Source: Glacieibacterium arshaanense (lineage in GTDB: Bacteria > Pseudomonadota > Alphaproteobacteria > Sphingomonadales > Sphingomonadaceae). From it: 64,000 bases of DNA. Shown here one piece after another: positions 1 to 64,000 of the stretch. Below the pieces are notes generated by a model. It was not told where the DNA came from and did no database searches. It saw only the letters and a list, made by a program, of their open reading frames with translations. The stretch's first letter is position 1. Each line of letters begins with the position of its first letter. Both the position numbers and the translations under genes were made by a program. The stretch lies in contig NZ_SIHO01000002.1 of assembly GCF_004681125.1 (NCBI RefSeq), positions 784,563-848,562 on the forward strand, written 5' to 3'.

Positions 1-2
1 TG

Positions 3-164
3 CAGCAGTATTATCGCCAATGGGAATTCGTCGGCGAAGTGACGTTCGATGGCCGCACCAGTGGTGCCGTTCCCGAGCCCGCCAGCTGGGCGCTGATGAT
101 TGCCGGCTTCGGCATGGTCGGCGGCACGCTGCGTAGCCGCCGACGCGCTAGCGTCGCCGCCTGA
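3..164 (+). CDS. C-terminal end of a PEPxxWA-CTERM sorting-domain protein (5' end outside window)
   Basis: Only the last 53 codons lie in the window. The end of the protein reads VPEPASWALMIAGFGMVGGT followed by an Arg-rich tail (LRSRRRAS), which is the PEPxxWA-CTERM signal: a VPEP(A/T)xWA motif, a short hydrophobic helix and a basic end. Such proteins are exported by Sec and processed by an exosortase, and many take part in the envelope or exopolysaccharide matrix. The N-terminal function cannot be judged. It closely resembles the C-terminus of the protein at 26171-26791. A strong terminator follows the stop codon. Confidence 0.9.
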   Translation, partial: QQYYRQWEFVGEVTFDGRTSGAVPEPASWALMIAGFGMVGGTLRSRRRASVAA

Positions 165-182
165 AGCCAATCGATTGAAATC

Positions 183-216
183 GGCGCGGACGCGGTAACA
201 GCGTCCGCGCCTTTTT
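183..216 (+). terminator. Rho-independent terminator after the PEP-CTERM gene
   Basis: A perfect 11-bp stem (183-193 GGCGCGGACGC with 201-211 GCGTCCGCGCC) and a 7-nt loop are followed directly by TTTTT (212-216). It sits 19 bp past the stop codon at 162-164. Confidence 0.9.
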
Positions 217-302
217 CATGCGCGCCGTGCAGCGCGTCGCACTCACAGGTTGACGCGAACGTCATGAGCGGCTTTGAAGGGCGCGCAAAAGGAGCCTGCC
301 CA

Positions 303-2309
303 GTGTTCGACAAGATCCTCATCGCCAACCGTGGTGAAATTGCCTGCCGCGTCATCAAGACCGCGCGCAAGATGGGCATCAAGACCGTCGCGGTTTATTC
401 CGACGCCGACGCCGCCGCGCTGCATGTCGAAATGGCCGATGAAGCGGTGCGCCTCGGACCGCCGCCGGCTGCCGAATCGTACTTGCTGGGTGATGCCATT
501 GTGCAGGCCTGCCTGAAGACCGGCGCGCAGGCGGTGCATCCGGGCTATGGGTTCCTGTCCGAACGCGAATGGTTCGCCAGCGCGCTCGCCAAGGAGAATA
601 TCGCGTTCATCGGCCCGCCGCCCAAGGCCATTGCCGCGATGGGCGACAAGATCGAATCGAAGAAGCTCGCACAAGCCGCCGGCGTGTCGGTCGTCCCGGG
701 CTTCATCGGTGAAATCAACGACACCGAGCATGCGGTCCGCATCGCCAACGAAATCGGCTACCCCGTGATGATGAAGGCTTCGGCCGGCGGCGGCGGCAAG
801 GGCATGCGACTGGCATGGAGCGAGCGCGACGTCCGCGATGGCTTCCAGTCGACGCGCAACGAAGGCAAGGCGAGCTTCGGCGACGACCGCGTCTTCATCG
901 AAAAGTTCGTCGAACAGCCGCGCCACATCGAAATACAGCTGATCGGCGACCAGCACGGCAATACCGTCTATTTGAACGAGCGCGATTGCTCGATCCAGCG
1001 CCGCCACCAGAAGGTCGTCGAGGAAGCCCCGAGCCCGTTCGTGACACCCGAAATGCGCAAGGCGATGGGCGAGCAGGCCGTCGCGCTGGCGAACGGCGTC
1101 GGCTATTTCAGCGCCGGTACCGTCGAGTTCATCGCCGGCGCCGACCGCAGCTTCTACTTCCTCGAAATGAACACGCGGCTGCAGGTCGAGCACCCGGTCA
1201 CCGAATGCATCACCGGGCTCGACTTGGTCGAATGCATGATCCGCGTCGCCGCCGGCGAACCGCTCGGCTTTACACAGAAGGACGTCAAGCTCGACGGCTG
1301 GGCGATCGAAACGCGCGTCTATGCCGAAGACCCGTACCGCGGTTTCCTGCCGTCGATCGGCCGCCTGTCGCGGTGCGCGCCGCCGGCTGAAGGTGACGGC
1401 GTCCGCGTCGATACCGGTGTCGTCGAAGGCGCTGAAATCAGCATGTTCTACGACCCGATGATCGCCAAGCTGATCACCCACGGCGCTACCCGCGCCGAAG
1501 CCATCGAAAAGCAGACGATCGCGCTCGACCGCTACCTCGTCCGCGGCGTCGGCAACAACATCGATTTCGTCTCGGCGGTCATGCAGCACCCGCGCTTCCA
1601 GGCCGGCGAGCAGGTCACCACCGCGTTCATTGCCGAAGAATATCCCGACGGCTTCCACGGCGCCCCCGCGACGCCGGAAACCATCCAGGGCCTTGTCGCC
1701 GCCGCTGCCGTCATCAACGCCGTCGATACTGAACGCGCGCAGCTCATCGACGGGCAATTGAACGGCTACGGCGCGCAATATGGCGAGGACTGGGTCGTCC
1801 AACTCGGCGGCGAAAACCACGCGGTTTCGGTGCTGGCCGCCGGTGACTCCTACGATGTCGCACTCGGCGGCGTGACGCTGCGGCTGACCACCGAATGGCG
1901 CGTCGGCGAGCCGCTGTTCGAAGCGCGCCTCGAAGACGAAGACGGCAACCGCCGCACCGTCGTCATCGCCATCGACCGCCTCGCCGCCGGCTTCCGGCTG
2001 ACGACGCGCGGCGCCAGCCACATCGCACGCGTGCTCACGCCGCGCAGCGCCGCACTCGCCGCCTACATGATCCCCAAAATCGCCCCCGACATGTCGCGCT
2101 ACCTGCTATGCCCGATGCCCGGCCTCGTCATGGCACTCGGCGTCAAGGCAGGCGACAAGGTCGAAGCCGGCCAGGCACTCGCCACCGTCGAAGCCATGAA
2201 GATGGAAAACATCCTGCGCGCCGAGAAGTCGGGCACGATCAAGGAAGTTCGCGCCAGCGTCGGCGAGAGCCTTGCGGTGGATGCAGTGATTCTGGAATTT
2301 GAAGTCTAA
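303..2309 (+). CDS. pccA: Acetyl/propionyl-CoA carboxylase, biotin-containing alpha subunit
   Basis: Biotin carboxylase plus biotin carrier subunit (668 aa) of an acyl-CoA carboxylase; it carboxylates biotin using ATP and bicarbonate for transfer to propionyl-CoA (or another acyl-CoA) by a beta subunit not present here. Seen: N-terminal FDKILIANRGEIACRVIKTA, the ATP-grasp glycine loop KASAGGGGKGMR, the carboxylase signature FLEMNTRLQVEHPVTE, and the C-terminal biotinyl lysine in VEAMKMENIL. The GTG at 303 is chosen because AAAAGGAG (287-294) lies 8 nt upstream and the protein then begins exactly at the conserved MFDKILIANRGE; an ATG at 264 would add 13 unconserved residues. Length fits PccA. 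MccA-type or generic acyl-CoA carboxylase specificity cannot be excluded. Confidence 0.93.
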   Translation: MFDKILIANRGEIACRVIKTARKMGIKTVAVYSDADAAALHVEMADEAVRLGPPPAAESYLLGDAIVQACLKTGAQAVHPGYGFLSEREWFASALAKENIAFIGPPPKAIAAMGDKIESKKLAQAAGVSVVPGFIGEINDTEHAVRIANEIGYPVMMKASAGGGGKGMRLAWSERDVRDGFQSTRNEGKASFGDDRVFIEKFVEQPRHIEIQLIGDQHGNTVYLNERDCSIQRRHQKVVEEAPSPFVTPEMRKAMGEQAVALANGVGYFSAGTVEFIAGADRSFYFLEMNTRLQVEHPVTECITGLDLVECMIRVAAGEPLGFTQKDVKLDGWAIETRVYAEDPYRGFLPSIGRLSRCAPPAEGDGVRVDTGVVEGAEISMFYDPMIAKLITHGATRAEAIEKQTIALDRYLVRGVGNNIDFVSAVMQHPRFQAGEQVTTAFIAEEYPDGFHGAPATPETIQGLVAAAAVINAVDTERAQLIDGQLNGYGAQYGEDWVVQLGGENHAVSVLAAGDSYDVALGGVTLRLTTEWRVGEPLFEARLEDEDGNRRTVVIAIDRLAAGFRLTTRGASHIARVLTPRSAALAAYMIPKIAPDMSRYLLCPMPGLVMALGVKAGDKVEAGQALATVEAMKMENILRAEKSGTIKEVRASVGESLAVDAVILEFEV

Positions 2310-2440
2310 GAGCCTCCGGCGGGCAGGGGCTTGCCCCTGCACCCGGATATTGGGTCAGCGCCGCAGCCCCCAACGTCGCGTTATGTCGCACGGAATTCAT
2401 TTGGGTGCAGGGCCTAAGGCCCTGCCCGCCGGAGGCCCTT
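2308..2440. repeat. Complete palindromic intergenic repeat element (copy 1)
   Basis: Two inverted arms: left 2308-2345 begins AAGAGCCTCCGGCGGGCAGG, right 2403-2440 ends CCGCCGGAGGCCCTT, with a 57-nt spacer. Each arm carries its own small hairpin (left GCAGGGGC/GCCCCTGC; right, read on the minus strand, GCAGGGCC/GGCCCTGC). It fills the gap between the convergent genes pccA and degP and touches both stop codons, so a bidirectional terminator role is plausible. Confidence 0.88.
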
Positions 2441-3941
2441 AACGAGGCGATGGCGGCGTGCCGCCCGTCTCGCAGGTGAAGCGGTTGCCCGCCTGCGCGC
2501 AATCGAACGTTTGGCTGGCGCGGCGGTAGCGCAGCGCCGGCGGGCCCGACTGCACCGCCAGTTTGACGTCGGCGACCGAGCGCACGGCCTTGCCATTGAC
2601 CGTTTCGATCAGGTCGCCGGGGCGCAGGTTGATAAGCCTCAGTGCCGGTGCCGAGGTTGAAATCTCGATGACGACGACGCCCTTTTCGGGGAACCCGAGC
2701 CCGAGTTCCTGCGCATAGGCCGGCGACAGGTTGGCGATCTTGCTGCCGTTGAGAATGTTGTTGCCGGTGATGACGGTGATGTCGCGCGGCGGGCTTTCGG
2801 GCGGCTTCTCCAGCTTGACCGGTATGGTCATCGGCTTGCCGTTGCGGATGATGCCAATGCTGGCGGTGCTGCCGACGGCCTCGGTGGCGATTTTGTAGCG
2901 CAGCATGCCGGCATTGGCGACGTCGCTGCCGTTGACCGACACCAGCACATCGCCTTCTTTCAGGCCGGCATCGGCCGCAGGTGAACCGGGCGCGACATTG
3001 GTCAGCAGTACGCCGCGCGGTGTTGCAAAGCCGAGCGCGCGCGCCGTGTCGGGGGTCACGCCTTCGCCTTCGGCGCCGATCCAGCCGGTGACGAGCTTGC
3101 CCGACGGCGCGGCCTTGAGGAACACGCGCACCATGTTCGAGGGGATGGCAAAGCCGATGCCGACCGAATTGCCGGTCTGGCTTGCGATCATCGTGTTGAT
3201 GCCAATCAGCCGGCCGCGCATGTCGAGCAGCGCGCCGCCCGAGTTGCCGGGGTTGATCGCGGCGTCGGTCTGCAGGAAGAATTGCCGGTCGGATGCGCCC
3301 AGGCCGTTGCGCGCGAGCGCCGAGATAATGCCATGCGTGACAGTCTGGCCGATGCCGAACGGGTCGCCGATGGCGAGCACGATGTCACCGACTTCAACCG
3401 CGTCCGAATCGGCGAGTTCGACGGTGGGCAGCGGTACGCCCTTGGTGTCGATGCGCAGCACCGCCAGATCGGTGCGCGGGTCCGAAAACACGATCTTCGC
3501 CGGATATTCGCGGCGGTCGGCGAGCGACACCAGGATGTCGGTGGCGTCACCCACGACATGGCTGTTGGTGACAATCAGCCCGTCGGCATCGACAATGACG
3601 CCTGACCCGAGCGAGCGCGCGACACGCGGCGGCGGCGCAACGCCCGAAAACTGCTGGCGCAGATATTCTTCCATCGTCCGTGGGCCGGTGGCGACAAGCT
3701 TGGCGGCGAAGATGTTGACCACGGCGGGCGCGGCGCGCTTGACGACGGGGGCGTATGAAAGCTGGACTTGCGTCGGATCGACCGGCGCCATGCGCGCGGT
3801 CAGCGGCGCCGCAGTCTGGGCGTCGGTGGCGGCGGGGTGTAGGTCGAGCCCGACAAACAACGCCACCGCGGCAGTCGCGCCCAGCGCGCCGAGCAGCAGC
3901 GCACGCGTGGCAGTCATCGGTTTTGCGGGTGTAGTGGTCAT
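2439..3941 (-). CDS. degP: DegP/HtrA-family periplasmic serine protease with two PDZ domains
   Basis: Envelope quality-control protease (500 aa). Seen: an N-terminal hydrophobic segment at residues 14-34 (signal or anchor), then a trypsin-like domain with triad His128 (TNSHVVG), Asp158 (DPRTDLAVLRI) and Ser234 (NPGNSGGALLD). PDZ1 follows (around LTNVAPGSPAADAGLKEGDV) and then PDZ2 (LRPGDLIETVNGKAV). The C-terminus has two cysteines (FDCAQAGNRFTCETG) that could form a disulfide. Start: ATG complementary to 3939-3941, just before the hydrophobic segment; the longer upstream frame overlaps the divergent GST gene and is unconserved. The stop codon overlaps the end of repeat copy 1. DegQ or DegS-type assignment is possible. 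Confidence 0.93.
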   Translation of the reverse strand: MTTTPAKPMTATRALLLGALGATAAVALFVGLDLHPAATDAQTAAPLTARMAPVDPTQVQLSYAPVVKRAAPAVVNIFAAKLVATGPRTMEEYLRQQFSGVAPPPRVARSLGSGVIVDADGLIVTNSHVVGDATDILVSLADRREYPAKIVFSDPRTDLAVLRIDTKGVPLPTVELADSDAVEVGDIVLAIGDPFGIGQTVTHGIISALARNGLGASDRQFFLQTDAAINPGNSGGALLDMRGRLIGINTMIASQTGNSVGIGFAIPSNMVRVFLKAAPSGKLVTGWIGAEGEGVTPDTARALGFATPRGVLLTNVAPGSPAADAGLKEGDVLVSVNGSDVANAGMLRYKIATEAVGSTASIGIIRNGKPMTIPVKLEKPPESPPRDITVITGNNILNGSKIANLSPAYAQELGLGFPEKGVVVIEISTSAPALRLINLRPGDLIETVNGKAVRSVADVKLAVQSGPPALRYRRASQTFDCAQAGNRFTCETGGTPPSPR

Positions 3942-4040
3942 GCGGCAGTTCCCGTTCAACTTTATGCGCTTGCGGTGCCGTTTGTTGACCGGCAATGCTG
4001 AAGCGAGGCTGAATAGCAGCATATCCGGGGAATTCGTCAC

Positions 4041-4688
4041 ATGAAACTTTGGCACTGCGCCGATGCACGGTCGTTCCGGCCCTTGTGGGCGCTCGAGGCG
4101 CTGGGGCTGACCTATGAGCTCGAGCTGCTGCCGTTTCCGCCGCGCTTCCTCAAACCCGACTATCTGCAGACCAACCCGCTCGGCACCATTCCGTTCTTCG
4201 AGGACGGCGCGACGCACATGACCGAATCGGCGGCGATCGTCGAATATCTGGCGACGCGTTACCGCGGGCAGGGCTCAGTCGACCTCGCTGTCGATGTCGC
4301 CGGCCCTGACTATGGCGCCTGGCTGAACTGGCTTCACTACGGCGAAGCGACGCTGACCTTCCCACAGACATTGGTGCTGCGCTATACGCGCCTCGAACCC
4401 GAAGAACGCCGCCAGCCCAAGGTCGCCGCCGACTATGCGCGCTGGTTCGTCAAGCGCACCGTCGCAGTCGAAAACGCGCTGGCCGGCGGCAAAGACTGGC
4501 TTTGCGCCGGTCGTTTCACCGCCGCCGATATCTCGGTCGGCTATGCGCTGCTGCTGGCGAACACGCTGGGCCTGGGCGATGAGCTCGCGCCGGTGGTGCA
4601 GGACTATTGGCAGCGATTGAAGTCCGCGCCCGGGTTTGTTGGTGCCAAAGCGGCGCAGCGTGGGGCGTCAGCAATTCCGGCGGCTTGA
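4041..4688 (+). CDS. Glutathione S-transferase family protein
   Basis: A 215-aa cytosolic GST. The N-terminal thioredoxin-like domain (to about residue 80) has the glutathione-binding segment NPLGTIPFFEDGATHMTESA, in which the cis-Pro of TIPFF and the Glu-Ser pair are the expected ligands. The alpha-helical C-terminal domain (about residues 90-205) contains DWLCAGRFTAADISVGYALL, the usual GST motif II region. Substrate unknown. It is divergent from degP with 99 bp between the start codons, and GGGGA lies about 10 nt before the ATG. A single repeat arm follows its stop codon. Confidence 0.9.
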   Translation: MKLWHCADARSFRPLWALEALGLTYELELLPFPPRFLKPDYLQTNPLGTIPFFEDGATHMTESAAIVEYLATRYRGQGSVDLAVDVAGPDYGAWLNWLHYGEATLTFPQTLVLRYTRLEPEERRQPKVAADYARWFVKRTVAVENALAGGKDWLCAGRFTAADISVGYALLLANTLGLGDELAPVVQDYWQRLKSAPGFVGAKAAQRGASAIPAA

Positions 4689-4726
4689 AGGGGCCTCCGG
4701 CGGGCAGGGGCTTGCCCCTGCACCCG
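4688..4726. repeat. Single arm of the palindromic intergenic repeat
   Basis: Begins AAGGGGCCTCCGGCGGGCAG and contains the hairpin GCAGGGGC-TT-GCCCCTGC. No inverted partner lies nearby. It lies between the convergent stops of the GST and DUF952 genes. Confidence 0.82.
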
Positions 4727-4727
4727 G

Positions 4728-5027
4728 TTACAGGTGGCGTGTGGCCGTTACGTCGTCGAGCAGCAGTGGGCGGTACAAATGCGGGAACAGTGCGCCGCCG
4801 CGTGACGGCTCCCAGCGCAGCGCATCGCCAAGCGCATCGGCATTACAGGTCACTTCGACCAGACCCGACTCGCCGGCAAAATACTTCTCGCGCGTGACAA
4901 CGGCCTGCTCGGGCGTTGACAGGTGAATGAAGCCGTCGCGCGCGTCGTCGGCGGAGCCGGCGAAGTTGCCCGAGGCCTCGAAGCTTGCCCATTCGGCGGC
5001 ACGTAGCAATTTGACGACAGGACGCAC
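4728..5027 (-). CDS. DUF952 domain-containing protein
   Basis: About 100 aa and recognisable as DUF952 from DGFIHLSTPEQ and the C-terminal block ALRWEPSRGGALFPHLYRPL. The family's biochemical role is not established. The frame is open upstream to 5165, but the family begins close to VVKLLRAAEW. The GTG complementary to 5025-5027 has GAAGG 8 nt upstream and is preferred, with GTG at 5036 the alternative. With either start the gene is divergent from the glycosyltransferase at 5135. It ends beside the single repeat arm. Confidence 0.8.
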   Translation of the reverse strand: MRPVVKLLRAAEWASFEASGNFAGSADDARDGFIHLSTPEQAVVTREKYFAGESGLVEVTCNADALGDALRWEPSRGGALFPHLYRPLLLDDVTATRHL

Positions 5028-5134
5028 GGGTGGCACCTTCAGGACAGTGGCGGGGCAGGGCGATGACACGCGCCGTTGCCATGCAGAGCGTGGCGCGACC
5101 GGGTCAATAGAAATCGAACAAGGGGCAGCGACAG

Positions 5135-5959
5135 TTGAACGTAATGGCGGACGCAACAGCCGCACACCCGCGCTGGACGGTGGTGATCCCGTGCTACAAC
5201 GAGGAGGCGTTCATCGGCGCGACGCTGGCCTCGCTGGCAGCGCAGACCGAACGCTTTGCGCTGATCGTCGTCGACAATGGCTCGACCGATGGCTCGGCAG
5301 CGGTGGTGCGTGCGTTTGCCGATACCCACCCGCATATCGATGTGCGATTGCTCGACGAACCGCGGCCTGGGCAGGTCCGCGCGCTGCGCGCCGGCTTGCT
5401 GGCGGTCACGTCCGAGCTCGTCGCGGTGTGCGATGCCGACACCGAATATCCGCCCGCCTATCTGGCGCGTGCGGCTGCGCTGTTCGATGCGCGCGGAACG
5501 GGAACAGTGGCAGTGCTGGCGCATGACGCAGTCGCCGGCGCCGAAGCGACGCTGCCGGCACGGGCGCGGCGCTGGCTCTATTCGAACATTATTCCCTATT
5601 TGCTCAGCGGCCAGGCGCATGCCGGCGGCTACGCACATTGCTACCGCACCGCCGCGCTGAACGCTGCGGGCGGCTATGACGCGGCGATCTGGCCCTATGT
5701 CGTCAAGGACCATGAACTCGCGCACCGCGTGCTGGGGCAGGGCAAGATCGCCTATGCGCCCGACCATTGGTGCGTGCCGAGCCTGCGCCGCGCCGATCGC
5801 AAGGGCGTGCGCTGGACGCTGTTCGAACGCATCGTCTACCACGCCACGCCGTTCGCGCTGAAGGACTGGTTCTTCTACAGCTTCCTCGGTCCGCGCCTCG
5901 CGGCGCGCAAGCAGACCGATGTCGTCCTGCGCCAGCAAAGCTGGTCGGCGACCGGCTAA
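5135..5959 (+). CDS. Family 2 glycosyltransferase
   Basis: GT-A fold glycosyltransferase (274 aa). Seen: VVIPCYNEEAFIGATLASLA at the start of the catalytic domain, the nucleotide-binding VVDNGSTDGS, and the metal-binding acidic motif CDADTEYPP. A HxYRTAAL segment and a C-terminal basic/aromatic tail (about residues 230-260) could lie along the membrane. It probably adds a sugar to a polysaccharide, lipid or protein; donor and acceptor are unknown. A TTG at 5135 is 9 nt after AAGGGG; the ATG at 5144 would have the SD too far away. The stop overlaps the convergent histidine kinase stop by 3 nt. Confidence 0.88.
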   Translation: MNVMADATAAHPRWTVVIPCYNEEAFIGATLASLAAQTERFALIVVDNGSTDGSAAVVRAFADTHPHIDVRLLDEPRPGQVRALRAGLLAVTSELVAVCDADTEYPPAYLARAAALFDARGTGTVAVLAHDAVAGAEATLPARARRWLYSNIIPYLLSGQAHAGGYAHCYRTAALNAAGGYDAAIWPYVVKDHELAHRVLGQGKIAYAPDHWCVPSLRRADRKGVRWTLFERIVYHATPFALKDWFFYSFLGPRLAARKQTDVVLRQQSWSATG

Positions 5960-7059
5960 GCCTTCGCCTCGCCATCGGCGCGGGTGAACATAATGGTGGC
6001 GCGCGTGCCTTTGCCTTTGTGCGATTCGACGTCGATCTGGGCTTTGGCGTTCTGGCGCAACGACTGGACGATCATCGCGCTGAGTTTGCCGCGTTTCGGC
6101 CATACCGCGTCGACGGGCAGTCCGATGCCGTCATCGGCGACGATGATTTCGCAACCGCGCTTGTCGACAAGACACTGCAACGTGATCGTGCCTTCACGGC
6201 CGGCGGGAAATGCGTGCTTGAGCGCGTTGGTCAACAGCTCGTTGACGACCAGCCCGGTCGGCATCGCGACGTTGATGGTGACCGGCCAGCTGTCCACCTT
6301 GAGCTCGAGGTGGATACCCTCGACTGCGTGCGCGCGCATCACCGCCGCAGCGATTTCGCTGAGGTAGGTGCCGAGGTCGATGGTGTCGCCGGCGTCTTCC
6401 TGCGATAGCGAGCGATACAGCAGACCGAGCGCTTCGACGCGCCCCGCCAGCCGGTCGAAGCGCGTGTCGCTGGCGTCCTGCGGGATGTTACGGGCTTCGA
6501 GCCGGATCAGCGCGGTGATCATCTGCAAGTTGTTTTTGACGCGGTGCTGGAGCTCGTTGAGCAGCAGGTCCTTGTCCTGGACGGCCTGTTCGAGCGCGGC
6601 GCGCTCGGCACCGTCACGCGGCCCGGCATCGGCGAGCGCAATCAGCCGGAAGGTTGCGGTGCCGCCGTCATCCTCGATGATGTTCGACCAGACATCGACG
6701 CTGGATTTGGCGCCTTCGACCGCGATATCGAACGTCCCGATATAATCCTGCTCGGCGGTGACGGCCTTGCCGAGCTTGCGCTTGTCATCTTCGCCACTGG
6801 CTTCACCGGCAAGCGCAATCCACGGCTTGCCGGCGAGGTCGATCGGACCGTGGCCGGTCAACCGCTCGAACTCGTGGTTTACGTAGATGATGCGTTCGGC
6901 GGGCTTGAGCTGCGAAACGGCGACCGCAAACGGCATCTGGTCGAGGAACTGCTTGAAATGCTCGCCGTCGAGCGCATTGGCTAGACCGCCGCCCAGCGCC
7001 GCCGCCTTGGTTCGGGCAGCGACGGTCGTGCGAATGGATGCCTTGCGCGTAGTTGCCAT
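5956..7059 (-). CDS. PAS-domain sensor histidine kinase, HWE/HisKA_2 type
   Basis: A 367-aa soluble kinase. Residues 35-150 form a PAS/LOV-like sensory domain (FLDQMPFAVAVSQLKPAERI, then YVNHEFERLTGH). The dimerisation/phosphoacceptor segment LLLNELQHRVKNNLQMITAL gives phospho-acceptor His172. The ATPase domain has the N box NELLTNALKHAF and G box DDGIGLP. The LQHRVKNNLQ box is typical of HisKA_2/HWE kinases in alphaproteobacterial light or general-stress signalling. No NCRFQ-type flavin cysteine motif is visible, so it is not obviously a LOV photoreceptor. No response regulator is adjacent. The start at 7059 has AGGA 8-9 nt upstream. Confidence 0.87.
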   Translation of the reverse strand: MATTRKASIRTTVAARTKAAALGGGLANALDGEHFKQFLDQMPFAVAVSQLKPAERIIYVNHEFERLTGHGPIDLAGKPWIALAGEASGEDDKRKLGKAVTAEQDYIGTFDIAVEGAKSSVDVWSNIIEDDGGTATFRLIALADAGPRDGAERAALEQAVQDKDLLLNELQHRVKNNLQMITALIRLEARNIPQDASDTRFDRLAGRVEALGLLYRSLSQEDAGDTIDLGTYLSEIAAAVMRAHAVEGIHLELKVDSWPVTINVAMPTGLVVNELLTNALKHAFPAGREGTITLQCLVDKRGCEIIVADDGIGLPVDAVWPKRGKLSAMIVQSLRQNAKAQIDVESHKGKGTRATIMFTRADGEAKA

Positions 7060-7349
7060 GATGGAGTCCTTGAGCCCTCCAACGCACGCTAGCAGGTTGG
7101 TATCCATCACATGCGACATATTCGCCGAACCAATCGTGAACGGCGGCAAAATAGCTGCAATATTGCCAGTAACGCCGCGCCATCCGGGGGGCTTGCTTGC
7201 AATTGGCCCCCGAAAGGCGCATATGGCCCGCAGCCGAAGTTGCAGGCTTTCGTCAGGCGGCGTTCGCGCACCTCTTTCGTTTACTCAGCAGTCGGTGTCT
7301 GCGCGCATTTGGCGTGTGGGCCGTTAAAACTATCTAAGGACGTTTCTAC

Positions 7350-7556
7350 ATGGCGATCGGTACCGTCAAATTTTTCAACAGCGCCAAGGGCTATGGCTTC
7401 ATCGCTCCGGACGGCGCATCGAAGGACGTTTTCGTCCACGTTTCGGCGGTCGAACGCTCGGGCCTCAATGGCCTCAACGAAGGTCAGAAGGTCAGCTTCG
7501 ATGTCGAGAACGACCGTCAGGGTCGCAGCTCGGCGGTCAACCTCGCGCTGGTCTAA
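7350..7556 (+). CDS. Cold-shock domain protein (CspA family)
   Basis: A 68-aa single cold-shock (OB-fold) domain that binds single-stranded RNA/DNA. Both RNA-binding motifs are present: RNP1 as KGYGFIAP and RNP2 as VFVHVS. AAGGA lies about 10 nt before the ATG. The roughly 200-bp region upstream probably holds a long 5' leader. The downstream IF-1 gene begins 5 bp after the stop codon, so the two are almost certainly co-transcribed. Confidence 0.95.
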
Positions 7557-7561
7557 GCCTT

Positions 7562-7822
7562 ATGGCAAAAGAAGAAGCGATTAAAATCGAAGGTGTCATC
7601 TCGGAAATCCTGCCTGATGGCCGGTTCCGCGTCCGCCTCGAAAACGAACACGAGATCATCGCCTATACGGCCGGCAAGATGCGCAAAAACCGCATCCGCT
7701 CGATTGTCGGTGACCGCGTGCACGTCGAAATGACGCCGTATGACCTCGACAAGGGGCGCATCGTCTTCCGCGAGAAGACCGTCAATCCGCCGATGAACCA
7801 GCGTCGCTTCTTCCGTCGCTGA
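7562..7822 (+). CDS. infA: Translation initiation factor IF-1 with a basic C-terminal extension
   Basis: S1/OB-fold initiation factor that binds the 30S A site. The core matches IF-1 throughout ([43 protein letters not shown]). IF-1 is normally about 72 aa; this protein has 86 residues because of a basic tail [14 protein letters not shown]. It is tightly coupled to a cold-shock gene, 5 bp upstream. This may be a second, cold-associated IF-1 paralogue rather than the only copy; the window cannot decide. Confidence 0.9.
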
Positions 7823-7831
7823 CGAACAGAA

Positions 7832-7857
7832 GTTCCGGGGCCCAAAAGCCCCGGAAC
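7832..7857 (+). terminator. Hairpin after infA
   Basis: A perfect 10-bp stem (GTTCCGGGGC with GCCCCGGAAC) around the loop CCAAAA. It is followed by AACTTTG, so there is no proper T-tract; it may be a weak terminator or an mRNA 3'-end stabiliser. Confidence 0.55.
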
Positions 7858-7883
7858 AACTTTGAAATTCAGGAGTTCGCCCG

Positions 7884-8120
7884 ATGACCAGTTCGAGCCA
7901 GCGTGCTGCCGACGGTTCCGGCGCAACCGAAATCAACCTCGATACCCCCGATGTGCGTGCCGCCGACTTCCGCGTCGTCAAGTTTCGCGAAACCGACTAT
8001 CGCACCGGCTGCGTGACCAGCCGCGATGTCGAGGCCCCCGTCATTAATCGTTTCAGCGACCATGTGCTGGTGCGGCTGCCCGACGGCGCCAGCCTGCGCG
8101 TCCAGGAAAAGCGCCGCTAA
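7884..8120 (+). CDS. Small uncharacterised protein (78 aa)
   Basis: Not recognised. AGGAG lies 9 nt upstream of the ATG, and the frame has normal host codon use, so it is probably real. The product is soluble and charged, with no signal or membrane segment. The central part (TDYRTGCVTSRDVEAPVINR) and the C-terminus (LPDGASLRVQEKRR) contain one cysteine in total. It follows the csp-infA pair and is followed by a hairpin (8168-8204), so it may belong to the same transcription unit. Confidence 0.65.
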   Translation: MTSSSQRAADGSGATEINLDTPDVRAADFRVVKFRETDYRTGCVTSRDVEAPVINRFSDHVLVRLPDGASLRVQEKRR

Positions 8121-8167
8121 ACCGCGCGCTGCGGCCGTAGCCCCGACAGCCACATAGCAGACAAGGA

Positions 8168-8204
8168 AACGCCCGCCGTTCGCTGTTGCGATCCGGCGGG
8201 CGTT
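8168..8204 (+). terminator. GC-rich hairpin ending the csp-infA region
   Basis: A perfect 11-bp stem, AACGCCCGCCG (8168-8178) with CGGCGGGCGTT (8194-8204), and a 15-nt loop. No T-tract follows. The rest of 8121-8486 holds no convincing gene. Its distal half is AT-richer and contains TTTACAAAA twice (8284-8292, 8451-8459), probably the promoter region of the next gene. Confidence 0.5.
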
Positions 8205-8486
8205 GGCTACCCTCCCCAGAGTAGATCGGTTGTGCGTATCGGTGGATAATTTCACCGGCGGCACGGAATTCTTTTACCAGCGCTTTACAAAACCGTCACG
8301 GTGGCGGGACAAATTCCCGTTGCCGCGCCGTCGTTTGCTGCGCTTGTCAGTCCTTTGCCGATGCGTTACGGCGAGGTCAATCACGATGATGTCGAAATCG
8401 TGTCGATTTGTCCAACCGCAAACGCTCCGAGTTGTTTTTTTGTCAAAATATTTACAAAAGGCGCTGGGCAACCGCGCGACAGCAGC

Positions 8487-9899
8487 GTGAGTCCGCAGGA
8501 TCGCAAGCTGTTCGCCGGCGCGCGGCTGCGGCGTTTACGCCTGCAACAGGCGCTGACGCAAACCCGCATGGCCGAAGATCTCGGCGTATCGGTCAGCTAC
8601 CTCAATCTCATCGAGCGAAACCAGCGGCCGCTGACCGCGGCGTTCCTGCTCAAGCTCGCCAGCGTCTATAATTTCGACCTGCGCGAACTGACCGGCGATG
8701 ACAGCGACGCGGTGGCCGCCGAACTGGCGCGCGTGCTCGCCGACCCGGCACTCACCGGCATCAGCGCCGGCCGCACCGAACTCGCTGAAGTCGCCGCCTC
8801 GGCGCCGGGAGTCGCGGCGGCGTTGCTGCGGCTGCATGCCCTGCACGTCAGTGGCGTGACCAAGCAGCAAAGTGCGGCGCCAACCACGGCCGGCCCTGTC
8901 GAACGCGTCGAACAGTTGCTTCGCGACCGCCGCAATCACTTCCCCGAACTTGACGCAGCCTGCGAGGCACTTGCCGATGACCTGCGGCTGGCGTCGGCCG
9001 ATCTCAGCGCCGCGATGACCGACCGGCTCCGCGTCCGGCACGGGCTGACCGTGCGTGTGCTGCCCGTTGACGTCATGCCTGACCATCTGCGTCGGCTCGA
9101 TCTGCATGCGCGGCAGCTGCAACTGTCTGAAGGCCTCGATGCGTCGTCGCGGCGCTTTCACATCGCCTGCCAGCTGGCGCTGAGCGAATTGCGCCCTGTC
9201 ATCGATGCCGCGCTGGTCGGTGCCGACCTTAGCGACGGTGCCGAAGACCGCGCCGGCGCGCGCATCGGCGTGCAGGTGCTGGCGAACTATGCCGCCGCAG
9301 CGATCATGATGCCGTATGGCCGCTTCGTCGGCAGTTGCGAGGCGCTGGGCTATGACGTCGAGCTGCTGCAGGCGCGATTCGGCGCGGGGTTCGAACAGGT
9401 CGCGCACCGGCTGACGACGTTGCAGCGCCCGGGCGCGCGCGGCGTGCCGTTCTTCCTGATGCGGCTCGACCGCGCCGGCAATGTCTCGAAGCGGCTGTCG
9501 GCGTTCAACACGCCGCTGGCGCAGCACGGCGGCGGCTGCCCGTTATGGGCGGTGCACACGGCGTTCGACCGGCCCGGCGCCATCGTTCGCCAGGTTGTCG
9601 AAACCGAAGACGGCGGCCGTTTCCTGACCATCGCCCGCACCGTGCGGACTTTCGCGATGCCGTTCGGGTCGACGCGGCCGGAATTTGTCATCGCGCTCGG
9701 ATGTGAACTGGCGCATGCGCGCGCGCTGGTCTATGCGCACGGGCTTGAACTCGATACCACGCCGGCTGTGCCGATCGGTCTTGGGTGCGCGGCGTGTGCG
9801 CGCACCGGTTGCCGGCAGCGCAGCATTGCCCCGGCGGGCACGCGGTTGCGGTTCGATGAACGTTCGCGCGGGGTGACCCCGTTTCGGTTTGAAGGTTGA
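8487..9899 (+). CDS. XRE-family short-chain acyl-CoA-type transcriptional regulator (ScfR/RamB-like)
   Basis: A 470-aa regulator. The N-terminal XRE helix-turn-helix (residues about 8-65) contains GVSVSYLNLIERNQRPLTAA. A middle domain of the IrrE/ImmA-like type (about 160-300) follows, then a C-terminal domain with the cysteine cluster GCAACARTGCRQR near the end. This is the architecture of regulators of acetate/propionate and glyoxylate metabolism (RamB, PrpC-type ScfR). It lies 11 bp upstream of malate synthase on the same strand, so it most likely controls acetate or fatty-acid use. GTG 8487 is preferred because the conserved protein starts there (SPQDRKLFAGARLRRLR); the frame remains open to 8301 with unconserved residues. 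Confidence 0.87.
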   Translation: MSPQDRKLFAGARLRRLRLQQALTQTRMAEDLGVSVSYLNLIERNQRPLTAAFLLKLASVYNFDLRELTGDDSDAVAAELARVLADPALTGISAGRTELAEVAASAPGVAAALLRLHALHVSGVTKQQSAAPTTAGPVERVEQLLRDRRNHFPELDAACEALADDLRLASADLSAAMTDRLRVRHGLTVRVLPVDVMPDHLRRLDLHARQLQLSEGLDASSRRFHIACQLALSELRPVIDAALVGADLSDGAEDRAGARIGVQVLANYAAAAIMMPYGRFVGSCEALGYDVELLQARFGAGFEQVAHRLTTLQRPGARGVPFFLMRLDRAGNVSKRLSAFNTPLAQHGGGCPLWAVHTAFDRPGAIVRQVVETEDGGRFLTIARTVRTFAMPFGSTRPEFVIALGCELAHARALVYAHGLELDTTPAVPIGLGCAACARTGCRQRSIAPAGTRLRFDERSRGVTPFRFEG

Positions 9900-9910
9900 A
9901 GGAGACACTT

Positions 9911-11494
9911 GTGGCAGTTGCAGGCGTGACGATTACCGGCGTGATGAAGCCGGGCTATGAAACGATTCTGACCGACGACGCACTGACGTTCGTCGCCAAC
10001 CTGCACCGCATGTACGAGCCGACGCGCCAGGCGCTGCTCGGCGCGCGCGAGAATCGCCAGAAGTGGTTCGATGCCGGCAACCCGATCGATTTCGCCCCCG
10101 AAACACTGGCGGTGCGGCTCGGCGACTGGAAGGTCGCGGGTTCACCTGCCGACCTGCAGGACCGCCGCGTCGAAATCACCGGACCGGTCGATCGCAAGAT
10201 GGTCATCAACGCGCTCAATTCGGGCGCCAAATGCTATATGGCGTGCTTCGAGGATGCTTCGACCCCGGCGTGGGACATCATGGTCGAAGGTCAGATCAAC
10301 CTGCGCGATGCCTGCGCCGGCACGATCAGCCTCGAAGACAAGGGCAAGACCTACAAGCTCAACGACACCACCGCGACGCTGATCGCCCGCCCGCGCGGCT
10401 GGCACCTGCCCGAAGCGCATATGGTCGTCGACGGCCAGCAGGTATCGGGCTCGTTGTTCGATTTCGGGCTGTATTTCTTCCACAACGCCAAGGCGCTGAT
10501 CGCCAAGGGGTCGGGCCCGTATTTCTATCTGCCCAAGATCGAGCATTATCTCGAAGCGCGGCTGTGGAACAACGTCTTCGTGTTCGCGCAGTCGGCGCTC
10601 GGCCTGCCGCTCGGCAGCATCAAGGCGACGGTGCTTATCGAAACGCTGCCCGGCGCGTTCATGGCGGACGAAATCCTGTTCGAACTGCGCGACCATATCG
10701 CCGCACTCAACTGCGGCCGCTGGGATTATATCTTCAGCTACATCAAGACCTTCCGCAACGACGCCAGCCACGTCCTGCCCGACCGCGCCGCGGTCAACAT
10801 GACGGTGCCGTTCATGCGCGCCTATGCGCTGCACGTCATCCGCACCTGCCACAAGCGCGGCGCGCATGCGATGGGCGGGATGAGCGCGTTCATCCCGGTC
10901 AAGAACGACGAAGCCGCGAATGAAAAGGCCTATGCCGCGGTCCGCGCCGACAAGGAACGCGAAGCCACCGACGGCTGCGACGGCACCTGGGTCGCGCACC
11001 CCGGCCTCGTCGGCGTCGCGATGGAAGTTTTCGACCGCGTCATGCCCGGCCCGAACCAGCTGTCGAAGATTCCGGCCGGCAGCGTTACGGCCGAGGAACT
11101 GACGACGGCCCCCGAAGGCCCCAAGACGCTCGCCGGGCTGTCGATGAACGTCAATGTCGGCATCGCCTATATCGCCAGCTGGCTGCGCGGCGTCGGCGCT
11201 GCGCCGCTGCACAACATGATGGAGGACGCCGCCACCGCCGAAATCAGCCGCACGCAGCTGTGGCAGTGGCGCAAGGTCGGCGCGAAGCTCGACTCCGGCG
11301 AAACCGTCGATGACGCGCTGATTGAACGCGTCGTTGACGAGCAGATGGAGGTCCTCAAGGCCGAAGTCGGCGGCAACTTCTTCGAAGCTGGCAAGTTCAA
11401 GGAAGCCGCCGACGTGTTTACGACGTTGACACTGGCGGATGAACTGGCGCCGTTTTTGACGTTGCCGGCTTATGCGCGGTATTTTAGCCGCTAG
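9911..11494 (+). CDS. aceB: Malate synthase A
   Basis: Condenses glyoxylate with acetyl-CoA to malate, the second step of the glyoxylate bypass. The 527-aa length matches the AceB (isoform A) class rather than the 720-aa GlcB class. Seen: family signature NCGRWDYIFSYIKTFRND, the active-site region PRGWHLPEAHM and ETLPGAFMADEIL, and the C-terminal catalytic region WLRGVGAAPLHNMMEDAATA. GTG 9911 is preceded by AAGGAGA. It probably shares a transcript with the upstream ScfR-like regulator (11-bp gap). Isocitrate lyase is not in the window. Confidence 0.95.
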   Translation: MAVAGVTITGVMKPGYETILTDDALTFVANLHRMYEPTRQALLGARENRQKWFDAGNPIDFAPETLAVRLGDWKVAGSPADLQDRRVEITGPVDRKMVINALNSGAKCYMACFEDASTPAWDIMVEGQINLRDACAGTISLEDKGKTYKLNDTTATLIARPRGWHLPEAHMVVDGQQVSGSLFDFGLYFFHNAKALIAKGSGPYFYLPKIEHYLEARLWNNVFVFAQSALGLPLGSIKATVLIETLPGAFMADEILFELRDHIAALNCGRWDYIFSYIKTFRNDASHVLPDRAAVNMTVPFMRAYALHVIRTCHKRGAHAMGGMSAFIPVKNDEAANEKAYAAVRADKEREATDGCDGTWVAHPGLVGVAMEVFDRVMPGPNQLSKIPAGSVTAEELTTAPEGPKTLAGLSMNVNVGIAYIASWLRGVGAAPLHNMMEDAATAEISRTQLWQWRKVGAKLDSGETVDDALIERVVDEQMEVLKAEVGGNFFEAGKFKEAADVFTTLTLADELAPFLTLPAYARYFSR

Positions 11495-11502
11495 CGCGGC
11501 CG

Positions 11503-11545
11503 GCGCCGAAGTCGAAATTTGCGCAGCGAATTTTGCCTTCGGCGC
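11503..11545. other. Intergenic inverted repeat after aceB
   Basis: GCGCCGAAG (11503-11511) pairs with CTTCGGCGC (11537-11545) across a 25-nt loop, in the 155-bp space between aceB and the next gene. It could form an mRNA 3' hairpin; no T-tract follows. Confidence 0.4.
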
Positions 11546-11649
11546 GGACTCGCGCAAGGCCGGCCGGCGGGGCGAAGGCGCCAAGCCGACGAACCCGTCC
11601 GACGGCGTGGCTTTGCCACGACGCGCGCAGCCCATCCGGAGGAGTCCAC

Positions 11650-12078
11650 ATGCCCGACCTCGCCGCCGCCCGCATCCAGACCGTGCGTGACCACATGGCG
11701 CTCGAAGTCGTCCACGACTGGGACGGCGTCATCGCCACCTTCGCGCACCCGCGCTACGAAATGCACGGTGGCGGCGCGGTGTTCGACGGCGAAGCCGCAG
11801 TGCGCGGCTATTTCGCCGCATCCCGCACGCCGTTTCCCGACCAGGGCAACGACATCATCGCGATTGCCGCAGACGGCGATTCAGTTCTCGTCGAATTCTG
11901 GCTGACCGGCACGCATCTCGGGCCGCTACGGCTGCCGGGCCGCACGGTCGAGGCCACCGGCAAAAGCTTCCGCGTCCGCATGGCCGCGAGCTTCGAGTTC
12001 GCACCCGGCACCGCCAAGATTATCTGCGAGCGCCCGTATTTCGACCAGGGCGCGGTGGTGCGGGCGCTGGGGCTTTAG
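11650..12078 (+). CDS. SnoaL/NTF2-like small protein
   Basis: 142 aa with the cone-shaped alpha+beta barrel pattern of the SnoaL/NTF2-like superfamily: an N-terminal helix (LAAARIQTVRDHMALEVVHD), then a strand pattern with FAHPRYEMHGGGAVFDGEAA and VEFWLTGTHLGPL. Proteins of this type are often annotated ester cyclase or polyketide-cyclase-like; the substrate cannot be inferred. GGAGGAG lies 8 nt before ATG 11650. The stop overlaps the stop of the convergent DUF983 gene by 4 nt. Confidence 0.78.
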   Translation: MPDLAAARIQTVRDHMALEVVHDWDGVIATFAHPRYEMHGGGAVFDGEAAVRGYFAASRTPFPDQGNDIIAIAADGDSVLVEFWLTGTHLGPLRLPGRTVEATGKSFRVRMAASFEFAPGTAKIICERPYFDQGAVVRALGL

Positions 12079-12452
12079 GCCGCGAAGTCGCCCATGCGGC
12101 CGGCCCATTGCAGGCCGATCACGCCGCCCTTGACCGGTTGCAGCATCAGAAGGGCCAGCACGATGACGATCAGCGACGCGGTGAGCGCGAACGCCCACAT
12201 CGGCGGGTGGTAATTGATTTCGACCGCGACGGCGATCGGCGCCAGCACATGGCCCAGAATCAGGATGACCAGATACGGCGGGAAGTCATCGGCGCGCTGC
12301 GCGGTGAAATCCTCGCCGCAGGCAGCGCACTGCGCTACCGGCTTGAGGAACTTGCCGAACAACTTACCTTGCCCGCACGCCGGGCAGCGGCACTGCAGCC
12401 CGCGACCAATGGCTTGCCAGCGGTCGCGGGGCACGAGTGTGTCAGGTATCAT
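12075..12452 (-). CDS. DUF983 membrane protein
   Basis: 125 aa. The N-terminal part has two CxxC pairs (CPACGQG and CAACGED), forming a probable zinc ribbon. Two transmembrane helices follow (about residues 58-78 and 85-105). DUF983 proteins are common in alphaproteobacteria, often near respiratory genes, but lack an assigned function. The start codon overlaps the pckA stop by 4 nt (ATGA), so translation is probably coupled to pckA. Confidence 0.85.
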
Positions 12453-14068
12453 GCGGCCTTCGGGGCAGCGTCGCGCACGCCGGCATCGACATGGTCGGCG
12501 AACTGCTCGAAGTTGGCGATGAACAGGTTCACCAGCGCCTTGGCCTTGGCGTCATAGGCATCCTTGTCGGCCCAGGTGTCGCGCGGGTTGAGGATCTGCA
12601 TGTCGACGTTCGGCACGGTGATCGGCACCTGGAAGCCGAAGAACGGATCGGTGCGGAACGGTGCATTGTTGAGCGACCCGTCGAGTGCGGCCGACAGCAG
12701 CGCGCGCGTCACGCGGATCGGCATGCGCTTGCCGACGCCGTAGATGCCGCCGGTCCAGCCGGTGTTGACGAGCCAGACATCGACGCCGCCCTTGGCAATG
12801 CGCTCCTTGAGCAGGTTGCCGTAAACCGACGGGTGGCGCGGCATGAACGGTGCGCCGAAGCAGGTCGAGAACGTCGCATCGGGCTCGGTGACGCCGATTT
12901 CGGTGCCGGCGACGCGCGCGGTGTAGCCGCTGAGGAAGTGGTACATCGCCTGGTCGGGCGTCAGCTTGGCGATCGGGGGCAGGATGCCGAACGCGTCGGC
13001 GGTCAGCATGATGATGTTCTTCGGAACCGGGCCGAGGTTGTCATCGCTGGCGTTGGGGATGAAGTGGATCGGGTACGACGCGCGGCTGTTTTCGGCGAGG
13101 CTCGCATCATCGAGGTCAATCTTGCGGGTGACCGGATCGATCACGACGTTCTCGAGCACTGTGCCGAAGCGCTTGGTGGTCGCGAAAATTTCGGGCTCGG
13201 CTTCTTCCGACAGGCGGATGACCTTGGCGTAGCAACCGCCTTCGAAGTTGAACACGGCGGTATCCGACCAGCCATGTTCGTCGTCACCGATCAGCGTGCG
13301 CGAGGCGTCCGCCGACAGCGTCGTCTTGCCGGTGCCCGACAGGCCGAAGAACACCGCGGTATCGCCCTTGGGGCCGATGTTCGCCGAGCAATGCATCGGC
13401 ATGACGCCCTTCAAGGGCAGCAGGTAGTTCAAAATCGAGAACACCGACTTCTTCATTTCGCCGGCGTACTTGGTGCCGCCGATGAGGATCGTCTTGCCTT
13501 CGAAATCGACCGCGACGATCGTTTCGCTGCGGCAGCCATGACGTTCGGGATCGGCCTTGAAGCTCGGCAGATCGACGATGGTGAACTCAGGCAGGAAGTC
13601 AGCGAGCGCTTCAGCCTCGGGGCGCACCAGCAGCGTGCGGATGAACAGCGAGTGCCAGGCGAGTTCGGTAATGACGCGGACCTGGACGCGATGTTCGGGC
13701 TGCGAGCCGCCGAACAGGTCCTGCACATAAAGCGTCTTCTTTGCAGCCAGCGCTGCAGCAAAATCGGCCTTCACATTGGCGAACTGCGCCGGGGTGATCG
13801 CCTTGTTGGTCTTGCCCCACCAGATCGCGGGCGCGGTGACGTCGTCCTTGACGATGAACTTGTCGTTCGCCGAACGACCGGTGTGCTTGCCGGTTTCGAC
13901 GACAAAGGCGCCGTCTTCGCTGAGCAGGCCTTCGCCGGCTTCGACAGCGCGTCCGATCAGCGGTGCGGTACCAAGGTTCCAGTGCAGTTCGGCCTTGGTC
14001 GCGAAGCCCTGCACGTCAAGGCCGTGGCGCGATTGACGAACAAGTGTGCTGGTCGAAGCGTTGGTCAC
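12449..14068 (-). CDS. pckA: Phosphoenolpyruvate carboxykinase (ATP)
   Basis: Gluconeogenic enzyme converting oxaloacetate + ATP to PEP + CO2 + ADP (539 aa). Seen: substrate loop [11 protein letters not shown], kinase-1a P-loop [13 protein letters not shown], kinase-2 motif [10 protein letters not shown] and the upstream [18 protein letters not shown]. The GTG complementary to 14066-14068 has AGGAG 8 nt upstream and starts the conserved protein; the longer frame adds 37 unconserved residues. It is divergent from chvI with a shared 211-bp promoter region, the usual alphaproteobacterial arrangement linking gluconeogenesis with ChvG/ChvI and the PTS block. Confidence 0.96.
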
Positions 14069-14279
14069 CGTCTGGTCTCCTGAATCCTGATCGTGAATAC
14101 GTATGCACGACACGTCCGTTCCTCGCGCCGCCGGCAACGCATTGCTGCGCGCCAATCCGGCGCCGCATACACGGCGCAAGGGGGTCAGGTAAAGCGTTTG
14201 TCGCGAATTGGTCGACTGATTTGCAGGCGGCCGGTCGATAGGCTAGGTCAATCCCCGCACTTCAACCGAGGGTCCGGGC

Positions 14280-15020
14280 ATGTCCGCTACGATCGCACTG
14301 GTCGATGATGATCGCAATATTCTGACGTCGGTTTCGATTGCGCTGCAAAATGAAGGCTTCACCGTGCGGATGTATGCCGATGGCGCCACCGCGCTGAAAG
14401 CGCTCACAGAAAATCCGCCGGACCTTGCGGTGCTCGATATCAAGATGCCGCGCATGGACGGCATCGAACTGCTGCGCCGCTTGCGCGAAAAAACCGAGCT
14501 GCCGGTGATTTTTCTGACCTCGAAAGACACCGAGATCGACGAGGCGTTGGGCCTCGCGATGGGTGCCGATGACTATATCGGCAAGCCATTTTCGCAGCGG
14601 TTGCTGATCGAACGCATCCGCGCTGTGCTGCGCCGTGCGGCCAACCGTCGCGCCCCCGATCCCGAGCCAGGCGAGGAGGCGGTCGCGGCCGCGGCCTTCA
14701 CGCGCGGCCGGCTGACGATGGACACCGCGCGTCACCGCGTCACCTGGGGCGAGCCCGGCGCGCGCGGGCCGGGCAGCAGCAACGATGTCGCGTTGACGGT
14801 GACCGAGTTCCTGATTCTGGAGGCGCTGGCGCAGCGCCCCGGCTTCGTCAAGTCGCGCGATCAGCTGATGGACACGGCATATCAGGACGATGTCTACGTC
14901 GATGACCGCACCATCGACAGTCACATCAAGCGGCTGCGCAAGAAGTTCCGCGTTGTCGACCCCGAGTTCAAGGCCATCGAAACGCTCTACGGCGTCGGCT
15001 ACCGTTTCAACGAGGAATGA
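14280..15020 (+). CDS. chvI: Response regulator, OmpR family (ChvI)
   Basis: A 246-aa two-domain regulator. Receiver: acidic pocket DDD (residues 9-11), phospho-acceptor Asp53 in [13 protein letters not shown], and the conserved Lys in [11 protein letters not shown]. The C-terminal winged-helix DNA-binding domain contains [17 protein letters not shown] and [15 protein letters not shown]. It pairs with the ChvG kinase immediately downstream; in other alphaproteobacteria this system senses envelope or acid stress and affects pckA. A receiver/output linker rich in Ala and Gly (around residues 120-165) is longer than usual. GAGGG lies upstream of the ATG. Confidence 0.94.
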
Positions 15021-15066
15021 CGGTGACTTGCTCCGCAATCCCTTTCCGCCATCATTACCGCCAGCG

Positions 15067-16617
15067 ATGAGCAACCCGCGCGCCTGGAGCACCCGCTATA
15101 GCCTGGTGCCGCGCATTCTGGCGGTCAACGTCTTCGCGCTGCTCGTACTGGCGGGCGGCATTCTTTACCTCGATTCGTTCCGCGAGCGGCTGATCGACCA
15201 GCGTCGCGGCGAGCTGCAGCTGCAGGCGCAACTTGTCGCCAGCTTTCTCGCCGAAACCGAGCCTGCGCGCATACCCGAACTGGTGACGCGCTACGGCGCA
15301 ATGAGGAGCGCGCGGCTCAAAGTCTATGACCGCGGCGGGCAGCTTATTGCCGACAGTTGGACGCACAACCCGCCGAGCTTCAAGCTGCGCGATCCGGCCA
15401 CCGAGCCATTCCGCCGCGACATCGCGCGCTTCCTCGACCGCGGAGTCGAAAAGTTCGGCTCGGCCAAACCGATGCCGCCCTATGTGCCGCCCAAAATCGA
15501 CGACCGCGCGGCGTGGAAAGAAGTCATCACGGCGTCGCAGGGCACACCGGCCGACGCGCTGCGCCGCGCCCCCGACCGCACCGTCATCATCAGCACCGCC
15601 GCGCCCATCCGTACCGATGCCACAACGGCACCGTTCGCGGCGCTGCAACTGACCGCCGACACCCGCGACATCACCGACGGCGTGCGCGAGGAACGGCTGA
15701 CGTCATTCCTGATTTTCCTCGGCGTACTGGCACTCAGTCTGATGCTGTCGAGCTTCCTTGCCAGCACCATCGTCCGGCCGCTGCGCCGGCTCGCGGTGGC
15801 GGCACAGCGCGTCCGGCTCGGCCGGTCGCGCGATGTCACCGTGCCGCGCTTTGCCACGCGCCGCGACGAAATCGGCCAGCTGGCGCGCGCGTTGTCGGAC
15901 ATGACGCTGGCGCTGCGCGACCGCATCGACGCCACCGAAGCCTTTGCGGCGGACGTCGCACACGAACTCAAAAACCCGCTCGCCAGCCTGCGCAGCGCCG
16001 TCGATACCTTCGAAGTCGTCGACAACCCTGATCTGAAGCGCCAGCTGCTCGAAGTCGTGCGCGACGACGTCGGCCGCATTGACCGGCTGATCACCGACAT
16101 CGCCGATGCCTCGCGGCTCGACGCCGAACTGTCGCGCAGCCGCTTCGAACGCCTCGATCTCGGCGCGTTGGCGACGACGCTGGTGCGCCTGCACCAGACC
16201 GCCGGCCTGCCGCGCGGCGTGCAACTTGCGGCTGCGGTCGAAGGCGCGCCCTATTGGATCAACGGCGAGCCGGCGCGGCTGGCGCAAGTCGTCCGCAACC
16301 TCATCGACAACGCCGTGTCCTTCTCGCCCGCCGGCGGGGTCGTCACTGTATCCGTAGCACGCGCCCGCGACCGCAATATCGTCCTCACCGTCGATGACCA
16401 CGGCCCCGGCGTCCCGCCCGAAAACCAGGAAGACATCTTCCGCCGCTTCTATTCCGAACGCCCCGAAGGCGAGGACTTCGGCCGCCACTCAGGCCTCGGC
16501 CTCGCCATCGCCCGCACCATCGCCGAAGCGCACGACGGCGGCATCGCGGTGGAAAACCGCATCGTCGACAGCAAGGTCGATGGCGCGCGGTTTACCGTGA
16601 CTTTGCCGCCGGCATGA
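15067..16617 (+). CDS. chvG: Sensor histidine kinase ChvG
   Basis: A 516-aa membrane sensor. Transmembrane helices lie at about residues 15-36 and 212-236, enclosing a periplasmic sensor domain of about 175 residues. A HAMP domain follows (about 237-290), then phospho-acceptor His299 in AADVAHELKNPLASLRSA, N box LAQVVRNLIDNAVSF, and G boxes VDDHGPGVPPE and GLGLAIARTIAEAHDGG. It works with ChvI directly upstream (46-bp gap). Here a complete repeat element separates it from the PTS-regulatory genes, which normally follow directly. Confidence 0.94.
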   Translation: MSNPRAWSTRYSLVPRILAVNVFALLVLAGGILYLDSFRERLIDQRRGELQLQAQLVASFLAETEPARIPELVTRYGAMRSARLKVYDRGGQLIADSWTHNPPSFKLRDPATEPFRRDIARFLDRGVEKFGSAKPMPPYVPPKIDDRAAWKEVITASQGTPADALRRAPDRTVIISTAAPIRTDATTAPFAALQLTADTRDITDGVREERLTSFLIFLGVLALSLMLSSFLASTIVRPLRRLAVAAQRVRLGRSRDVTVPRFATRRDEIGQLARALSDMTLALRDRIDATEAFAADVAHELKNPLASLRSAVDTFEVVDNPDLKRQLLEVVRDDVGRIDRLITDIADASRLDAELSRSRFERLDLGALATTLVRLHQTAGLPRGVQLAAAVEGAPYWINGEPARLAQVVRNLIDNAVSFSPAGGVVTVSVARARDRNIVLTVDDHGPGVPPENQEDIFRRFYSERPEGEDFGRHSGLGLAIARTIAEAHDGGIAVENRIVDSKVDGARFTVTLPPA

Positions 16618-16627
16618 GGGGGGTAGA

Positions 16628-16762
16628 AAGAGCCTCCGGCGGGCAGGGCCTTGGGCCCTGCACCCGAATTTTTGGCGGCCCATCAAACGCTACGGTCGCG
16701 TTCCACAGCACTGGCGCAATTTTCGGGTGCAGGGCCCAAGGCCCTGCCCGCCGGAGGCCCTT
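16628..16762. repeat. Complete palindromic intergenic repeat element (copy 2), containing the hprK-rapZ Shine-Dalgarno
   Basis: Arms 16632-16668 and 16722-16758 are perfect 37-nt inverted repeats around a spacer of about 55 nt. Each arm also folds on its own (GCAGGGCC-TTG-GGCCCTGC). The right arm contains GGAGG (16753-16757), 5 nt before the GTG start at 16763. In the transcript, that GGAGG would pair with CCTCC of the left arm, so the element may repress or tune translation of the next gene, or attenuate read-through from chvG. Confidence 0.88.
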
Positions 16763-18139
16763 GTGACTCTTCTCCACGCCACCGCCGTATCTATCGACGG
16801 GCAGGCGGTGCTGCTGATCGGCCCGCCTGGCAGCGGCAAGTCCGATCTGGCGTTGCGGCTGATCGACCGCGGCGCGTTGCTGATTGCTGATGACCAGGTC
16901 GCGCTGACCGAAATCGATGGTGTGCTCCACGCGTCGGCGCCTGCGGCCATCGCCGGACTGATCGAAGTGCGCGGGCTTGGGATTGCCGCGGTGGCGCATG
17001 GCGCGGCCCCGGTGGCGATGGCGTTCGATCTGGCCGCACGTCCCGAGCGCCTGCCGGATCCGGTGGCGCATGGCGTTGCCGGGGTGACGCTGCCGTTGCT
17101 CGCGCTCGATCCGTTCGAACTGTCGGCACCGCTGAAGGTCGAGGCGGCGCTGCGACGTTTTGGCCCGCCACTCGGTGCATCGCTTGGCATCGCCCCTGCA
17201 TTGGCAGTAGAAGTGCCGGCCATGCCCGATGAAACGCCCCCTTCGCCGCTCGCCGGCCGCGTGCTGCTGGTGACCGGCATGTCGGGCGCCGGCAAATCGA
17301 CGGCGCTCAAGGCGCTCGAAGACATGGGCTATGAGGCGGTCGACAATCTGCCGCTCGGACTGCTAGACCGCCTGCTCGAACCGCATGAGGGCGCGCAGAG
17401 CGACCGGCCGCTGGCCTTCGGCATCGATTCACGTACGCGCGGCTTTGACGCCGACACCATCGTCGAGCGGCTGCGCGCGCTGCGCCATGACGGCACCGAT
17501 GTGCAGATGCTGTTCCTCGATTGCACCGGCGGCGAGCTGACCAAGCGCTTTTCCGAAACCCGCCGCCGCCATCCGCTGGCGCTCGACCGGCCGGCTGCCG
17601 ACGGCATCGCGCGCGAACGTGAGATGCTGGCACCGCTGCGGCGCTGGGCCGATGTCGTCATCGATACCACCGACTATGAAACACCGGGCCTGCGTCGCGC
17701 GCTCGCCGACCGCTTCGGCCGCCCCGGTGTGCAGGCACTGACGCTGACGATCATGTCGTTCGGCTTTGCCCGAGGGCTGCCACGCGATGCCGACCTGGTG
17801 TTCGACATGCGTTTTCTGGCCAATCCGCATTGGGAACCGGCGCTGCGACCGCTGACCGGCGAGGACAAGGCGGTGGGGGATTATGTCGCCGCCGACCCGG
17901 CGTTCGAGCCGGCGTTCGAACGCATTGCCGACCTGCTGCTGACCTTGCTGCCGGGCTATGGGCGCGAAGGGAAGGCCTATTTGACGGTGGCATTCGGCTG
18001 CACCGGCGGGCGGCACCGGTCGGTCTATGTGGCGCGGACGATGGCGGCGCGGCTCGCGGCGGCGGGCTATGACGCGACCGTGGTGCACCGCGACCGCCAC
18101 GGCGATGTCGATAGTGACGCCGCGCTAGTTCAGGTGTAA
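16763..18139 (+). CDS. hprK-rapZ: Fused HPr kinase/phosphorylase (HprK) - RNase adapter protein RapZ
   Basis: One continuous 458-aa frame joins two proteins normally encoded separately. Residues 1-153 are a complete short alphaproteobacterial HprK: Walker A GPPGSGKSDLALRLI, the HprK signature GLIEVRGLGIAAV, and PLLALDPFELSAPLKVEAAL. From Met154 (ATG 17222) a full RapZ follows: Walker A VTGMSGAGKSTALKALEDMG, VDNLP, and the C-terminal domain LTIMSFGFARGLPRDADLV with FGCTGGRHRSVYVA. No stop or frameshift separates them. A weak GAAG 8 nt before ATG 17222 could allow separate RapZ synthesis. HprK phosphorylates HPr on Ser; RapZ is a nucleotide-binding adapter that controls amino-sugar small RNAs in enterobacteria. 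GTG 16763 uses GGAGG inside the upstream repeat. Confidence 0.92.
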   Translation: MTLLHATAVSIDGQAVLLIGPPGSGKSDLALRLIDRGALLIADDQVALTEIDGVLHASAPAAIAGLIEVRGLGIAAVAHGAAPVAMAFDLAARPERLPDPVAHGVAGVTLPLLALDPFELSAPLKVEAALRRFGPPLGASLGIAPALAVEVPAMPDETPPSPLAGRVLLVTGMSGAGKSTALKALEDMGYEAVDNLPLGLLDRLLEPHEGAQSDRPLAFGIDSRTRGFDADTIVERLRALRHDGTDVQMLFLDCTGGELTKRFSETRRRHPLALDRPAADGIAREREMLAPLRRWADVVIDTTDYETPGLRRALADRFGRPGVQALTLTIMSFGFARGLPRDADLVFDMRFLANPHWEPALRPLTGEDKAVGDYVAADPAFEPAFERIADLLLTLLPGYGREGKAYLTVAFGCTGGRHRSVYVARTMAARLAAAGYDATVVHRDRHGDVDSDAALVQV

Positions 18140-18191
18140 CGCGGGTTCGATTTGACGGCGGCGTAGGCCGTTTAGAGGATAAAGCTGGTTT

Positions 18192-18596
18192 ATGATCGGA
18201 CTGGTACTGGTAACGCACGGCAAGCTGGCGACCGAATTTGCCGCCGCGATGGAACACATCGTCGGGCCGCAGGCGCAGCTCGAAACGGTGTGCATCGGCC
18301 CCGAAGATGACATGGAAGCTCGCCGCGCCGATATCGAGGCGGCAGTCGGCCGCGTCGAGTCGGGGCAGGGCGTCATCCTGCTCACCGACATGTTCGGCGG
18401 TACGCCGTCGAACCTGGCGATTTCGCTGATGGGCAGCGGCCAGGTCGAAGTCATCGCCGGCATCAACCTGCCGATGCTGATCCGGCTGGCAAGCGTCCGC
18501 AAGACGATGAACGTCGCCAACGCCGTCGAGGCCGCCGCCGCCGCGGGGCGCAAATACATCTCGGTCGCATCGCAGATCCTGGGCGAGGCGGCTTGA
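18192..18596 (+). CDS. PTS system EIIA component, mannose/fructose family
   Basis: A 134-aa IIA domain that receives phosphate from HPr on His9 (VTHGKLA). Seen: N-terminal strand MIGLVLVTHG, the LLTDMFGGTPSNLA loop and INLPMLIRL. No IIB or IIC permease components are present, so it is expected to be a regulatory phosphocarrier, as in other alphaproteobacteria. It lies 52 bp after hprK-rapZ, and its stop codon overlaps the HPr start by 1 nt. Confidence 0.93.
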   Translation: MIGLVLVTHGKLATEFAAAMEHIVGPQAQLETVCIGPEDDMEARRADIEAAVGRVESGQGVILLTDMFGGTPSNLAISLMGSGQVEVIAGINLPMLIRLASVRKTMNVANAVEAAAAAGRKYISVASQILGEAA

Positions 18597-18865
18597 TGGC
18601 CGGCCCCGTCACCGTCGAAATCCGCAACCGCCGCGGCCTCCACGCCCGCGCCAGCGCCCGCTTCGTGACTATGGCCAGCGGCTATGACGCGGTGGTGACG
18701 GTGATCAAAGACGGTCATTCGGTCACCGGCACATCGATTATGGGCCTGATGATGCTCGCCGCCGCACCCGGCGACCACGTCGAGGTTTCCGCCGAGGGGA
18801 CGCAGGCCGACGAAGCACTCGCGGCGCTGGTCGGGCTGATCGAAGCTAAATTCGGAGAAGAATAG
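18596..18865 (+). CDS. ptsH: Phosphocarrier protein HPr
   Basis: 89 aa. The PTS phosphorylation site is His16 in RRGLHARASA, and the HprK regulatory serine is Ser47 in GTSIMGLMML, the equivalent of Ser46. Both sites therefore exist, matching the HprK domain encoded upstream. ATG 18596 is chosen (TGATG overlap with the EIIA stop); a TTG at 18593 is possible. Enzyme I (probably PtsP/EI-Ntr type) is not in the window. Confidence 0.95.
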   Translation: MAGPVTVEIRNRRGLHARASARFVTMASGYDAVVTVIKDGHSVTGTSIMGLMMLAAAPGDHVEVSAEGTQADEALAALVGLIEAKFGEE

Positions 18866-18868
18866 GCG

Positions 18869-18998
18869 AAGAGCCTCCGGCGGGCAGGGCTGAGCCCTGC
18901 GCCCGATTGATTGCGGCCTTTTCGTTTTAAGTGGTTCGCTTGGCAGAGCAGTGACTAAGTTGGGTGCAGGGCCTAGACCCTGCCCGCCGGAGGCTCTT
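18869..18998. repeat. Complete palindromic intergenic repeat element (copy 3)
   Basis: Left arm 18869-18905 (AAGAGCCTCCGGCGGGCAGG...) and right arm 18962-18998 (...CCGCCGGAGGCTCTT) have perfectly matching outer ends and a 56-nt spacer. Inner hairpins differ between arms (left GCAGGGCT/AGCCCTGC; right has a T.G wobble) but still pair. It lies between the convergent stops of HPr and the dipeptidase, abutting the dipeptidase stop codon. Confidence 0.88.
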
Positions 18999-20141
18999 CT
19001 AGCCCCAAACCTCCCCAAACAGTCGCGCAAAATTCCCGCCCAGGATCTTCTCGACCCGCGTCGTTGACCAGCCGCGGCGCAGCAACTCGTCGGCAAGCGT
19101 TTCGAATTTGCGCGGGCCGTTCAGGTCGGGGGCGAAGGTGTAGACGTCGTCGTTCTCGTTGGGCGCCGCGATGCCCGATGATTTGCGCAGCGCGTTGTCG
19201 GCGGCATATTTCTGGCGATATTCGGCTGTCAGGTCGATCGCCGAAATCTGTCCGTCGGTGCCGAGCCCGACATGGTCTTCGCCCATCACCTGTACCGCAT
19301 GTTCGATATGCGCGATGACGTCGGCGGCCATTTGCTGGCCCTTCACGCGCAGGTACGGCATGAAATAGATGCCGGCGACGCCGCCCTTGTTTGCCAACGC
19401 CTTCAATTCGGCGTCGGCGGTGTTGCGCGGGTGATCGACCAGTGCGCGGCATCCGGTGTGAGTGATCGCCGGCGGGGCTTTCGATGCGGCGATGCCCTCG
19501 GCAATCGTCCGCTGGCCGGCGTGCGACAGGTCGACGACAATGCGCCGCTTGTTGAGTTCGGCGAGATAGGCGTAGCCGAATTTGCTCAGGCCGCCGTTGG
19601 CGGGTTCAGTGGCGCCGTCGCCCGCGAGGTTGCGCAGGTTATAGGTCGGCTGCGCGATCCGCACGCCGAGCGCATCGAGCGTGTCGAGCCGGTCGAAGCT
19701 GTTGCCGAGCAGCGCACTGTCTTGTAGCCCGAAAATCAATCCGAGGCGGCCGGTCGCCTTGGCGGTTTTAAGGTCGGCGGCGTTGCGGATCGCCATGAAT
19801 ACATCGGGGTGTTGCGCGATTTCGAGGTTGTAGGCGGCGATGTTGGCGATGGTGCCCTCGAACGTTTCGGGGCCGTTGCCGACCAGGCTGACGGTGACGT
19901 TGCACGCGGTGATGCCGCTGGCATGCGCATCGTTGAGCGAGCGCGTCGAGTAGCCATGGTCGGGTTGATCCGACTGGCTGCCGGGACCACCAAGCGAATC
20001 GATTACGATGGTGCGCTCATAGGTGTCACGCGCAGTTGCGGAGACGGCGGGCGCGGCAATCGTGGCGGCACGCGCCGGCAGCGCCGCAAGCGCGGCCGCA
20101 CCGGCAAGCAAGGCGCGGCGGCTGGTGGTGAAATCGGTCAT
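18999..20141 (-). CDS. Membrane dipeptidase (M19 family), Tat-exported
   Basis: A 380-aa zinc peptidase of the renal dipeptidase family. The N-terminus has a twin-arginine signal (SRRALLAGAAALAALPARA). Expected family features are seen: VVDLSHAG, the metal-ligand region AITHTGCRALVDHPRN, GLGTDGQ with a metal/active-site Asp, and C-terminal ILGGNFARLFGEVW. The usual substrates are dipeptides, including D-residues; specificity is unknown. AAGGGGGA precedes the ATG at 20141. The frame is open to 20192 but the signal peptide fixes the start. Confidence 0.9.
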   Translation of the reverse strand: MTDFTTSRRALLAGAAALAALPARAATIAAPAVSATARDTYERTIVIDSLGGPGSQSDQPDHGYSTRSLNDAHASGITACNVTVSLVGNGPETFEGTIANIAAYNLEIAQHPDVFMAIRNAADLKTAKATGRLGLIFGLQDSALLGNSFDRLDTLDALGVRIAQPTYNLRNLAGDGATEPANGGLSKFGYAYLAELNKRRIVVDLSHAGQRTIAEGIAASKAPPAITHTGCRALVDHPRNTADAELKALANKGGVAGIYFMPYLRVKGQQMAADVIAHIEHAVQVMGEDHVGLGTDGQISAIDLTAEYRQKYAADNALRKSSGIAAPNENDDVYTFAPDLNGPRKFETLADELLRRGWSTTRVEKILGGNFARLFGEVWG

Positions 20142-20181
20142 GGCGGTCCCCCTTGGAGGCCCGAGTATCGGACGCCGCCGC

Positions 20182-20850
20182 CTAGCCCGCAACCGGAAAG
20201 CGCAGCAGCCGTTCGGGCGTTGCGACCAGCGCGGTCAGCGGCCGGCCGAGTACCCTGGCCATCGCCGCGTCGCCGATATCGAGCCCGCCGGTCAGCGCGC
20301 CAAACGCCGGCAGCACCAGCTTCGACGGCGTCAGCGCGAAGCAGCGCCGGACAATACGCCGGCCACGCACGGTGACGCTGACTTTCGGATGAAAATGCCC
20401 GCTGATTTCTGGCGCGGCGTCGTGCGGCTCGGCCTCATGGCGCAGCCACACGCCGCCGAGTTCAAGCTCGCCCGCGACACGCCCGCCGATCGCCGCCGCC
20501 GCGCTGCCGTCATGGTTGCCGGTGATCCAGCACCAGTCGAGGTCGCGCGTTAGCGCCGCCAGCGCAGTGCGGGCGTTGGCGGGCAGCCGTGCGACGCCAG
20601 CACCGTCATGGAAACTGTCACCGAGCGCGAACACCCGCCGCGCCCCGGTCGCCTCGACCGCGTCGATCAGCGCCGCCAGCGTGTCGTGGCTGTCGTACGG
20701 TGGCAGCATCCGGCCGTGCGTCGCAAAAAAGCTGGCCTTTTCGAGGTGCAGATCGGCGACCAGCAGCGCGTCGTGCTCGGGCCAGTGCAGCGCACCGCTA
20801 GGGTGCGGACGCAGCGTCGCGCCTGCGAACGAAAGAGAAACATCGGGCAT
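20182..20850 (-). CDS. pdeM: Ligase-associated DNA damage response endonuclease PdeM
   Basis: A 222-aa calcineurin-like metallophosphoesterase. Metal-ligand motifs appear in order: VADLHLEK (DxH), ALGDSFHD (GDxxHD type), WITGNHDG (GNHD) and ISGHFHPK (GHxH). This variant belongs to the LigB-Lhr-PdeM DNA repair module. Its usual partner, the Lhr-like helicase, is on the same strand at 23561-25960, but here a POT transporter and an opposite-strand membrane protein lie between them. Confidence 0.9.
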   Translation of the reverse strand: MPDVSLSFAGATLRPHPSGALHWPEHDALLVADLHLEKASFFATHGRMLPPYDSHDTLAALIDAVEATGARRVFALGDSFHDGAGVARLPANARTALAALTRDLDWCWITGNHDGSAAAAIGGRVAGELELGGVWLRHEAEPHDAAPEISGHFHPKVSVTVRGRRIVRRCFALTPSKLVLPAFGALTGGLDIGDAAMARVLGRPLTALVATPERLLRFPVAG

Positions 20851-20985
20851 CCGCGTGCCATGCCACCGCGCAGGTTGCGCCGCAAGATGGTGGCCAGACT
20901 CACCAACTGCGTGCCTTGTTGAGCGGTGCCGCTGCAGCGTATGCTGTAGACGTTATCGGCCCACGGCCATTGGGGGAGCAAAGCC

Positions 20986-22125
20986 ATGGTTGACGCAACA
21001 CCGGAAGGCGGCAAATCGCGCGGGCAACTCTGGCTGGCTATACTGGTCATCGGGGTGCTGGCGCTCGGCGCCACGCTGGGCCTGACCGCGCGCCAGATCG
21101 CGAACGCCGACGCGCGTGGTTGCGCGCCGCCCGCCGCTGGGCCTGCAGACGGCGCGGTGCTGGCGGTGGCGCACAAGGATTTCAGGCTCGGGCAGGGGCT
21201 GTGCATCGGCGTAAATCTGCCAGCCTATTTCGCCAGCGAGCGCGCCGCACCGCGCACCGGCACCGCTCCGCGCACCGCGACGCTGCAAATCTTCTTCGAC
21301 CGCCACGCCACGCCGGCGACGTTGACGCTCGATATCGACGCGGCGGGCAATGCCGCAAAGCCCTGGGTCGGCTGGCAATGGACGCTGGTACCGCTGCGCC
21401 CGGCGACGACCGCCGATTCGACGGAAGGCAGGAAATGGCGCGCGCTACTGACCGAAGACGGCATCGCGCCGCTGCGTGCGGTCAGCATCGGGGTTGCCAA
21501 CAAGCCCGCTGAAGCCGATGCGCCGCTGCCGCGCGTGCGTGCCACGACCAAACCGGTGCTCGAAGTGTTCGCGCCGTGGCTGACCGCGCTTGGCGCGTTC
21601 GGCATCATCGCGATTGCCACCGGCATCGTCATGGCGTGCTGGGATACCGGGCTGCTGCGCGACCGCACGCCGCTGCCCGATCCGGCTGACAAGCCGCCGT
21701 TCAGCCTCGGCCGCGTGCAGATGGCGGTGTGGCTGGTGCTCAGCGTCGGCGGCTATCTGGCGATCTGGCTGATCACCGGCGCGCGCAGCGGGTTGATTAC
21801 GCCGGGGCTGCTGACCCTGCTCGGCATTTCGGGGATGAGCGGGCTGGCGGCGCGGATGATCGATGTCGCCAACCCGACACCCGCCACCGCGCAATCGGCG
21901 GGATTCTGGCGCGACATCGTTTCCGAAGGCTATGGCGCGACACGCACCGTTGCGGTGCACCGGCTGCAGATGCTGGCGTGGACGCTGATCCTCGGTATGA
22001 TCTTCGTCTGGACGGTGCTGACCAGCTTCGCCTTCCCCGACTTCGATACCAATCTGCTGCTGCTGATGGGCATCAGCAGCGGCACCTATCTCGGTTTCAA
22101 GTTTCCGGAAAAGGGCGCGGCCTAG
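20986..22125 (+). CDS. Uncharacterised multi-pass membrane protein
   Basis: 379 aa, not assigned to a named family. One hydrophobic segment lies at residues 14-35, followed by an extracytoplasmic region (about 40-190) with two Cys (GCAPP and GLCIG). Four or more further segments follow, including WLTALGAFGIIAIATGIVMA, VQMAVWLVLSVGGYLAIWLI, LQMLAWTLILGMIFVWTVLT and the last LLLLMGISSGTYLGFKFPEK. The repeated VQM/LQM-W...GIS...G(T)YLG pattern suggests an internal duplication of a two-helix unit in the C-terminal half. GGGGGAG precedes the ATG. The stop overlaps the convergent POT transporter stop by 4 nt. It sits inside an otherwise typical lhr-pdeM locus. Confidence 0.75.
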   Translation: MVDATPEGGKSRGQLWLAILVIGVLALGATLGLTARQIANADARGCAPPAAGPADGAVLAVAHKDFRLGQGLCIGVNLPAYFASERAAPRTGTAPRTATLQIFFDRHATPATLTLDIDAAGNAAKPWVGWQWTLVPLRPATTADSTEGRKWRALLTEDGIAPLRAVSIGVANKPAEADAPLPRVRATTKPVLEVFAPWLTALGAFGIIAIATGIVMACWDTGLLRDRTPLPDPADKPPFSLGRVQMAVWLVLSVGGYLAIWLITGARSGLITPGLLTLLGISGMSGLAARMIDVANPTPATAQSAGFWRDIVSEGYGATRTVAVHRLQMLAWTLILGMIFVWTVLTSFAFPDFDTNLLLLMGISSGTYLGFKFPEKGAA

Positions 22126-23504
22126 ATCCTCCCCTCGGCATGTCCCGCCAGCAGCCGCTTGATCAGCGGCCGCAGCGCCAGCGCCAGCGCGGCACCGCCG
22201 GCGGCAATCGCAGCATGCAGCCACCAGAAGTTGGTTGGGCCGAGCGGTTCATAGTAACGGCCGATCCAGCCGACCATCAGGTTGGGCACGCCGCCGGTGA
22301 ACATCAAATTGATGCTCATCAGCATCGTCACCACCGACACCGGCGCGAAGCGCGACACGAACGCGTTGGTCGGCGGGTCGATCCACGCGAAGCTGATATC
22401 GAACAGCACGAAATACAGCAGCACAATCGCCGCCGGCGCCAACGGCGCCAGCGCACCACCGGCGGCGAGCACCGCATAGGCCAGCGTCACCAGCACACCG
22501 GCAATCGCGAACTTGTGCATCGTGTCGGGCTCGCGGTTTCGTGCCGACAGCCAGCGCCAGATCGGGATGGTCAGCCCGATGCCGGTGATCGTCATCAGCC
22601 CGTCAAAGGTCAGCAACCAGGTCACCGGCATTGTCAGCCCAGCGACAGAGCGGTCCATGTGCTTTTCGGCCCAGACGATCACGAGGTTATACGCCTGGTT
22701 GGTCGCGGTATAGAGCGGCACCGTCGGCAGCAGCATCAGCATGACTGCAGCGACCGAGCGCCAGTCGGCGCGGCCCAGCTTGACGACGGGTGCGTCGCGG
22801 CGACGGCGGTCGGGCGGCAGGTAGCGCCAGCCGGCGAGGTAGGTGCCGAGCCCGATCAACATGCCGAACCCCGCCGCGCCAAAGCCCCAGTGCCAGCCAT
22901 AGATTTCGCCGAGCGTGCCACACACCAGTGGCGCCGCGAACGCCCCGACGTTTAGGCCGATCAGGAAGATGCCGTAAGCGCGCGTGCGGCGGCTGTCGCC
23001 GGCGCCGTAGAGGTTGCCGACCTGCGCGTACATGTTGCCCTTCATGAAACCGGCGCCGGTGGTCAGCGACGCCAGCGCGAACAGGAACGAGGCCTCGAAC
23101 GCCATCAGGAAATGCCCCAGCGCCATCAGCACCAGCCCGAGGATCGTGGTCATGCGCTGGCCGAGTACGCGGTCGCCGAGCCACGCACCGAGCAGCGGCG
23201 TCAGATAGACGACGCCGGTGTAGATGCCGAAAATCTGCGACGCGAGCGCCAGCGTCGTCAGTGGCCCGAAGATGCCCTCGATACCGGCGCGGAAGCCGCC
23301 GAAGCCGAGCACATTCTCGACATGGCCGGGCAGCAGTAGCTGGTGGATCATGTAGAGCGCGAGCAGCGCCTGCATGCCGTAGAAGGAGAAGCGCTCCCAG
23401 GCTTGCGTGAACGCCAGGAATGCCAGCCCGCGGGGGTGGCCGAGGAAGGCGCGATCATCGGCGCCAAGGTCGCTGGGCGCCGCTGCGCCGCTGTCTGATG
23501 TCAT
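22122..23504 (-). CDS. POT/PTR-family proton-dependent oligopeptide transporter
   Basis: 460-aa MFS transporter, about 12 transmembrane helices. Seen: the POT family motif AWERFSFYGMQALLALYMIH in TM1, GVVYLTPLLGAWLGDRVLGQ (PTR2 signature region, GxxxDxxxG type) and GAGFMKGNMYAQVGNLYG. Likely imports di/tripeptides with protons. It is on the same strand as the Lhr helicase upstream (56-bp gap); the dipeptidase at 18999-20141 could act on related substrates. Confidence 0.9.
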   Translation of the reverse strand: MTSDSGAAAPSDLGADDRAFLGHPRGLAFLAFTQAWERFSFYGMQALLALYMIHQLLLPGHVENVLGFGGFRAGIEGIFGPLTTLALASQIFGIYTGVVYLTPLLGAWLGDRVLGQRMTTILGLVLMALGHFLMAFEASFLFALASLTTGAGFMKGNMYAQVGNLYGAGDSRRTRAYGIFLIGLNVGAFAAPLVCGTLGEIYGWHWGFGAAGFGMLIGLGTYLAGWRYLPPDRRRRDAPVVKLGRADWRSVAAVMLMLLPTVPLYTATNQAYNLVIVWAEKHMDRSVAGLTMPVTWLLTFDGLMTITGIGLTIPIWRWLSARNREPDTMHKFAIAGVLVTLAYAVLAAGGALAPLAPAAIVLLYFVLFDISFAWIDPPTNAFVSRFAPVSVVTMLMSINLMFTGGVPNLMVGWIGRYYEPLGPTNFWWLHAAIAAGGAALALALRPLIKRLLAGHAEGRI

Positions 23505-23560
23505 GTTTGGCCCCCGCTCTGCGGCATCGTGGCAGCATCGCGCCGGTGACGCAAACGCCG

Positions 23561-25960
23561 CTATGACATCGCCACCGCCGCCAGCGCATCGGCTTCGAGC
23601 AGCAGCGCTTCGTCGGCGCTGCCATAGACCGCCTCGCGGCCGAGTTCGAGCAGCACCGGGATGCTCAGCGGCGAAACGCGGTCGAGTTGGCGCAGCACCA
23701 GTTTCGCCTGCGCGCGTTCGAGCAGCGCCACCAGCCGCGCGATGTCGGTAAGTTTGGCGCGTGCATCGGCCCAGGCGGCGGTGAGCAGCAAATGGTCGGG
23801 CTCATGGCGCTGCAGCACGTCGTAGATCAGGTCGGCGGAGAAGGTCACCGACTTGCCGGTGCGCGGGCGTCCCGGCTGGGTGCGTTCAATCAGCCCCGCA
23901 ATCACCGCGACTTCGCGGAACGCGCGGCGCAGGAACGGCGAGTTCGCCATCCACACCGCGAGCTCGTCTTCAAGCACTTCCGGCGAAAACAGCGGGGCGG
24001 GGTCGGTCACGCGCGCCAGGCTCCACACCGCGACCATATAGTCGTTCGCGACAAACCCAAGCGGCTGCAGCCCCGCCACCTCCATGCGCTGCGTCAGCAG
24101 CATGCCGAGCGTCTGGTGGGCGTTGCGGCCTTCGAATCCATAGGCCACCATGAATTCGCGCCCGGCTTCGGGGAAGGTTTCGATGAGTAGGTCGTCGATG
24201 CCCGGCAGAACCGAGCGCTGGCGCTGATAATCGAGCCATTCGCGCACATCGGCGGGCATTTCGGTCCAGCGCTCGGGGGTGTTGAGCAGCCCGCGCACGC
24301 GCGTCGCGAGGTTGGTGGTCAGCGGCAATTTACCGCCGGCATAGCTCGGCACGCGCGGGTTGCCGCGTCCGGTGGTGACGATGATGTCGGATTCGTCGAA
24401 ACCGATGACTTCGAGCGTCTGGCCGGCGAACAGGAAGCTGTCGCCGACGCGCAGCTGCGCGCCGAACCATTCCTCGATGCGGCCGAGCGCGCGCCCGCGC
24501 CGGCCGAAGCGGATGGCAAGCGTCGGTGACTCCACGATGGTGCCGGCATTGAGCCGGTGCGCTGCAGCCAGCCGCGGGTGGCTCAGCCGGTAGCCATTTT
24601 CGTCGCGCACCAGCCGCCGGAAGCGGTCATAGGCGCGCAAGCTGTAGCCACCGTCGCCGATGAAGCCGAGCACACGGTCGAACTCGGCGCGCGGCAGCCC
24701 GGCATAGGGCGCGGCGCCGCGGACTTCGGCATAGACGGCATCGGCGTCGAATGGCGCCGCGCACGCCAGCCCCATCAGATGCTGCGCCAGCACATCGAGC
24801 CCGCCGGGGCGGAAATCGTCGGAATCGAGCTCTCCCGCGGCCACTGCATCGCGTGCGGCGAGCGCCTCCAGATATTCGAAGCGATTGCCCGGCACGATCA
24901 CGGCCTGCGAGGGTTCATCGAGCCGGTGGTTGGCGCGGCCGACGCGCTGCAGCAACCGCGACGCGCCCTTCGGCGCGCCCATCTGCACGACCAGATCGAC
25001 ATCGCCCCAGTCGATACCGAGGTCGAGGCTGGCGGTCGCGACGATAGCGCGCAACCGGCCTTCCGCCATCGCGGCCTCGACCTTGTGGCGCGCTTCGGGG
25101 GCGAGACTGCCGTGGTGGATGCCGATCGGCAGGCTCGCCTCATTCTCGTTCCACAGGTCGCGGAAGGTCATTTCGGCCTGCGCGCGGGTGTTGACGAAAA
25201 CGATGGTCAGCCGGTGCGCGGCAATCAGCTGATAGACCTGCTTTGCCGCATAGCGTCCGGTGTGGCCGGCCCAGGGTACACGGTCTTCGGGCAGCAGGAT
25301 TTGAACCTGCGCCTGCGCACCAGCCTCGCCGCGCACCAATCGCACTGCCGAAGCATCGGCGTCGGGCGCCAGCCAGCCTTGATAGGCTTCGGGGTCAGCA
25401 ATCGTCGCCGACAGCCCGACACGGCGCATGGCGGGGGCCAATGTTTGCATCCGCGCCAGCGCGAGGCTGAGCAAATCGCCGCGCTTGGTGGTGGCAAAGG
25501 CATGGATCTCGTCGACGATGACGGTGCGCACCCCCGCCAGCATTGCCGCCGCATCGGGATACGACAGCAGCAGCGATAGCGACTCGGGCGTCGTCAGCAA
25601 GATCTGCGGCGGGTCATAACGCTGGCGCTTCTTGTGCTCCGAACTGGTGTCGCCGGTGCGCGTTTCGACGCGGATATTCAGCCCCATCTCGGCAATCGGC
25701 GTGATCAGGTTGCGCGCCACGTCCGCCGCCAGCGCCTTGAGCGGCGACACATAGAGCGTGTGCAGGCCTACGGTCGGATGGTCGATGAGTTCGGCCAGCG
25801 TCGGCAGGAACCCCGCGAGCGTTTTCCCCGACCCCGTCGGCGCCACCAGCAGCGCATGTTCACCGGCTGCCGACGCGGCCAGCATGCCGCGCTGCGCCCC
25901 GCGCAAGGCCCAGCCGCGCGACGCGAACCAGCAGGCGAGGGGTGGAGGCAGGTCGGACAT
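23561..25960 (-). CDS. Ligase-associated DNA damage response DEXH-box helicase (Lhr-like)
   Basis: 799-aa superfamily 2 helicase. Seen: Q-motif region RGAQRGMLAASAAGEHALLV, Walker A APTGSGKTLAGFLP, DEIH box VIVDEIHAFATTKRGD, motif III SATIADP, motif IV-VI TIVFVNTRAQAE and LLQRVGRANHR, then the long C-terminal Lhr extension containing IVTTGRGNPRVPSYAGGKLP. Length and this extension match the helicase paired with PdeM. The ATG at 25960 starts the conserved protein; upstream residues in the open frame are not conserved. No adjacent ATP-dependent DNA ligase is present. Confidence 0.91.
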   Translation of the reverse strand: MSDLPPPLACWFASRGWALRGAQRGMLAASAAGEHALLVAPTGSGKTLAGFLPTLAELIDHPTVGLHTLYVSPLKALAADVARNLITPIAEMGLNIRVETRTGDTSSEHKKRQRYDPPQILLTTPESLSLLLSYPDAAAMLAGVRTVIVDEIHAFATTKRGDLLSLALARMQTLAPAMRRVGLSATIADPEAYQGWLAPDADASAVRLVRGEAGAQAQVQILLPEDRVPWAGHTGRYAAKQVYQLIAAHRLTIVFVNTRAQAEMTFRDLWNENEASLPIGIHHGSLAPEARHKVEAAMAEGRLRAIVATASLDLGIDWGDVDLVVQMGAPKGASRLLQRVGRANHRLDEPSQAVIVPGNRFEYLEALAARDAVAAGELDSDDFRPGGLDVLAQHLMGLACAAPFDADAVYAEVRGAAPYAGLPRAEFDRVLGFIGDGGYSLRAYDRFRRLVRDENGYRLSHPRLAAAHRLNAGTIVESPTLAIRFGRRGRALGRIEEWFGAQLRVGDSFLFAGQTLEVIGFDESDIIVTTGRGNPRVPSYAGGKLPLTTNLATRVRGLLNTPERWTEMPADVREWLDYQRQRSVLPGIDDLLIETFPEAGREFMVAYGFEGRNAHQTLGMLLTQRMEVAGLQPLGFVANDYMVAVWSLARVTDPAPLFSPEVLEDELAVWMANSPFLRRAFREVAVIAGLIERTQPGRPRTGKSVTFSADLIYDVLQRHEPDHLLLTAAWADARAKLTDIARLVALLERAQAKLVLRQLDRVSPLSIPVLLELGREAVYGSADEALLLEADALAAVAMS

Positions 25961-26105
25961 TGCGCCAGCTATAGCCGCGAGACGGCCGGTTCGCACAGCG
26001 GCAGGTGACGATACGCCGTGCTCGGGATCCCTGCCGCATCTCAAAATATTACACTTTTCAAATGGTCGAAAAGCTCGAAACGATATTTATCAAACACTTA
26101 AACAT

Positions 26106-26123
26106 TTGGCATGACAATTGCTT
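26106..26123 (+). promoter_or_regulatory. Sigma-54 (RpoN) promoter for the PEP-CTERM gene
   Basis: TTGGCATGACAATTGCTT matches the -24/-12 consensus TGGCACG-N4-TTGCW at every position except C to T at one base. GG (26108-26109) and GC (26120-26121) are exactly 12 nt apart. The predicted start near 26132 gives a leader of about 39 nt that begins with a 6-bp hairpin (CGGAGG 26134-26139 with CCTCCG 26146-26151). The surrounding 26041-26130 is strikingly AT-rich for this genome. Confidence 0.75.
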
Positions 26124-26170
26124 ATAGTTTTCGCGGAGGAAAGCGCCTCCGGAAAAACAGGGGTTTGAAA

Positions 26171-26791
26171 ATGAAAACACGGATTGCACTGGCACTTTTG
26201 GCCGCAACGTCGATTGCGACGACCGCGCAGGCATCGATCACGGTGATCGGGTCGCAGGCGGCATTTTCGGCAGAGGGGCCAATCGCTCAGAACACGAATT
26301 GGGACAGCTACACGGGCTTCACCACCCCCGGCAATAATTTCACCGTTGGTGCGCTGACGTTTGTCGAAGGCGGTCAGAACCTCATCGGCGGCAACCCCGA
26401 TTACGGCATGGCGCGTTCGCTGTTCACCGATAACTACATCCTGGGGACGACGATCAACATCGCCGGAACCTATGACCTGTTCGCGTTCAATCTCGGCAAC
26501 TTTTTATCGGCTGGCGGCACCACGGTCGCGATCACGACCAACCTCAACACTTATTCCTTCAATCCCGCGACGCTGAGCTACGCCAACAACGGCACGCTGA
26601 CTTTTGCGGGCTACAAGGCGAGTGCGGGCGAATATTTCACCTCGGTGAACTATTCGGGCCCCGAGGCAACCGGCGCCACCGACATCCAGCTCGGCAACGC
26701 GGTTCCCGAACCGGCAAGCTGGGCGCTGATGATCGTCGGTTTCGGCATGGTGGGTGCAACGCTGCGCCGCCGCGCCGCCGTCGCTGCTTGA
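26171..26791 (+). CDS. PEPxxWA-CTERM sorting-domain protein
   Basis: 206 aa: signal peptide (MKTRIALALLAATSIATTAQ, cleavage near AQA-S), a beta-rich secreted domain with many Asn/Thr/Gly residues, then the sorting signal VPEPASWALMIVGFGMVGAT and the basic end LRRRAAV. Expected to be processed by an exosortase and deposited at the cell envelope or in the matrix; the mature domain is not recognised. The ATG at 26171 has AGGGG 7 nt upstream and begins the signal peptide. A near-consensus sigma-54 promoter lies upstream and a strong terminator downstream, making it a single-gene unit. Confidence 0.92.
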   Translation: MKTRIALALLAATSIATTAQASITVIGSQAAFSAEGPIAQNTNWDSYTGFTTPGNNFTVGALTFVEGGQNLIGGNPDYGMARSLFTDNYILGTTINIAGTYDLFAFNLGNFLSAGGTTVAITTNLNTYSFNPATLSYANNGTLTFAGYKASAGEYFTSVNYSGPEATGATDIQLGNAVPEPASWALMIVGFGMVGATLRRRAAVAA

Positions 26792-26814
26792 ACCCGAACG
26801 ACACAAACCAAACG

Positions 26815-26844
26815 AAGGGCGGTCCGCAAGGGCCGCCCTTTTTT
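26815..26844 (+). terminator. Rho-independent terminator after the PEP-CTERM gene
   Basis: AAGGGCGGTCC (26815-26825), loop GCAA, then GGGCCGCCCTT (26830-26840), followed by TTTT. The 11-bp stem has a single T.G wobble. Confidence 0.92.
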
Positions 26845-26855
26845 GTCGCCGAATT

Positions 26856-27095
26856 CTAGGCTCGGTGTGGGTGGTCTTTGATCACGCGCACGGCTGATGG
26901 CGGATACTTCGCCAGCGCCGCCGCCGGCCGCACCGGGCGCACTACAAGGTTGCCACCACAATTGGGGCAGGTGCCGGCGAAGACGTTGTCTGCACACGTG
27001 GCGCAGAAGGTGCATTCAAACGTGCAGATGCGCGCGTCGGCGTCGGGTGGCAGGTCGCAGTCGCATTCTTCGCAATTGGGGCGTAGTTCCAGCAT
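26856..27095 (-). CDS. DUF1272 domain-containing protein
   Basis: 79 aa, cysteine-rich. The pattern CEECDCD...CTFECTFCATC...CPNCGG gives several CxxC pairs, a probable double zinc ribbon. DUF1272 proteins are small and widespread; function unknown. The ATG at 27095 begins the conserved MLELRPNCEECD. It points toward the PEP-CTERM terminator and is divergent from the VOC protein. Confidence 0.87.
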   Translation of the reverse strand: MLELRPNCEECDCDLPPDADARICTFECTFCATCADNVFAGTCPNCGGNLVVRPVRPAAALAKYPPSAVRVIKDHPHRA

Positions 27096-27145
27096 GACGC
27101 GACTATGCCGCAATCGCGGCGATTTTGCACGGGGATTGGAACGCT

Positions 27146-27505
27146 ATGGCTGTTGTCGGGATCGATCATGTCCAGCTGGCGATGCCAGCGGGCGGCGAGG
27201 TGGCGGCATGCGGCTTCTATGCCGGGCTGCTCGGCATTCCCGAGGTGCCAAAGCCGTCCCATTTGCAGGCGCGCGGCGGCTGCTGGTTCGAAGCGCCGCC
27301 GCTGCGTGTGCACTTGGGGGTCGATGCCGATTTCCGGCCGGCGCGCAAGGCGCACCCTGGGCTACTCGTCGACAATTTCGACGCGCTGTGCGCGGCGCTC
27401 GCCGCGACTGGCCATGCGGTCACCATCGATGCCGAAGACCCCGGCCATGTCTATGTCGATGATCCGTTCGGCAACCGCCTCGAACTGATTGCCGCGACGG
27501 TCTGA
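27146..27505 (+). CDS. VOC/glyoxalase-family protein
   Basis: 119 aa: one vicinal-oxygen-chelate unit pair. Seen: N-terminal VVGIDHVQLAMPAGGEVAAC with a candidate metal His, FYAGLLGIPEVPKP, VHLGVDADFRPARKAHPGLL, and the C-terminal YVDDPFGNRLELI with the conserved metal-binding Glu. Substrate unknown; dioxygenase, isomerase or antibiotic-sequestering roles occur in the family. The ATG at 27146 has GGGGA upstream. Confidence 0.85.
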   Translation: MAVVGIDHVQLAMPAGGEVAACGFYAGLLGIPEVPKPSHLQARGGCWFEAPPLRVHLGVDADFRPARKAHPGLLVDNFDALCAALAATGHAVTIDAEDPGHVYVDDPFGNRLELIAATV

Positions 27506-27634
27506 GTGCGCGCCAGCCGCGACAAGCTGCCGCATTTCGCAGTTGTCAGCCGCCCGACTTGCTGGCAATCAATGTGTCAATAAATCGGGGCCGGAGCGCG
27601 GGGCGCACCCCGGCAATATTTGGGGAGAACGGAC

Positions 27635-29548
27635 ATGGCAACCAAGGGTGCAATCGCGGCGCTGCCGCTGCTGGCGCTGGTGCTGACGCTGGCGGGCTGC
27701 GGCGACAAGGCCGCCGACAAGGCCAAGGCCGAAGCCGAAGTGACCGCCAAGGCCGAAGCCGCCAGCCCCTATCCGCTCAAGCCCCTTTGGGGCGACACCC
27801 ACCTCCACACCGCCAACTCGTCCGATGCGTTCGCGCTCGGCGCGCGGCTCGGGCCGGAGGATGCACTGCGCTTTGCCCGCGGCGAGGCGGTGACCTCCAG
27901 CACCGGCATCAAGGCGCAGCTCGAACGGCCGCTCGACTTCCTGGTGGTGTCGGACCACTCTGACGGGCTCGGTGCAATCAAGGCGATCTATGACGCGCCG
28001 CGACTGATGCTGCGCGATCCGACGCTACGCCGCTGGCACGACATGATGCACGAAGGCCCCGCCGGCATGCAAAAGGCGGCGGGCGAGCTGATCACCGGCT
28101 TTGCCAACAAGACGCTGCCCGCATCGATGATGGATCCCAGCAAGAACGCCGAGCGCACCAAGACGATCTGGACCGACCAGAACGCCATTGTCGAGCGCTA
28201 CAACGAGCCCGGCAAGTTCACGAGCTTCTTCGGGTTCGAATATACGCTGATGCCCGACGGCAACAATCTGCACCGCATCGTCATCATGCGCGACGGCAAG
28301 GCGCAAGCCGACAAGGTCGTGCCATTCTCCTCGACGGTCGGCACCTCGGTCGACCAGCTGTGGGACTATATGGACACCTATGAAAAGACCACCGGCGGTC
28401 AGATTCTGGCGATTCCGCACAACAGCAACGTGTCGAACGGGCTGATGTTCCAGCTGACGCAGACCGACGGCAAGCCGATGACTGCGGCCTATGCGGCGCG
28501 GCGCGCGGCGCATGAACCGGTCGTCGAAATCACCCAGATCAAGGGCGACAGCGAAACGCATCCGTTCCTGTCGCCCAACGACGAATTCGCCGGGTTCGGC
28601 CAGGCCGGCTGGGAGCTCGGCAACCTGTCGATGACGCAACTCTCGACGCCGTCGATGTACACCGGCAACTATGTCCGCGCCGCACTCCAGCATGGGCTGG
28701 AGATCGAGGCCAAGACCGGCGTCAACCCGTACAAGTTCGGCGTCATCGGCTCGACCGACTCACACACCGCGCTGTCGACGGCGGACGAGAACAACTTCTT
28801 CGGCAAGCACGCCGGCGTCGAACCCAGCGCGACGCGCGCAATGTTGCCGCAGTCGCTTGGCAAAGCCGGCCGCGTCGGCTGGCAGTATCTGGCGGGCGGC
28901 TATGCGGCGGTCTGGGCGAAGGCCAACACCCGTGCCGAAATCTTCGACGCGATGAAGCGCCGCGAAGTCTATGCTTCGACCGGCCCGCGCATGACGGTGC
29001 GCTTGTTCGGCGGGTGGGATTTTGCTCCCGCCGATCTGCAGGGCGATTGGGTGAAGGCGGGCTATGCGCGCGGCGTGCCGATGGGCGGCGACTTGAAACC
29101 CGCCGGCAAGGCCGGTGCGCCGACATTCATCGTCTCGGCGCTCAAGGATCCGATCGGCGCCAATCTCGACCGCGTCCAGATCGTCAAGGGCTGGATCGAC
29201 GCCAAGGGCGCCACGCACGAGCAGGTCTATGATGTGGTGTGGAGCACCCCGGCGACGCGCAAGCCCGGGGCCAATGGCAAGCTGCCGCCGGTCGGCGATA
29301 CTGTCGATCTGAAGACCGCGACCTACACCAATAGCATCGGCGCGCCGACGCTGCAGACGGTGTGGACCGACCCGGCGTTCGATCCAGCACAAAAGGCATT
29401 CTACTACGTCCGCGTGCTCGAAATCCCGACGCCGCGCTGGGTCGCCTATGACATCGTGCGCTACAAGGCCAAGGTCGGCCCCGAGGTGCAGCTGAAGTCG
29501 CAGGAACGCGCCTATTCGGCGCCGATCTGGTACGATCCCAAGGCATAA
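27635..29548 (+). CDS. DUF3604 lipoprotein, PHP-like putative metal hydrolase
   Basis: 637 aa. The N-terminal lipobox LTLAGC places the lipidated Cys at residue 22, followed by a charged Lys/Ala-rich linker (residues 26-45). The main domain is DUF3604: GDTHLHTANSSDAFALGARL resembles the PHP-type DxHxH metal motif, followed by VVSDHSDGLG, FFGFEYT, IPHNSNVSNG and GSTDSHTALS, all with probable metal-ligand His/Asp residues. The substrate is unknown. It lies 12 bp upstream of a PPIase-like gene, and they are probably co-transcribed. GGGGAG precedes ATG 27635. Confidence 0.88.
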   Translation: MATKGAIAALPLLALVLTLAGCGDKAADKAKAEAEVTAKAEAASPYPLKPLWGDTHLHTANSSDAFALGARLGPEDALRFARGEAVTSSTGIKAQLERPLDFLVVSDHSDGLGAIKAIYDAPRLMLRDPTLRRWHDMMHEGPAGMQKAAGELITGFANKTLPASMMDPSKNAERTKTIWTDQNAIVERYNEPGKFTSFFGFEYTLMPDGNNLHRIVIMRDGKAQADKVVPFSSTVGTSVDQLWDYMDTYEKTTGGQILAIPHNSNVSNGLMFQLTQTDGKPMTAAYAARRAAHEPVVEITQIKGDSETHPFLSPNDEFAGFGQAGWELGNLSMTQLSTPSMYTGNYVRAALQHGLEIEAKTGVNPYKFGVIGSTDSHTALSTADENNFFGKHAGVEPSATRAMLPQSLGKAGRVGWQYLAGGYAAVWAKANTRAEIFDAMKRREVYASTGPRMTVRLFGGWDFAPADLQGDWVKAGYARGVPMGGDLKPAGKAGAPTFIVSALKDPIGANLDRVQIVKGWIDAKGATHEQVYDVVWSTPATRKPGANGKLPPVGDTVDLKTATYTNSIGAPTLQTVWTDPAFDPAQKAFYYVRVLEIPTPRWVAYDIVRYKAKVGPEVQLKSQERAYSAPIWYDPKA

Positions 29549-29560
29549 GCGGCAGCGCGC

Positions 29561-30388
29561 GTGACCATCGCCGATCGTGCACGCGGCTGGTTGCGCGAAC
29601 CCTTGCTGCATTTCGCGCTGATCGGGCTGGCGATTTTTGCACTCTATGGCTGGCGCAATCCGGTCGATGATGACAGCCGCACAATCACCGTCACCGCGCC
29701 GCGCGTCGAGGCACTCGCGGCGAACTGGGCGGAGGCGTGGCAGCGGCCGCCGACGCCCGCCGAAATCGACGCGCTGATCCGCGACGATATCAAGGATGAA
29801 ATCTACTACCGCGAAGCCGTGCGGCTCGGGCTGGCGCGCGACGATGACGTGGTCCGCAAACGTATGCGCAACAGCATGGAGTTCATCGCCACCTCGCAGG
29901 CCGAAGCGCGGGCGCCGACCGACGCCGAACTCCAGGCCTGGATGGACAAGGACCCGGCGCGCTACCGGCTGCCCGCGCTGTTGAGCTTCGACCAGGTCTA
30001 TCTTGGTGGCGCACGTGACGGTGCGGCAGCGCTGACCGCAAAATTGCGAGCCGGTGCTGATCCGGCAATGCTCGGCGAGCATGGCACACTGCCGACATCG
30101 ATGGACGGCGCAGATGCCGAAGCCATCGGCAGCAGCTTCGGCGACGGCTTTGCCGATGCGGTCGCGGTGCTACCGGTCGGGCAATGGTCGGGCCCGGTCG
30201 AATCAGGGCTGGGCTGGCATCTGGTGCGGCTGCGCAAGGTCACGCCCGGGCAGACTCCGACATTGGCGATGGTGCGCCAGCGCGTCGAAAATGACTGGCG
30301 CGCCGATAATCGCCGCCGTGCCGAGGCGGCGGCGTATCAGGCGCTGCTCGACGGCTACAAGATCAAAATCGAAAAGCCGGGCAGCTAG
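29561..30388 (+). CDS. Membrane-anchored peptidyl-prolyl cis-trans isomerase (PpiC/parvulin-type)
   Basis: 275 aa. One N-terminal membrane anchor lies at about residues 17-31 (FALIGLAIFALYGW). A SurA/PrsA-like helical region follows (DALIRDDIKDEIYYREAVRLGL) and then a degenerate parvulin domain (about 140-225) with SSFGDGFADAVAVLPVGQWS and SGLGWHLVRL. The role is probably folding of a secreted partner, conceivably the DUF3604 lipoprotein encoded 12 bp upstream. GTG start at 29561. Catalytic competence is uncertain because the parvulin core is short. Confidence 0.85.
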   Translation: MTIADRARGWLREPLLHFALIGLAIFALYGWRNPVDDDSRTITVTAPRVEALAANWAEAWQRPPTPAEIDALIRDDIKDEIYYREAVRLGLARDDDVVRKRMRNSMEFIATSQAEARAPTDAELQAWMDKDPARYRLPALLSFDQVYLGGARDGAAALTAKLRAGADPAMLGEHGTLPTSMDGADAEAIGSSFGDGFADAVAVLPVGQWSGPVESGLGWHLVRLRKVTPGQTPTLAMVRQRVENDWRADNRRRAEAAAYQALLDGYKIKIEKPGS

Positions 30389-30442
30389 GGGGTTTACCCC
30401 CTCGCGCTTGGCGGCGCGCGCGGCTAGGCTGACCAAGGCATC

Positions 30443-31357
30443 ATGAACATCTACCTGCCCATCGCCGAAATGTCGGTCAACGTCCTGGTCATCATCGGGC
30501 TGGGCGCGCTTGTCGGGTTTCTGTCGGGGATGTTCGGCATCGGCGGCGGCTTCCTGACGACGCCGCTGCTGATTTTCTACGGCATCCCGCCCGCCATCGC
30601 CGTCGCCTCGGCCGCCACGCAGATCACCGGCTCGAGCGTGTCGGGCGCACTGGCGTACTGGAAACGCGGCGGCGTCGATGTCCGCATCGGCGCGGTGCTC
30701 ATCGTGGGCGGTATCGTCGGGGCCGGACTGGGGTCGATGCTGTTCAAGCTGCTGCAGTCGCTTGGCCAGATCGATGTGTCGATCAACATCATCTACGTCG
30801 TCTTCCTCGGCACCATCGGCGGACTGATGCTGCGCGAGGCGCTGGCCGCGCTCGCCGCGCAAAAGGCCGGGCATGTCGCGCCGACGCGGATGCGCGCGCG
30901 CAACCCGCTGGTCACCGCGCTGCCATTCAAGATGCGCTATAGCGACTCGGGGCTATTCATCTCGCCGCTGGCGCCGCTGCTGTTGGGCGTTGCGACGGGC
31001 ATATTGACCGCGATCATGGGCATCGGCGGCGGCTTCATAATCGTGCCGGCGCTGATCTACGTGCTCGGCATGCCGGCGAAGATGGTGGTCGGCACCAGCC
31101 TGTTCCAGATCATCTTCGTCACCGCGGTCACCACGCTGCTGCATTCGGTGCAGTCGCAGACCGTCGATATCGTACTGGCGATCCTGCTGCTGGCCGGCGG
31201 CGTCATCGGCGCACAGTTCGGCGTCCAGGCGGCGCAGAAACTGCCACCCGAGCGACTGCGCCTGTTCCTCGCGCTGATCGTCCTCGCGGTGGCACTCCGC
31301 GTCGCCTACGGGCTGACGGTGGCGCCGTCCGAACTGTTCACGATCTACGCCGGATGA
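30443..31357 (+). CDS. TauE/SafE-family sulfite/sulfonate exporter
   Basis: 304-aa membrane protein, about 8 helices, with the two-fold repeat typical of TauE/SafE: GFLSGMFGIGGGFLTTPLLI in the first half and GILTAIMGIGGGFIIVPALI in the second. Transports small anions such as sulfite or organosulfonates in characterised members. The stop overlaps the start of a TIGR02186 protein (ATGA), its usual partner in alphaproteobacteria. AAGG lies upstream of ATG 30443. Confidence 0.92.
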   Translation: MNIYLPIAEMSVNVLVIIGLGALVGFLSGMFGIGGGFLTTPLLIFYGIPPAIAVASAATQITGSSVSGALAYWKRGGVDVRIGAVLIVGGIVGAGLGSMLFKLLQSLGQIDVSINIIYVVFLGTIGGLMLREALAALAAQKAGHVAPTRMRARNPLVTALPFKMRYSDSGLFISPLAPLLLGVATGILTAIMGIGGGFIIVPALIYVLGMPAKMVVGTSLFQIIFVTAVTTLLHSVQSQTVDIVLAILLLAGGVIGAQFGVQAAQKLPPERLRLFLALIVLAVALRVAYGLTVAPSELFTIYAG

Positions 31358-32109
31358 GCCGGCTGCTCGCCTTGTTCGCAATCTGGCTGGCGTGCACCGC
31401 CGCCGCACCGGTCAAGCTGATCACCGACATCAGCCAGAGCCGCATCGACATCATCTACACCTTCAAGGGTGCGGAGTTGCTGGTCTTCGGCGCCATCCAG
31501 TACGCCAATGGCCAGGTCCCCGACGAGCCGCCGGGGCTGGCGGTGGTGATGCGCGGCCCGGCCGAACCGGTCACCGTGCGCAAGAAAGCGCGTGTCGCCG
31601 GCATCTGGGTCAATACGCGCAGCGCGCGGTTTGAAAGTGCGCCGGGTTTCTATGCGGTGGCGACTTCCAAGCCCATCGCCAAGCTCGTCGACCAGCGCAC
31701 TGCGACAATCTGGGAAATCGGTGTCGACAGCCTTCAGCTTTCGCCCACCGGCAACGCCACGCCGGCCGAAACCGAGGAATTCGAACACGGCCTGATCGAC
31801 CTGCGCCGCCGCAACGGGCTGTTCGCCGAGCACGAAGGCGCTGTTGGCATCAGCCAGAACATCCTCTACCGCGCGCGCATCGCCATCCCGAGCTCGGTGC
31901 CGGTCGGCAGCTACACCGCGCAAATCTTCCTGATCAAGAATGGCGAGGTCATCGCGCAATCGACCAGCCCCGTCGAAATCGACAAGTCAGGCTTCGAACG
32001 CTGGGTCTTCGTCGCCGCGCATAACCATTCGCTGGCTTACGGATTGGCCGCCGTCGCTGCCGCGCTGCTGGCGGGCTGGGGGGCCGGGCTGATCGTGCGC
32101 CGGAATTGA
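31354..32109 (+). CDS. TIGR02186-family membrane-anchored protein, TauE/SafE partner
   Basis: 251 aa: signal peptide ([19 protein letters not shown]), a beta-rich periplasmic domain and one C-terminal helix ([19 protein letters not shown]) ending in RRN. Recognised as TIGR02186 from [20 protein letters not shown] and [13 protein letters not shown], plus the location next to a TauE/SafE exporter with a 4-nt overlap. Its biochemical function is unknown; it may assist the exporter in the periplasm. Confidence 0.85.
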
Positions 32110-32112
32110 GTC

Positions 32113-32149
32113 GAAGGGCCTCCGGCGGGCAGGTGTGACCCCTGCGCCC
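32113..32149. repeat. Single, degenerate arm of the palindromic intergenic repeat
   Basis: Begins AAGGGCCTCCGGCGGGCAGG; the inner part is altered (GCAGGTGTGACCCCTGC), so the hairpin is shorter than in other copies. It lies between the TIGR02186 gene and the copper ATPase, without a partner arm. Confidence 0.78.
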
Positions 32150-32251
32150 AATTTTAGTGCCGCATTGAAACCATTCGGGTCGGGAAACGATTCACCTGTT
32201 CGGGGCTTTGGCGGACTATACTGGTCGTCGCGCCACCGCAGGACCGCAGCC

Positions 32252-34609
32252 ATGGCCGAAAACCGACACCCGTCCGTCAACGCACATGACCATGCGGCGC
32301 ATGCGCCCAACTCCCGCGCAATGGGCCAAGTTACCGATCCGGTCTGCGGCATGCGCGTCGATCCCGACACGACTGCACATCATGCCGATCACGCCGGCCA
32401 CAGCTATCATTTCTGCAGCGCCGGCTGTCGCGCCAAATTCGTCGCCGATCCGGCGCGCTATCTTGCACCCGAAGCCGATGCCGCGCTGGTCGCGGCCGAA
32501 GGCGCGATATGGACCTGCCCGATGCACCCGGAAATCCGCCAGCCGGGACCGGGGAGTTGCCCGATCTGCGGCATGGCGCTGGAGCCCGAAACCCCCTTGG
32601 CCGACGCCGGCCCCAATGATGAACTGATCGACATGACGCGGCGCTTCCGGGTCGGGTTGGCGCTGGCGCTGCCGGTGTTCATCCTCGAAATGGGCGGGCA
32701 TCTGACCGGGCTGTTATTGGTGCCACGCCCCATGTCGAACTGGATCCAGTTCGCGCTGGCGACGCCGGTGGTGCTGTGGGCCGGCTGGCCGTTCTTCGTG
32801 CGCGGCTGGGCGTCGCTGAGGAACCGTCAGCTCAACATGTTCACGCTAATCGCGATGGGTATCGGCGTGGCATGGACCTACAGCGTATTCGCGGTGCTGG
32901 CGCCGGGGCTTTTCCCGCCAGCGGTGCGCGACGCGCATGGCGGCATACCTGTCTATTTCGAAGCGGCCGCGGTGATTACCGTGCTCGTGCTGATGGGGCA
33001 GGTGCTTGAACTGCGCGCGCGCGAACGCACATCGGGCGCCATCCGCGCGCTGCTCGACCTCGCCCCCAAGACGGCGCGGCGCATCCGCGCCGATGGCAGC
33101 GACGAAGATGTCACGCTCGATCTGGTTGTTGTCGGCGACCGGCTGCGTGTCCGGCCCGGCGAGAAAATCCCGGTCGACGGCGAACTGACCGAAGGCCGCG
33201 GCATGGTCGACGAATCGCTGGTCACCGGCGAATCGATGCCGGTGACCAAGGAGGTCGGTGCCAAGCTGGTCGCGGGCGCGATCAACACCACCGCGTCGTT
33301 CACGATGCGCGCAGAGAAAGTCGGCGCCGATACATTGCTTGCGCAAATCGTCGCGATGGTGGCTTCGGCGCAGCGCAGCCGCGCGCCTATCCAGCGGCTG
33401 GCAGATCAGGTGTCGGGCTGGTTCGTACCAGCCGTGATCGCTGCAGCGCTGATCGCTGGGGGCATCTGGTGGGCAGTCGGCCCCGAGCCGCGCTTTTCAT
33501 ATGCGTTGATCGTCGCGGTGTCGGTGCTGATCATTGCCTGCCCGTGCGCGCTGGGGCTGGCGACGCCGATATCGATCATGGTCGGAGTCGGGCGCGGCGC
33601 GCAGGCCGGTGTGCTCATCAAGAACGCCGAAGCGCTCGAAGCCTTCGAGAAAGTCGACACGCTGATCGTCGACAAGACCGGCACGCTGACCGAGGGCAAG
33701 CCCGCGGTGACTGCGGTGCTGCCCGCGCCGGGCTTTGACGAAACCGAACTGTTGCGCCTCGCCGCCAGCCTTGAACGCGGCAGCGAACATCCGCTCGCCG
33801 ACGCCATCGTGAGGGCCGCGGGCGACCGCAAGCTGACGATTGTCGAAGCGGCCGACTTTGAATCGCCGGTCGGCAAGGGCGTCACGGGGACGGTCGAGGG
33901 GCGCAAGGTCACCCTCGGCAGCAGTCAGTTCCTGCGCGAACTTGGCATCGAAGATGCTAGCATGGACGCGCAAGCCGATAGCCTGCGTGCTGACGGGGCG
34001 ACTGCGATCCTGATCGGCATCGACGGCGAACTGGGCGGCATCATCGGCATCGCCGACCCGGTCAAACCCACCACTGTCGAAGCCATCGCCAGCCTCAAGG
34101 CCGAAGGCGTCGACGTTGTTATGCTGACCGGCGACAACCGCGTCACGGCGACGGCCGTCGCGCGGCGGCTGGGCATCGACACCGTCGAGGCCGATGTGCT
34201 GCCGCGGGACAAGGCCGCGGTGGTCGCCCGGCTGCGCGGCGTAGGGCGCATCGTTGCAATGGCGGGCGACGGCGTCAACGACGCGCCGGCACTCGCCGCC
34301 GCCGACGTCGGCATCGCGATGGGCGCCGGCGCCGATGTCGCCAAGGAAAGCGCCGGCGTGACGCTGCTGCGCGGCGATCTGCAGGGCATTGTCCGCGCCC
34401 GCACGCTGTCGCGCGCCGTCATGCGCAATATCCGCCAGAATCTGCTGTTTGCGTTCGTTTACAACGTCGCCGGCATTCCGATTGCCGCGGGTGTGCTCTA
34501 CCCGTGGACCGGCACTTTGCTGTCACCGGCGATAGCCGCAGGGGCGATGGCGCTGTCGTCGTTCAGCGTCATCACCAACGCGCTGCGGCTGCGGCATGTG
34601 AAGTTGTGA
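32252..34609 (+). CDS. Heavy-metal P1B-type ATPase (probably Cu+), with YHS and heavy-metal-binding domains
   Basis: 785 aa. The N-terminus is His-rich ([17 protein letters not shown]). A YHS domain follows ([10 protein letters not shown] ... YHFCSAGC, residues ~28-72), then a heavy-metal-binding domain ([20 protein letters not shown], ~86-112), and about 8 membrane helices. Catalytic features are TM6 [11 protein letters not shown], phosphorylation loop [11 protein letters not shown], actuator TGESMPVTK and hinge [10 protein letters not shown]. The CPC motif and YHS domain indicate export of soft metals, most probably Cu(I). ATG 32252 has AGGA upstream. No metalloregulator is adjacent. Confidence 0.92.
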
Positions 34610-34654
34610 CAAGATTCATCGCAGGGGATTCAAGAGCCTCTGGTCGATCTGGTA

Positions 34655-35311
34655 TCAGCGCGCCTCGATCAGTGCGGCGGCGGTCAACACAATATCATCG
34701 AGCGTTTCGCGGGCGCGCCAGGTTGGATGGCGCAGGCCGTCGACCATCTTGGCTTCGCGCTGCGCCAGCAGGCTCGAGATATAGTTGCCGAGGAACAGGA
34801 AGCGGCGGCTTTGCACGCGCGGCGGGCAGTCGGGCATCGCCTTGCGCAGGTGCGTCAGGCAGCGCTGGTAGCCCTCGTTCCAGCGGCCTTCGAGCGTGCG
34901 GTCGACGAACTGCGAATCGACGGCGCTGAGCTGGAGCAGGAAGCGGTTGAAGTGCGCACCATATTCGGCATCCTCGTCTGAAAATTCCGCCGACGGAATG
35001 ACGATCGCCGCCACCGCATCGCGCACCGAAACCGGCGTGCCGCGCGCTTCGATGTCATCGAGGAAGACCCGCCGCCGTGCCTCGATGCGCTCGGCGCCGT
35101 CGATCAGCAGCTCGGTGAGCAGCGCTTCCTTGGTGCCGAAATGATAGGCGACGGCACCCTGGTTGCGCTGCCCGGCCTCGCGCGCGATTTCGCGCACCGT
35201 GACGTCTCGGATGCCGCGCTCGGCAAACAGCTGGCGCGCGACGCGCTTGAGCCGGCGGCGTGTGTCGCTGTCGTTCGCAGCAGGCAGTTCGGGTTGCGGA
35301 TTGACTTGCAT
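34655..35311 (-). CDS. TetR-family regulator, probably of the adjacent catabolic operon
   Basis: About 218 aa. The N-terminal helix-turn-helix (residues ~15-60) contains ARQLFAERGIRDVTVREIAR and NQGAVAYHFGTKEALLTEL. The C-terminal ligand-binding domain has PF17932-like features (RFLFLGNYISSLLAQREAK). It is divergent from the ene-reductase/SDR/thiolase operon with a 100-bp gap, so it most likely represses that operon and responds to an acyl-CoA or related ligand. ATG 35311 is chosen; a GTG at 35320 in the same frame would add three residues. Confidence 0.88.
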   Translation of the reverse strand: MQVNPQPELPAANDSDTRRRLKRVARQLFAERGIRDVTVREIAREAGQRNQGAVAYHFGTKEALLTELLIDGAERIEARRRVFLDDIEARGTPVSVRDAVAAIVIPSAEFSDEDAEYGAHFNRFLLQLSAVDSQFVDRTLEGRWNEGYQRCLTHLRKAMPDCPPRVQSRRFLFLGNYISSLLAQREAKMVDGLRHPTWRARETLDDIVLTAAALIEAR

Positions 35312-35340
35312 CTGACTCACCCGTACGACTCAGGTCGAAT

Positions 35341-35356
35341 TAGGTCAAATGACTTA
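35341..35356. promoter_or_regulatory. Candidate TetR operator in the divergent promoter
   Basis: TAGGTCAAATGACTTA is a 16-bp near-palindrome (7-bp arms, one mismatch) midway between the TetR gene and the catabolic operon. AGGTC(G/A)AAT is also directly repeated at 35332-35340 and 35342-35350, one helical turn apart. Confidence 0.5.
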
Positions 35357-35411
35357 AAACTGTCGACACGCGGCGCCCGGAGAGGTGCCACGGCGACATT
35401 GGGGAGTGCGC

Positions 35412-37433
35412 ATGACGAGCAAGCTATTCGAGCCCTTCGACGCCAAGGGCCTGCATTTCAAGAACCGCATCATCCATGAGCCGACGACGCTCAACATGTC
35501 CGACCCGCAAGGCTATGCGACGCGGCGGCTGGCGGCGGCCTATGGCTCGCTGGCTGCGGGCGGCTACGGCGCCGTCATCGTCGGCGCCACCTGCGTGCGC
35601 CGCGACGGGCTGATCAACGAACGCATGCTCGGGCTTTACGACGAAGACTATGTCATCGAGTTCCGCGACACCGTTGCCGAAATCAAGAACAACGGCTCGC
35701 TGGCGGGTATCCAGCTGTTCTACGGCGGGCTGATTCCGGGACTCGGCACCACCGTGCCGCTCGAACCCGGCAAGGGCTGGATTCCCGGTACTGTCGCCTG
35801 GGGCCCGTCGAACGCCTATGTCATCGGCAACGCATCGAGCGGCGTCGTGCCGACCGAGGAATATGACGATATCGTCGAATGCTTCGCGCAGGCCGGCCGT
35901 CGCGCCAAGGAAGCAGGCTTCGATTTCCTGTCGTTCCATTTCTGCCACGGCTCGCTGCCGCACACCAACCTGTCGCTGCTGTCGAACCAGGGCCGCACCG
36001 ACAAATACGCTGACCGTTTCTACATGTGCGAGGCGATCATCAAGCGCACGCAGGAACTTTGCGGCAAGGATTTCCCGATCGTGCCTCGGCTGTGTGTCGA
36101 TGAGAACCTCGAAGGCGGCTACGACATCGAATATTTCGCCGAACATTATGCGCCGCGCCTGCACGCGCTCGGCATCGCGGTGCTCGACTGCACCTTCGGC
36201 TCGATGCTCGGTGCGCCGAGCCGCCGCGCCGATGTGCATTCGACCGAATTCATCGGCCCGTCGTTCTATTCGGCGAAGGTCATCAACAAGTCGAACATCC
36301 AGACGCTGCGTGCCGCCTTGCAGAAGCGCGGCATCGATATGCCGCTGATCGGCTCGGCGAACCTCATCACGCCCGACCATCTGCGCACGATGGTCGATGA
36401 AGCCGGCGCCGACTTTGCCGGCGTCTGCCGCCTGTCGCTCGACGATCCTGACTTCCCCGAAAAGATGCGCCAGGGCCGCGAGGATGAAATCCGCCTGTCG
36501 ACGCACACCGGCGCTTCGCTGCTGCAGGGCAACATCTTCGGCAAGGGCTGGGCCGGTTCGGCGCAGAACCCGGTGTTCGGGCGTGAGGATGAATTCCGCA
36601 TCGTGCCGACCATTCGCCCGCGCAAGATTGTCGTTGTCGGCGGCGGCTCGGGCGGCATGGAATATGCGCTCACGGCCGATGAAATCGGCCACAAGGTCGT
36701 GCTGTTCGAACGCGAAGCCAGCCTCGGCGGCGCTATGGACTGGGCCGGCAACTATCCGGCGCTGCCCAACATGGAAATGCTGCGCTACCAGCCGGCCTAT
36801 CACCGCAAGATGATTTCCAAGAGCGGTGTCGATGTGCGCACCGGCGTCAATGCCGGCGTCGCCGAAATCATGGCCGAAGCGCCTGACGTCGTCGTCATCG
36901 CCGTTGGCGCGGCGCCGGTCGAAATCGCCGTTGACGGGCTCGACGCCGCGCGCGCCGCAGGCCTGGCGGTGCGCATCGACGAAGTCATGCGCCGCGACGC
37001 GCCCGCTGCGGTCGGCAAGCGCGTCATCGTTTACGGTGCCGCCGAAGGTGCCGAACTAGCGCTCGACCTGAAGCTGCGCGGCCATGACGTGCGGCTCGTC
37101 GATGCCGGTCCGGCCTATGCGCCGGCGAACTATATCGGGTCGCGCGTCTGGGCGATCATGGGGATGATGGCGCACTTCGGCCTCGCCACTGAACCCGGCA
37201 AGACGCTGACCGGCCTCGGCAACGGCACCGCAACATTCAGCACCGCCGACGGCAGCGAGACTGCAGAGGCCGACACAGTCATCATCTGCGCCGGCCGCCG
37301 CACCGATAATGCACTCGAAACCGCGCTCGCTACAGCATCGGTCACCGTGCACGTCGTCGGCGATGCGCGCACCCCGCGCTCGTACGGCAACGCCATCCAC
37401 GAAGCCGCCTATCTGTCGCGGCAAGTCCGGTGA
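35412..37433 (+). CDS. FMN/FAD ene-reductase, 2,4-dienoyl-CoA reductase-like, without the Fe-S cysteines
   Basis: 673 aa with the layout of 2,4-dienoyl-CoA reductase/trimethylamine dehydrogenase: an old-yellow-enzyme TIM barrel (residues 1-~350; FHFCHGSLPHTN, LSNQGRTDKYADRF, MPLIGSANL), a linker, then a nucleotide-binding half (IVVVGGGSGGMEYAL). The cluster region around residues 361-390, which should hold four cysteines, reads LSTHTGASLLQ...GSAQNPVFGRE, with no cysteine. So a [4Fe-4S] cluster cannot form there. It first-genes a ten-gene operon; GGGGAG precedes ATG 35412, and its stop overlaps the next start (GTGA). Confidence 0.88.
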   Translation: MTSKLFEPFDAKGLHFKNRIIHEPTTLNMSDPQGYATRRLAAAYGSLAAGGYGAVIVGATCVRRDGLINERMLGLYDEDYVIEFRDTVAEIKNNGSLAGIQLFYGGLIPGLGTTVPLEPGKGWIPGTVAWGPSNAYVIGNASSGVVPTEEYDDIVECFAQAGRRAKEAGFDFLSFHFCHGSLPHTNLSLLSNQGRTDKYADRFYMCEAIIKRTQELCGKDFPIVPRLCVDENLEGGYDIEYFAEHYAPRLHALGIAVLDCTFGSMLGAPSRRADVHSTEFIGPSFYSAKVINKSNIQTLRAALQKRGIDMPLIGSANLITPDHLRTMVDEAGADFAGVCRLSLDDPDFPEKMRQGREDEIRLSTHTGASLLQGNIFGKGWAGSAQNPVFGREDEFRIVPTIRPRKIVVVGGGSGGMEYALTADEIGHKVVLFEREASLGGAMDWAGNYPALPNMEMLRYQPAYHRKMISKSGVDVRTGVNAGVAEIMAEAPDVVVIAVGAAPVEIAVDGLDAARAAGLAVRIDEVMRRDAPAAVGKRVIVYGAAEGAELALDLKLRGHDVRLVDAGPAYAPANYIGSRVWAIMGMMAHFGLATEPGKTLTGLGNGTATFSTADGSETAEADTVIICAGRRTDNALETALATASVTVHVVGDARTPRSYGNAIHEAAYLSRQVR

Positions 37434-38293
37434 GCGGGCGCTTCGACGGCAAGGTCGCGCTGGTCACCGGCGGTTGTTCGGGGATCGGGCTGGCGACGGT
37501 CGAGCGCTTTGTCGCCGAAGGCGTGCGGGTGGTCGTCGCCGACATGCAGGACGAAAAGGGCGCGATGCTTGAACGCCGCTTTGCGGGCAAGGTCGCCTAC
37601 CGCCACTGTGACGTCACGCAGGAAGCCGATATCGCCGCCACTGTGCAGGCCGCTGCCGACAGCTTCGGTGGGCTCGACATATTGGTCAACAACGCCGGCA
37701 CCGGCGGCACGCCGCTCGGCGTCTTCGACATGACCTGCGAAGGCTGGGATTCGACCTTCGCACTGCTGCTGCGCGGCCCGATGCTCGGCATGAAGCATGC
37801 TGCGCCGCTGATGATCGCGCGCGGTGGCGGGGCCGTCGTCAATATCGCCTCAATCGCCGGGCTCGAAGCCGGCTGGGGCCTCGCTTACGGCGTCGCCAAG
37901 GGCGGCGTCATCCATCTGTCGAAGCTCGCGGCGGCCGAACTCGCGGTGCACAACATCCGCGTCAACGCGGTGTGCCCCGGCGTCATCGTCACGCCGATCT
38001 TCGGCATTGCCGCTGGGCTCGACCGGCCCGCCGCCGACCAGATGGCGGCAGCGCTTGTCGAGGCATCGGGCCAAATGCAGCCGCTACGCCGCGCCGGTGA
38101 CCCGAACGACATTGCCGGTGCGGTGCTCTACCTTGCCAGCAACGATGCGGCGTTCGTCACCGGCACGCATCTGATCGTCGATGGCGGCATCACCGTCGGC
38201 CAGCGCATTTCGTGGAACCCCGAAGCAGTGCTGCCGCTGCACGTCGCGATGGCGGCCGCGGTCGCCGAAGTCACCCCGGAGCAACCCGCATGA
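37430..38293 (+). CDS. Short-chain dehydrogenase/reductase (SDR)
   Basis: 287-aa NAD(P)-dependent oxidoreductase. Rossmann motif TGGCSGIGLA, the NNAG motif as VNNAGTGG, catalytic Ser in VNIASIAG, and YGVAK giving the Tyr/Lys pair; DGGITVGQR lies near the C-terminus. An Asp after strand 2 (VVVADMQDEKG) favours NAD(H). Probably oxidises or reduces a hydroxy/keto intermediate of the operon pathway. GTG start overlapping the previous stop; its own stop overlaps the next ATG. Confidence 0.9.
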   Translation: MSGRFDGKVALVTGGCSGIGLATVERFVAEGVRVVVADMQDEKGAMLERRFAGKVAYRHCDVTQEADIAATVQAAADSFGGLDILVNNAGTGGTPLGVFDMTCEGWDSTFALLLRGPMLGMKHAAPLMIARGGGAVVNIASIAGLEAGWGLAYGVAKGGVIHLSKLAAAELAVHNIRVNAVCPGVIVTPIFGIAAGLDRPAADQMAAALVEASGQMQPLRRAGDPNDIAGAVLYLASNDAAFVTGTHLIVDGGITVGQRISWNPEAVLPLHVAMAAAVAEVTPEQPA

Positions 38294-38700
38294 CCGACAC
38301 CATCCTGCCGTTCGTCAAGGCCGGCGACGGCGCGCCCTATCTTGCCGGCTCGCGCTGTGGTGCGTGCGGCGAAGTCTTCGTCGGGACACGCGCCACTTGC
38401 GCCAAATGCACCGCGCGCGACCAAATGGCGCCGGTGCACCTCGCACAGACCGGCAAGCTGTATGACTTCACCGTCGTCTATCGCAGCTTCCCCGGCGTCA
38501 AAGTGCCGTTCATCGATGCCATCGTCGATCTCGATGACGGCGCGCATCTGAAGGGCACGTTGATGGGCGTCGATCCCGACCCCGCGACGATTCAGTTCGG
38601 CATGCCGGTCACGGTCGAGTTTCGGGAAGCGGTGCCGGCGGGCGCCGACCGCCCGTATCTGACCTTTGTCTTCGTCCCTGCAGAAGGAGCCAAGTCATGA
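38290..38700 (+). CDS. DUF35 Zn-ribbon / OB-fold protein
   Basis: 136 aa. The zinc ribbon C-GA-C ... C-AK-C (residues ~23-42) is followed by an OB-fold domain (~45-130). DUF35 proteins form complexes with SCP-x-type thiolases, for example ChsH2 with the Ltp2 aldolase in steroid side-chain degradation. The next gene, with a 4-nt overlap, is a SCP-x-type thiolase, so a two-protein enzyme is likely. Confidence 0.9.
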   Translation: MTDTILPFVKAGDGAPYLAGSRCGACGEVFVGTRATCAKCTARDQMAPVHLAQTGKLYDFTVVYRSFPGVKVPFIDAIVDLDDGAHLKGTLMGVDPDPATIQFGMPVTVEFREAVPAGADRPYLTFVFVPAEGAKS

Positions 38701-39842
38701 GCGACGTCTATATCGTCGGGATCGATATGATCCGCTTCGGGCGCTATCCCGAAAAGACCGTGCCGGGCCTCGCCGCCGAAGCCGCGCTGCTGGCGCTCGA
38801 TGACGCGGGGCTGACCATCCGCGACATGCAGGCGCTGTTCTGCGGCAACCTCGGCCAGGCGTCGGGCATGGTCGGGCAGCGCATGCTTGCCGAAATCGGC
38901 CAGACCGGCATTCCTGTCACCAACGTCGCCAATGCCTGTGCCACCGGTGCCACCGCGTTCCGCGACGCCTGGATGACGATCAAGGCCGGCGTCTATGACA
39001 CCGTGCTCGCGGTCGGCGTCGAACAGATGGGCAAGGGCCTGCTCGGCGGCGGTGGCGGCGTGTCGCCCGAAGGTCTTGTTGGCTCTTACACGATGCCGGC
39101 CATGTTCGCGCATATCGGCATGGAGCACAGCAAGCGCTACGGCACGACGTTCGCGCAATTCGCGCAGGTGTCGGTCAAGAACCATCACCACAGCACGCTC
39201 AACCCCAAGTCGATGTACCGCGTCGAGACGCCGCTTAAGGAAGTCATGGGCGCCGAAATGATCGCCTGGCCGCTGACCAAGCTGATGTGCTCGGTCAACG
39301 TCGACGGCTCGGCGGCGGCCGTGCTGATGTCCGAAAAGAAGGTTCGCGAACGTGGCTTGATGGACCGGGCGGTGCGTATCCGCGCGTCCGAAATGAGCAG
39401 CAATCCGTTCGAGGACCGCCAGATGGCGATGCCCGATTTCAGCGGCGCGACGCGCGTGGCGGCGGCGAACGCCTACGAACAGGCCGGCATCGGCCCCGAA
39501 GAGGTCAACCTCGTCGAGCTCCACGACTGCTTCGCCACCGCCGAACTGGTGCATTACGAAAACCTCGGGCTATGCGCCTTTGGTGACGCCGGGAAGCTGA
39601 TCGATGACGGCACCACTGCGCTCGGCGGCCGCGTGCCGGTCAACGTCTCGGGCGGGCTGCTGTCGAAGGGCCACCCGCTCGGCGCCACCGGGATCGCCAA
39701 CATCTACGAAGTCTCGACGCACCTTCGCGGCAAGGCCGGCGAGCGCCAGGTCGAAGGCGCGCGCATCGGGCTGACGCATGTCGTCGGCGGCGGCCCCGGC
39801 ATGGGCACCGCGTGTGCGATCCACGTGCTCGAAAAGGTCTGA
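38697..39842 (+). CDS. SCP-x-type thiolase / lipid-transfer thiolase homologue
   Basis: 381 aa. Nucleophile candidate Cys81 (NACATGA); His-containing HDCFATAE and GHPLGATG; C-terminal ACAIHVL. It may cleave 3-ketoacyl-CoA or perform a retro-aldol reaction like Ltp2, but Ltp2-type aldolases lack thiolase cysteines, while this one keeps them, so thiolysis is favoured. It is encoded with the DUF35 protein (overlap ATGA). Substrate unknown. Confidence 0.9.
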   Translation: MSDVYIVGIDMIRFGRYPEKTVPGLAAEAALLALDDAGLTIRDMQALFCGNLGQASGMVGQRMLAEIGQTGIPVTNVANACATGATAFRDAWMTIKAGVYDTVLAVGVEQMGKGLLGGGGGVSPEGLVGSYTMPAMFAHIGMEHSKRYGTTFAQFAQVSVKNHHHSTLNPKSMYRVETPLKEVMGAEMIAWPLTKLMCSVNVDGSAAAVLMSEKKVRERGLMDRAVRIRASEMSSNPFEDRQMAMPDFSGATRVAAANAYEQAGIGPEEVNLVELHDCFATAELVHYENLGLCAFGDAGKLIDDGTTALGGRVPVNVSGGLLSKGHPLGATGIANIYEVSTHLRGKAGERQVEGARIGLTHVVGGGPGMGTACAIHVLEKV

Positions 39843-39845
39843 GCC

Positions 39846-40733
39846 ATGAAGGACTTCAAGGGCAGCGTTGCCGTCATCACCGGCGGCGCCAGCGGGCTCG
39901 GGCTGGCACTCGCTAAAGCCGCACAGGCACGCGGCTGCAAGCTGGTCATCGCCGACATTCGCGAGGACGCACTGGCGGCGGCCGCCAAGGCGCTCGGCGC
40001 GAATGGCGAAGTGCTGGCGGTCAAGACCGATGTGTCGCAAGCCGACGAAGTCGAGGCGCTTGCCGCCGCTGCAGTCGCGAAGTTCGGCAAGGTCAATCTG
40101 CTATTCAACAACGCCGGCATCTTCGCTTCAAGCCTGAGCTGGGAAACCAGCGCCGACGAATATGACTGGGTCATTGGCGTCAACCAGCGTTCGGTGGCGA
40201 GTGGCATCCGCAGCTTCGTGCCGCGGATGATCGCGCAGGGCGATCCCTGCCATGTCGTGACGATTTCATCGGGTGCCGGGCTGACGGTCAATCCGGGGTT
40301 CGCCACCTATTCGATGACCAAGCACGCGGTGCTGGCGCTGACCGAGGCGCTGTGGCTCGACCTGCGCGCACAGAAAGTCCCCAACATCGGCGTCACCATC
40401 GCCATGCCCGGCATGACGCAATCGGGGATCATGTCGCCCGAAAAGACCACGCCGTCGGCGCTCAAGGGCGAAGTCGGCGAACGGCTCGGCAATCCGGTGC
40501 TCAAGGCGCTCGAGACGCTGATGCAGGCCGGCGTCGCCGGCGGGCTGTCGGCCGAAGCGCTCGCTGACCAGGTGTTCGCGGCGATTGCGGCGGATGATTT
40601 GTACGTGCTGCCGGCGTTCGACGACGAGGGCAGCCGGACGTTCGCGACCGCCGTCGCCACCGGCCGCGCCAGCGGCACCAATGCCTATCCGCCGTTCGTC
40701 GACGCCTTCCTCGAGACGCTTTCCACGCTTTGA
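39846..40733 (+). CDS. Short-chain dehydrogenase/reductase (SDR), second paralogue
   Basis: 295 aa. TGGASGLGLA binds cofactor, NNAGIFA, catalytic Ser in TISSGAG and Tyr/Lys in YSMTK. After strand 2, VIADIREDA has Asp, suggesting NAD(H). It differs from the SDR at 37430 in its C-terminal substrate region (residues 190-260), so it probably acts on another step of the same pathway. It follows the thiolase by 3 bp. Confidence 0.9.
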   Translation: MKDFKGSVAVITGGASGLGLALAKAAQARGCKLVIADIREDALAAAAKALGANGEVLAVKTDVSQADEVEALAAAAVAKFGKVNLLFNNAGIFASSLSWETSADEYDWVIGVNQRSVASGIRSFVPRMIAQGDPCHVVTISSGAGLTVNPGFATYSMTKHAVLALTEALWLDLRAQKVPNIGVTIAMPGMTQSGIMSPEKTTPSALKGEVGERLGNPVLKALETLMQAGVAGGLSAEALADQVFAAIAADDLYVLPAFDDEGSRTFATAVATGRASGTNAYPPFVDAFLETLSTL

Positions 40734-40757
40734 CCTCCAGCTGAAACGGAAACCCGC

Positions 40758-41924
40758 ATGTCGCACTTCCTCAACGACGACCAGAAGGCGATCCGCGACG
40801 TCGCGGCAAAGTTCGCGGTCAACGAGCTGATGCCGATCGCCAACGAAATCGACGCCAGCGAAAGCACCCCCGACTGGGTCGTCAAGCGCTGCGCCGAACT
40901 GGGTTTCTATGGCATCTATATCGCCGAGGAATATGGCGGCATCGGCGCCGGGCTGGTGACGGCGTGCGTGGTGCTCGAGGAAATTGCCAAGGCGAGTCCG
41001 GCGTTTGCCGGGCTGCTGTCGGTGCAGATGATCCTGTGCCCCGAAACCGTCAATGTGCTCGGCACGCCCGAGCAAAAGGCCCGGCTGCTGCCCAAGTCGG
41101 CGAGCGGCGAGCGGCTGATGGCCTATTCGCAGACCGAGCCCGCGGGTGTCGGCAACATCGCCTATCACCAGACCAAGCTGACCCCCGACGGCAACGGCTA
41201 TCGGCTCGACGGCCACAAATTGTTCTGCACGCAGGGCGCGGCGAAGACCTACCTCGTCATGCCGCGCACCAAGCGCGACGGTGTCGATGGCTATGGCTGC
41301 GTCATCGTCGAAGCCGAGGACGAAGGCTTTCAGGTCCAGAAGTATGAGGAAAAGCTCGGCTGGCGCGGCACCAACACCGGGCCGATTGCCTTCAACAATG
41401 TGCATATCGCGCCCGATGACGTGCTCGGCGATCTGCTGACCGGCAACGCCGACCATGCGCCCGCCAATCAGGCGAGCTTCCTCGGCCATGCCGCGACGTC
41501 GCTCGGCTGCGTCGAGGGGCTGTTCGACTTGACCGTCACGCAGGTCAAGGAGCGCCAGCTCTACGGCGCGCCGATGTGGAAGCTGTCGCCGATCACCGAC
41601 CGGCTGGCGCAGATCTGGACGAAGATCGAAGCCTGCCGCGCCATGCTCTACAACGCCGCGCGCCAGATCGACGAAGGCACTTTGGCACTGCCACTGGGGA
41701 GTGCGTGCAAGGCCTATATCGGCGACACCGCGTTCGATTGCTGCAGCCAATTGCTGCAGATGTGGGGCGGCAGCGGCATCATGAATTCGACCGGGGTCAA
41801 CCGCTACTTCCGCGATGCCCGCGCCAAGATGGTCGCCGAAGGCTCGACCGAAATCCACCATGCGGTGATCGCGCAAGCCGCGCTTGGCTTCACCGGCCTG
41901 CTCAGCAGCAGCGACAGCAATTAG
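40758..41924 (+). CDS. Acyl-CoA dehydrogenase
   Basis: 388-aa FAD enzyme. Seen: AYSQTEPAGVGN in the FAD-binding region, the middle domain GWRGTNTGPIAFNNVHIAPD, and C-terminal AEGSTEIHHAVIA where the Glu aligns with the catalytic base of medium-chain acyl-CoA dehydrogenase. Introduces a 2,3-double bond into an acyl-CoA, or may act on a 4-phosphoacyl-CoA as ACAD10/11 and LvaC do. It lies in the same operon as an APH-type kinase and an acyl-CoA ligase. Confidence 0.92.
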   Translation: MSHFLNDDQKAIRDVAAKFAVNELMPIANEIDASESTPDWVVKRCAELGFYGIYIAEEYGGIGAGLVTACVVLEEIAKASPAFAGLLSVQMILCPETVNVLGTPEQKARLLPKSASGERLMAYSQTEPAGVGNIAYHQTKLTPDGNGYRLDGHKLFCTQGAAKTYLVMPRTKRDGVDGYGCVIVEAEDEGFQVQKYEEKLGWRGTNTGPIAFNNVHIAPDDVLGDLLTGNADHAPANQASFLGHAATSLGCVEGLFDLTVTQVKERQLYGAPMWKLSPITDRLAQIWTKIEACRAMLYNAARQIDEGTLALPLGSACKAYIGDTAFDCCSQLLQMWGGSGIMNSTGVNRYFRDARAKMVAEGSTEIHHAVIAQAALGFTGLLSSSDSN

Positions 41925-41937
41925 GGGTTCCTGCACC

Positions 41938-43503
41938 ATGACCGACACTGCCGCACGCCACCCTTCGACCTATGTCCCGTCGCCGATCATCAACGCGCTG
42001 ATCCGCGACCGCGACCGGCCGATCGTCGAAGTGGCCGGCGGCAAGGCGTGGACCGGCGGCGAAATGCTGGCCGCGACCAGCCGTTTGACGCAGGCGCTGC
42101 AGGCGCGCGGCGTGGTCAACGGCGCGCGCGTCGCGCTGCTTGCCGGCAACTCGGTCGAGGTGCTGCTGCTCCACAACGCCATCGCCTTTGCCGGCGGCTG
42201 CCTCGTCGCGATGCACCCAATGGGGTCAGCCGACGACCATCTGTTCGCCATCGAGGACGCCGGTGTCGAAGTGCTGCTGTATGATCCGGCGAAGTTTTCC
42301 AAGCGAGCCGGCGAACTGCGCGCCCGCACCAACCGGCTCAAGACCGTGCTGTCGCTTGGCGCCGGTGAAGTCGGCGATGACCTGCTGGCGCTCGCCGATA
42401 CCTTCGACCTCGCGCCGTTGACCGCGCCGGTGCTCGATCCGGGCACGGTGACGCGGCTGTCGTACTCGGGCGGCACGACGGGCAAGCCCAAGGCGATTCC
42501 CGGCAACCCGCGCACCGGTGCGGCGGCGCTGCAGATCATGATGAGCGAATGGGAATGGCCGATCGAGCCGCGCATCCTCGCGGTCGTGCCGTTGAGCCAT
42601 GCCGGCGGCTCGCTGTTCGGCCCGATGCTGCTCAAGCATGGCACGATGGTCGTGCTGCCGGCGTTCGACCCCGGCGCGGTGTTGGCCGCAATCGAGAAAT
42701 ACCGGATCACCTGCACGATGCTGGTGCCGACAATGATCTACGCGCTGCTCGACCATCCCGATTTCGACAAATACGACCTGTCGAGCCTTGAGACGATCTT
42801 CTACGGCGCGTCGCTGATGTCGCCGGTGCGGCTCAAGGAAGGCCTCGAACGCATCGGGCCGGTGTTCTACCAATTCTACGGCCAGGCCGAAGCGCCGATG
42901 ACGGTGTGCGTGATGCGCCGTTCGGAGCATGACGCGAACAACCCCAACCGCCTCGCCTCGTGCGGCCGGCCGGTGCCCTATGTCGATGTCGCGCTGCTCG
43001 GCGACGACAACCTGCCGGTGCCCGACGGTGAGCCCGGCGAAATCTGCGTACGCGGGCCGCTGGTCATGGACGGCTATCTCGACCGCGCCGACCAAAATGC
43101 CGAGGCACTGGCGGCGGGCTGGCTGCACACCGGCGACGTTGCGGTCAAGGATCCCGATGGCTTCCTGCGCATCGTCGACCGTAAGAAGGACATGATCGTT
43201 ACCGGCGGCTTCAACGTGTTCCCCAGCGAAGTCGAAAACGTCATCGCCACGCACCCCGCCGTGGCCCAAGTCGCGGTGTTCGGCATCGCCGACGAAAAAT
43301 GGGGCGAAGCGGTGTGCGCCGCGGTCGTGTTGCGTCCCGGCGCCAAGGCCGACCCGGCTGACCTCACCGCGCTGGTCAAGACGCACAAGGGCTCGGTGCA
43401 GGCGCCCAAGCGCATTGAATTCATCGACGCCATCCCGCAGACTGCCGTCGGCAAGCCCGACAAAAAGGCGTTGCGGGCGCAATTTGCGACAGGTGCAGCA
43501 TGA
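41938..43503 (+). CDS. AMP-forming acyl-CoA ligase
   Basis: 521-aa adenylate-forming enzyme. P-loop YSGGTTGKPKAIP, A5 region YGQAEAP, A8 hinge region LHTGDVAVKDPDGFLRIVDR, and the C-terminal catalytic Lys in TAVGKPDKKALR. Activates the pathway carboxylic acid with ATP and CoA. It follows the acyl-CoA dehydrogenase by 13 bp; its stop overlaps the FAD-enzyme start (ATGA). Confidence 0.92.
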   Translation: MTDTAARHPSTYVPSPIINALIRDRDRPIVEVAGGKAWTGGEMLAATSRLTQALQARGVVNGARVALLAGNSVEVLLLHNAIAFAGGCLVAMHPMGSADDHLFAIEDAGVEVLLYDPAKFSKRAGELRARTNRLKTVLSLGAGEVGDDLLALADTFDLAPLTAPVLDPGTVTRLSYSGGTTGKPKAIPGNPRTGAAALQIMMSEWEWPIEPRILAVVPLSHAGGSLFGPMLLKHGTMVVLPAFDPGAVLAAIEKYRITCTMLVPTMIYALLDHPDFDKYDLSSLETIFYGASLMSPVRLKEGLERIGPVFYQFYGQAEAPMTVCVMRRSEHDANNPNRLASCGRPVPYVDVALLGDDNLPVPDGEPGEICVRGPLVMDGYLDRADQNAEALAAGWLHTGDVAVKDPDGFLRIVDRKKDMIVTGGFNVFPSEVENVIATHPAVAQVAVFGIADEKWGEAVCAAVVLRPGAKADPADLTALVKTHKGSVQAPKRIEFIDAIPQTAVGKPDKKALRAQFATGAA

Positions 43504-44729
43504 CCTACGACCTGATCATCATCGGCGGCGGCATCGCCGGTTCGGCGCTCGCCACCGTCATGGCCCGCGACGGCAAGAGCGTGCTGGTGCTTGAAAAGTC
43601 GACCGTCTTCGAAGACCGCGTGCGCGGCGAATGGATCGCGCCCTGGGGCGTCGTCGAAACCAAACGCACCGGGCTCTATGACACGCTCGTCGCTGCCGGT
43701 GGCCACCATCTGACCAGCCATGTCACCTATGACGAAACCCGCGACCCGGCGGCGGCCGAAGCCGCGCCGTTGCCGCTCGGCATGTTCGCCGAAGGCATTG
43801 CCGGGCCGCTGTGCATCCGTCACCCGGTGCAGAGCCAGGCGCTATTTGATGCGGCAGTCGTCGCAGGTGCCGATGCGCGGCGCGGTGTCACCGTGCGCGC
43901 TGTTACGCTCGGCGCCGCACCGTCGGTGACGTTCATGCAGGACGGCGTCGAACACGTCGCGCGCGCGCCGCTGGTTGTCGGTGCGGAAGGCCGCCAGTCG
44001 GAAATCCGCGAACGCGCCGGGCTCAAGCTCGTGCAGGACAAGCCGCACCACTGGTTCGCCGGGCTGCTTGTGGACGACGTGCAGGGCTGGGACTCGACAG
44101 TGCAGGCGATCGGCACCGAGGATGATTTCGCCTTCCTGGCGTTCCCGCAGAGCGGGTCGCAGGTGCGCGTCTATGGCGGCTGGGCGCTCGACCAGAAGTC
44201 GCGCTTTGCCGGGGCCGATGGCGCGCGCCGCTTCCTCGATGCCTTCCGCATGCGCTCGGCACCGCGCAACGATGCGCTCGCCGATGGCACGCCGGCGGGG
44301 CCGCTCTACGCCTATTTCAACAACAGCAGCGTCGTCGCCACGCCTCATGCCCAGGGCGCGGTGCTGATCGGCGACGCGGCGGGCTGGAACGATCCGATCA
44401 TCGGACTCGGGCTGTCGATCACCCATCGCGACGTGCGGCTGGTCAGCGAAATCCTCAAGACCACGGCAGCAGGCATGGCACCCGATTTCCGGCCCTATGC
44501 CGAAGAGCGCGTCGAGCGCATGCGGCGGCTGCAGATGGTCGCCGACACGCAGGCCCGGCTCGACATGGAGTTCGGCGAAGGCCCCCGCGAACGCCGCCGC
44601 CGCTATCACGAAGCCAGCGCCGCCGATCCGACGATCGGGATGTATGGCTTCGCGGTGATGGCGGGCCCTGAATCTGTGCCGGCCGAATTTTTCGGCGCGG
44701 CGCACGTTGCCCGCGTGCTGGGAGCCTGA
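43500..44729 (+). CDS. FAD-dependent monooxygenase-like oxidoreductase
   Basis: 409 aa. N-terminal dinucleotide motif IIIGGGIAGSALATVMARDG; the second FAD motif LIGDAAGWNDPIIGLGLSIT; central VVGAEGRQSEIRERAG (degenerate DG motif). This is the PHBH/TetX/geranylgeranyl-reductase fold. A hydroxylase or a membrane/lipid-linked reductase are both possible. The operon context suggests it oxidises the substrate early in the pathway. ATGA overlap with the ligase. Confidence 0.86.
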   Translation: MTYDLIIIGGGIAGSALATVMARDGKSVLVLEKSTVFEDRVRGEWIAPWGVVETKRTGLYDTLVAAGGHHLTSHVTYDETRDPAAAEAAPLPLGMFAEGIAGPLCIRHPVQSQALFDAAVVAGADARRGVTVRAVTLGAAPSVTFMQDGVEHVARAPLVVGAEGRQSEIRERAGLKLVQDKPHHWFAGLLVDDVQGWDSTVQAIGTEDDFAFLAFPQSGSQVRVYGGWALDQKSRFAGADGARRFLDAFRMRSAPRNDALADGTPAGPLYAYFNNSSVVATPHAQGAVLIGDAAGWNDPIIGLGLSITHRDVRLVSEILKTTAAGMAPDFRPYAEERVERMRRLQMVADTQARLDMEFGEGPRERRRRYHEASAADPTIGMYGFAVMAGPESVPAEFFGAAHVARVLGA

Positions 44730-44730
44730 G

Positions 44731-45099
44731 ATGGACATCGAAGCCTTCAACGCCGATTGGCTCGCCGCATGGTCGGCGAAGGATGTCGAGCGCCTGCTGA
44801 CCTTTTACACCGAAGATTGCGTCTACCGCGACCCGCAGACCGCTGCCGGCATCACCGGCCATGCCGCGTTGCGCGCCTATCTGACCGGGCTGTTCGGCGC
44901 GACGCCGCCGATGACCTATACACCCGACGAGACCTGGCCGATGGCCGGTGGCTATTGCGGCCGCTGGTATTGCGCCGTGGATGCCGCCAGCGACGTGCCC
45001 ATCCTACGCGGCTTCGACCTCGTCATCCTGCGCGGCGATAGAATCGCGCTCAATGAGGTCTATGTCCATGAACTCGTCGCGCCGGCGACTGCCGCTTGA
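44731..45099 (+). CDS. NTF2-like (SnoaL-type) small protein
   Basis: 122 aa: N-terminal helix FNADWLAAWSAKDVERLL, then YTEDCVYRDPQTAAGITG and a beta barrel (WPMAGGYCGRWYCAVD). The fold is used both by isomerases/dehydratases (ketosteroid isomerase type) and by binding subunits; no specific catalytic pattern is clear, although Asp/Tyr residues lie in the expected pocket region. It sits between the FAD enzyme and a small-molecule kinase and overlaps the latter by 4 nt (TTGA). Confidence 0.82.
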   Translation: MDIEAFNADWLAAWSAKDVERLLTFYTEDCVYRDPQTAAGITGHAALRAYLTGLFGATPPMTYTPDETWPMAGGYCGRWYCAVDAASDVPILRGFDLVILRGDRIALNEVYVHELVAPATAA

Positions 45100-46184
45100 T
45101 TGCATCCGGCGACCTGCGCTCGACCTCCGAAACCGTCGATCCGGCGTGGCTGACCGATGTGCTGCGCCGGTCGGGCGCGCTGCAATCGGCGCGCGTCACC
45201 GACCTGACCTGGAAGAACGTCGGCGCCGGCATGCTCGGCGACAGCATCCGTTTCGACCTGCGCTATGACCGCGACGAAGACGGCGCGCCGGCGTCGGTGG
45301 TCGGCAAGTTCCCGGCGCGCGATGCCGTCAGCCGCGCCACCGGCATCGATTTCGGCCTCTATCAGACCGAAGTGCGCTTCTATCAGGAAATCGCCGCGAC
45401 CGTCGCGGTACGCGCGCCGCATTGCTACTACGCCGATATCAACCCGGCGACCGGCGACTTCGCGGTCATCCTCGAAGACCTCGGCCCGGCACGGCAGGGC
45501 AACCAGCTGACCGGCTGCTCGCTCGCCGATGCCGAGCAGGCGATGATCCAGGGCGCCGCGCTGCACGGCCCGCGCTGGGGCGAGGCGGGGTTGCGCGACA
45601 TCCCGTGGATCGCCAGCCGCGCCGGCACAGGAAGCGCCGTCGTCGACGGCATGCCGGGATTTATCGCCGAGTTCCACCGGCGCTACGACGACATCCTCGA
45701 GCCCGAGTTCATGGCCGTCGCCGACCGCTACGCCGCCAATGCGCTGGCGTTCCTCGGGCGCGACTATGCACCGCTGACGCTCGGCCATGTCGATTTCCGG
45801 CTCGACAACATGCTGTTCGACGCGCGCGGCGGCAGCGTGCCGCTGGCGGTGCTCGACTGGCAATCGGTTTCGGTGACGGCGGGGATGCTCGACATCTCCT
45901 ACTTCCTCGGCGCCGGTATAACCCGCGACGAACGCCGCCAGCACGAACGCGACCTGCTCGGCCTCTACCTCGAAGAACTGCGCCGCTACGGCGTCCGCGA
46001 TTATGGCTGGGACGCGCTGTGGCACGACTACCGCGTCACCGCGTTCCAGGGCGTGTCGACTGCCATCTTCGCCTCGGCCGCCACCGCCCGCACCGAGCGA
46101 GGCGACGCGATGTTTCTCGCCATGGCACGCGGTGCCTGTGCGCAGGTCATCGACATCGACTCGTTCGGGGCGTTGCTGGGATAA
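45096..46184 (+). CDS. APH/ecdysteroid-kinase-like phosphotransferase
   Basis: 362 aa with the aminoglycoside-phosphotransferase fold. The Brenner-type catalytic motif is HVDFRLDN (HxDxxxxN) and the DFG-equivalent is VLDWQS. N-lobe features are GAGMLGDSIRF (glycine-rich) and VVGKF with a candidate ATP-binding Lys. Members phosphorylate hydroxyl groups of small molecules or acyl-CoAs (LvaA, ACAD10/11 kinase domain) or inactivate antibiotics. Being last gene of an acyl-CoA operon favours 4-hydroxyacyl-CoA phosphorylation. TTG start overlapping the previous stop. Confidence 0.85.
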   Translation: MIASGDLRSTSETVDPAWLTDVLRRSGALQSARVTDLTWKNVGAGMLGDSIRFDLRYDRDEDGAPASVVGKFPARDAVSRATGIDFGLYQTEVRFYQEIAATVAVRAPHCYYADINPATGDFAVILEDLGPARQGNQLTGCSLADAEQAMIQGAALHGPRWGEAGLRDIPWIASRAGTGSAVVDGMPGFIAEFHRRYDDILEPEFMAVADRYAANALAFLGRDYAPLTLGHVDFRLDNMLFDARGGSVPLAVLDWQSVSVTAGMLDISYFLGAGITRDERRQHERDLLGLYLEELRRYGVRDYGWDALWHDYRVTAFQGVSTAIFASAATARTERGDAMFLAMARGACAQVIDIDSFGALLG

Positions 46185-46211
46185 CCCGGCGGAAATCGCG
46201 GGGCTAGGCGC

Positions 46212-46829
46212 CTATTTAGCGCGCTTGTCAGTGCCCGCCTTGGGCGAATAGGGCGGGAAGCTGCCCGGCCCACCCGGTTGTGCGGGATCACTGCTGGTCC
46301 CGGCCGGTGGCGGCGACCCGGGCGTTGGCGCAGGGCCAGAACGCGCCGGCGGTGGTGACCCGGGTGTGGTCGGGATAGACGGCGACGGTTCCATGGCAGA
46401 CACGTTCATGTTGCGAATGGGAATATCACGTTCGACCGCCGCAATATCCAAAGTGGCACCAAACATGGCCATAGTCGTCCACGCGTGCAGCAGCGGCTTG
46501 GCGCTGCTCCAGATGTCGACCCAGCCCATCATCTCGGTGTTCGGGACTACGGGCTTGAGCAGCACCGACTGGCCCGGATGCAGCGTATAGCGAAATGGCC
46601 AAGGTCCGGTAAATTCATAGGCGTTATTGTAGGAGGCTGGACTGACCAACTCGTCGCCCGTCCAGTTGACCAGCCGCACCAGTACCGGCAAGTCGACGGG
46701 ATGCGGGTTGGCGATCGCGAGATAGAAATACCGCTCCTTGTTGGCGCCGCGGACGTAGCCAACTTCATAGGGAAACGCGACGAAGCGCTCCGTCAGAATG
46801 GCCGGTGTGGGCGAATTCGGCATCGACAT
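46212..46829 (-). CDS. Uncharacterised protein with Pro/Ser-rich tail
   Basis: 205 aa, not recognised. Residues 1-135 look like a beta-sandwich (YFYLAIANPHPVDLPVLVRL, YTLHPGQSVLLKPVVPN). Residues 140-205 are a low-complexity tail made of repeated P-G-S-P-P-P/A units ending in basic residues. No signal peptide or membrane helix is visible. It is convergent with the catabolic operon and 72 bp after the MarR gene on the same strand. Confidence 0.7.
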   Translation of the reverse strand: MSMPNSPTPAILTERFVAFPYEVGYVRGANKERYFYLAIANPHPVDLPVLVRLVNWTGDELVSPASYNNAYEFTGPWPFRYTLHPGQSVLLKPVVPNTEMMGWVDIWSSAKPLLHAWTTMAMFGATLDIAAVERDIPIRNMNVSAMEPSPSIPTTPGSPPPARSGPAPTPGSPPPAGTSSDPAQPGGPGSFPPYSPKAGTDKRAK

Positions 46830-46901
46830 CCAAGCCTCGCGTTGTCGGTTTCCGTATGGAATTCTACGCGGTGACCGGCGGGGGCTTCAAGGCCGGAAAA
46901 A

Positions 46902-47360
46902 TCAGTCGCGTGCTGCGTCGAGCCACTCGCGCAGCTTGATCAATTCGCTGAGCAACGTCCCGAACAGGCTCGCCGGCAGCGCCTTGCCGATCTGCTTCAG
47001 CATGGGTTCGACCGCCGCACGGCTGCGATCGCGCACCACGCGGCCCTTTTTGGTGATGACCACCAGCTTGCCGCGGCGGTCGCGCGGGTCGGGGGCATAG
47101 TCGACCAGCCCGGCGGCGTGGAGGCGTTGCAGCGTGTTGGTCATCGTCGGGCGCGGCACCTGGAACGCGTTCGCCAGCCGCGCGGGGGACCAGTCGCCGT
47201 CGAGGCGCATCAGGTGATCGAGCACGGCGAACTGCGGCAAGCTCAGGCCGGACGGCAGCAGCTGTTCGAAGCTGCGCGTCGCCAGCTGGTTGATGATGCC
47301 GATTTCGGTGAACACCGCAAAGGCGGCGGCGGGGCGGGGGTCCAACATGGCGAGGCTCAC
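46902..47360 (-). CDS. MarR-family transcriptional regulator
   Basis: 152 aa. The winged helix-turn-helix reads LSLPQFAVLDHLMRLDGDW, VPRPTMTNTLQRLHAAGLV and the wing DPRDRRGKLVVIT. It is the second gene of a pair: the GTG start (47360) overlaps the nitroreductase stop by 4 nt; ATG 47348 is the alternative. Tandem palindromes upstream of the nitroreductase (48515-48554) are its likely operator, giving autoregulation. Confidence 0.88.
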   Translation of the reverse strand: MSLAMLDPRPAAAFAVFTEIGIINQLATRSFEQLLPSGLSLPQFAVLDHLMRLDGDWSPARLANAFQVPRPTMTNTLQRLHAAGLVDYAPDPRDRRGKLVVITKKGRVVRDRSRAAVEPMLKQIGKALPASLFGTLLSELIKLREWLDAARD

Positions 47361-48499
47361 GCGTTGAGGAGGTGTTTTGCGAGCGGCCAGCGCGGGGCAG
47401 GACCGACGACCGGCCCGGTGCCGAGCCGTGCCAGCATCTGCACCCTGGCCGCGCCACCGGCGCCGAGCAATGCCTGGATCGCCGAATAGTGCTCGGCCAT
47501 TTCGGGATACTCCTGCAGTGCCTGGCTTTGCGGGTGCATCTTGAGCCCCAGCGCCTGCGCCGCGAGCGTCGTGCGCATGTAGGCCGAACCGGCGCGCAGA
47601 TGATCGGCGCGGGTGTTGGCGGGCGTGATGATCCACACCGCACCGGGTAGCGATTCGGACAGTGCCCGCTGCTGGTCGAGCCCGGTCTTGTAGATGCTGC
47701 TGTTCTGGTCGGCGAGCGCGCTGCGCGTCAGCACACCTACGGCGCTGCCGGCCTCCGCCATCGGCCCGGCAAGGAACAGCCCGTCGGGCTGCGCGTCGAT
47801 TTCGGCCGCACCGATGCGCATCAAATCGACGCTTTCCATCCAGGTGCGCTGCGTGGTGTTCTCGACCATCGTCGCCGCCACGGTGACGCCGCGGATGGCG
47901 GCGAGCTTGGCAGGGTCGGCGGTCGCGCTGCGCAACACGCCGGGCAGCGGTTCGGACAGCGCCGCGACTTGCGCTGCGGTCGGCGCGGCGTCGAAGATCT
48001 CGCGCGTCGTGCGACGCGTCTGAATGGCGCCGAGCAGCGGGTCGCGCGTTACTGACGGGTCGGCGATAAAGCGCAGATAGGCGACCGGCCGCGCATCGAG
48101 CCGCGCCGGCATTTCGGGTGCGCCGGCGGGGAAGGGCGTGACCTCGATGCGATAGCCCCGCGCGCTCGCCGCAATCTGCGCCAGTTCGATGAACGTGCCG
48201 AAGCCGACGGTGATCTGCCGGTCATAAGGGTCGGTCATCGGCAGCCGCTTGTCGAGGTCGCAAGTCACCATCACGCCGTCGTTCCCATCAAGCCGCAGCA
48301 GCCAAGGCTGGCGGTTGTGCGGGTTGGGCGCAAGGATGGCATGGCGCAACGCATCAAGCCGGACATCGGCGGGCGGCGGCGGCGGCAGATCCCACGGCGA
48401 CATCGCGGTCTGCGGCATGCGCGTGACGCGCCAAATTCCGCCCACCGCGACCAGCGCCACCGCGCCCCCGGCGCCGAGAATGAGTGTCCTGCGATCCAT
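47357..48499 (-). CDS. Nitroreductase-family (Acg-like) FMN oxidoreductase
   Basis: 380 aa. The N-terminal segment (RRTLILGAGGAVALVAVGG) looks like a membrane anchor or Tat-like signal. The nitroreductase core then contains APNPHNRQPWLL (FMN-binding SPSxxNxQPW-like motif), a degenerate second half with RRTTREIFD, and TLAAQALGLKMHPQSQAL. It resembles Acg-type proteins, which may bind FMN without strong catalysis. It heads a two-gene operon with marR and has two operators directly upstream of the SD AAAGG. Probably an oxidative/nitrosative or quinone-stress response unit. Confidence 0.82.
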   Translation of the reverse strand: MDRRTLILGAGGAVALVAVGGIWRVTRMPQTAMSPWDLPPPPPADVRLDALRHAILAPNPHNRQPWLLRLDGNDGVMVTCDLDKRLPMTDPYDRQITVGFGTFIELAQIAASARGYRIEVTPFPAGAPEMPARLDARPVAYLRFIADPSVTRDPLLGAIQTRRTTREIFDAAPTAAQVAALSEPLPGVLRSATADPAKLAAIRGVTVAATMVENTTQRTWMESVDLMRIGAAEIDAQPDGLFLAGPMAEAGSAVGVLTRSALADQNSSIYKTGLDQQRALSESLPGAVWIITPANTRADHLRAGSAYMRTTLAAQALGLKMHPQSQALQEYPEMAEHYSAIQALLGAGGAARVQMLARLGTGPVVGPAPRWPLAKHLLNA

Positions 48500-48514
48500 C
48501 GAGTCTGCACCTTT

Positions 48515-48554
48515 AGTTTGACATCAAACTATATAGTTCGATATCGAACTATAT
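48515..48554. promoter_or_regulatory. Tandem palindromic operators for the MarR regulator
   Basis: Site 1, AGTTTGACATCAAACT (48515-48530). Site 2, AGTTCGATATCGAACT (48535-48550), extended by ATAT on both sides to a perfect 24-bp palindrome at 48531-48554. The centres are 20 bp apart, about two helix turns. They lie immediately upstream of the nitroreductase-marR SD. The rest of 48555-48765 shows a GC-rich inverted repeat near 48620-48645 and no gene. Confidence 0.8.
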
Positions 48555-48765
48555 GTCAAGACTGGACACTTGGCGAGGTTGGAGGCGCAGACAAGGTGGC
48601 GACATACCCACCCCCGACCCCTCCCGATCCAGGAGGGGAGCAGCAAGCGCATTAAACCCCCTGGACCCGTAAAGACTGACCAGATTCACTTCGGCAGACA
48701 CGATAGCGCTTGACCCACAAACTGGACGTGGCAGTTAGACGCCGCACCATTTTGGGGAGATAAAC

Positions 48766-49890
48766 ATGGCCGGACCGCTCGCAGGATTGCGTATCGTCGA
48801 ACTCGCCGGCATCGGCCCGGGGCCGTTCGCCGCGATGATGCTCGCCGACCATGGCGCCGAGGTCATTCGCGTCGACCGCCCCGGCGCGCGTATCGATCCG
48901 CGCGACCCGCTGACGCGTTCGCGCCGCCTGATCAACGTCAACCTCAAGAGCCCCGAAGGCATTGAACTGGTGCGCAAGCTGGTCGCCGGCGCCGACGGGC
49001 TGATCGAAGGCTATCGCCCCGGCGTCACCGAACGCCTCGGCCTCGGGCCCGAGGTGCTGTGCGCCGCCAACCCGAAGCTGGTCTATGGCCGCATGACCGG
49101 CTGGGGTCAGTTCGGGCCGTATTCACAGGCCGCCGGCCATGACATCAACTACATCGCGCTGTCGGGCGCGCTGCACACCTATGGCCGCGCCGGCGAGAAG
49201 CCGACGCCGCCGATCAACATGATCGGCGACTTTGGCGGCGGCGGCATGATGCTGGCGTTCGGCATGGTTTCGGCGCTGCTGCATGCCGCGAAAACCGGGC
49301 AGGGCCAGATCATCGACGCCGCGATGACCGACGGCGCCGCCGCATTGAACGCGATGATCTGGGGCTTCCGGGCTAATGGCATCTGGTCGGACGATCGCGG
49401 CACCAACATGCTCGACACCGGCACGCACTTTTATGACACCTATGAAACCAGCGACGGCAAGTGGATCTCGCTCGGTTCGATCGAGCCCCAATTCTACGCC
49501 GAGCTGCGCCAACGCGCCGGGCTGGCTGACGACAAGGACTTCGACGCGCAGATGGACCGCAAGGCGTGGGGGCCGCTGAAGGACAAGCTGACTGCGCTGT
49601 TCCTGACCAAGACCCGCGATGAATGGTGTGCGCTGATGGAAATGACCGACGTCTGCTTCGCCCCCGTGCTGAGCATGGCCGAGGCACCGCTGCACCCGCA
49701 CAACGTCGAACGCCGCACCTTCCTCGATATCGACGGCGTCATCCAGCCGGCGCCGGCGCCGCGCTATTCGGCGACGGTGACCGACACGCCGGTGATGACG
49801 CGCGCCACCTCGACCGATGCCGTGCTCGCCGACTTCGGCGTCGATGCCGCGACCGTCGCCAGCCTGCGTGCCGCCGGCGCGATTGCCTGA
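48766..49890 (+). CDS. CaiB/BaiF-family CoA enzyme, alpha-methylacyl-CoA racemase-like
   Basis: 374 aa. The catalytic residues of alpha-methylacyl-CoA racemase appear conserved: His125-Asp126 in AAGHDINYIALSG and Asp155 in MIGDFGGGG, close to the reference His126/Asp156. So racemisation of 2-methylacyl-CoAs is more likely than CoA transfer. That would fit branched-chain or steroid/terpenoid acid degradation encoded nearby. GGGGAG precedes ATG 48766. Confidence 0.9.
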   Translation: MAGPLAGLRIVELAGIGPGPFAAMMLADHGAEVIRVDRPGARIDPRDPLTRSRRLINVNLKSPEGIELVRKLVAGADGLIEGYRPGVTERLGLGPEVLCAANPKLVYGRMTGWGQFGPYSQAAGHDINYIALSGALHTYGRAGEKPTPPINMIGDFGGGGMMLAFGMVSALLHAAKTGQGQIIDAAMTDGAAALNAMIWGFRANGIWSDDRGTNMLDTGTHFYDTYETSDGKWISLGSIEPQFYAELRQRAGLADDKDFDAQMDRKAWGPLKDKLTALFLTKTRDEWCALMEMTDVCFAPVLSMAEAPLHPHNVERRTFLDIDGVIQPAPAPRYSATVTDTPVMTRATSTDAVLADFGVDAATVASLRAAGAIA

Positions 49891-49896
49891 TCGCGA

Positions 49897-51063
49897 TTGC
49901 CTGATCTGAAACCTTATGCCTGCGACCCGGCCGCTTCGCGCGGCCGGCGCTTTGCGCAGGCGCCGAGCACCAGCCGCGACGCGTTCCAGCGCGACCGCGA
50001 CCGCATCATCCATTGCAGCGCCTTCCGCCGCCTGCGCTACAAGACCCAGGTCTTCGTCGCGCCCGACGGCGACCATTTCCGCGTCCGGCTGACGCACAGC
50101 CTCGAGGTCGCGCAGATCGCCCGGACCTTGGCGCGGGCGCTCGGGCTCAACGAGGATCTCGCCGAAGCATTGGCACTGGCACACGACCTCGGCCACCCGC
50201 CGTTCGGCCATTCGGGCGAGGACGCGCTCGAGGAAGCCATGGCACCCTATGGCGGCTTCGACCACAACGCCCAGACGTTGCGCGTCGTAACCAAACTCGA
50301 ACATCGCTATCCGGGGTTCGACGGGCTCAACCTGTGCTGGGAGACGTTGGAAGGCCTCGCCAAACACAACGGTCCGGTCACTGCGCCGGGCTGGGCGCTC
50401 GCCGAGGTTGACGCCGAACACCATCTCGAACTCGGCACCTGGGCCAGCCTCGAAGCTCAGGTCGCGGCACTCGCCGACGACATCGCCTATGACAACCACG
50501 ACCTTGACGACGGGCTGCGCGCCGGGCTGTTCACCATCGAAGACGCCTGCAGCGTGGCGTTCACGGCGGACTGCTGGGCGACGGTCAAGGCGCGCTTCCC
50601 GAACGTCAGCGCGCGACGCCGGCTGGTGCCCGAGCTGGTACGCGAAGCGATCGGCCGGATGGTCGATGACCTGCTCACCGAAACCCGCGCGCGCCTCGCC
50701 GCAGCCGCACCGCAATCGGTCAATGATGTGCGCGCTGCCGGGCGCAGCCTAGTCGGCTTTTCACCGGCAATGGCCGCGGTGTCGAGCCAGCTCAAGGCGT
50801 TCCTGCGCAGCCGCATGTATTCGCACCCGCTGGTCAGCGCGCTGCGCGATCCGTCGCAGTTGGTGGTGACGCGGCTGTTCGCCGCCTACCACGCCGACAC
50901 CGCCTTGCTGCCACCCGAATGGGCCGCGGCCGCGCCGCTTGCCGAGCCGGCGCGGGCGCGGCACATTGCCGACTTTCTGGCAGGGATGACCGACCGCTAT
51001 GCCTTGCGCTGCTACGGCGAAGTGATCGGCCCGTCGCCGCTGCCGACCGACATCAATATCTAA
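49897..51063 (+). CDS. dgt: Deoxyguanosinetriphosphate triphosphohydrolase-like protein
   Basis: 388-aa HD-domain protein that hydrolyses dNTPs to deoxynucleoside and triphosphate. HD residues: His67 (RLTHSLEVAQIAR), His96-Asp97 (ALAHDLGHPPFGHSGEDAL), and a later Asp in ALADDIAYDNHDLDDG. The family N-terminus (AFQRDRDRIIHCSAFRRLRYKTQVF begins at residue 29) is complete. TTG 49897 is the only suitable start; it lies in the second copy of a 14-bp tandem duplication with the preceding gene's stop. Confidence 0.93.
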   Translation: MPDLKPYACDPAASRGRRFAQAPSTSRDAFQRDRDRIIHCSAFRRLRYKTQVFVAPDGDHFRVRLTHSLEVAQIARTLARALGLNEDLAEALALAHDLGHPPFGHSGEDALEEAMAPYGGFDHNAQTLRVVTKLEHRYPGFDGLNLCWETLEGLAKHNGPVTAPGWALAEVDAEHHLELGTWASLEAQVAALADDIAYDNHDLDDGLRAGLFTIEDACSVAFTADCWATVKARFPNVSARRRLVPELVREAIGRMVDDLLTETRARLAAAAPQSVNDVRAAGRSLVGFSPAMAAVSSQLKAFLRSRMYSHPLVSALRDPSQLVVTRLFAAYHADTALLPPEWAAAAPLAEPARARHIADFLAGMTDRYALRCYGEVIGPSPLPTDINI

Positions 51064-51078
51064 ACTGGGGAGAGAAGA

Positions 51079-52209
51079 ATGACCGAGATTCATGGCTTTT
51101 GCGAAGACCGCTTCGCCGGCGTCCGCGACGTGCTGGCGGGCAGCATCGACCGCGGTGACGATGTCGGCGGCAGCTTTGCGGTGACGATCGACGGCAAGAC
51201 CGTCGTCGATATCTGGGGCGGCCACGCCGATGCGGAGAAAACCCGCCCCTGGGAAAAGGACACCATCATCAACGTCTATTCGACGACCAAGACGATGTGC
51301 GCGCTGACCGCGCTGCTGCTCGCCGACCGCGGCGAGCTCGATTTCGACAAGCCCGTCGCGCACTACTGGCCCGAGTTCGCGGCCAACGGCAAGGAAGGCG
51401 TCAAGGTCAGCCACCTGATGTCGCATTCGGCCGGCGTGTCGGGCTGGAAGGAGCCCGCCGAAAAGGAAATGCTCTATGACTGGGACAAGGCCTGCGCGCT
51501 GCTGGCGGCGCAGGCGCCGTTCTGGGAACCCGGCACGCAGCCCGGCTATCACGCGCTGACGCAGGGCTATCTGGTCGGTGAAGTCGTGCGCCGCATTGCC
51601 GGCAAGTCATTGGGCACGGTGTTCCGCGAGGAGATCGCCGAGCCTTTGGGTGCCGATTTCCACATCGGGTTGCCGGCCAGCGAAGACAGCCGCGTCGCCG
51701 ATCTGATCCCGCCACCGCCGGGCGGTTCGCTCGGCATGCCGACCGACAATCCGCTGGCGACCAGCGTCATGGCGAACCCGCCGATCAGCCCGCTCGATAC
51801 GCGGACGCGGGCGTGGCGCGCCGCCGAAATCCCCGCCGCCAACGGCCAGGGCAATGCGCGCTCGGTCGCCGAAATCCATGCGATGCTGGCCAATGGCGGC
51901 GTCGCCAAGGGCAAGCGCTTCATGTCCGAAGCCGGCAGCCGCCGCGCGCTCGAACAGCAGATCGAAGGCACCGATCTCGTGCTCAACATGCCGGTCCGCT
52001 ACGGGCTGGGCTTCGGGCTGCCGACGCCGACGGTGCCGTGGCCGCACCCCAACACGGCGTTCTGGGGCGGCTATGGCGGCAGCCTCGCGGTCATCGACTA
52101 TGACGCCCGCACCACCATGTCGTTCGTGATGAACAAGATGGCGCCGACGACGGTGGGCGATTTGCGCGCCTTCATGCTGGCGATGGAAATCTGGAAGGTG
52201 CAGGGCTGA
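51079..52209 (+). CDS. Serine hydrolase, class C beta-lactamase/esterase family
   Basis: 376 aa. SxxK motif STTK with Ser68-Lys71, a Tyr motif in PGYHALTQGYLVGEVV, and a third element FWGGYGGS. The layout matches EstB/LACTB-type esterases rather than clinical AmpC. No signal peptide, so cytosolic. Substrate unknown. It ends overlapping the start of a DUF3224 gene by 1 nt. Confidence 0.9.
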   Translation: MTEIHGFCEDRFAGVRDVLAGSIDRGDDVGGSFAVTIDGKTVVDIWGGHADAEKTRPWEKDTIINVYSTTKTMCALTALLLADRGELDFDKPVAHYWPEFAANGKEGVKVSHLMSHSAGVSGWKEPAEKEMLYDWDKACALLAAQAPFWEPGTQPGYHALTQGYLVGEVVRRIAGKSLGTVFREEIAEPLGADFHIGLPASEDSRVADLIPPPPGGSLGMPTDNPLATSVMANPPISPLDTRTRAWRAAEIPAANGQGNARSVAEIHAMLANGGVAKGKRFMSEAGSRRALEQQIEGTDLVLNMPVRYGLGFGLPTPTVPWPHPNTAFWGGYGGSLAVIDYDARTTMSFVMNKMAPTTVGDLRAFMLAMEIWKVQG

Positions 52210-52667
52210 TGCGCTGGCGGGCGGCGTTGCTGATTGCGGCAGCGTCGCTCGCCGCTCAAGCAGGGGGAGCGACAGTCATGACGCAGCACGCCAAGGGCAG
52301 CTTCGAGGTCAAGATCATCCCGCAGTCGCCGACCACAGACTCGACTTTGGGCCGGATGGACATCGACAAGACCTACCACGGCGACCTTGAAGCGCATGCC
52401 ACCGGCACGATGCTGACCGCGATGGGCAGCGGGCAGGGCAACGGCGTCTATGTCGCGGTCGAGCGTGTCACCGGCGCGCTGGCGGGCAAATCCGGCAGCT
52501 TCGCATTGGCGCACAAGGGCGTGATGGACAATGGCGCGCAGAGCCTGGTCATCACCATCGTCCCCGAATCGGGGACCGGCGCACTAGCGGGCATAACCGG
52601 CAGCCTGAACATCATCATCAAGGATGGCGGGCACTTCTACACGCTCGACTATACGCTGCCGCAATAG
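52209..52667 (+). CDS. DUF3224 domain protein, exported
   Basis: 152 aa: signal peptide MRWRAALLIAAASLAAQAGG, then a DUF3224 beta-barrel domain (FEVKIIPQSP ... MDIDKTYHGDLEAHATGTML ... VERVTGALAGKSGSFALAHKG ... ITGSLNI). The family resembles allene-oxide-cyclase-like barrels of unknown function. ATG overlaps the serine hydrolase stop by 1 nt. Confidence 0.85.
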   Translation: MRWRAALLIAAASLAAQAGGATVMTQHAKGSFEVKIIPQSPTTDSTLGRMDIDKTYHGDLEAHATGTMLTAMGSGQGNGVYVAVERVTGALAGKSGSFALAHKGVMDNGAQSLVITIVPESGTGALAGITGSLNIIIKDGGHFYTLDYTLPQ

Positions 52668-53230
52668 GCACGACGAATTTCCGGCCAGCGGATATCCCCG
52701 CCCCGGTCCATCGTCCTAGTACTGACCCCCACCGCCACGGTGGAGATGTAATCCTCTTCCCGATGAAGGCGTCCTTGGGAGGGTTGCTTGGTCATCGGGA
52801 AGAGGCAGGCTTTGTGACGTTGATCGGGATAGCCGGTAGCGGAGGGCGACGGCTTCCAAGGCCGAACGCGTATATTACGCTGTAGTTCACGCGTTATTGA
52901 GGACGCATTTAGTGCAGACGTAAGTGCCCTCCTTGGAACACTTGGAGCTGAAGTTCCCGATCTAACAGAGCGCGGGGCTGAAAAGCGCGGCGGTGAGACG
53001 TCACGTCCGGCCAAGCAAGTGGCGATCATGGATCCGGACAGGTTGGACGAGGAACTCCCATTCCCCGCCGCCTTGATTGACCTACTAACCGATTCGGTTC
53101 ATAATGTCAAGTGAAATATCCAATTATCATTTGATCCTCGCCTTGACTATGCGTCCATTCCGGACCCGACTGCGCTTGCAGGCTTATCGGCTGTCGCTAG
53201 TCTGGCGCCAGAATTCAACGGGGGAAAGCG
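52668..53230. other. Unexplained 563-bp intergenic region with a strong hairpin
   Basis: No convincing gene. A 14-nt perfect inverted repeat (CCTCTTCCCGATGA 52753-52766 with TCATCGGGAAGAGG 52792-52805, 25-nt loop) is the clearest feature. On the plus strand 52833-53114 is open for 93 codons with a plausible acidic C-terminal sequence (DPDRLDEELPFPAALIDLLT) but no early start codon, so it may be a gene remnant. The part from about 53040 is AT-richer and probably holds the promoter of the next gene. Confidence 0.5.
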
Positions 53231-55171
53231 ATGCGAGCCTGGTTGGCCGGTCTTGGGCTGCTGCTGGCGGCCACCGGCATACATGCCGAGACCAAGCAGC
53301 AAATCTATGATCGTGCGCAGACGGCGTTCGACCGTTTCGACTGGCCTGTGGCGAGCGCCGGTTTCGCGCAATTGCTACCCGCGCCACCGGCACCGCTCAA
53401 GGGCGCGTCGGCGGTCATCGCGGCGAGGCTCGCAGAGGCCGAGCTCAAGCAGGATCAGTATGAGGCGGCGCGCGGCCATGCCACACGCGCGGTCGCCGGA
53501 CTGGCGGACAATCCCGAAGAACGCGCGCAGGCGCTAATAACGCTGGGCAATGCGTCGCGGCTCGACCTGATGATGCCCGAAGCCATCGCGGCATTCAGTG
53601 AGGCGGCCAAAATCGGCAACACGCTGCCGGCGACCCGCGCTGCCGCGCTGATCGGGTTGGCACAGTCCGCCAGCGTCTATGCCCCCGACACCGCCGCCGC
53701 GGCGCTGGCTACACTGGTCGCCGACCCGAAGCTGATGGCCGGCTGGTCGAACGAACGGCGCGCACAGGTCGAGGCGCTGCAGGGCCGCGCCGAGCTTAAC
53801 CGCGGTGATTTCAGGGCCGCCAACCGCTTCTTCGATGCTGCGGTGCGTGACAGCGGCAGCTTGACGTCGAACAAGGTGTCGATGGTGCAGGTGGCATTGC
53901 GCGGTGATGCCGCCATTGCCAGCCAGATGCTCGGTTACGACGAGTCGGCCCGCAAGTATCTGGCCTTTTCGGGCGCCGGCCATGTCAATTGGGACAATAT
54001 TTCGCGCGGCAACCTGCAGCCGCCGGTTTGCGGCCAGCCCGACGATGGCCCCGATGCCATTCAGCCCGACGATACTGCGGTTGTCGAATTTTCGATCGGG
54101 CCCGACGGTGAAGTTACCAATGCGATGACGATCTTTGCCAGCCGCCCCGGACCGATGGGCATCGGCTTCGCGCGCGCCGTACGCGACTGGAGCTGGCGGC
54201 CATCGGCTGTCGCCAAGCTCAATCCATTCTGGCGGGCGCTGGTGCGGATGCAATTGCGCTGCATCACGCGCCCGGCGCCGGAAAGCATTTACGACGGCTT
54301 CCAGCGCGAGACGCGAAAATGGTTTGACGAGCAGGGGCTGACAACGGCCGAATTCCACAAGCTGTGGAATGGCGACAGTTCGCCGCTCGATGCCAATCTT
54401 GCCGGCACCGACGCGCGGGCGATTGCGGCGTTGATGGGTCGCAATGACGATACCAAGCTCAATGCCGCGGACCGGGCGCGACTCGACAAGGCGCTCGACG
54501 CTACCAATGCACCGGCGAATGTGCGCGCGCTGATCCTGTTCAATGTGCTCCAGGCACATGAGATCGGCACCCGCAGCAGTGCGGGCGCGGCGGCGAGCCG
54601 GCTTGCCGCCGCGCTGCCGGGATTTGCCGCACGCTGGCCCAACAGCGAGGGGACACCGTGGTTGCGGCTGTCGTATGCGCGGGCGCTCGAAAGTGCCGGC
54701 GACTTCAACGCGGCGCAAACGCAGCTCGAAATGGTGCTGGCGACGCCGGTCACCTACCTTCCCGAAGCCAGCCTGATCCGCAGCGTCGCGACCGTGCATC
54801 TTGCGGCGCTGCACAAGCGCGCCGGCGACACCGTGGCGGCCATGCGTCTGGTGACGGACGCCGGGCTCAGCGCCGAACAATGCGCATTGTTCGACTTGCA
54901 GCCGGTTTCCACCGCTGGCGGCGGCGGCACGAGCGACTTCCCCGAAGAGGCGTTGAGCTGGGGTTTCGATGGCTATGTGCTTCTGGCCTATGACATCGGC
55001 GCCGACGGGCGGACGACGGGTGTCCGTGCGGTTGTCGCCTATCCGCCGTTCATTTTCGACGCTGCGGCGACTAAGGTGGTCAAGCGCTTGCGCTACCTGC
55101 CGCCGGTGCTCGACGGCAGCGCCACCGGCTGCAACGGCGCGCGGCGATCGATTTCCTTCAAGAGCGGCTAA
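53231..55171 (+). CDS. TPR protein with two TonB C-terminal-like domains, exported
   Basis: 646 aa. Signal peptide MRAWLAGLGLLLAATGIHAE. Residues ~25-225 are helical repeats of TPR character (QAQTAFDRFDWPVASAGF-like units, RAQALITLGNASRLDLMMPEA). Two beta segments resemble TonB_C: ~275-335 (VVEFSIGPDGEVTNAMTIFA ... WSWRP) and ~575-640 (LLAYDIGADGRTTGVRAVVA ... VVKRLRYLPP). No membrane anchor besides the signal. So it may be a periplasmic adaptor in TonB-dependent uptake or simply use the fold for binding. GGGGGAAA precedes ATG 53231. Confidence 0.8.
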   Translation: MRAWLAGLGLLLAATGIHAETKQQIYDRAQTAFDRFDWPVASAGFAQLLPAPPAPLKGASAVIAARLAEAELKQDQYEAARGHATRAVAGLADNPEERAQALITLGNASRLDLMMPEAIAAFSEAAKIGNTLPATRAAALIGLAQSASVYAPDTAAAALATLVADPKLMAGWSNERRAQVEALQGRAELNRGDFRAANRFFDAAVRDSGSLTSNKVSMVQVALRGDAAIASQMLGYDESARKYLAFSGAGHVNWDNISRGNLQPPVCGQPDDGPDAIQPDDTAVVEFSIGPDGEVTNAMTIFASRPGPMGIGFARAVRDWSWRPSAVAKLNPFWRALVRMQLRCITRPAPESIYDGFQRETRKWFDEQGLTTAEFHKLWNGDSSPLDANLAGTDARAIAALMGRNDDTKLNAADRARLDKALDATNAPANVRALILFNVLQAHEIGTRSSAGAAASRLAAALPGFAARWPNSEGTPWLRLSYARALESAGDFNAAQTQLEMVLATPVTYLPEASLIRSVATVHLAALHKRAGDTVAAMRLVTDAGLSAEQCALFDLQPVSTAGGGGTSDFPEEALSWGFDGYVLLAYDIGADGRTTGVRAVVAYPPFIFDAAATKVVKRLRYLPPVLDGSATGCNGARRSISFKSG

Positions 55172-55241
55172 GGTGGTGTGAAGAGGGCGTCTCCCCCGAC
55201 TTCGCTCGGGATGAGCGAGGTAAGCGCAGGCGCCAAACAAT

Positions 55242-55276
55242 CGGGTGCAGGCGTCACGCCTGCCCGCCGGAGGCTC
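55242..55276. repeat. Single arm of the palindromic intergenic repeat (right-hand orientation)
   Basis: Ends CCGCCGGAGGCTCTG; its hairpin read on the minus strand is GCAGGCGT-G-ACGCCTGC, a compensated variant of the family. It lies 89 bp before argS; no partner arm. The 193-bp gap otherwise contains a CCCCGACTTCGCTCGGG hairpin near 55187-55210. Confidence 0.78.
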
Positions 55277-55364
55277 TGTGCCACCCTTCACCTTGCCCCG
55301 TGACGGCGGGCGCCGGGCGCGCTAGAGACGGGGTTTGCTTGACTGACCTTGTTCGGAAATCACT

Positions 55365-57095
55365 TTGACCACGCTTTACCATGCTTATGCGGCGCATGTT
55401 GCCGATGCCATTGCCGGGCTTGTTGCCAGCGGCGAACTGCCGGCCGGGCTCGATACGCGCGGCGTGACGGTCGAGGCGCCGCGCGATCCGACGCATGGCG
55501 ACCTCGCGACCAACGCGGCGATGGTGCTGGCGAAACCCGCCGGCAAGAAGCCGCGCGACATTGCCACCGGCATCGCCTGGGCGCTGGCGCAGCTGCCTGA
55601 CGTGGAGACCGCCGAGGTCGCGGGGCCGGGGTTCCTCAACATCCGGCTGAAGCCCGGCGTCTGGCAGGCCGAGCTGGCGACGATGCTGCGTGACGGCGCG
55701 GCCTATGGCCGCTCGACGATGGGCGCCGGCGCGCCGGTCAATGTCGAGTATGTCAGCGCCAACCCGACGGGGCCGATGCACATGGGGCATTGCCGCGGCG
55801 CGGTGGTCGGCGACGCGCTCGCCAGCCTGATGGACTATGCCGGCTTCAAGGTGACGCGCGAGTATTACATCAACGACGCCGGCGGCCAGGTCGATACGCT
55901 GGCGCGGTCGGTGCACCTGCGCTACCGCGAGGCGCTCGGCGAGACGGTGGAAATCCCCGAGGGCTTTTATCCCGGCGACTATCTGGTGCCGGTGGGCGAG
56001 GCGCTGGCCAAGGAGTTCGGTGACCGCTTTGTCGGCAAGCCCGAAAGCCAGTGGCTCTCGCTGTTCAAGGAGCGTGCCGTCGCGTTGATGATGGAGCGCA
56101 TCCGCGAGGATCTGGCGCTGCTCGGCATCCGCCAGGACGTGTATTTTTCCGAAGCCAGCCTCGATGCGCGCGGCGCGGTGCAGGGTGCGCTCGACACGCT
56201 GGCCGCCAAGGGCCTGATCTACGAAGGCGTGCTGGAGGCGCCGAAGGGCGAGGCGGCGGACGATTGGGAGCCGCGGCCGCAGACGCTGTTCAAGGCGAGC
56301 CAGTTCGGCGACGACAGCGACCGCGCGCTCAAGAAGTCCGACGGCAGCTGGACCTATTTCGCCGGCGACGTGGCGTATCACTATGACAAGCTGACGCGCG
56401 GTTTCACGCAATTGGTCGACATGTTCGGCGCCGACCATGGCGGTTACGTCAAGCGCATGCAGGCGGCGGTGCGGGCACTGTCGGACAACAAGGTGCCGCT
56501 CGACATCAAGCTGGTGCAGATGGTCAAGCTGCTGCGCGCCGGCGAGCCGGTGAAGATGTCGAAGCGTTCGGGGTCGTTCGTGACGCTGGCCGATGTGGTG
56601 AACGAGGTCGGCAAGGACGTCGTGCGCTTCATCATGCTGACCAAGCGGTCGGATTCGCAGCTCGATTTCGATTTCGCCAAGGTGGTCGAGCAGTCGCGCG
56701 ACAATCCGGTCTTCTATGTCCAGTACGCGCACGCGCGCATCCATTCGCTGCAGCGCCGCGCGGCGGAGGCCGGGATCGTGTTGCCCGAAGCCGACCTGTC
56801 GCTGCTCGACGACGAGGAACTGGCGCTGGTGAAGTTTGCCGCGACCTGGCCGCGCACGGTCGAGGCGGCGGCCGAAGCGCGCGAGCCGCACCGGATTGCA
56901 TTCTACCTCGGCGATCTGGCGGCGAATTTTCACGCGTTGTGGAACCGCGGCAACGACGATGCATCGCGGCGTTTCGTGCTGGCCGACAATCCGGCGCTGA
57001 CATCGGCACGGCTGGCGCTGGCGCGCGGAATCGGGCAGATTATCCGCAACGGCCTTGGCGTCATGGGTGTCGAGCCGGTGGAGGAAATGCACTGA
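55365..57095 (+). CDS. argS: Arginyl-tRNA synthetase
   Basis: 576-aa class I synthetase. The N-terminal Arg-N domain recognises tRNA. The HIGH motif is [20 protein letters not shown], the KMSK motif is KMSKRSG, and the C-terminal DALR domain contains [16 protein letters not shown] start at 55365 with GGAAA upstream; no ATG is suitable. First gene of the block argS-SPOR-nagZ-scpAB-tatABC. Confidence 0.96.
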
Positions 57096-57096
57096 C

Positions 57097-57960
57097 ATGG
57101 CACGCCGTGATGATGACGAAGCGCCGTGGTTGGCCGAAGTCGAAAGCGACGGCCGCACATCGACATTGGTGCCGCGCGGGCGCTTCATCGGCGGGGTGAC
57201 GCTGTTCGTGCTGCTGCTGCTGCTGGTGGTCATCGGCATCTATTTCATCACGCAGACCAAGCAGGACGGCGCCACCGGCACGCCAGTCGAGCGCGCCGAG
57301 GATGCGCCGCTGATTACTGCCGACCCGGGCCCGTACAAGGTTCTCCCGGCGGATCCCGGCGGGCTCAAAATCCCCGAGGATGGCACTTTGCACTGTGTTA
57401 GCGAAGGCAATTGCCCGGAAACCCGCGGTCTCTCCACCAATGTCCCCGAAGAGCCCGGGCCGCGTCCGGGCGAGGCACCTGTCGAGCTGTTGCCGCCGGG
57501 TGACGAACTGCCCGCGATTCCGCCCGCCGCGCCGGTTGCGCGTCCGGCTGTCCCCGCTGCACCGGTGGTGAGCGCGCCGAAGCCGGCGGTTGCCGTGCCG
57601 CCGGTGGCGACCGTACCGCCGCACCCCAAGCCCGGTGCTTCGACGACGGTGCCGTTGGTCAAGGCCCCGGTCGCTGCGCCGCCGCAACCGGCACCTGCGC
57701 CGATTGCAACGCCGGCAAGCGGTGGCACGACGCTGCAGCTCGGGGCGTTTTCGAGTGCCGCCAAGGCCGAACAGGCGTGGAAATCGCTGTCGACGCGGTT
57801 CGCCTATCTGGCACCGCTCAGCAAGCGCATCGAGCCGGTCGAGCGCGACACCGGCACGCTGTACCGGCTGCGCGCCAGTGGCAGTCCCGATGCAGCCGCC
57901 GCCGCGCACACCTGCGCGATGCTCAAGGTGGCGGGCGAACCCTGCGCGGTCGTCAAGTGA
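57097..57960 (+). CDS. SPOR-domain membrane protein
   Basis: 287 aa. A short cytoplasmic N-terminus, one transmembrane helix (~30-51; GGVTLFVLLLLLVVIGIYFI), a long Pro/Ala/Val-rich periplasmic linker (~60-205), and a C-terminal SPOR domain (~208-287; TLQLGAFSSAAKAEQAWKSL, LYRLRASG). SPOR domains bind denuded peptidoglycan at the division site. Standard position between argS and nagZ. Its stop overlaps the nagZ GTG start. Confidence 0.92.
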   Translation: MARRDDDEAPWLAEVESDGRTSTLVPRGRFIGGVTLFVLLLLLVVIGIYFITQTKQDGATGTPVERAEDAPLITADPGPYKVLPADPGGLKIPEDGTLHCVSEGNCPETRGLSTNVPEEPGPRPGEAPVELLPPGDELPAIPPAAPVARPAVPAAPVVSAPKPAVAVPPVATVPPHPKPGASTTVPLVKAPVAAPPQPAPAPIATPASGGTTLQLGAFSSAAKAEQAWKSLSTRFAYLAPLSKRIEPVERDTGTLYRLRASGSPDAAAAAHTCAMLKVAGEPCAVVK

Positions 57961-58955
57961 CGCCATTGGTGCTGGGGCTGGCAGGCACCGCCCTGTCGCC
58001 GCAGGAAACCGCATTGTTCCGCGCCGCCGATCCGGCGGGCTATATCCTGTTCGCGCGCAACTGCGCCGACCCCGACCAGCTGCGTGCGCTGACCGCATCC
58101 TTGCGCGATCTGGCGGGCAGGGACGTCGCGATTCTGATCGATCAGGAAGGTGGCCGTGTCGCACGACTCGGCCCGCCGCACTGGCCGGTATTTCCGGCAG
58201 CTAGAGTGTTTGCCGAGCGCTATCAGGTGGCGCCGATCACCGCGATCACCGCGGCGCGCGCCAATGCCCGGGCGCTGGCGGTGCTGCTGCGCGACCTCGG
58301 CATCAACGTCGATTGCCTGCCGTTGCTCGATGTCGGGCAGCCCGAAACCCACGCGATCATCGGCGACCGCAGCTACGGCGACAGCCCGATGCAGGTCGCC
58401 GCACTCGGCAAGGCGGCGCTCGACGGCCTGCGCGACGGCGGCGTTTGCGGCGTCATCAAGCATATCCCCGGCCATGGCCGCGCCGCCGCCGACAGCCACC
58501 TCGAACTGCCGGTCGTAAGCGCCACGCGCGCCGAACTTGAGACCGATTTCGCGCCGTTCAGCGCGCTCAGGGCGGCACCGATGGCGATGACCGCGCATGT
58601 GCTTTACCTGGCGCTTGATGCCGAAAACTGCGCCTCGACATCGCCGACGATCATCGCTGATATCATCCGCGGCGACATCGGTTTCGACGGGCTACTGCTG
58701 TCCGATGATATCGGCATGGCGGCGCTCGGCGGCACGATGGTCGCGCGCGCGCAAAGCGTGCTCGCGGCGGGCTGTGATATCGCGCTGCACTGTTCAGGCG
58801 ACTTTGTTCAAATGGCGGCGCTGGCGGATGCCGTGGGCGAAATGTCGGACACCGGCGCGGCGCGACTGGACCGCGCTTTAGCCTGGGCCGATGCGGCGGC
58901 GGGCGGCGATGTCGCGGCGCTGACGGCGCAGCGCGACCAGCTGCTGGCGGCGTGA
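57957..58955 (+). CDS. nagZ: Beta-N-acetylhexosaminidase NagZ
   Basis: 332-aa GH3 enzyme for peptidoglycan recycling; removes GlcNAc from anhydromuropeptides in the cytosol. Seen: LIDQEGGRVARL, the His/Asp catalytic loop KHIPGHGRAAADSHLELP and nucleophile-containing LLLSDDIGMAALGG. GTG 57957 overlaps the SPOR gene stop (GTGA). Confidence 0.94.
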   Translation: MTPLVLGLAGTALSPQETALFRAADPAGYILFARNCADPDQLRALTASLRDLAGRDVAILIDQEGGRVARLGPPHWPVFPAARVFAERYQVAPITAITAARANARALAVLLRDLGINVDCLPLLDVGQPETHAIIGDRSYGDSPMQVAALGKAALDGLRDGGVCGVIKHIPGHGRAAADSHLELPVVSATRAELETDFAPFSALRAAPMAMTAHVLYLALDAENCASTSPTIIADIIRGDIGFDGLLLSDDIGMAALGGTMVARAQSVLAAGCDIALHCSGDFVQMAALADAVGEMSDTGAARLDRALAWADAAAGGDVAALTAQRDQLLAA

Positions 58956-58962
58956 GGCGCGC

Positions 58963-59718
58963 GTGAGCGACCAGTTCGACCTGCCGATCCGCAGCGCGCC
59001 GAACGAGCTGACACTGAGCCTCGACGGCTGGGAAGGCCCGCTCGACGTGCTGCTGGCGCTGGCGCGGGCGCAGAAGGTCGACCTGTCGAAGATCTCGATC
59101 CTGGCGCTGGTCGACCAGTATCTGGTGTTCATCGCCGATGCGCGCTCGCTGCGGCTCGAGCTGGCGGCGGACTATTTGGTGATGGCGGCGTGGCTCGCCT
59201 ACCTCAAATCCTGCCTCCTGCTGCCGCCCGATCCCGAAGCCGACCCCGATCCGCAATTGCTGGCGCTGCAGCTGCAATTCCAGCTGCAACGGCTCGATGC
59301 GATGCGCGACGTCGGTGCGCGGCTGCTGGCGCGCGACCAGCTCGGGCGCGACACCTTTCGCCGGATCGAGCCCGAAGGCGTGCGTATCACCGGCAAGCCG
59401 GTGTGGGATTGCAGCCTGTTCGACCTGCTGTCGGCATATGGCGCCATCCGCGCGCGCGCCACGCACAGCGTCTATGCCGTCAAGCGCCGTGCGGTCTTGG
59501 CGCTCGACGAGGCGATCGAGCGGCTGGAGCGTTTGCTTGGCGTCGCGGTCGACTGGACCGAAATCGCGCGTTTTTTGCCCGAATCCGAGGACAGCGAATA
59601 CCGCCGCTCGGCGTTGGCGAGCACCTTTGTCGCAGCGCTCGAGCTGACGCGCCAGGGCCGTGCCGATCTCAGCCAGACCGAGGCATTCGGCGCGCTGATG
59701 GTAAGGGGGAAACCATGA
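58963..59718 (+). CDS. scpA: Segregation and condensation protein A
   Basis: 251-aa kleisin subunit of the SMC-ScpAB condensin. The N-terminal SMC-neck-binding region contains LDGWEGPLDVLLALARAQKV and LADYLVMAAWLAYLKSCLLL; C-terminal winged helix near ~190-251. GTG start 7 bp after the nagZ stop. Stop overlaps scpB by 4 nt. Confidence 0.93.
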   Translation: MSDQFDLPIRSAPNELTLSLDGWEGPLDVLLALARAQKVDLSKISILALVDQYLVFIADARSLRLELAADYLVMAAWLAYLKSCLLLPPDPEADPDPQLLALQLQFQLQRLDAMRDVGARLLARDQLGRDTFRRIEPEGVRITGKPVWDCSLFDLLSAYGAIRARATHSVYAVKRRAVLALDEAIERLERLLGVAVDWTEIARFLPESEDSEYRRSALASTFVAALELTRQGRADLSQTEAFGALMVRGKP

Positions 59719-60341
59719 ACCCGTTGCTGCGCGAGCTTGAGGCGATGCTGTTTGCGGCTGAAACGCCGCTGTCGGTAGCCGATATCATGCGACTGGTCGG
59801 CGACCGTGAAGTCAGCCCGGACGACGTTACGGCGCTGCTTGAAGAACTCGCCGAAAGCTACGGCCCGCGCGGTATCGTGCTGGTCGAGCGCGGCGGGCGC
59901 TGGCTGTTCCAGACGGCACCCGACCTCGGCCATATCATCCGCCCGACGCGCGATTCGCCGCGTAAGCTGTCGCGCGCCGCGGTCGAGACGCTGGCAATCA
60001 TCGCCTATCACCAGCCGGTGACGCGCCCCGAAATCGAGGAAATCCGCGGCGTCGGCGTGTCGGCGGGCACCGTCGACGTGCTGATGGAGGCAGGCTGGGT
60101 TCGCCCCGCCGGGCGTCGCGAAAGTCCGGGCCGGCCGCTGCAATATGCGACGACGCCGCACTTTCTGGTGCATTTCGGGCTGGAGAGCCGCCGCGACCTG
60201 CCGGGGCTCGCCGATCTCAAGGCAGCCGGGCTGCTCGACCGCACCGCGCCGACCGAATTGTTCGGCGAAATGATGGCTGCGGAAACCGAGTCCGAAGATT
60301 CTGGCGCGGAACCCGATGCTGGGGTAGAAGCTGACGCATAA
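59715..60341 (+). CDS. scpB: Segregation and condensation protein B
   Basis: 208-aa kite subunit with two winged-helix domains. Seen: [20 protein letters not shown] and the signature [20 protein letters not shown] followed by [20 protein letters not shown]. An acidic tail ([17 protein letters not shown]) is longer than the core needs. AGGGGGAAA precedes the ATG. Confidence 0.94.
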
Positions 60342-60388
60342 CCGCCCCATATCGGGCGTGCCGCTTGGTCGGCCATCTGGAGATTGTC

Positions 60389-60619
60389 ATGGGTTCGTTC
60401 AGCCTGTTCCACTGGATTATCGTCATCATCGTCGTCATGTTGCTGTTCGGCCGCGGCAAGATTTCGGACCTGATGGGTGACGTGGCCAAGGGCATCAACA
60501 GCTTCAAGAAGGGCCTCGCCGACGGCGACGCGCCGCCCGCCGGCACGCCGGCACCGCCGTCGCAGATTACGTCGCAGCCGGCCCCGACGGCAGCCCGCGA
60601 AGAAGTGCCGCGGTCCTAG
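60389..60619 (+). CDS. tatA: Sec-independent protein translocase TatA
   Basis: 76 aa: one N-terminal helix ([20 protein letters not shown]), hinge [17 protein letters not shown], amphipathic helix and a Pro-rich tail. Forms the pore of the twin-arginine export system. GGAGA before ATG 60389. First gene of tatABC; the Tat-signal dipeptidase at 18999-20141 is a likely substrate. Confidence 0.93.
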
Positions 60620-60643
60620 TCCTTCAAAAGTCGGGCAAAGCCC

Positions 60644-61147
60644 TTGTTTGATATCGGTTATTCCGAACTGCTGCTGATTGCGGTGGTGGCCCTGGTGGTG
60701 ATCGGCCCCAAGGACCTGCCGCGCGTCATGCGCATGGTCGGCGGCTGGGTCGGCAAGGGCCGCGCAATGACGCGGCATGTCCGCGCTGGTTTCGACACGA
60801 TGATGCGCGAAGCCGAGCTTGAGGAAATGCAGAAAGCCTGGGCCAAGCAAAACGAAGAGATCATGCGCGCGACGCCGTCGCTGGCGACCAGCGACTGGAT
60901 GGGGGTGACGGATACGCCGGCCCCTGAATCTCATACCGCTATAGCCGCGACGGCTGAAACCACAGTTGCCGAAAGCTTCTCGGTCACCGACGAAAGCGCG
61001 CGTGCTGCCGTTGCGACCGAAGCCGCTGTCGACGTGACGGCAAAGCCCGCCGCCAAGCCGCGCGCCAAGGCCAAGCCCAAGACCCAGACCGAGACTGCCG
61101 CAAAGAAGCCCGCGCCCAAGCGCCGCGCCAAGGCTGCGGACGCATGA
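60644..61147 (+). CDS. tatB: Sec-independent protein translocase TatB
   Basis: 167 aa: helix FDIGYSELLLIAVVALVVIG then hinge PKDLPRVMRMVGGWVGKGRA and a long amphipathic helix rich in charged residues; a Lys/Ala/Pro-rich tail (KPAAKPRAKAKPKT...) ends the protein. TTG start at 60644. Its stop overlaps the tatC ATG (ATGA). Confidence 0.92.
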   Translation: MFDIGYSELLLIAVVALVVIGPKDLPRVMRMVGGWVGKGRAMTRHVRAGFDTMMREAELEEMQKAWAKQNEEIMRATPSLATSDWMGVTDTPAPESHTAIAATAETTVAESFSVTDESARAAVATEAAVDVTAKPAAKPRAKAKPKTQTETAAKKPAPKRRAKAADA

Positions 61148-61953
61148 ACGAACAAAGTCCGATTGATGGTGGGCCGATACGCGACGAAATCGACGAAAGT
61201 CGCGCGCCGCTGATGGATCACTTGATCGAACTGCGCAAACGGCTGCTGATCTGCGTCGTCGCGATGCTTGTCGCATTCGGCGTCGCCTATACGCAGGCCG
61301 AGCGCGTCTTCGCCTTCCTGGTGCAGCCGCTGGTCCACGCCTTCGGTCCCGGTGCCGGCGGCAAGCTCATTTATACCAAGCTGTACGAAGCCTTTTTCGT
61401 CGAGGTGAAGGTCGCGGCGTTCACGGCGTTCGTGCTGGCGTTCCCGATCATTGCCAACCAGCTATGGGCGTTCGTCGCGCCGGGGCTGTACAAGTCCGAA
61501 AAGCGCGCGTTCCTGCCGTTCCTGATTGCGACGCCGGTGTTGTTCACCATGGGCGCCGCGCTGGCTTACTATGTCGTGATGCCCACCGCGTTCACCTTCT
61601 TCCTGACCTTCCAGAACGCCGGCGGCAGCTCGGGCATCGCGCAACAGGCGCTGCCGTCGATGGATGAATATCTGTCGCTGGTGATGCACTTCATCATCGC
61701 GTTCGGCGTGGCGTTCCTGTTGCCGGTGCTGCTGCTGCTGCTCGAACGCGCCGGCATCGTCAGCCGCGCGCAACTGATTGCCGGGCGACGTTATGCCATC
61801 GTTGTGGCGTTCATCATCGCCGCAGTGCTGACGCCGCCCGATATCCTGTCGCAGTGCATGTTGGCGATCCCGCTGATCCTGCTTTACGAGGCGTCGATCG
61901 CGATTATCTGGTTTACCGAGCGCAAACGCGCCAAGGCGGAGGCCGCGGGCTGA
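61144..61953 (+). CDS. tatC: Sec-independent protein translocase TatC
   Basis: 269-aa six-helix receptor for twin-arginine signals. Seen: MDHLIELRKRLLICVVAML, PFLVQ..., FVEVKVAAFTAFVLAFPIIA, YKSEKRAFLPFL and the conserved C-terminal LTPPDILSQCMLAIPLILLY. Completes tatABC. Confidence 0.96.
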   Translation: MNEQSPIDGGPIRDEIDESRAPLMDHLIELRKRLLICVVAMLVAFGVAYTQAERVFAFLVQPLVHAFGPGAGGKLIYTKLYEAFFVEVKVAAFTAFVLAFPIIANQLWAFVAPGLYKSEKRAFLPFLIATPVLFTMGAALAYYVVMPTAFTFFLTFQNAGGSSGIAQQALPSMDEYLSLVMHFIIAFGVAFLLPVLLLLLERAGIVSRAQLIAGRRYAIVVAFIIAAVLTPPDILSQCMLAIPLILLYEASIAIIWFTERKRAKAEAAG

Positions 61954-61986
61954 ACCCGCAGCACAACGTCCGCGCGTGCCTTTCCT

Positions 61987-62011
61987 GATCCTCCTCTGCA
62001 AGGGGAGGATC
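61987..62011 (+). terminator. Hairpin after tatC
   Basis: GATCCTCCTC (61987-61996), loop TGCAA, GGGGAGGATC (62002-62011); 10-bp stem with one wobble. No T-tract follows, so terminator activity is uncertain. Confidence 0.5.
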
Positions 62012-62060
62012 AAGATGGAGCGGTTTTTCGGTTGCAGCTACTACCGGCCAGAAAAAATTT

Positions 62061-62099
62061 GAACCCGGCCACGCACGGGGGGCGGTCGTGGCCGGGTTC
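62061..62099 (-). terminator. Terminator-like hairpin oriented to the minus strand
   Basis: GAACCCGGCCACG (62061-62073) and CGTGGCCGGGTTC (62087-62099) form a perfect 13-bp stem. Read on the minus strand it is followed by AAATTTTTTC, a T-tract; on the plus strand none follows. It faces an otherwise gene-free region (62100-62497, distal part AT-rich), so it could end a minus-strand small RNA. Confidence 0.6.
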
Positions 62100-62497
62100 G
62101 TATTCGGGCCCGGCGAGCGGGATCAAGCCTGAGGACCCGAAGCAAAGTGTGTCAAATTGCCCGGACGTGCGCCACCCCGATTGTGTTCCAAGTGGCAAAA
62201 TGTCGCACCGGATGCGGTAAATCGACAGGTTTTCACGACAGTATTCATGTGTTTGCACGGTGACTGCCGGAAATACTGCGGTGAATGCAGACTTCGGTAA
62301 TTTTATGTCGCAAGCAAATTCGTACCAAGTAACTGGCTTGTTTCTGCAAGTTACTATTAAGTTCTTAAACTTGCATTTCGGCTGTCAAAACTGCTTTGCG
62401 CTACGGCGATTATTGGGCGCGTGATCGACGCGCACTGCGCCGCAACTGCTGCGCTTGCCGGCTTGCGCGGCCAATTTGCGGCTGTCACAACGGCTGC

Positions 62498-64000
62498 ATG
62501 ACCGAGGCTCTCGCCCCACTTGCACTGCCCGCGGATGCCGCGCGCTTGCTTGACGGTATGGCGGTCGATGCGGCGCTGGCGACGGCCGTCGCGCATGCCT
62601 TCAGCCAGTCGCCGTATCTCAAACGGCTGTTGCGGACGCGCAAGGCGGTGCTGCCGCTGATTGCCGAAGCGGGCTTTGACGCTGCCTTCGAAGCGCTGAT
62701 GGCGCAAGCCGCTGCCGCCACCGGAGACATCGACGAGTTGCTACGTGCCGCCAAGGCCGATGTCGCACTGCTGGTGGCGCTCGCCGACCTCAGCGGCGCC
62801 TGGCCGCTGGAAACGGTGACGATGGCGCTGTCGCGCTTTGCCGACCTGGCGCTGCAACGCGCGGTGGCGGCGGCGCTGGCCGAACGCGAAGCGCCCGACG
62901 CGGGGTTCGCGGTGCTCGGGCTGGGCAAACTCGGCAGTTATGAGCTCAACTATTCAAGCGATGTCGACCTGATCTTTTTGTATGACCCCGACGTCATTCC
63001 GGTGCGGCCGCGCGAGGACCATGCCGAGGCAGCGGTGCGCATCGGCCGGCGCATCGTCCAGATCATGGATGCGCCGACAGCCAGTGGCTATGTCTTCCGC
63101 ACCGACCTGCGGCTGCGGCCGTCACCCGAAGCGACGCCGATCGCGTTGACCTTTGCGGCGGCCGAGCATTACTATCAGTCGGAGGCGCTGACCTGGGAGC
63201 GCGTGGCGTTCATCCGCTGCCGTGTCTGCGCCGGTGACATGCAGCGCGGGCACGAATTCCTCGACACTATCGCGCCGTTCCTGTGGCGCCGCAGCCTCGA
63301 CTATACCGCGATCCGCGATATCCAGTCAGTCAGCTTGCGCATCCGCGACCATTATGACGCAGGGCAGGCGGTCGGGCCGGGCTTCGACTTGAAGCGCGGG
63401 CGTGGCGGCATCCGCGAAGTCGAATTCTTCGCGCAGATCCACCAGATGATCTGGGGTGGCCGCGATGCGCGATTGCGCGTGGCACCGACCTTGGAGGCCT
63501 TGCGGGCGCTGGCCGACGCCGGGCGCATCGACGCGGTGACGGCAACACAACTGGCGCACGCCTATCGCTTCCTGCGCACCATCGAACACCGGCTGCAGAT
63601 GCGCGCCGACGAACAGACGCATGCGGTGCCAACCAATGCCGCGCAGCGCGAGGCGGTGGCGCAGCTGTGCGGCTTTGGCGACTGGCGCGGACTCGAACGC
63701 CGGTTGAAGGACGAGACGGCGGGTGTGGCGGCGGCGTATGATTTGCTGATCGCGCAGGCCGGCGGCGTCGAGGTGCCGACCGAGGCCAAGGCGCTGCGGC
63801 GCTGGCTCACCGATGCGGGGCTCAAGCCGGCAGCGTTCGTGCCGCTGATCGAGCGCTGGCGGCAGGGAAAGTACCGCGCGCTGCGCGCCGAGGCGAGCCG
63901 CCACGAGTTCGAGGAAATCCTGCCCGAACTGCTGGCGACGCTGGCGGCGGCAGGTGACCCAGCGCAGGCGGCGGCGCGCTTCGACAGTTTCCTCGAGCAA
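62498..64000 (+). CDS. glnE: Glutamine-synthetase adenylyltransferase/deadenylylase (3' end outside window)
   Basis: 501 codons of a protein usually over 900 aa. Identified from LGLGKLGSYELNYSSDVDLI (GSxx...DxD nucleotidyltransferase motif of the N-terminal deadenylylating domain), SGYVFRTDLRLRPSPEATPI and RGGIREVEFFAQIHQMIWGG, followed by a helical linker (FLRTIEHRLQMRADEQTHAV). Adjusts glutamine synthetase activity to nitrogen status through PII. No SD is evident before ATG 62498, and no in-frame start lies closer upstream. Confidence 0.93.
   Translation, partial: MTEALAPLALPADAARLLDGMAVDAALATAVAHAFSQSPYLKRLLRTRKAVLPLIAEAGFDAAFEALMAQAAAATGDIDELLRAAKADVALLVALADLSGAWPLETVTMALSRFADLALQRAVAAALAEREAPDAGFAVLGLGKLGSYELNYSSDVDLIFLYDPDVIPVRPREDHAEAAVRIGRRIVQIMDAPTASGYVFRTDLRLRPSPEATPIALTFAAAEHYYQSEALTWERVAFIRCRVCAGDMQRGHEFLDTIAPFLWRRSLDYTAIRDIQSVSLRIRDHYDAGQAVGPGFDLKRGRGGIREVEFFAQIHQMIWGGRDARLRVAPTLEALRALADAGRIDAVTATQLAHAYRFLRTIEHRLQMRADEQTHAVPTNAAQREAVAQLCGFGDWRGLERRLKDETAGVAAAYDLLIAQAGGVEVPTEAKALRRWLTDAGLKPAAFVPLIERWRQGKYRALRAEASRHEFEEILPELLATLAAAGDPAQAAARFDSFLEQ

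Follow-up and report, generated by a model that had tools for sequence, protein, structure and literature searches.

A gene fusion joining HPr kinase and RapZ in Glacieibacterium arshaanense and other Alphaproteobacteria

Here, we describe a genuine fusion of hprK and rapZ, encoding a single two-enzyme chain, in a 64,000-nucleotide stretch of the Glacieibacterium arshaanense genome (hereafter the window). The frame at 16763-18139 (+) gives a 458-residue translation without internal stop, its GTG start agrees with homologues beginning M..LHATAV or similar, and the fusion gene is the sole match at E ≤ 0.001 in the host assembly (3.26 Mb, 99.97% complete). A sequence-only reading of this stretch had placed HprK and RapZ in one polypeptide, and the open 458-codon frame, together with an open junction kept in many relatives, bears this out; because the junction has been retained across so many relatives, the frame is neither a sequencing slip nor a product of chance. 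That reading had also held that hprK and rapZ are separate neighbours in other alphaproteobacteria, which is true of most that we examined. Comparison across the class shows that the fusion arose repeatedly, and we propose that RapZ may serve the kinase as a metabolite-sensing partner.

16763-18139, + strand: hprK-rapZ fusion gene, 458 codons, GTG start, TAA stop at 18137-18139
16763-17179, + strand: HprK catalytic core, residues 1-139 (Pfam PF07475; AlphaFold2 fold compared with L. casei HprK/P)
16820-16843, + strand: HprK Walker A motif GPPGSGKS, residues 20-27 (G25, K26 and S27 invariant in 28 fused sequences)
16961-16984, + strand: HprK/P signature region IEVRGLGI, residues 67-74 (consensus of PMC2937029)
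17186-17251, + strand: linker, residues 142-163, predicted disordered (pLDDT below 50)
17255-18106, + strand: RapZ, residues 165-448, N-terminal kinase-like domain and C-terminal domain (Pfam, NCBIfam, AlphaFold2)
17276-17299, + strand: RapZ Walker A motif GMSGAGKS, residues 172-179 (G172, S174, G175, A176 and G177 invariant in 28 fused sequences)

Two folded parts and their genomic setting

In its first part the chain has a complete HprK fold, of the short type found in Alphaproteobacteria, which lacks the N-terminal domain and the far C-terminal part of the Firmicute protein. Pfam Hpr_kinase_C (PF07475) matched residues 3-78 at 66.3 bits against a cut-off of 33.3, covering only positions 8-84 of the 171 in the profile, and because this part is a short form it missed the cut-off of the full-length HprK equivalog of NCBIfam, TIGR00679 (73.4 bits against 240). 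Folded alone with AlphaFold2 (residues 1-144) it reached a mean pLDDT of 95, and residues 1-139 aligned to residues 136-290 of L. casei HprK/P with a Z score of 18.8 and an rmsd of 2.6 over 139 aligned residues. The complete HprK proposed from the letters for residues 1-153 therefore holds as a complete short-type fold, but not as a Firmicute-type HprK/P, and its confident part ends near residue 139. D43 and D44, which we take to be the functional Asp pair of HprK/P, are invariant in the 28 fused sequences, as are R70 and G73 of the signature, with E68 and G71 each kept in 26. Against the signature consensus given in the available text of PMC2937029, (I,L,M)E(I,V)RG(I,L,M,V)G(I,V)(I,L,M), the window's IEVRGLGIA agrees at eight of nine positions, Ala being the last. 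The C-terminal region required for phosphorylase activity is absent, the confident fold stopping at the position that matches L. casei residue 290; the same source describes this region, which supports dephosphorylation in Firmicutes, as missing from alphaproteobacterial HprK, and its authors link the near-absent dephosphorylation by Brucella melitensis HprK to the missing region (PMC2937029). HPr-serine kinase activity is predicted for the HprK part, its motifs and the serine of the adjacent HPr being conserved.

The remainder of the chain is a full RapZ. Pfam RapZ-like_N (PF03668) matched residues 167-318 (133.8 bits, cut-off 25.4), the RapZ C-terminal domain (PF22740) residues 327-445 (153.4 bits, cut-off 27) and the NCBIfam RapZ equivalog NF003828 residues 167-444 (333.2 bits, cut-off 244); E. 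coli RapZ was matched across both domains, and the RapZ fold was recovered in structure comparison. The C-terminal domain is conserved, with tetramer formation and GlcN6P binding putative here. Both parts carry a Walker A motif, so the two P-loops noticed in the letters were correctly seen. Position 178 of the RapZ motif, however, is Lys in only 12 of the 28 fused sequences, the window's among them, and Arg in 16, which makes coupled ATP use, proposed from the same observation and not supported here, doubtful as a general purpose of the fusion. Two-gene loci have Lys at this position in 104 of 167 and Arg in 48, and the RapZ of many Alphaproteobacteria departs from the E. coli Walker A motif; the use of nucleotide or UDP-GlcNAc there may consequently differ by lineage. 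In the available account of YvcJ, the K22A substitution abolishes UDP-GlcNAc binding, which renders UDP-GlcNAc at the Walker A motif doubtful in Arg-bearing fused RapZs, though not in the window. The enterobacterial role in RNA decay, which had been brought in as a point of the fusion, is not supported in this host: GlmZ (RF00083) was not found in the genome by a search whose E. coli control was positive, and the RapZ tail beyond residue 443, DRHGDVDSDAALVQV, has no basic cluster. Other RNAs may yet be its clients.

The chain thus consists of a short HprK core (residues 1-139) joined through a disordered linker (142-163) to a full RapZ (165-448). AlphaFold2, run with the 28 fused sequences, gave confident HprK and RapZ folds at a pTM of 0.50, with the linker at a pLDDT below 50; the predicted structure is one of two domains on a flexible tether, with no fixed HprK-RapZ contact predicted in the monomer.

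The fused locus is a regulatory PTS locus as in Brucella, with the usual gene order chvG-hprK-rapZ-EIIA(Man)-HPr, and the fusion gene's neighbours in the window are as follows.

12449-14179, - strand: PEP carboxykinase (Pfam)
14280-16617, + strand: response regulator and histidine kinase, upstream (Pfam)
16628-16762, no strand assigned: palindromic repeat with 41-nt arms, 98% complementary, ending at the fusion gene's start codon
16753-16757, + strand: GGAGG, likely Shine-Dalgarno, 5 nt before GTG 16763 and within the repeat's right arm
18192-18596, + strand: EIIA-Man-type PTS protein (PF03610)
18593-18865, + strand: HPr, the expected kinase substrate, with His17 and Ser48 numbered from TTG 18593 (PF00381)

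From its position and a Sensor_TM1 domain, we presume the upstream regulator and kinase pair to be of the ChvI/ChvG type. All 28 non-redundant fused loci have a histidine kinase upstream and EIIA-Man and HPr downstream, and a motif search found the HPr serine kept in each; a candidate EI, recognized by its PEP-utilizers_C domain, lies on another contig. The gene between hprK and ptsM in the Brucella regulatory PTS locus is listed in the available portions of PMC2937029 and PMC9491525 as a predicted protein of unknown function, and by its position it probably corresponds to rapZ. PEP carboxykinase, whose gene adjoins the locus, also supplies the second-best structural matches to the HprK fold (Z about 7.7). 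A promoter scan of 16400-19200 returned no sigma-70-like site, and Rfam gave no match in the window at gathering thresholds.

The repeat at the start codon may affect translation of the fusion. As RNA, 16620-16790 folds to -114.8 kcal/mol (z -10.2), so that a transcript with both arms would bury the ribosome-binding site of the fusion gene. The element is MITE-like and about 130 bp long, with a shorter form of 92-94 bp; the window holds copies at 2309-2439, 16628-16762 and 18868-18999 and a lone arm at 55258, two of the copies flanking hprK-rapZ-EIIA-HPr. Its arms matched the host genome 249 times forward and 248 times in reverse (control 0), perhaps a family of about 250 elements. The arms gave 247 and 282 matches in total in two congeners and 22 and 4 in two genomes of genus g20; four genomes from g63 and g72 had no match.

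Distribution and origins of the fusion

Fetched loci were sorted by script as fused, as in the same frame with a stop between, or as in different frames. Of the 130 loci of the first round, 21 were fused, 41 shared a frame interrupted by a stop, 66 had the two parts in different frames and 2 were unusable. All rounds gave 235 distinct loci, from which 11 without one of the parts were dropped; the 224 classified were fused (40), in frame with a stop (59) or out of frame (125), counts that should not be read as frequencies, since fused sequences served as the queries. Some of the 224 were the same species met twice, and removal of near-copies left 195 non-redundant loci, 28 of them fused, in four groups: the window's Sphingomonadales clade (13), family f34 (12), genus g333 (2) and one metagenome-assembled genome of g402 (G893). 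Close relatives do not uniformly keep separate genes with a conserved stop, the outcome that would have spoken against the fusion; fused relatives occur in several genera, and some near relatives (L004, L016) have two genes. Sandaracinobacter neustonicus is another sphingomonad with the two-gene form.

In genomes drawn evenly, one open frame ran through both parts in at least 8 of 199 from the window's family, 8 of 396 from its order and 5 of 386 from its class, counted among the matches listed. Family f34 was fused in all 12 genomes, spanning six genera, the stops flagged in three lying at the C-terminal end of the protein. Family f64, with a match in 38 of its 39 genomes, had three fused members, G829, G755 and G893. 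Long RapZ frames in other members of the class (G620, G792, G714 and others) were rejected as fusions: of 33 such regions read, none was fused, 27 having hprK in another frame, two in frame with a stop and four no usable HprK match. A weak HprK-sized match was the only one in about 63 of 297 genomes with a match in the class draw, among the matches listed, which indicates that HprK often does without RapZ, and at least one genome (G521) had a RapZ-only match. Outside Alphaproteobacteria, no fusion appeared among the matches listed for the 120 phylum genomes covered, of which 89 carried the same-phylum label. In several f181 genomes, also outside the class, hprK and rapZ share a frame that one stop interrupts between them (e.g., G1015:C4:586797-588122).

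Trees were built from the concatenated domains by a quick method, the first with 91 of 113 non-redundant rows (22 Sphingomonas rows were dropped) and the second with 114 of the 195, namely the 28 fused and others picked by group, partly at random. The best tree of 114 rows has five changes between fused and separate states, four of them forced by strongly supported branches alone, and is best read as four gains (the Sphingomonadales clade, f34, g333 and G893) and one loss in genus g63. A single origin of all fusions was rejected by the AU test on 62 of the 114 rows, five fused near-copies being left out (p 2.4e-7, a cost of 447 log units). A fused Sphingomonadales clade that excludes L004 and L016 was likewise rejected (p 0.0009), as would be expected if g63 had later split the fusion or fused the genes a second time; within this genus and its kin L084 and L085 are fused and L004 and L016 separate, and the L004/L016 lineage seems to have re-split the fusion. 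Tree topology by itself does not strictly separate f34 from g333, and we count them as separate gains also because they belong to different families and the family of g333 has many two-gene members; the origin in G893 is the weakest because it is seen in a single fragmented metagenome-assembled genome.

Two features within the linker bear on how the junction arose.

17207-17215, + strand: GTA GAA GTG, inferred site of the lost hprK stop (comparison with two-gene relatives)
17222-17224, + strand: ATG (Met154), probable former rapZ start, with no clear Shine-Dalgarno (sequence inspection)

The simplest reading is that the hprK stop was lost, and that the old spacer and the rapZ start region became the linker. 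The window reads GTA GAA GTG CCG GCC ATG at 17207-17224, and hprK of two-gene relatives ends in GTA GAG AAT TGA (L016), CTA GAA CCC TGA (L004) or CTA GAT TAG (L102); near two-gene relatives end hprK in a Val/Leu-Glu/Asp pair with the stop immediately after or one codon on, a motif absent in some relatives. Across the 28 fused sequences the junction (window residues 134-166) has a median of 25 residues, 22% Ala and 18% Pro, and the frame remains open although its length varies from 11 to 37. Where the genes are separate, a median of 49 nt parts the hprK stop from the RapZ domain, a spacing so short that fusion would be mutationally easy.

A proposed role for RapZ and competing explanations

We propose that RapZ is a metabolite-sensing partner that controls HprK and that the fusion makes this pairing permanent, a reading that we hold to be the likeliest of those considered, though somewhat short of probable, and for which we infer the contact, the direction of control and the ligand. 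RapZ is cast as the sensing partner because its homologues respond to envelope precursors and act via partners and because it hangs where Firmicute HprK continues. A short HPr(Ser) kinase core would have become joined to a full RapZ through a flexible linker upon loss of the hprK stop. RapZ, as the control subunit, would bind an amino-sugar phosphate, UDP-GlcNAc or a nucleotide, and would set the level of HPr serine phosphorylation by HprK; HPr-Ser-P would in turn slow the passage of phosphate along the regulatory PTS. The fusion would fix the 1:1 ratio and the closeness of partners that in other bacteria would have to meet as separate proteins.

Known systems offer partial likenesses to each half. 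B. melitensis HprK, as described in the available text of PMC2937029, likewise consists of the catalytic core only, with Walker A motif and signature, and is encoded near a two-component system, EIIA-Man and HPr; it phosphorylates NPr-Ser61, with FBP as a stimulator and Pi as an inhibitor, and has hardly any dephosphorylating activity. Unlike the window's HprK, which continues into RapZ, it is a separate protein. E. coli RapZ (PDB 5o5o, 8b0i; PMC5737377, PMC9841335, in the parts available) shares both domains, the Walker A motif and the fold, but has no HprK part, and the window protein lacks the basic cluster in its tail in a genome where no GlmZ was found. YvcJ of B. subtilis, a RapZ homologue, binds UDP-GlcNAc and interacts with a protein partner according to the accessible sections of PMC7525490, although that partner, GlmR, is a separate protein and the window's RapZ is fused to an HPr kinase. 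By the available account in PMC7073468, E. coli RapZ, when GlcN6P is absent, binds the sensor kinase QseE and stimulates it, a likeness in that RapZ acts as a metabolite-responsive activator of a protein kinase; QseE, unlike the fused HprK, is a histidine kinase and a separate protein. The multidomain proteins of the PTS (EI-HPr-IIA, and the tandem HPrK of Fusobacterium nucleatum) are likewise fusions within the PTS phosphoryl-transfer circuit, as far as the available text of PMC2405797 goes.

Control by RapZ is favored by the four fused groups, the kept frame, the gene context and the HprK motifs, and by the absence of other fused pairs: among placeable genes at the 195 loci, chvG-hprK was fused in 0 of 172, rapZ-EIIA in 0 of 188 and EIIA-HPr in 0 of 164, counts to be read with the loci having been chosen via hprK-rapZ and with some pairs overlapping in another frame or lying wider apart. 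Recurrent fusion suggests that the two proteins normally work together, and its repeated, independent occurrence in exactly hprK and rapZ is strong comparative evidence that both act on one process. Against control by RapZ stand the pTM of 0.50, the Walker A Arg in 16 of 28, the HprK-only genomes, the apparent split in g63 and the short spacing, as well as the activity of B. melitensis HprK without RapZ in vitro reported in the available text of PMC2937029. A bolder version, in which RapZ supplies the regulatory half that the truncated HprK of Alphaproteobacteria lacks and the pair, fused or not, reads GlcN6P or UDP-GlcNAc and writes HPr-Ser, we consider rather doubtful.

The linker could instead be a tether only, giving equal dosage and co-localization on HPr or elsewhere, with neither part controlling the other. 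This is a possibility that we take seriously without thinking it likely: the linker is flexible, rich in Ala and Pro, variable in length and sequence and disordered in a model with a pTM of 0.50, and the gene order is the same across fused loci, but tethering by itself leaves unexplained why just this pair of neighbors fused. Less likely is a nearly neutral accident, in which the stop between tightly spaced genes is occasionally lost and both parts tolerate the change without benefit. The very short spacing in two-gene relatives, the apparent reversal in g63 and the many relatives that retain two genes would all suit an accident of this kind; several origins, fusion throughout f34 (all 12 genomes, in six genera), and a frame kept despite changes in linker length would not, nor would the unfused state of the other pairs at these loci, although some of these overlap out of frame or lie wider apart and would fuse less easily.

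It is improbable that an internal start also gives free RapZ, making the full chain part of the output only. Such a start at ATG 17222 had been left open on first reading; the ATG is present, preceded by GTAGAAGTGCCGGCC, which includes GAAG, but the option is a weak one, as GGAG, GAGG and AGGA are all absent from the 11 bases scanned upstream, and three non-redundant fused relatives (L141, L144, L197) have no ATG, GTG or TTG, the codons scanned, in the 40 codons preceding the RapZ domain and hence no ordinary start for free RapZ. In genus g333, both fused loci (L017, L133) have an internal ATG 22 codons ahead of the RapZ domain, and that of L017 follows GGAGG, so that fusion and free RapZ could both be made there; the g333 fusion is possibly recent and still making free RapZ. 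That a stop or frameshift at the junction has been masked by faulty assembly or sequencing is extremely improbable, since, although two congeners are uninformative (in G001 the match ends at residue 60, the contig end, and G002 has no match), open junctions in many relatives' assemblies, including the single-contig genomes G523 and G140 and the cultured Glacieibacterium frigidum LB1R16 and Sandarakinorhabdus limnophila DSM 17366, rule out an artefact or a chance open frame for the group.

Both protein families are known, and what is new, as far as the literature was searched, is their fusion and its repeated origin. Neither was described among the matches listed; nothing found joined RapZ with Alphaproteobacteria, with or without an HPr kinase, and papers retrieved for HprK, RapZ and fusion together concerned other subjects by title. 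A 2008 survey of the PTS in 222 genomes gives HPrK as a single polypeptide except for the tandem HPrK of Fusobacterium, and its available text makes no mention of an HPrK-RapZ fusion (PMC2405797). Automatic annotation may well contain such fusion proteins unnoticed.

The fusion bears on the role of RapZ outside enterobacteria and Bacillus, and on how the truncated HPr kinase of Alphaproteobacteria is controlled. It is a ready-made single-chain construct for testing the partnership in cultured sphingomonads, and g63 and its kin, with fused and separate forms side by side, are well suited to the study of a split or a repeated fusion. If RapZ were the regulatory half of the kinase, the supply of envelope precursors would directly set the nitrogen- and carbon-regulating PTS, and the RNA-adapter role of RapZ would be an enterobacterial specialization of an older, kinase-controlling role.
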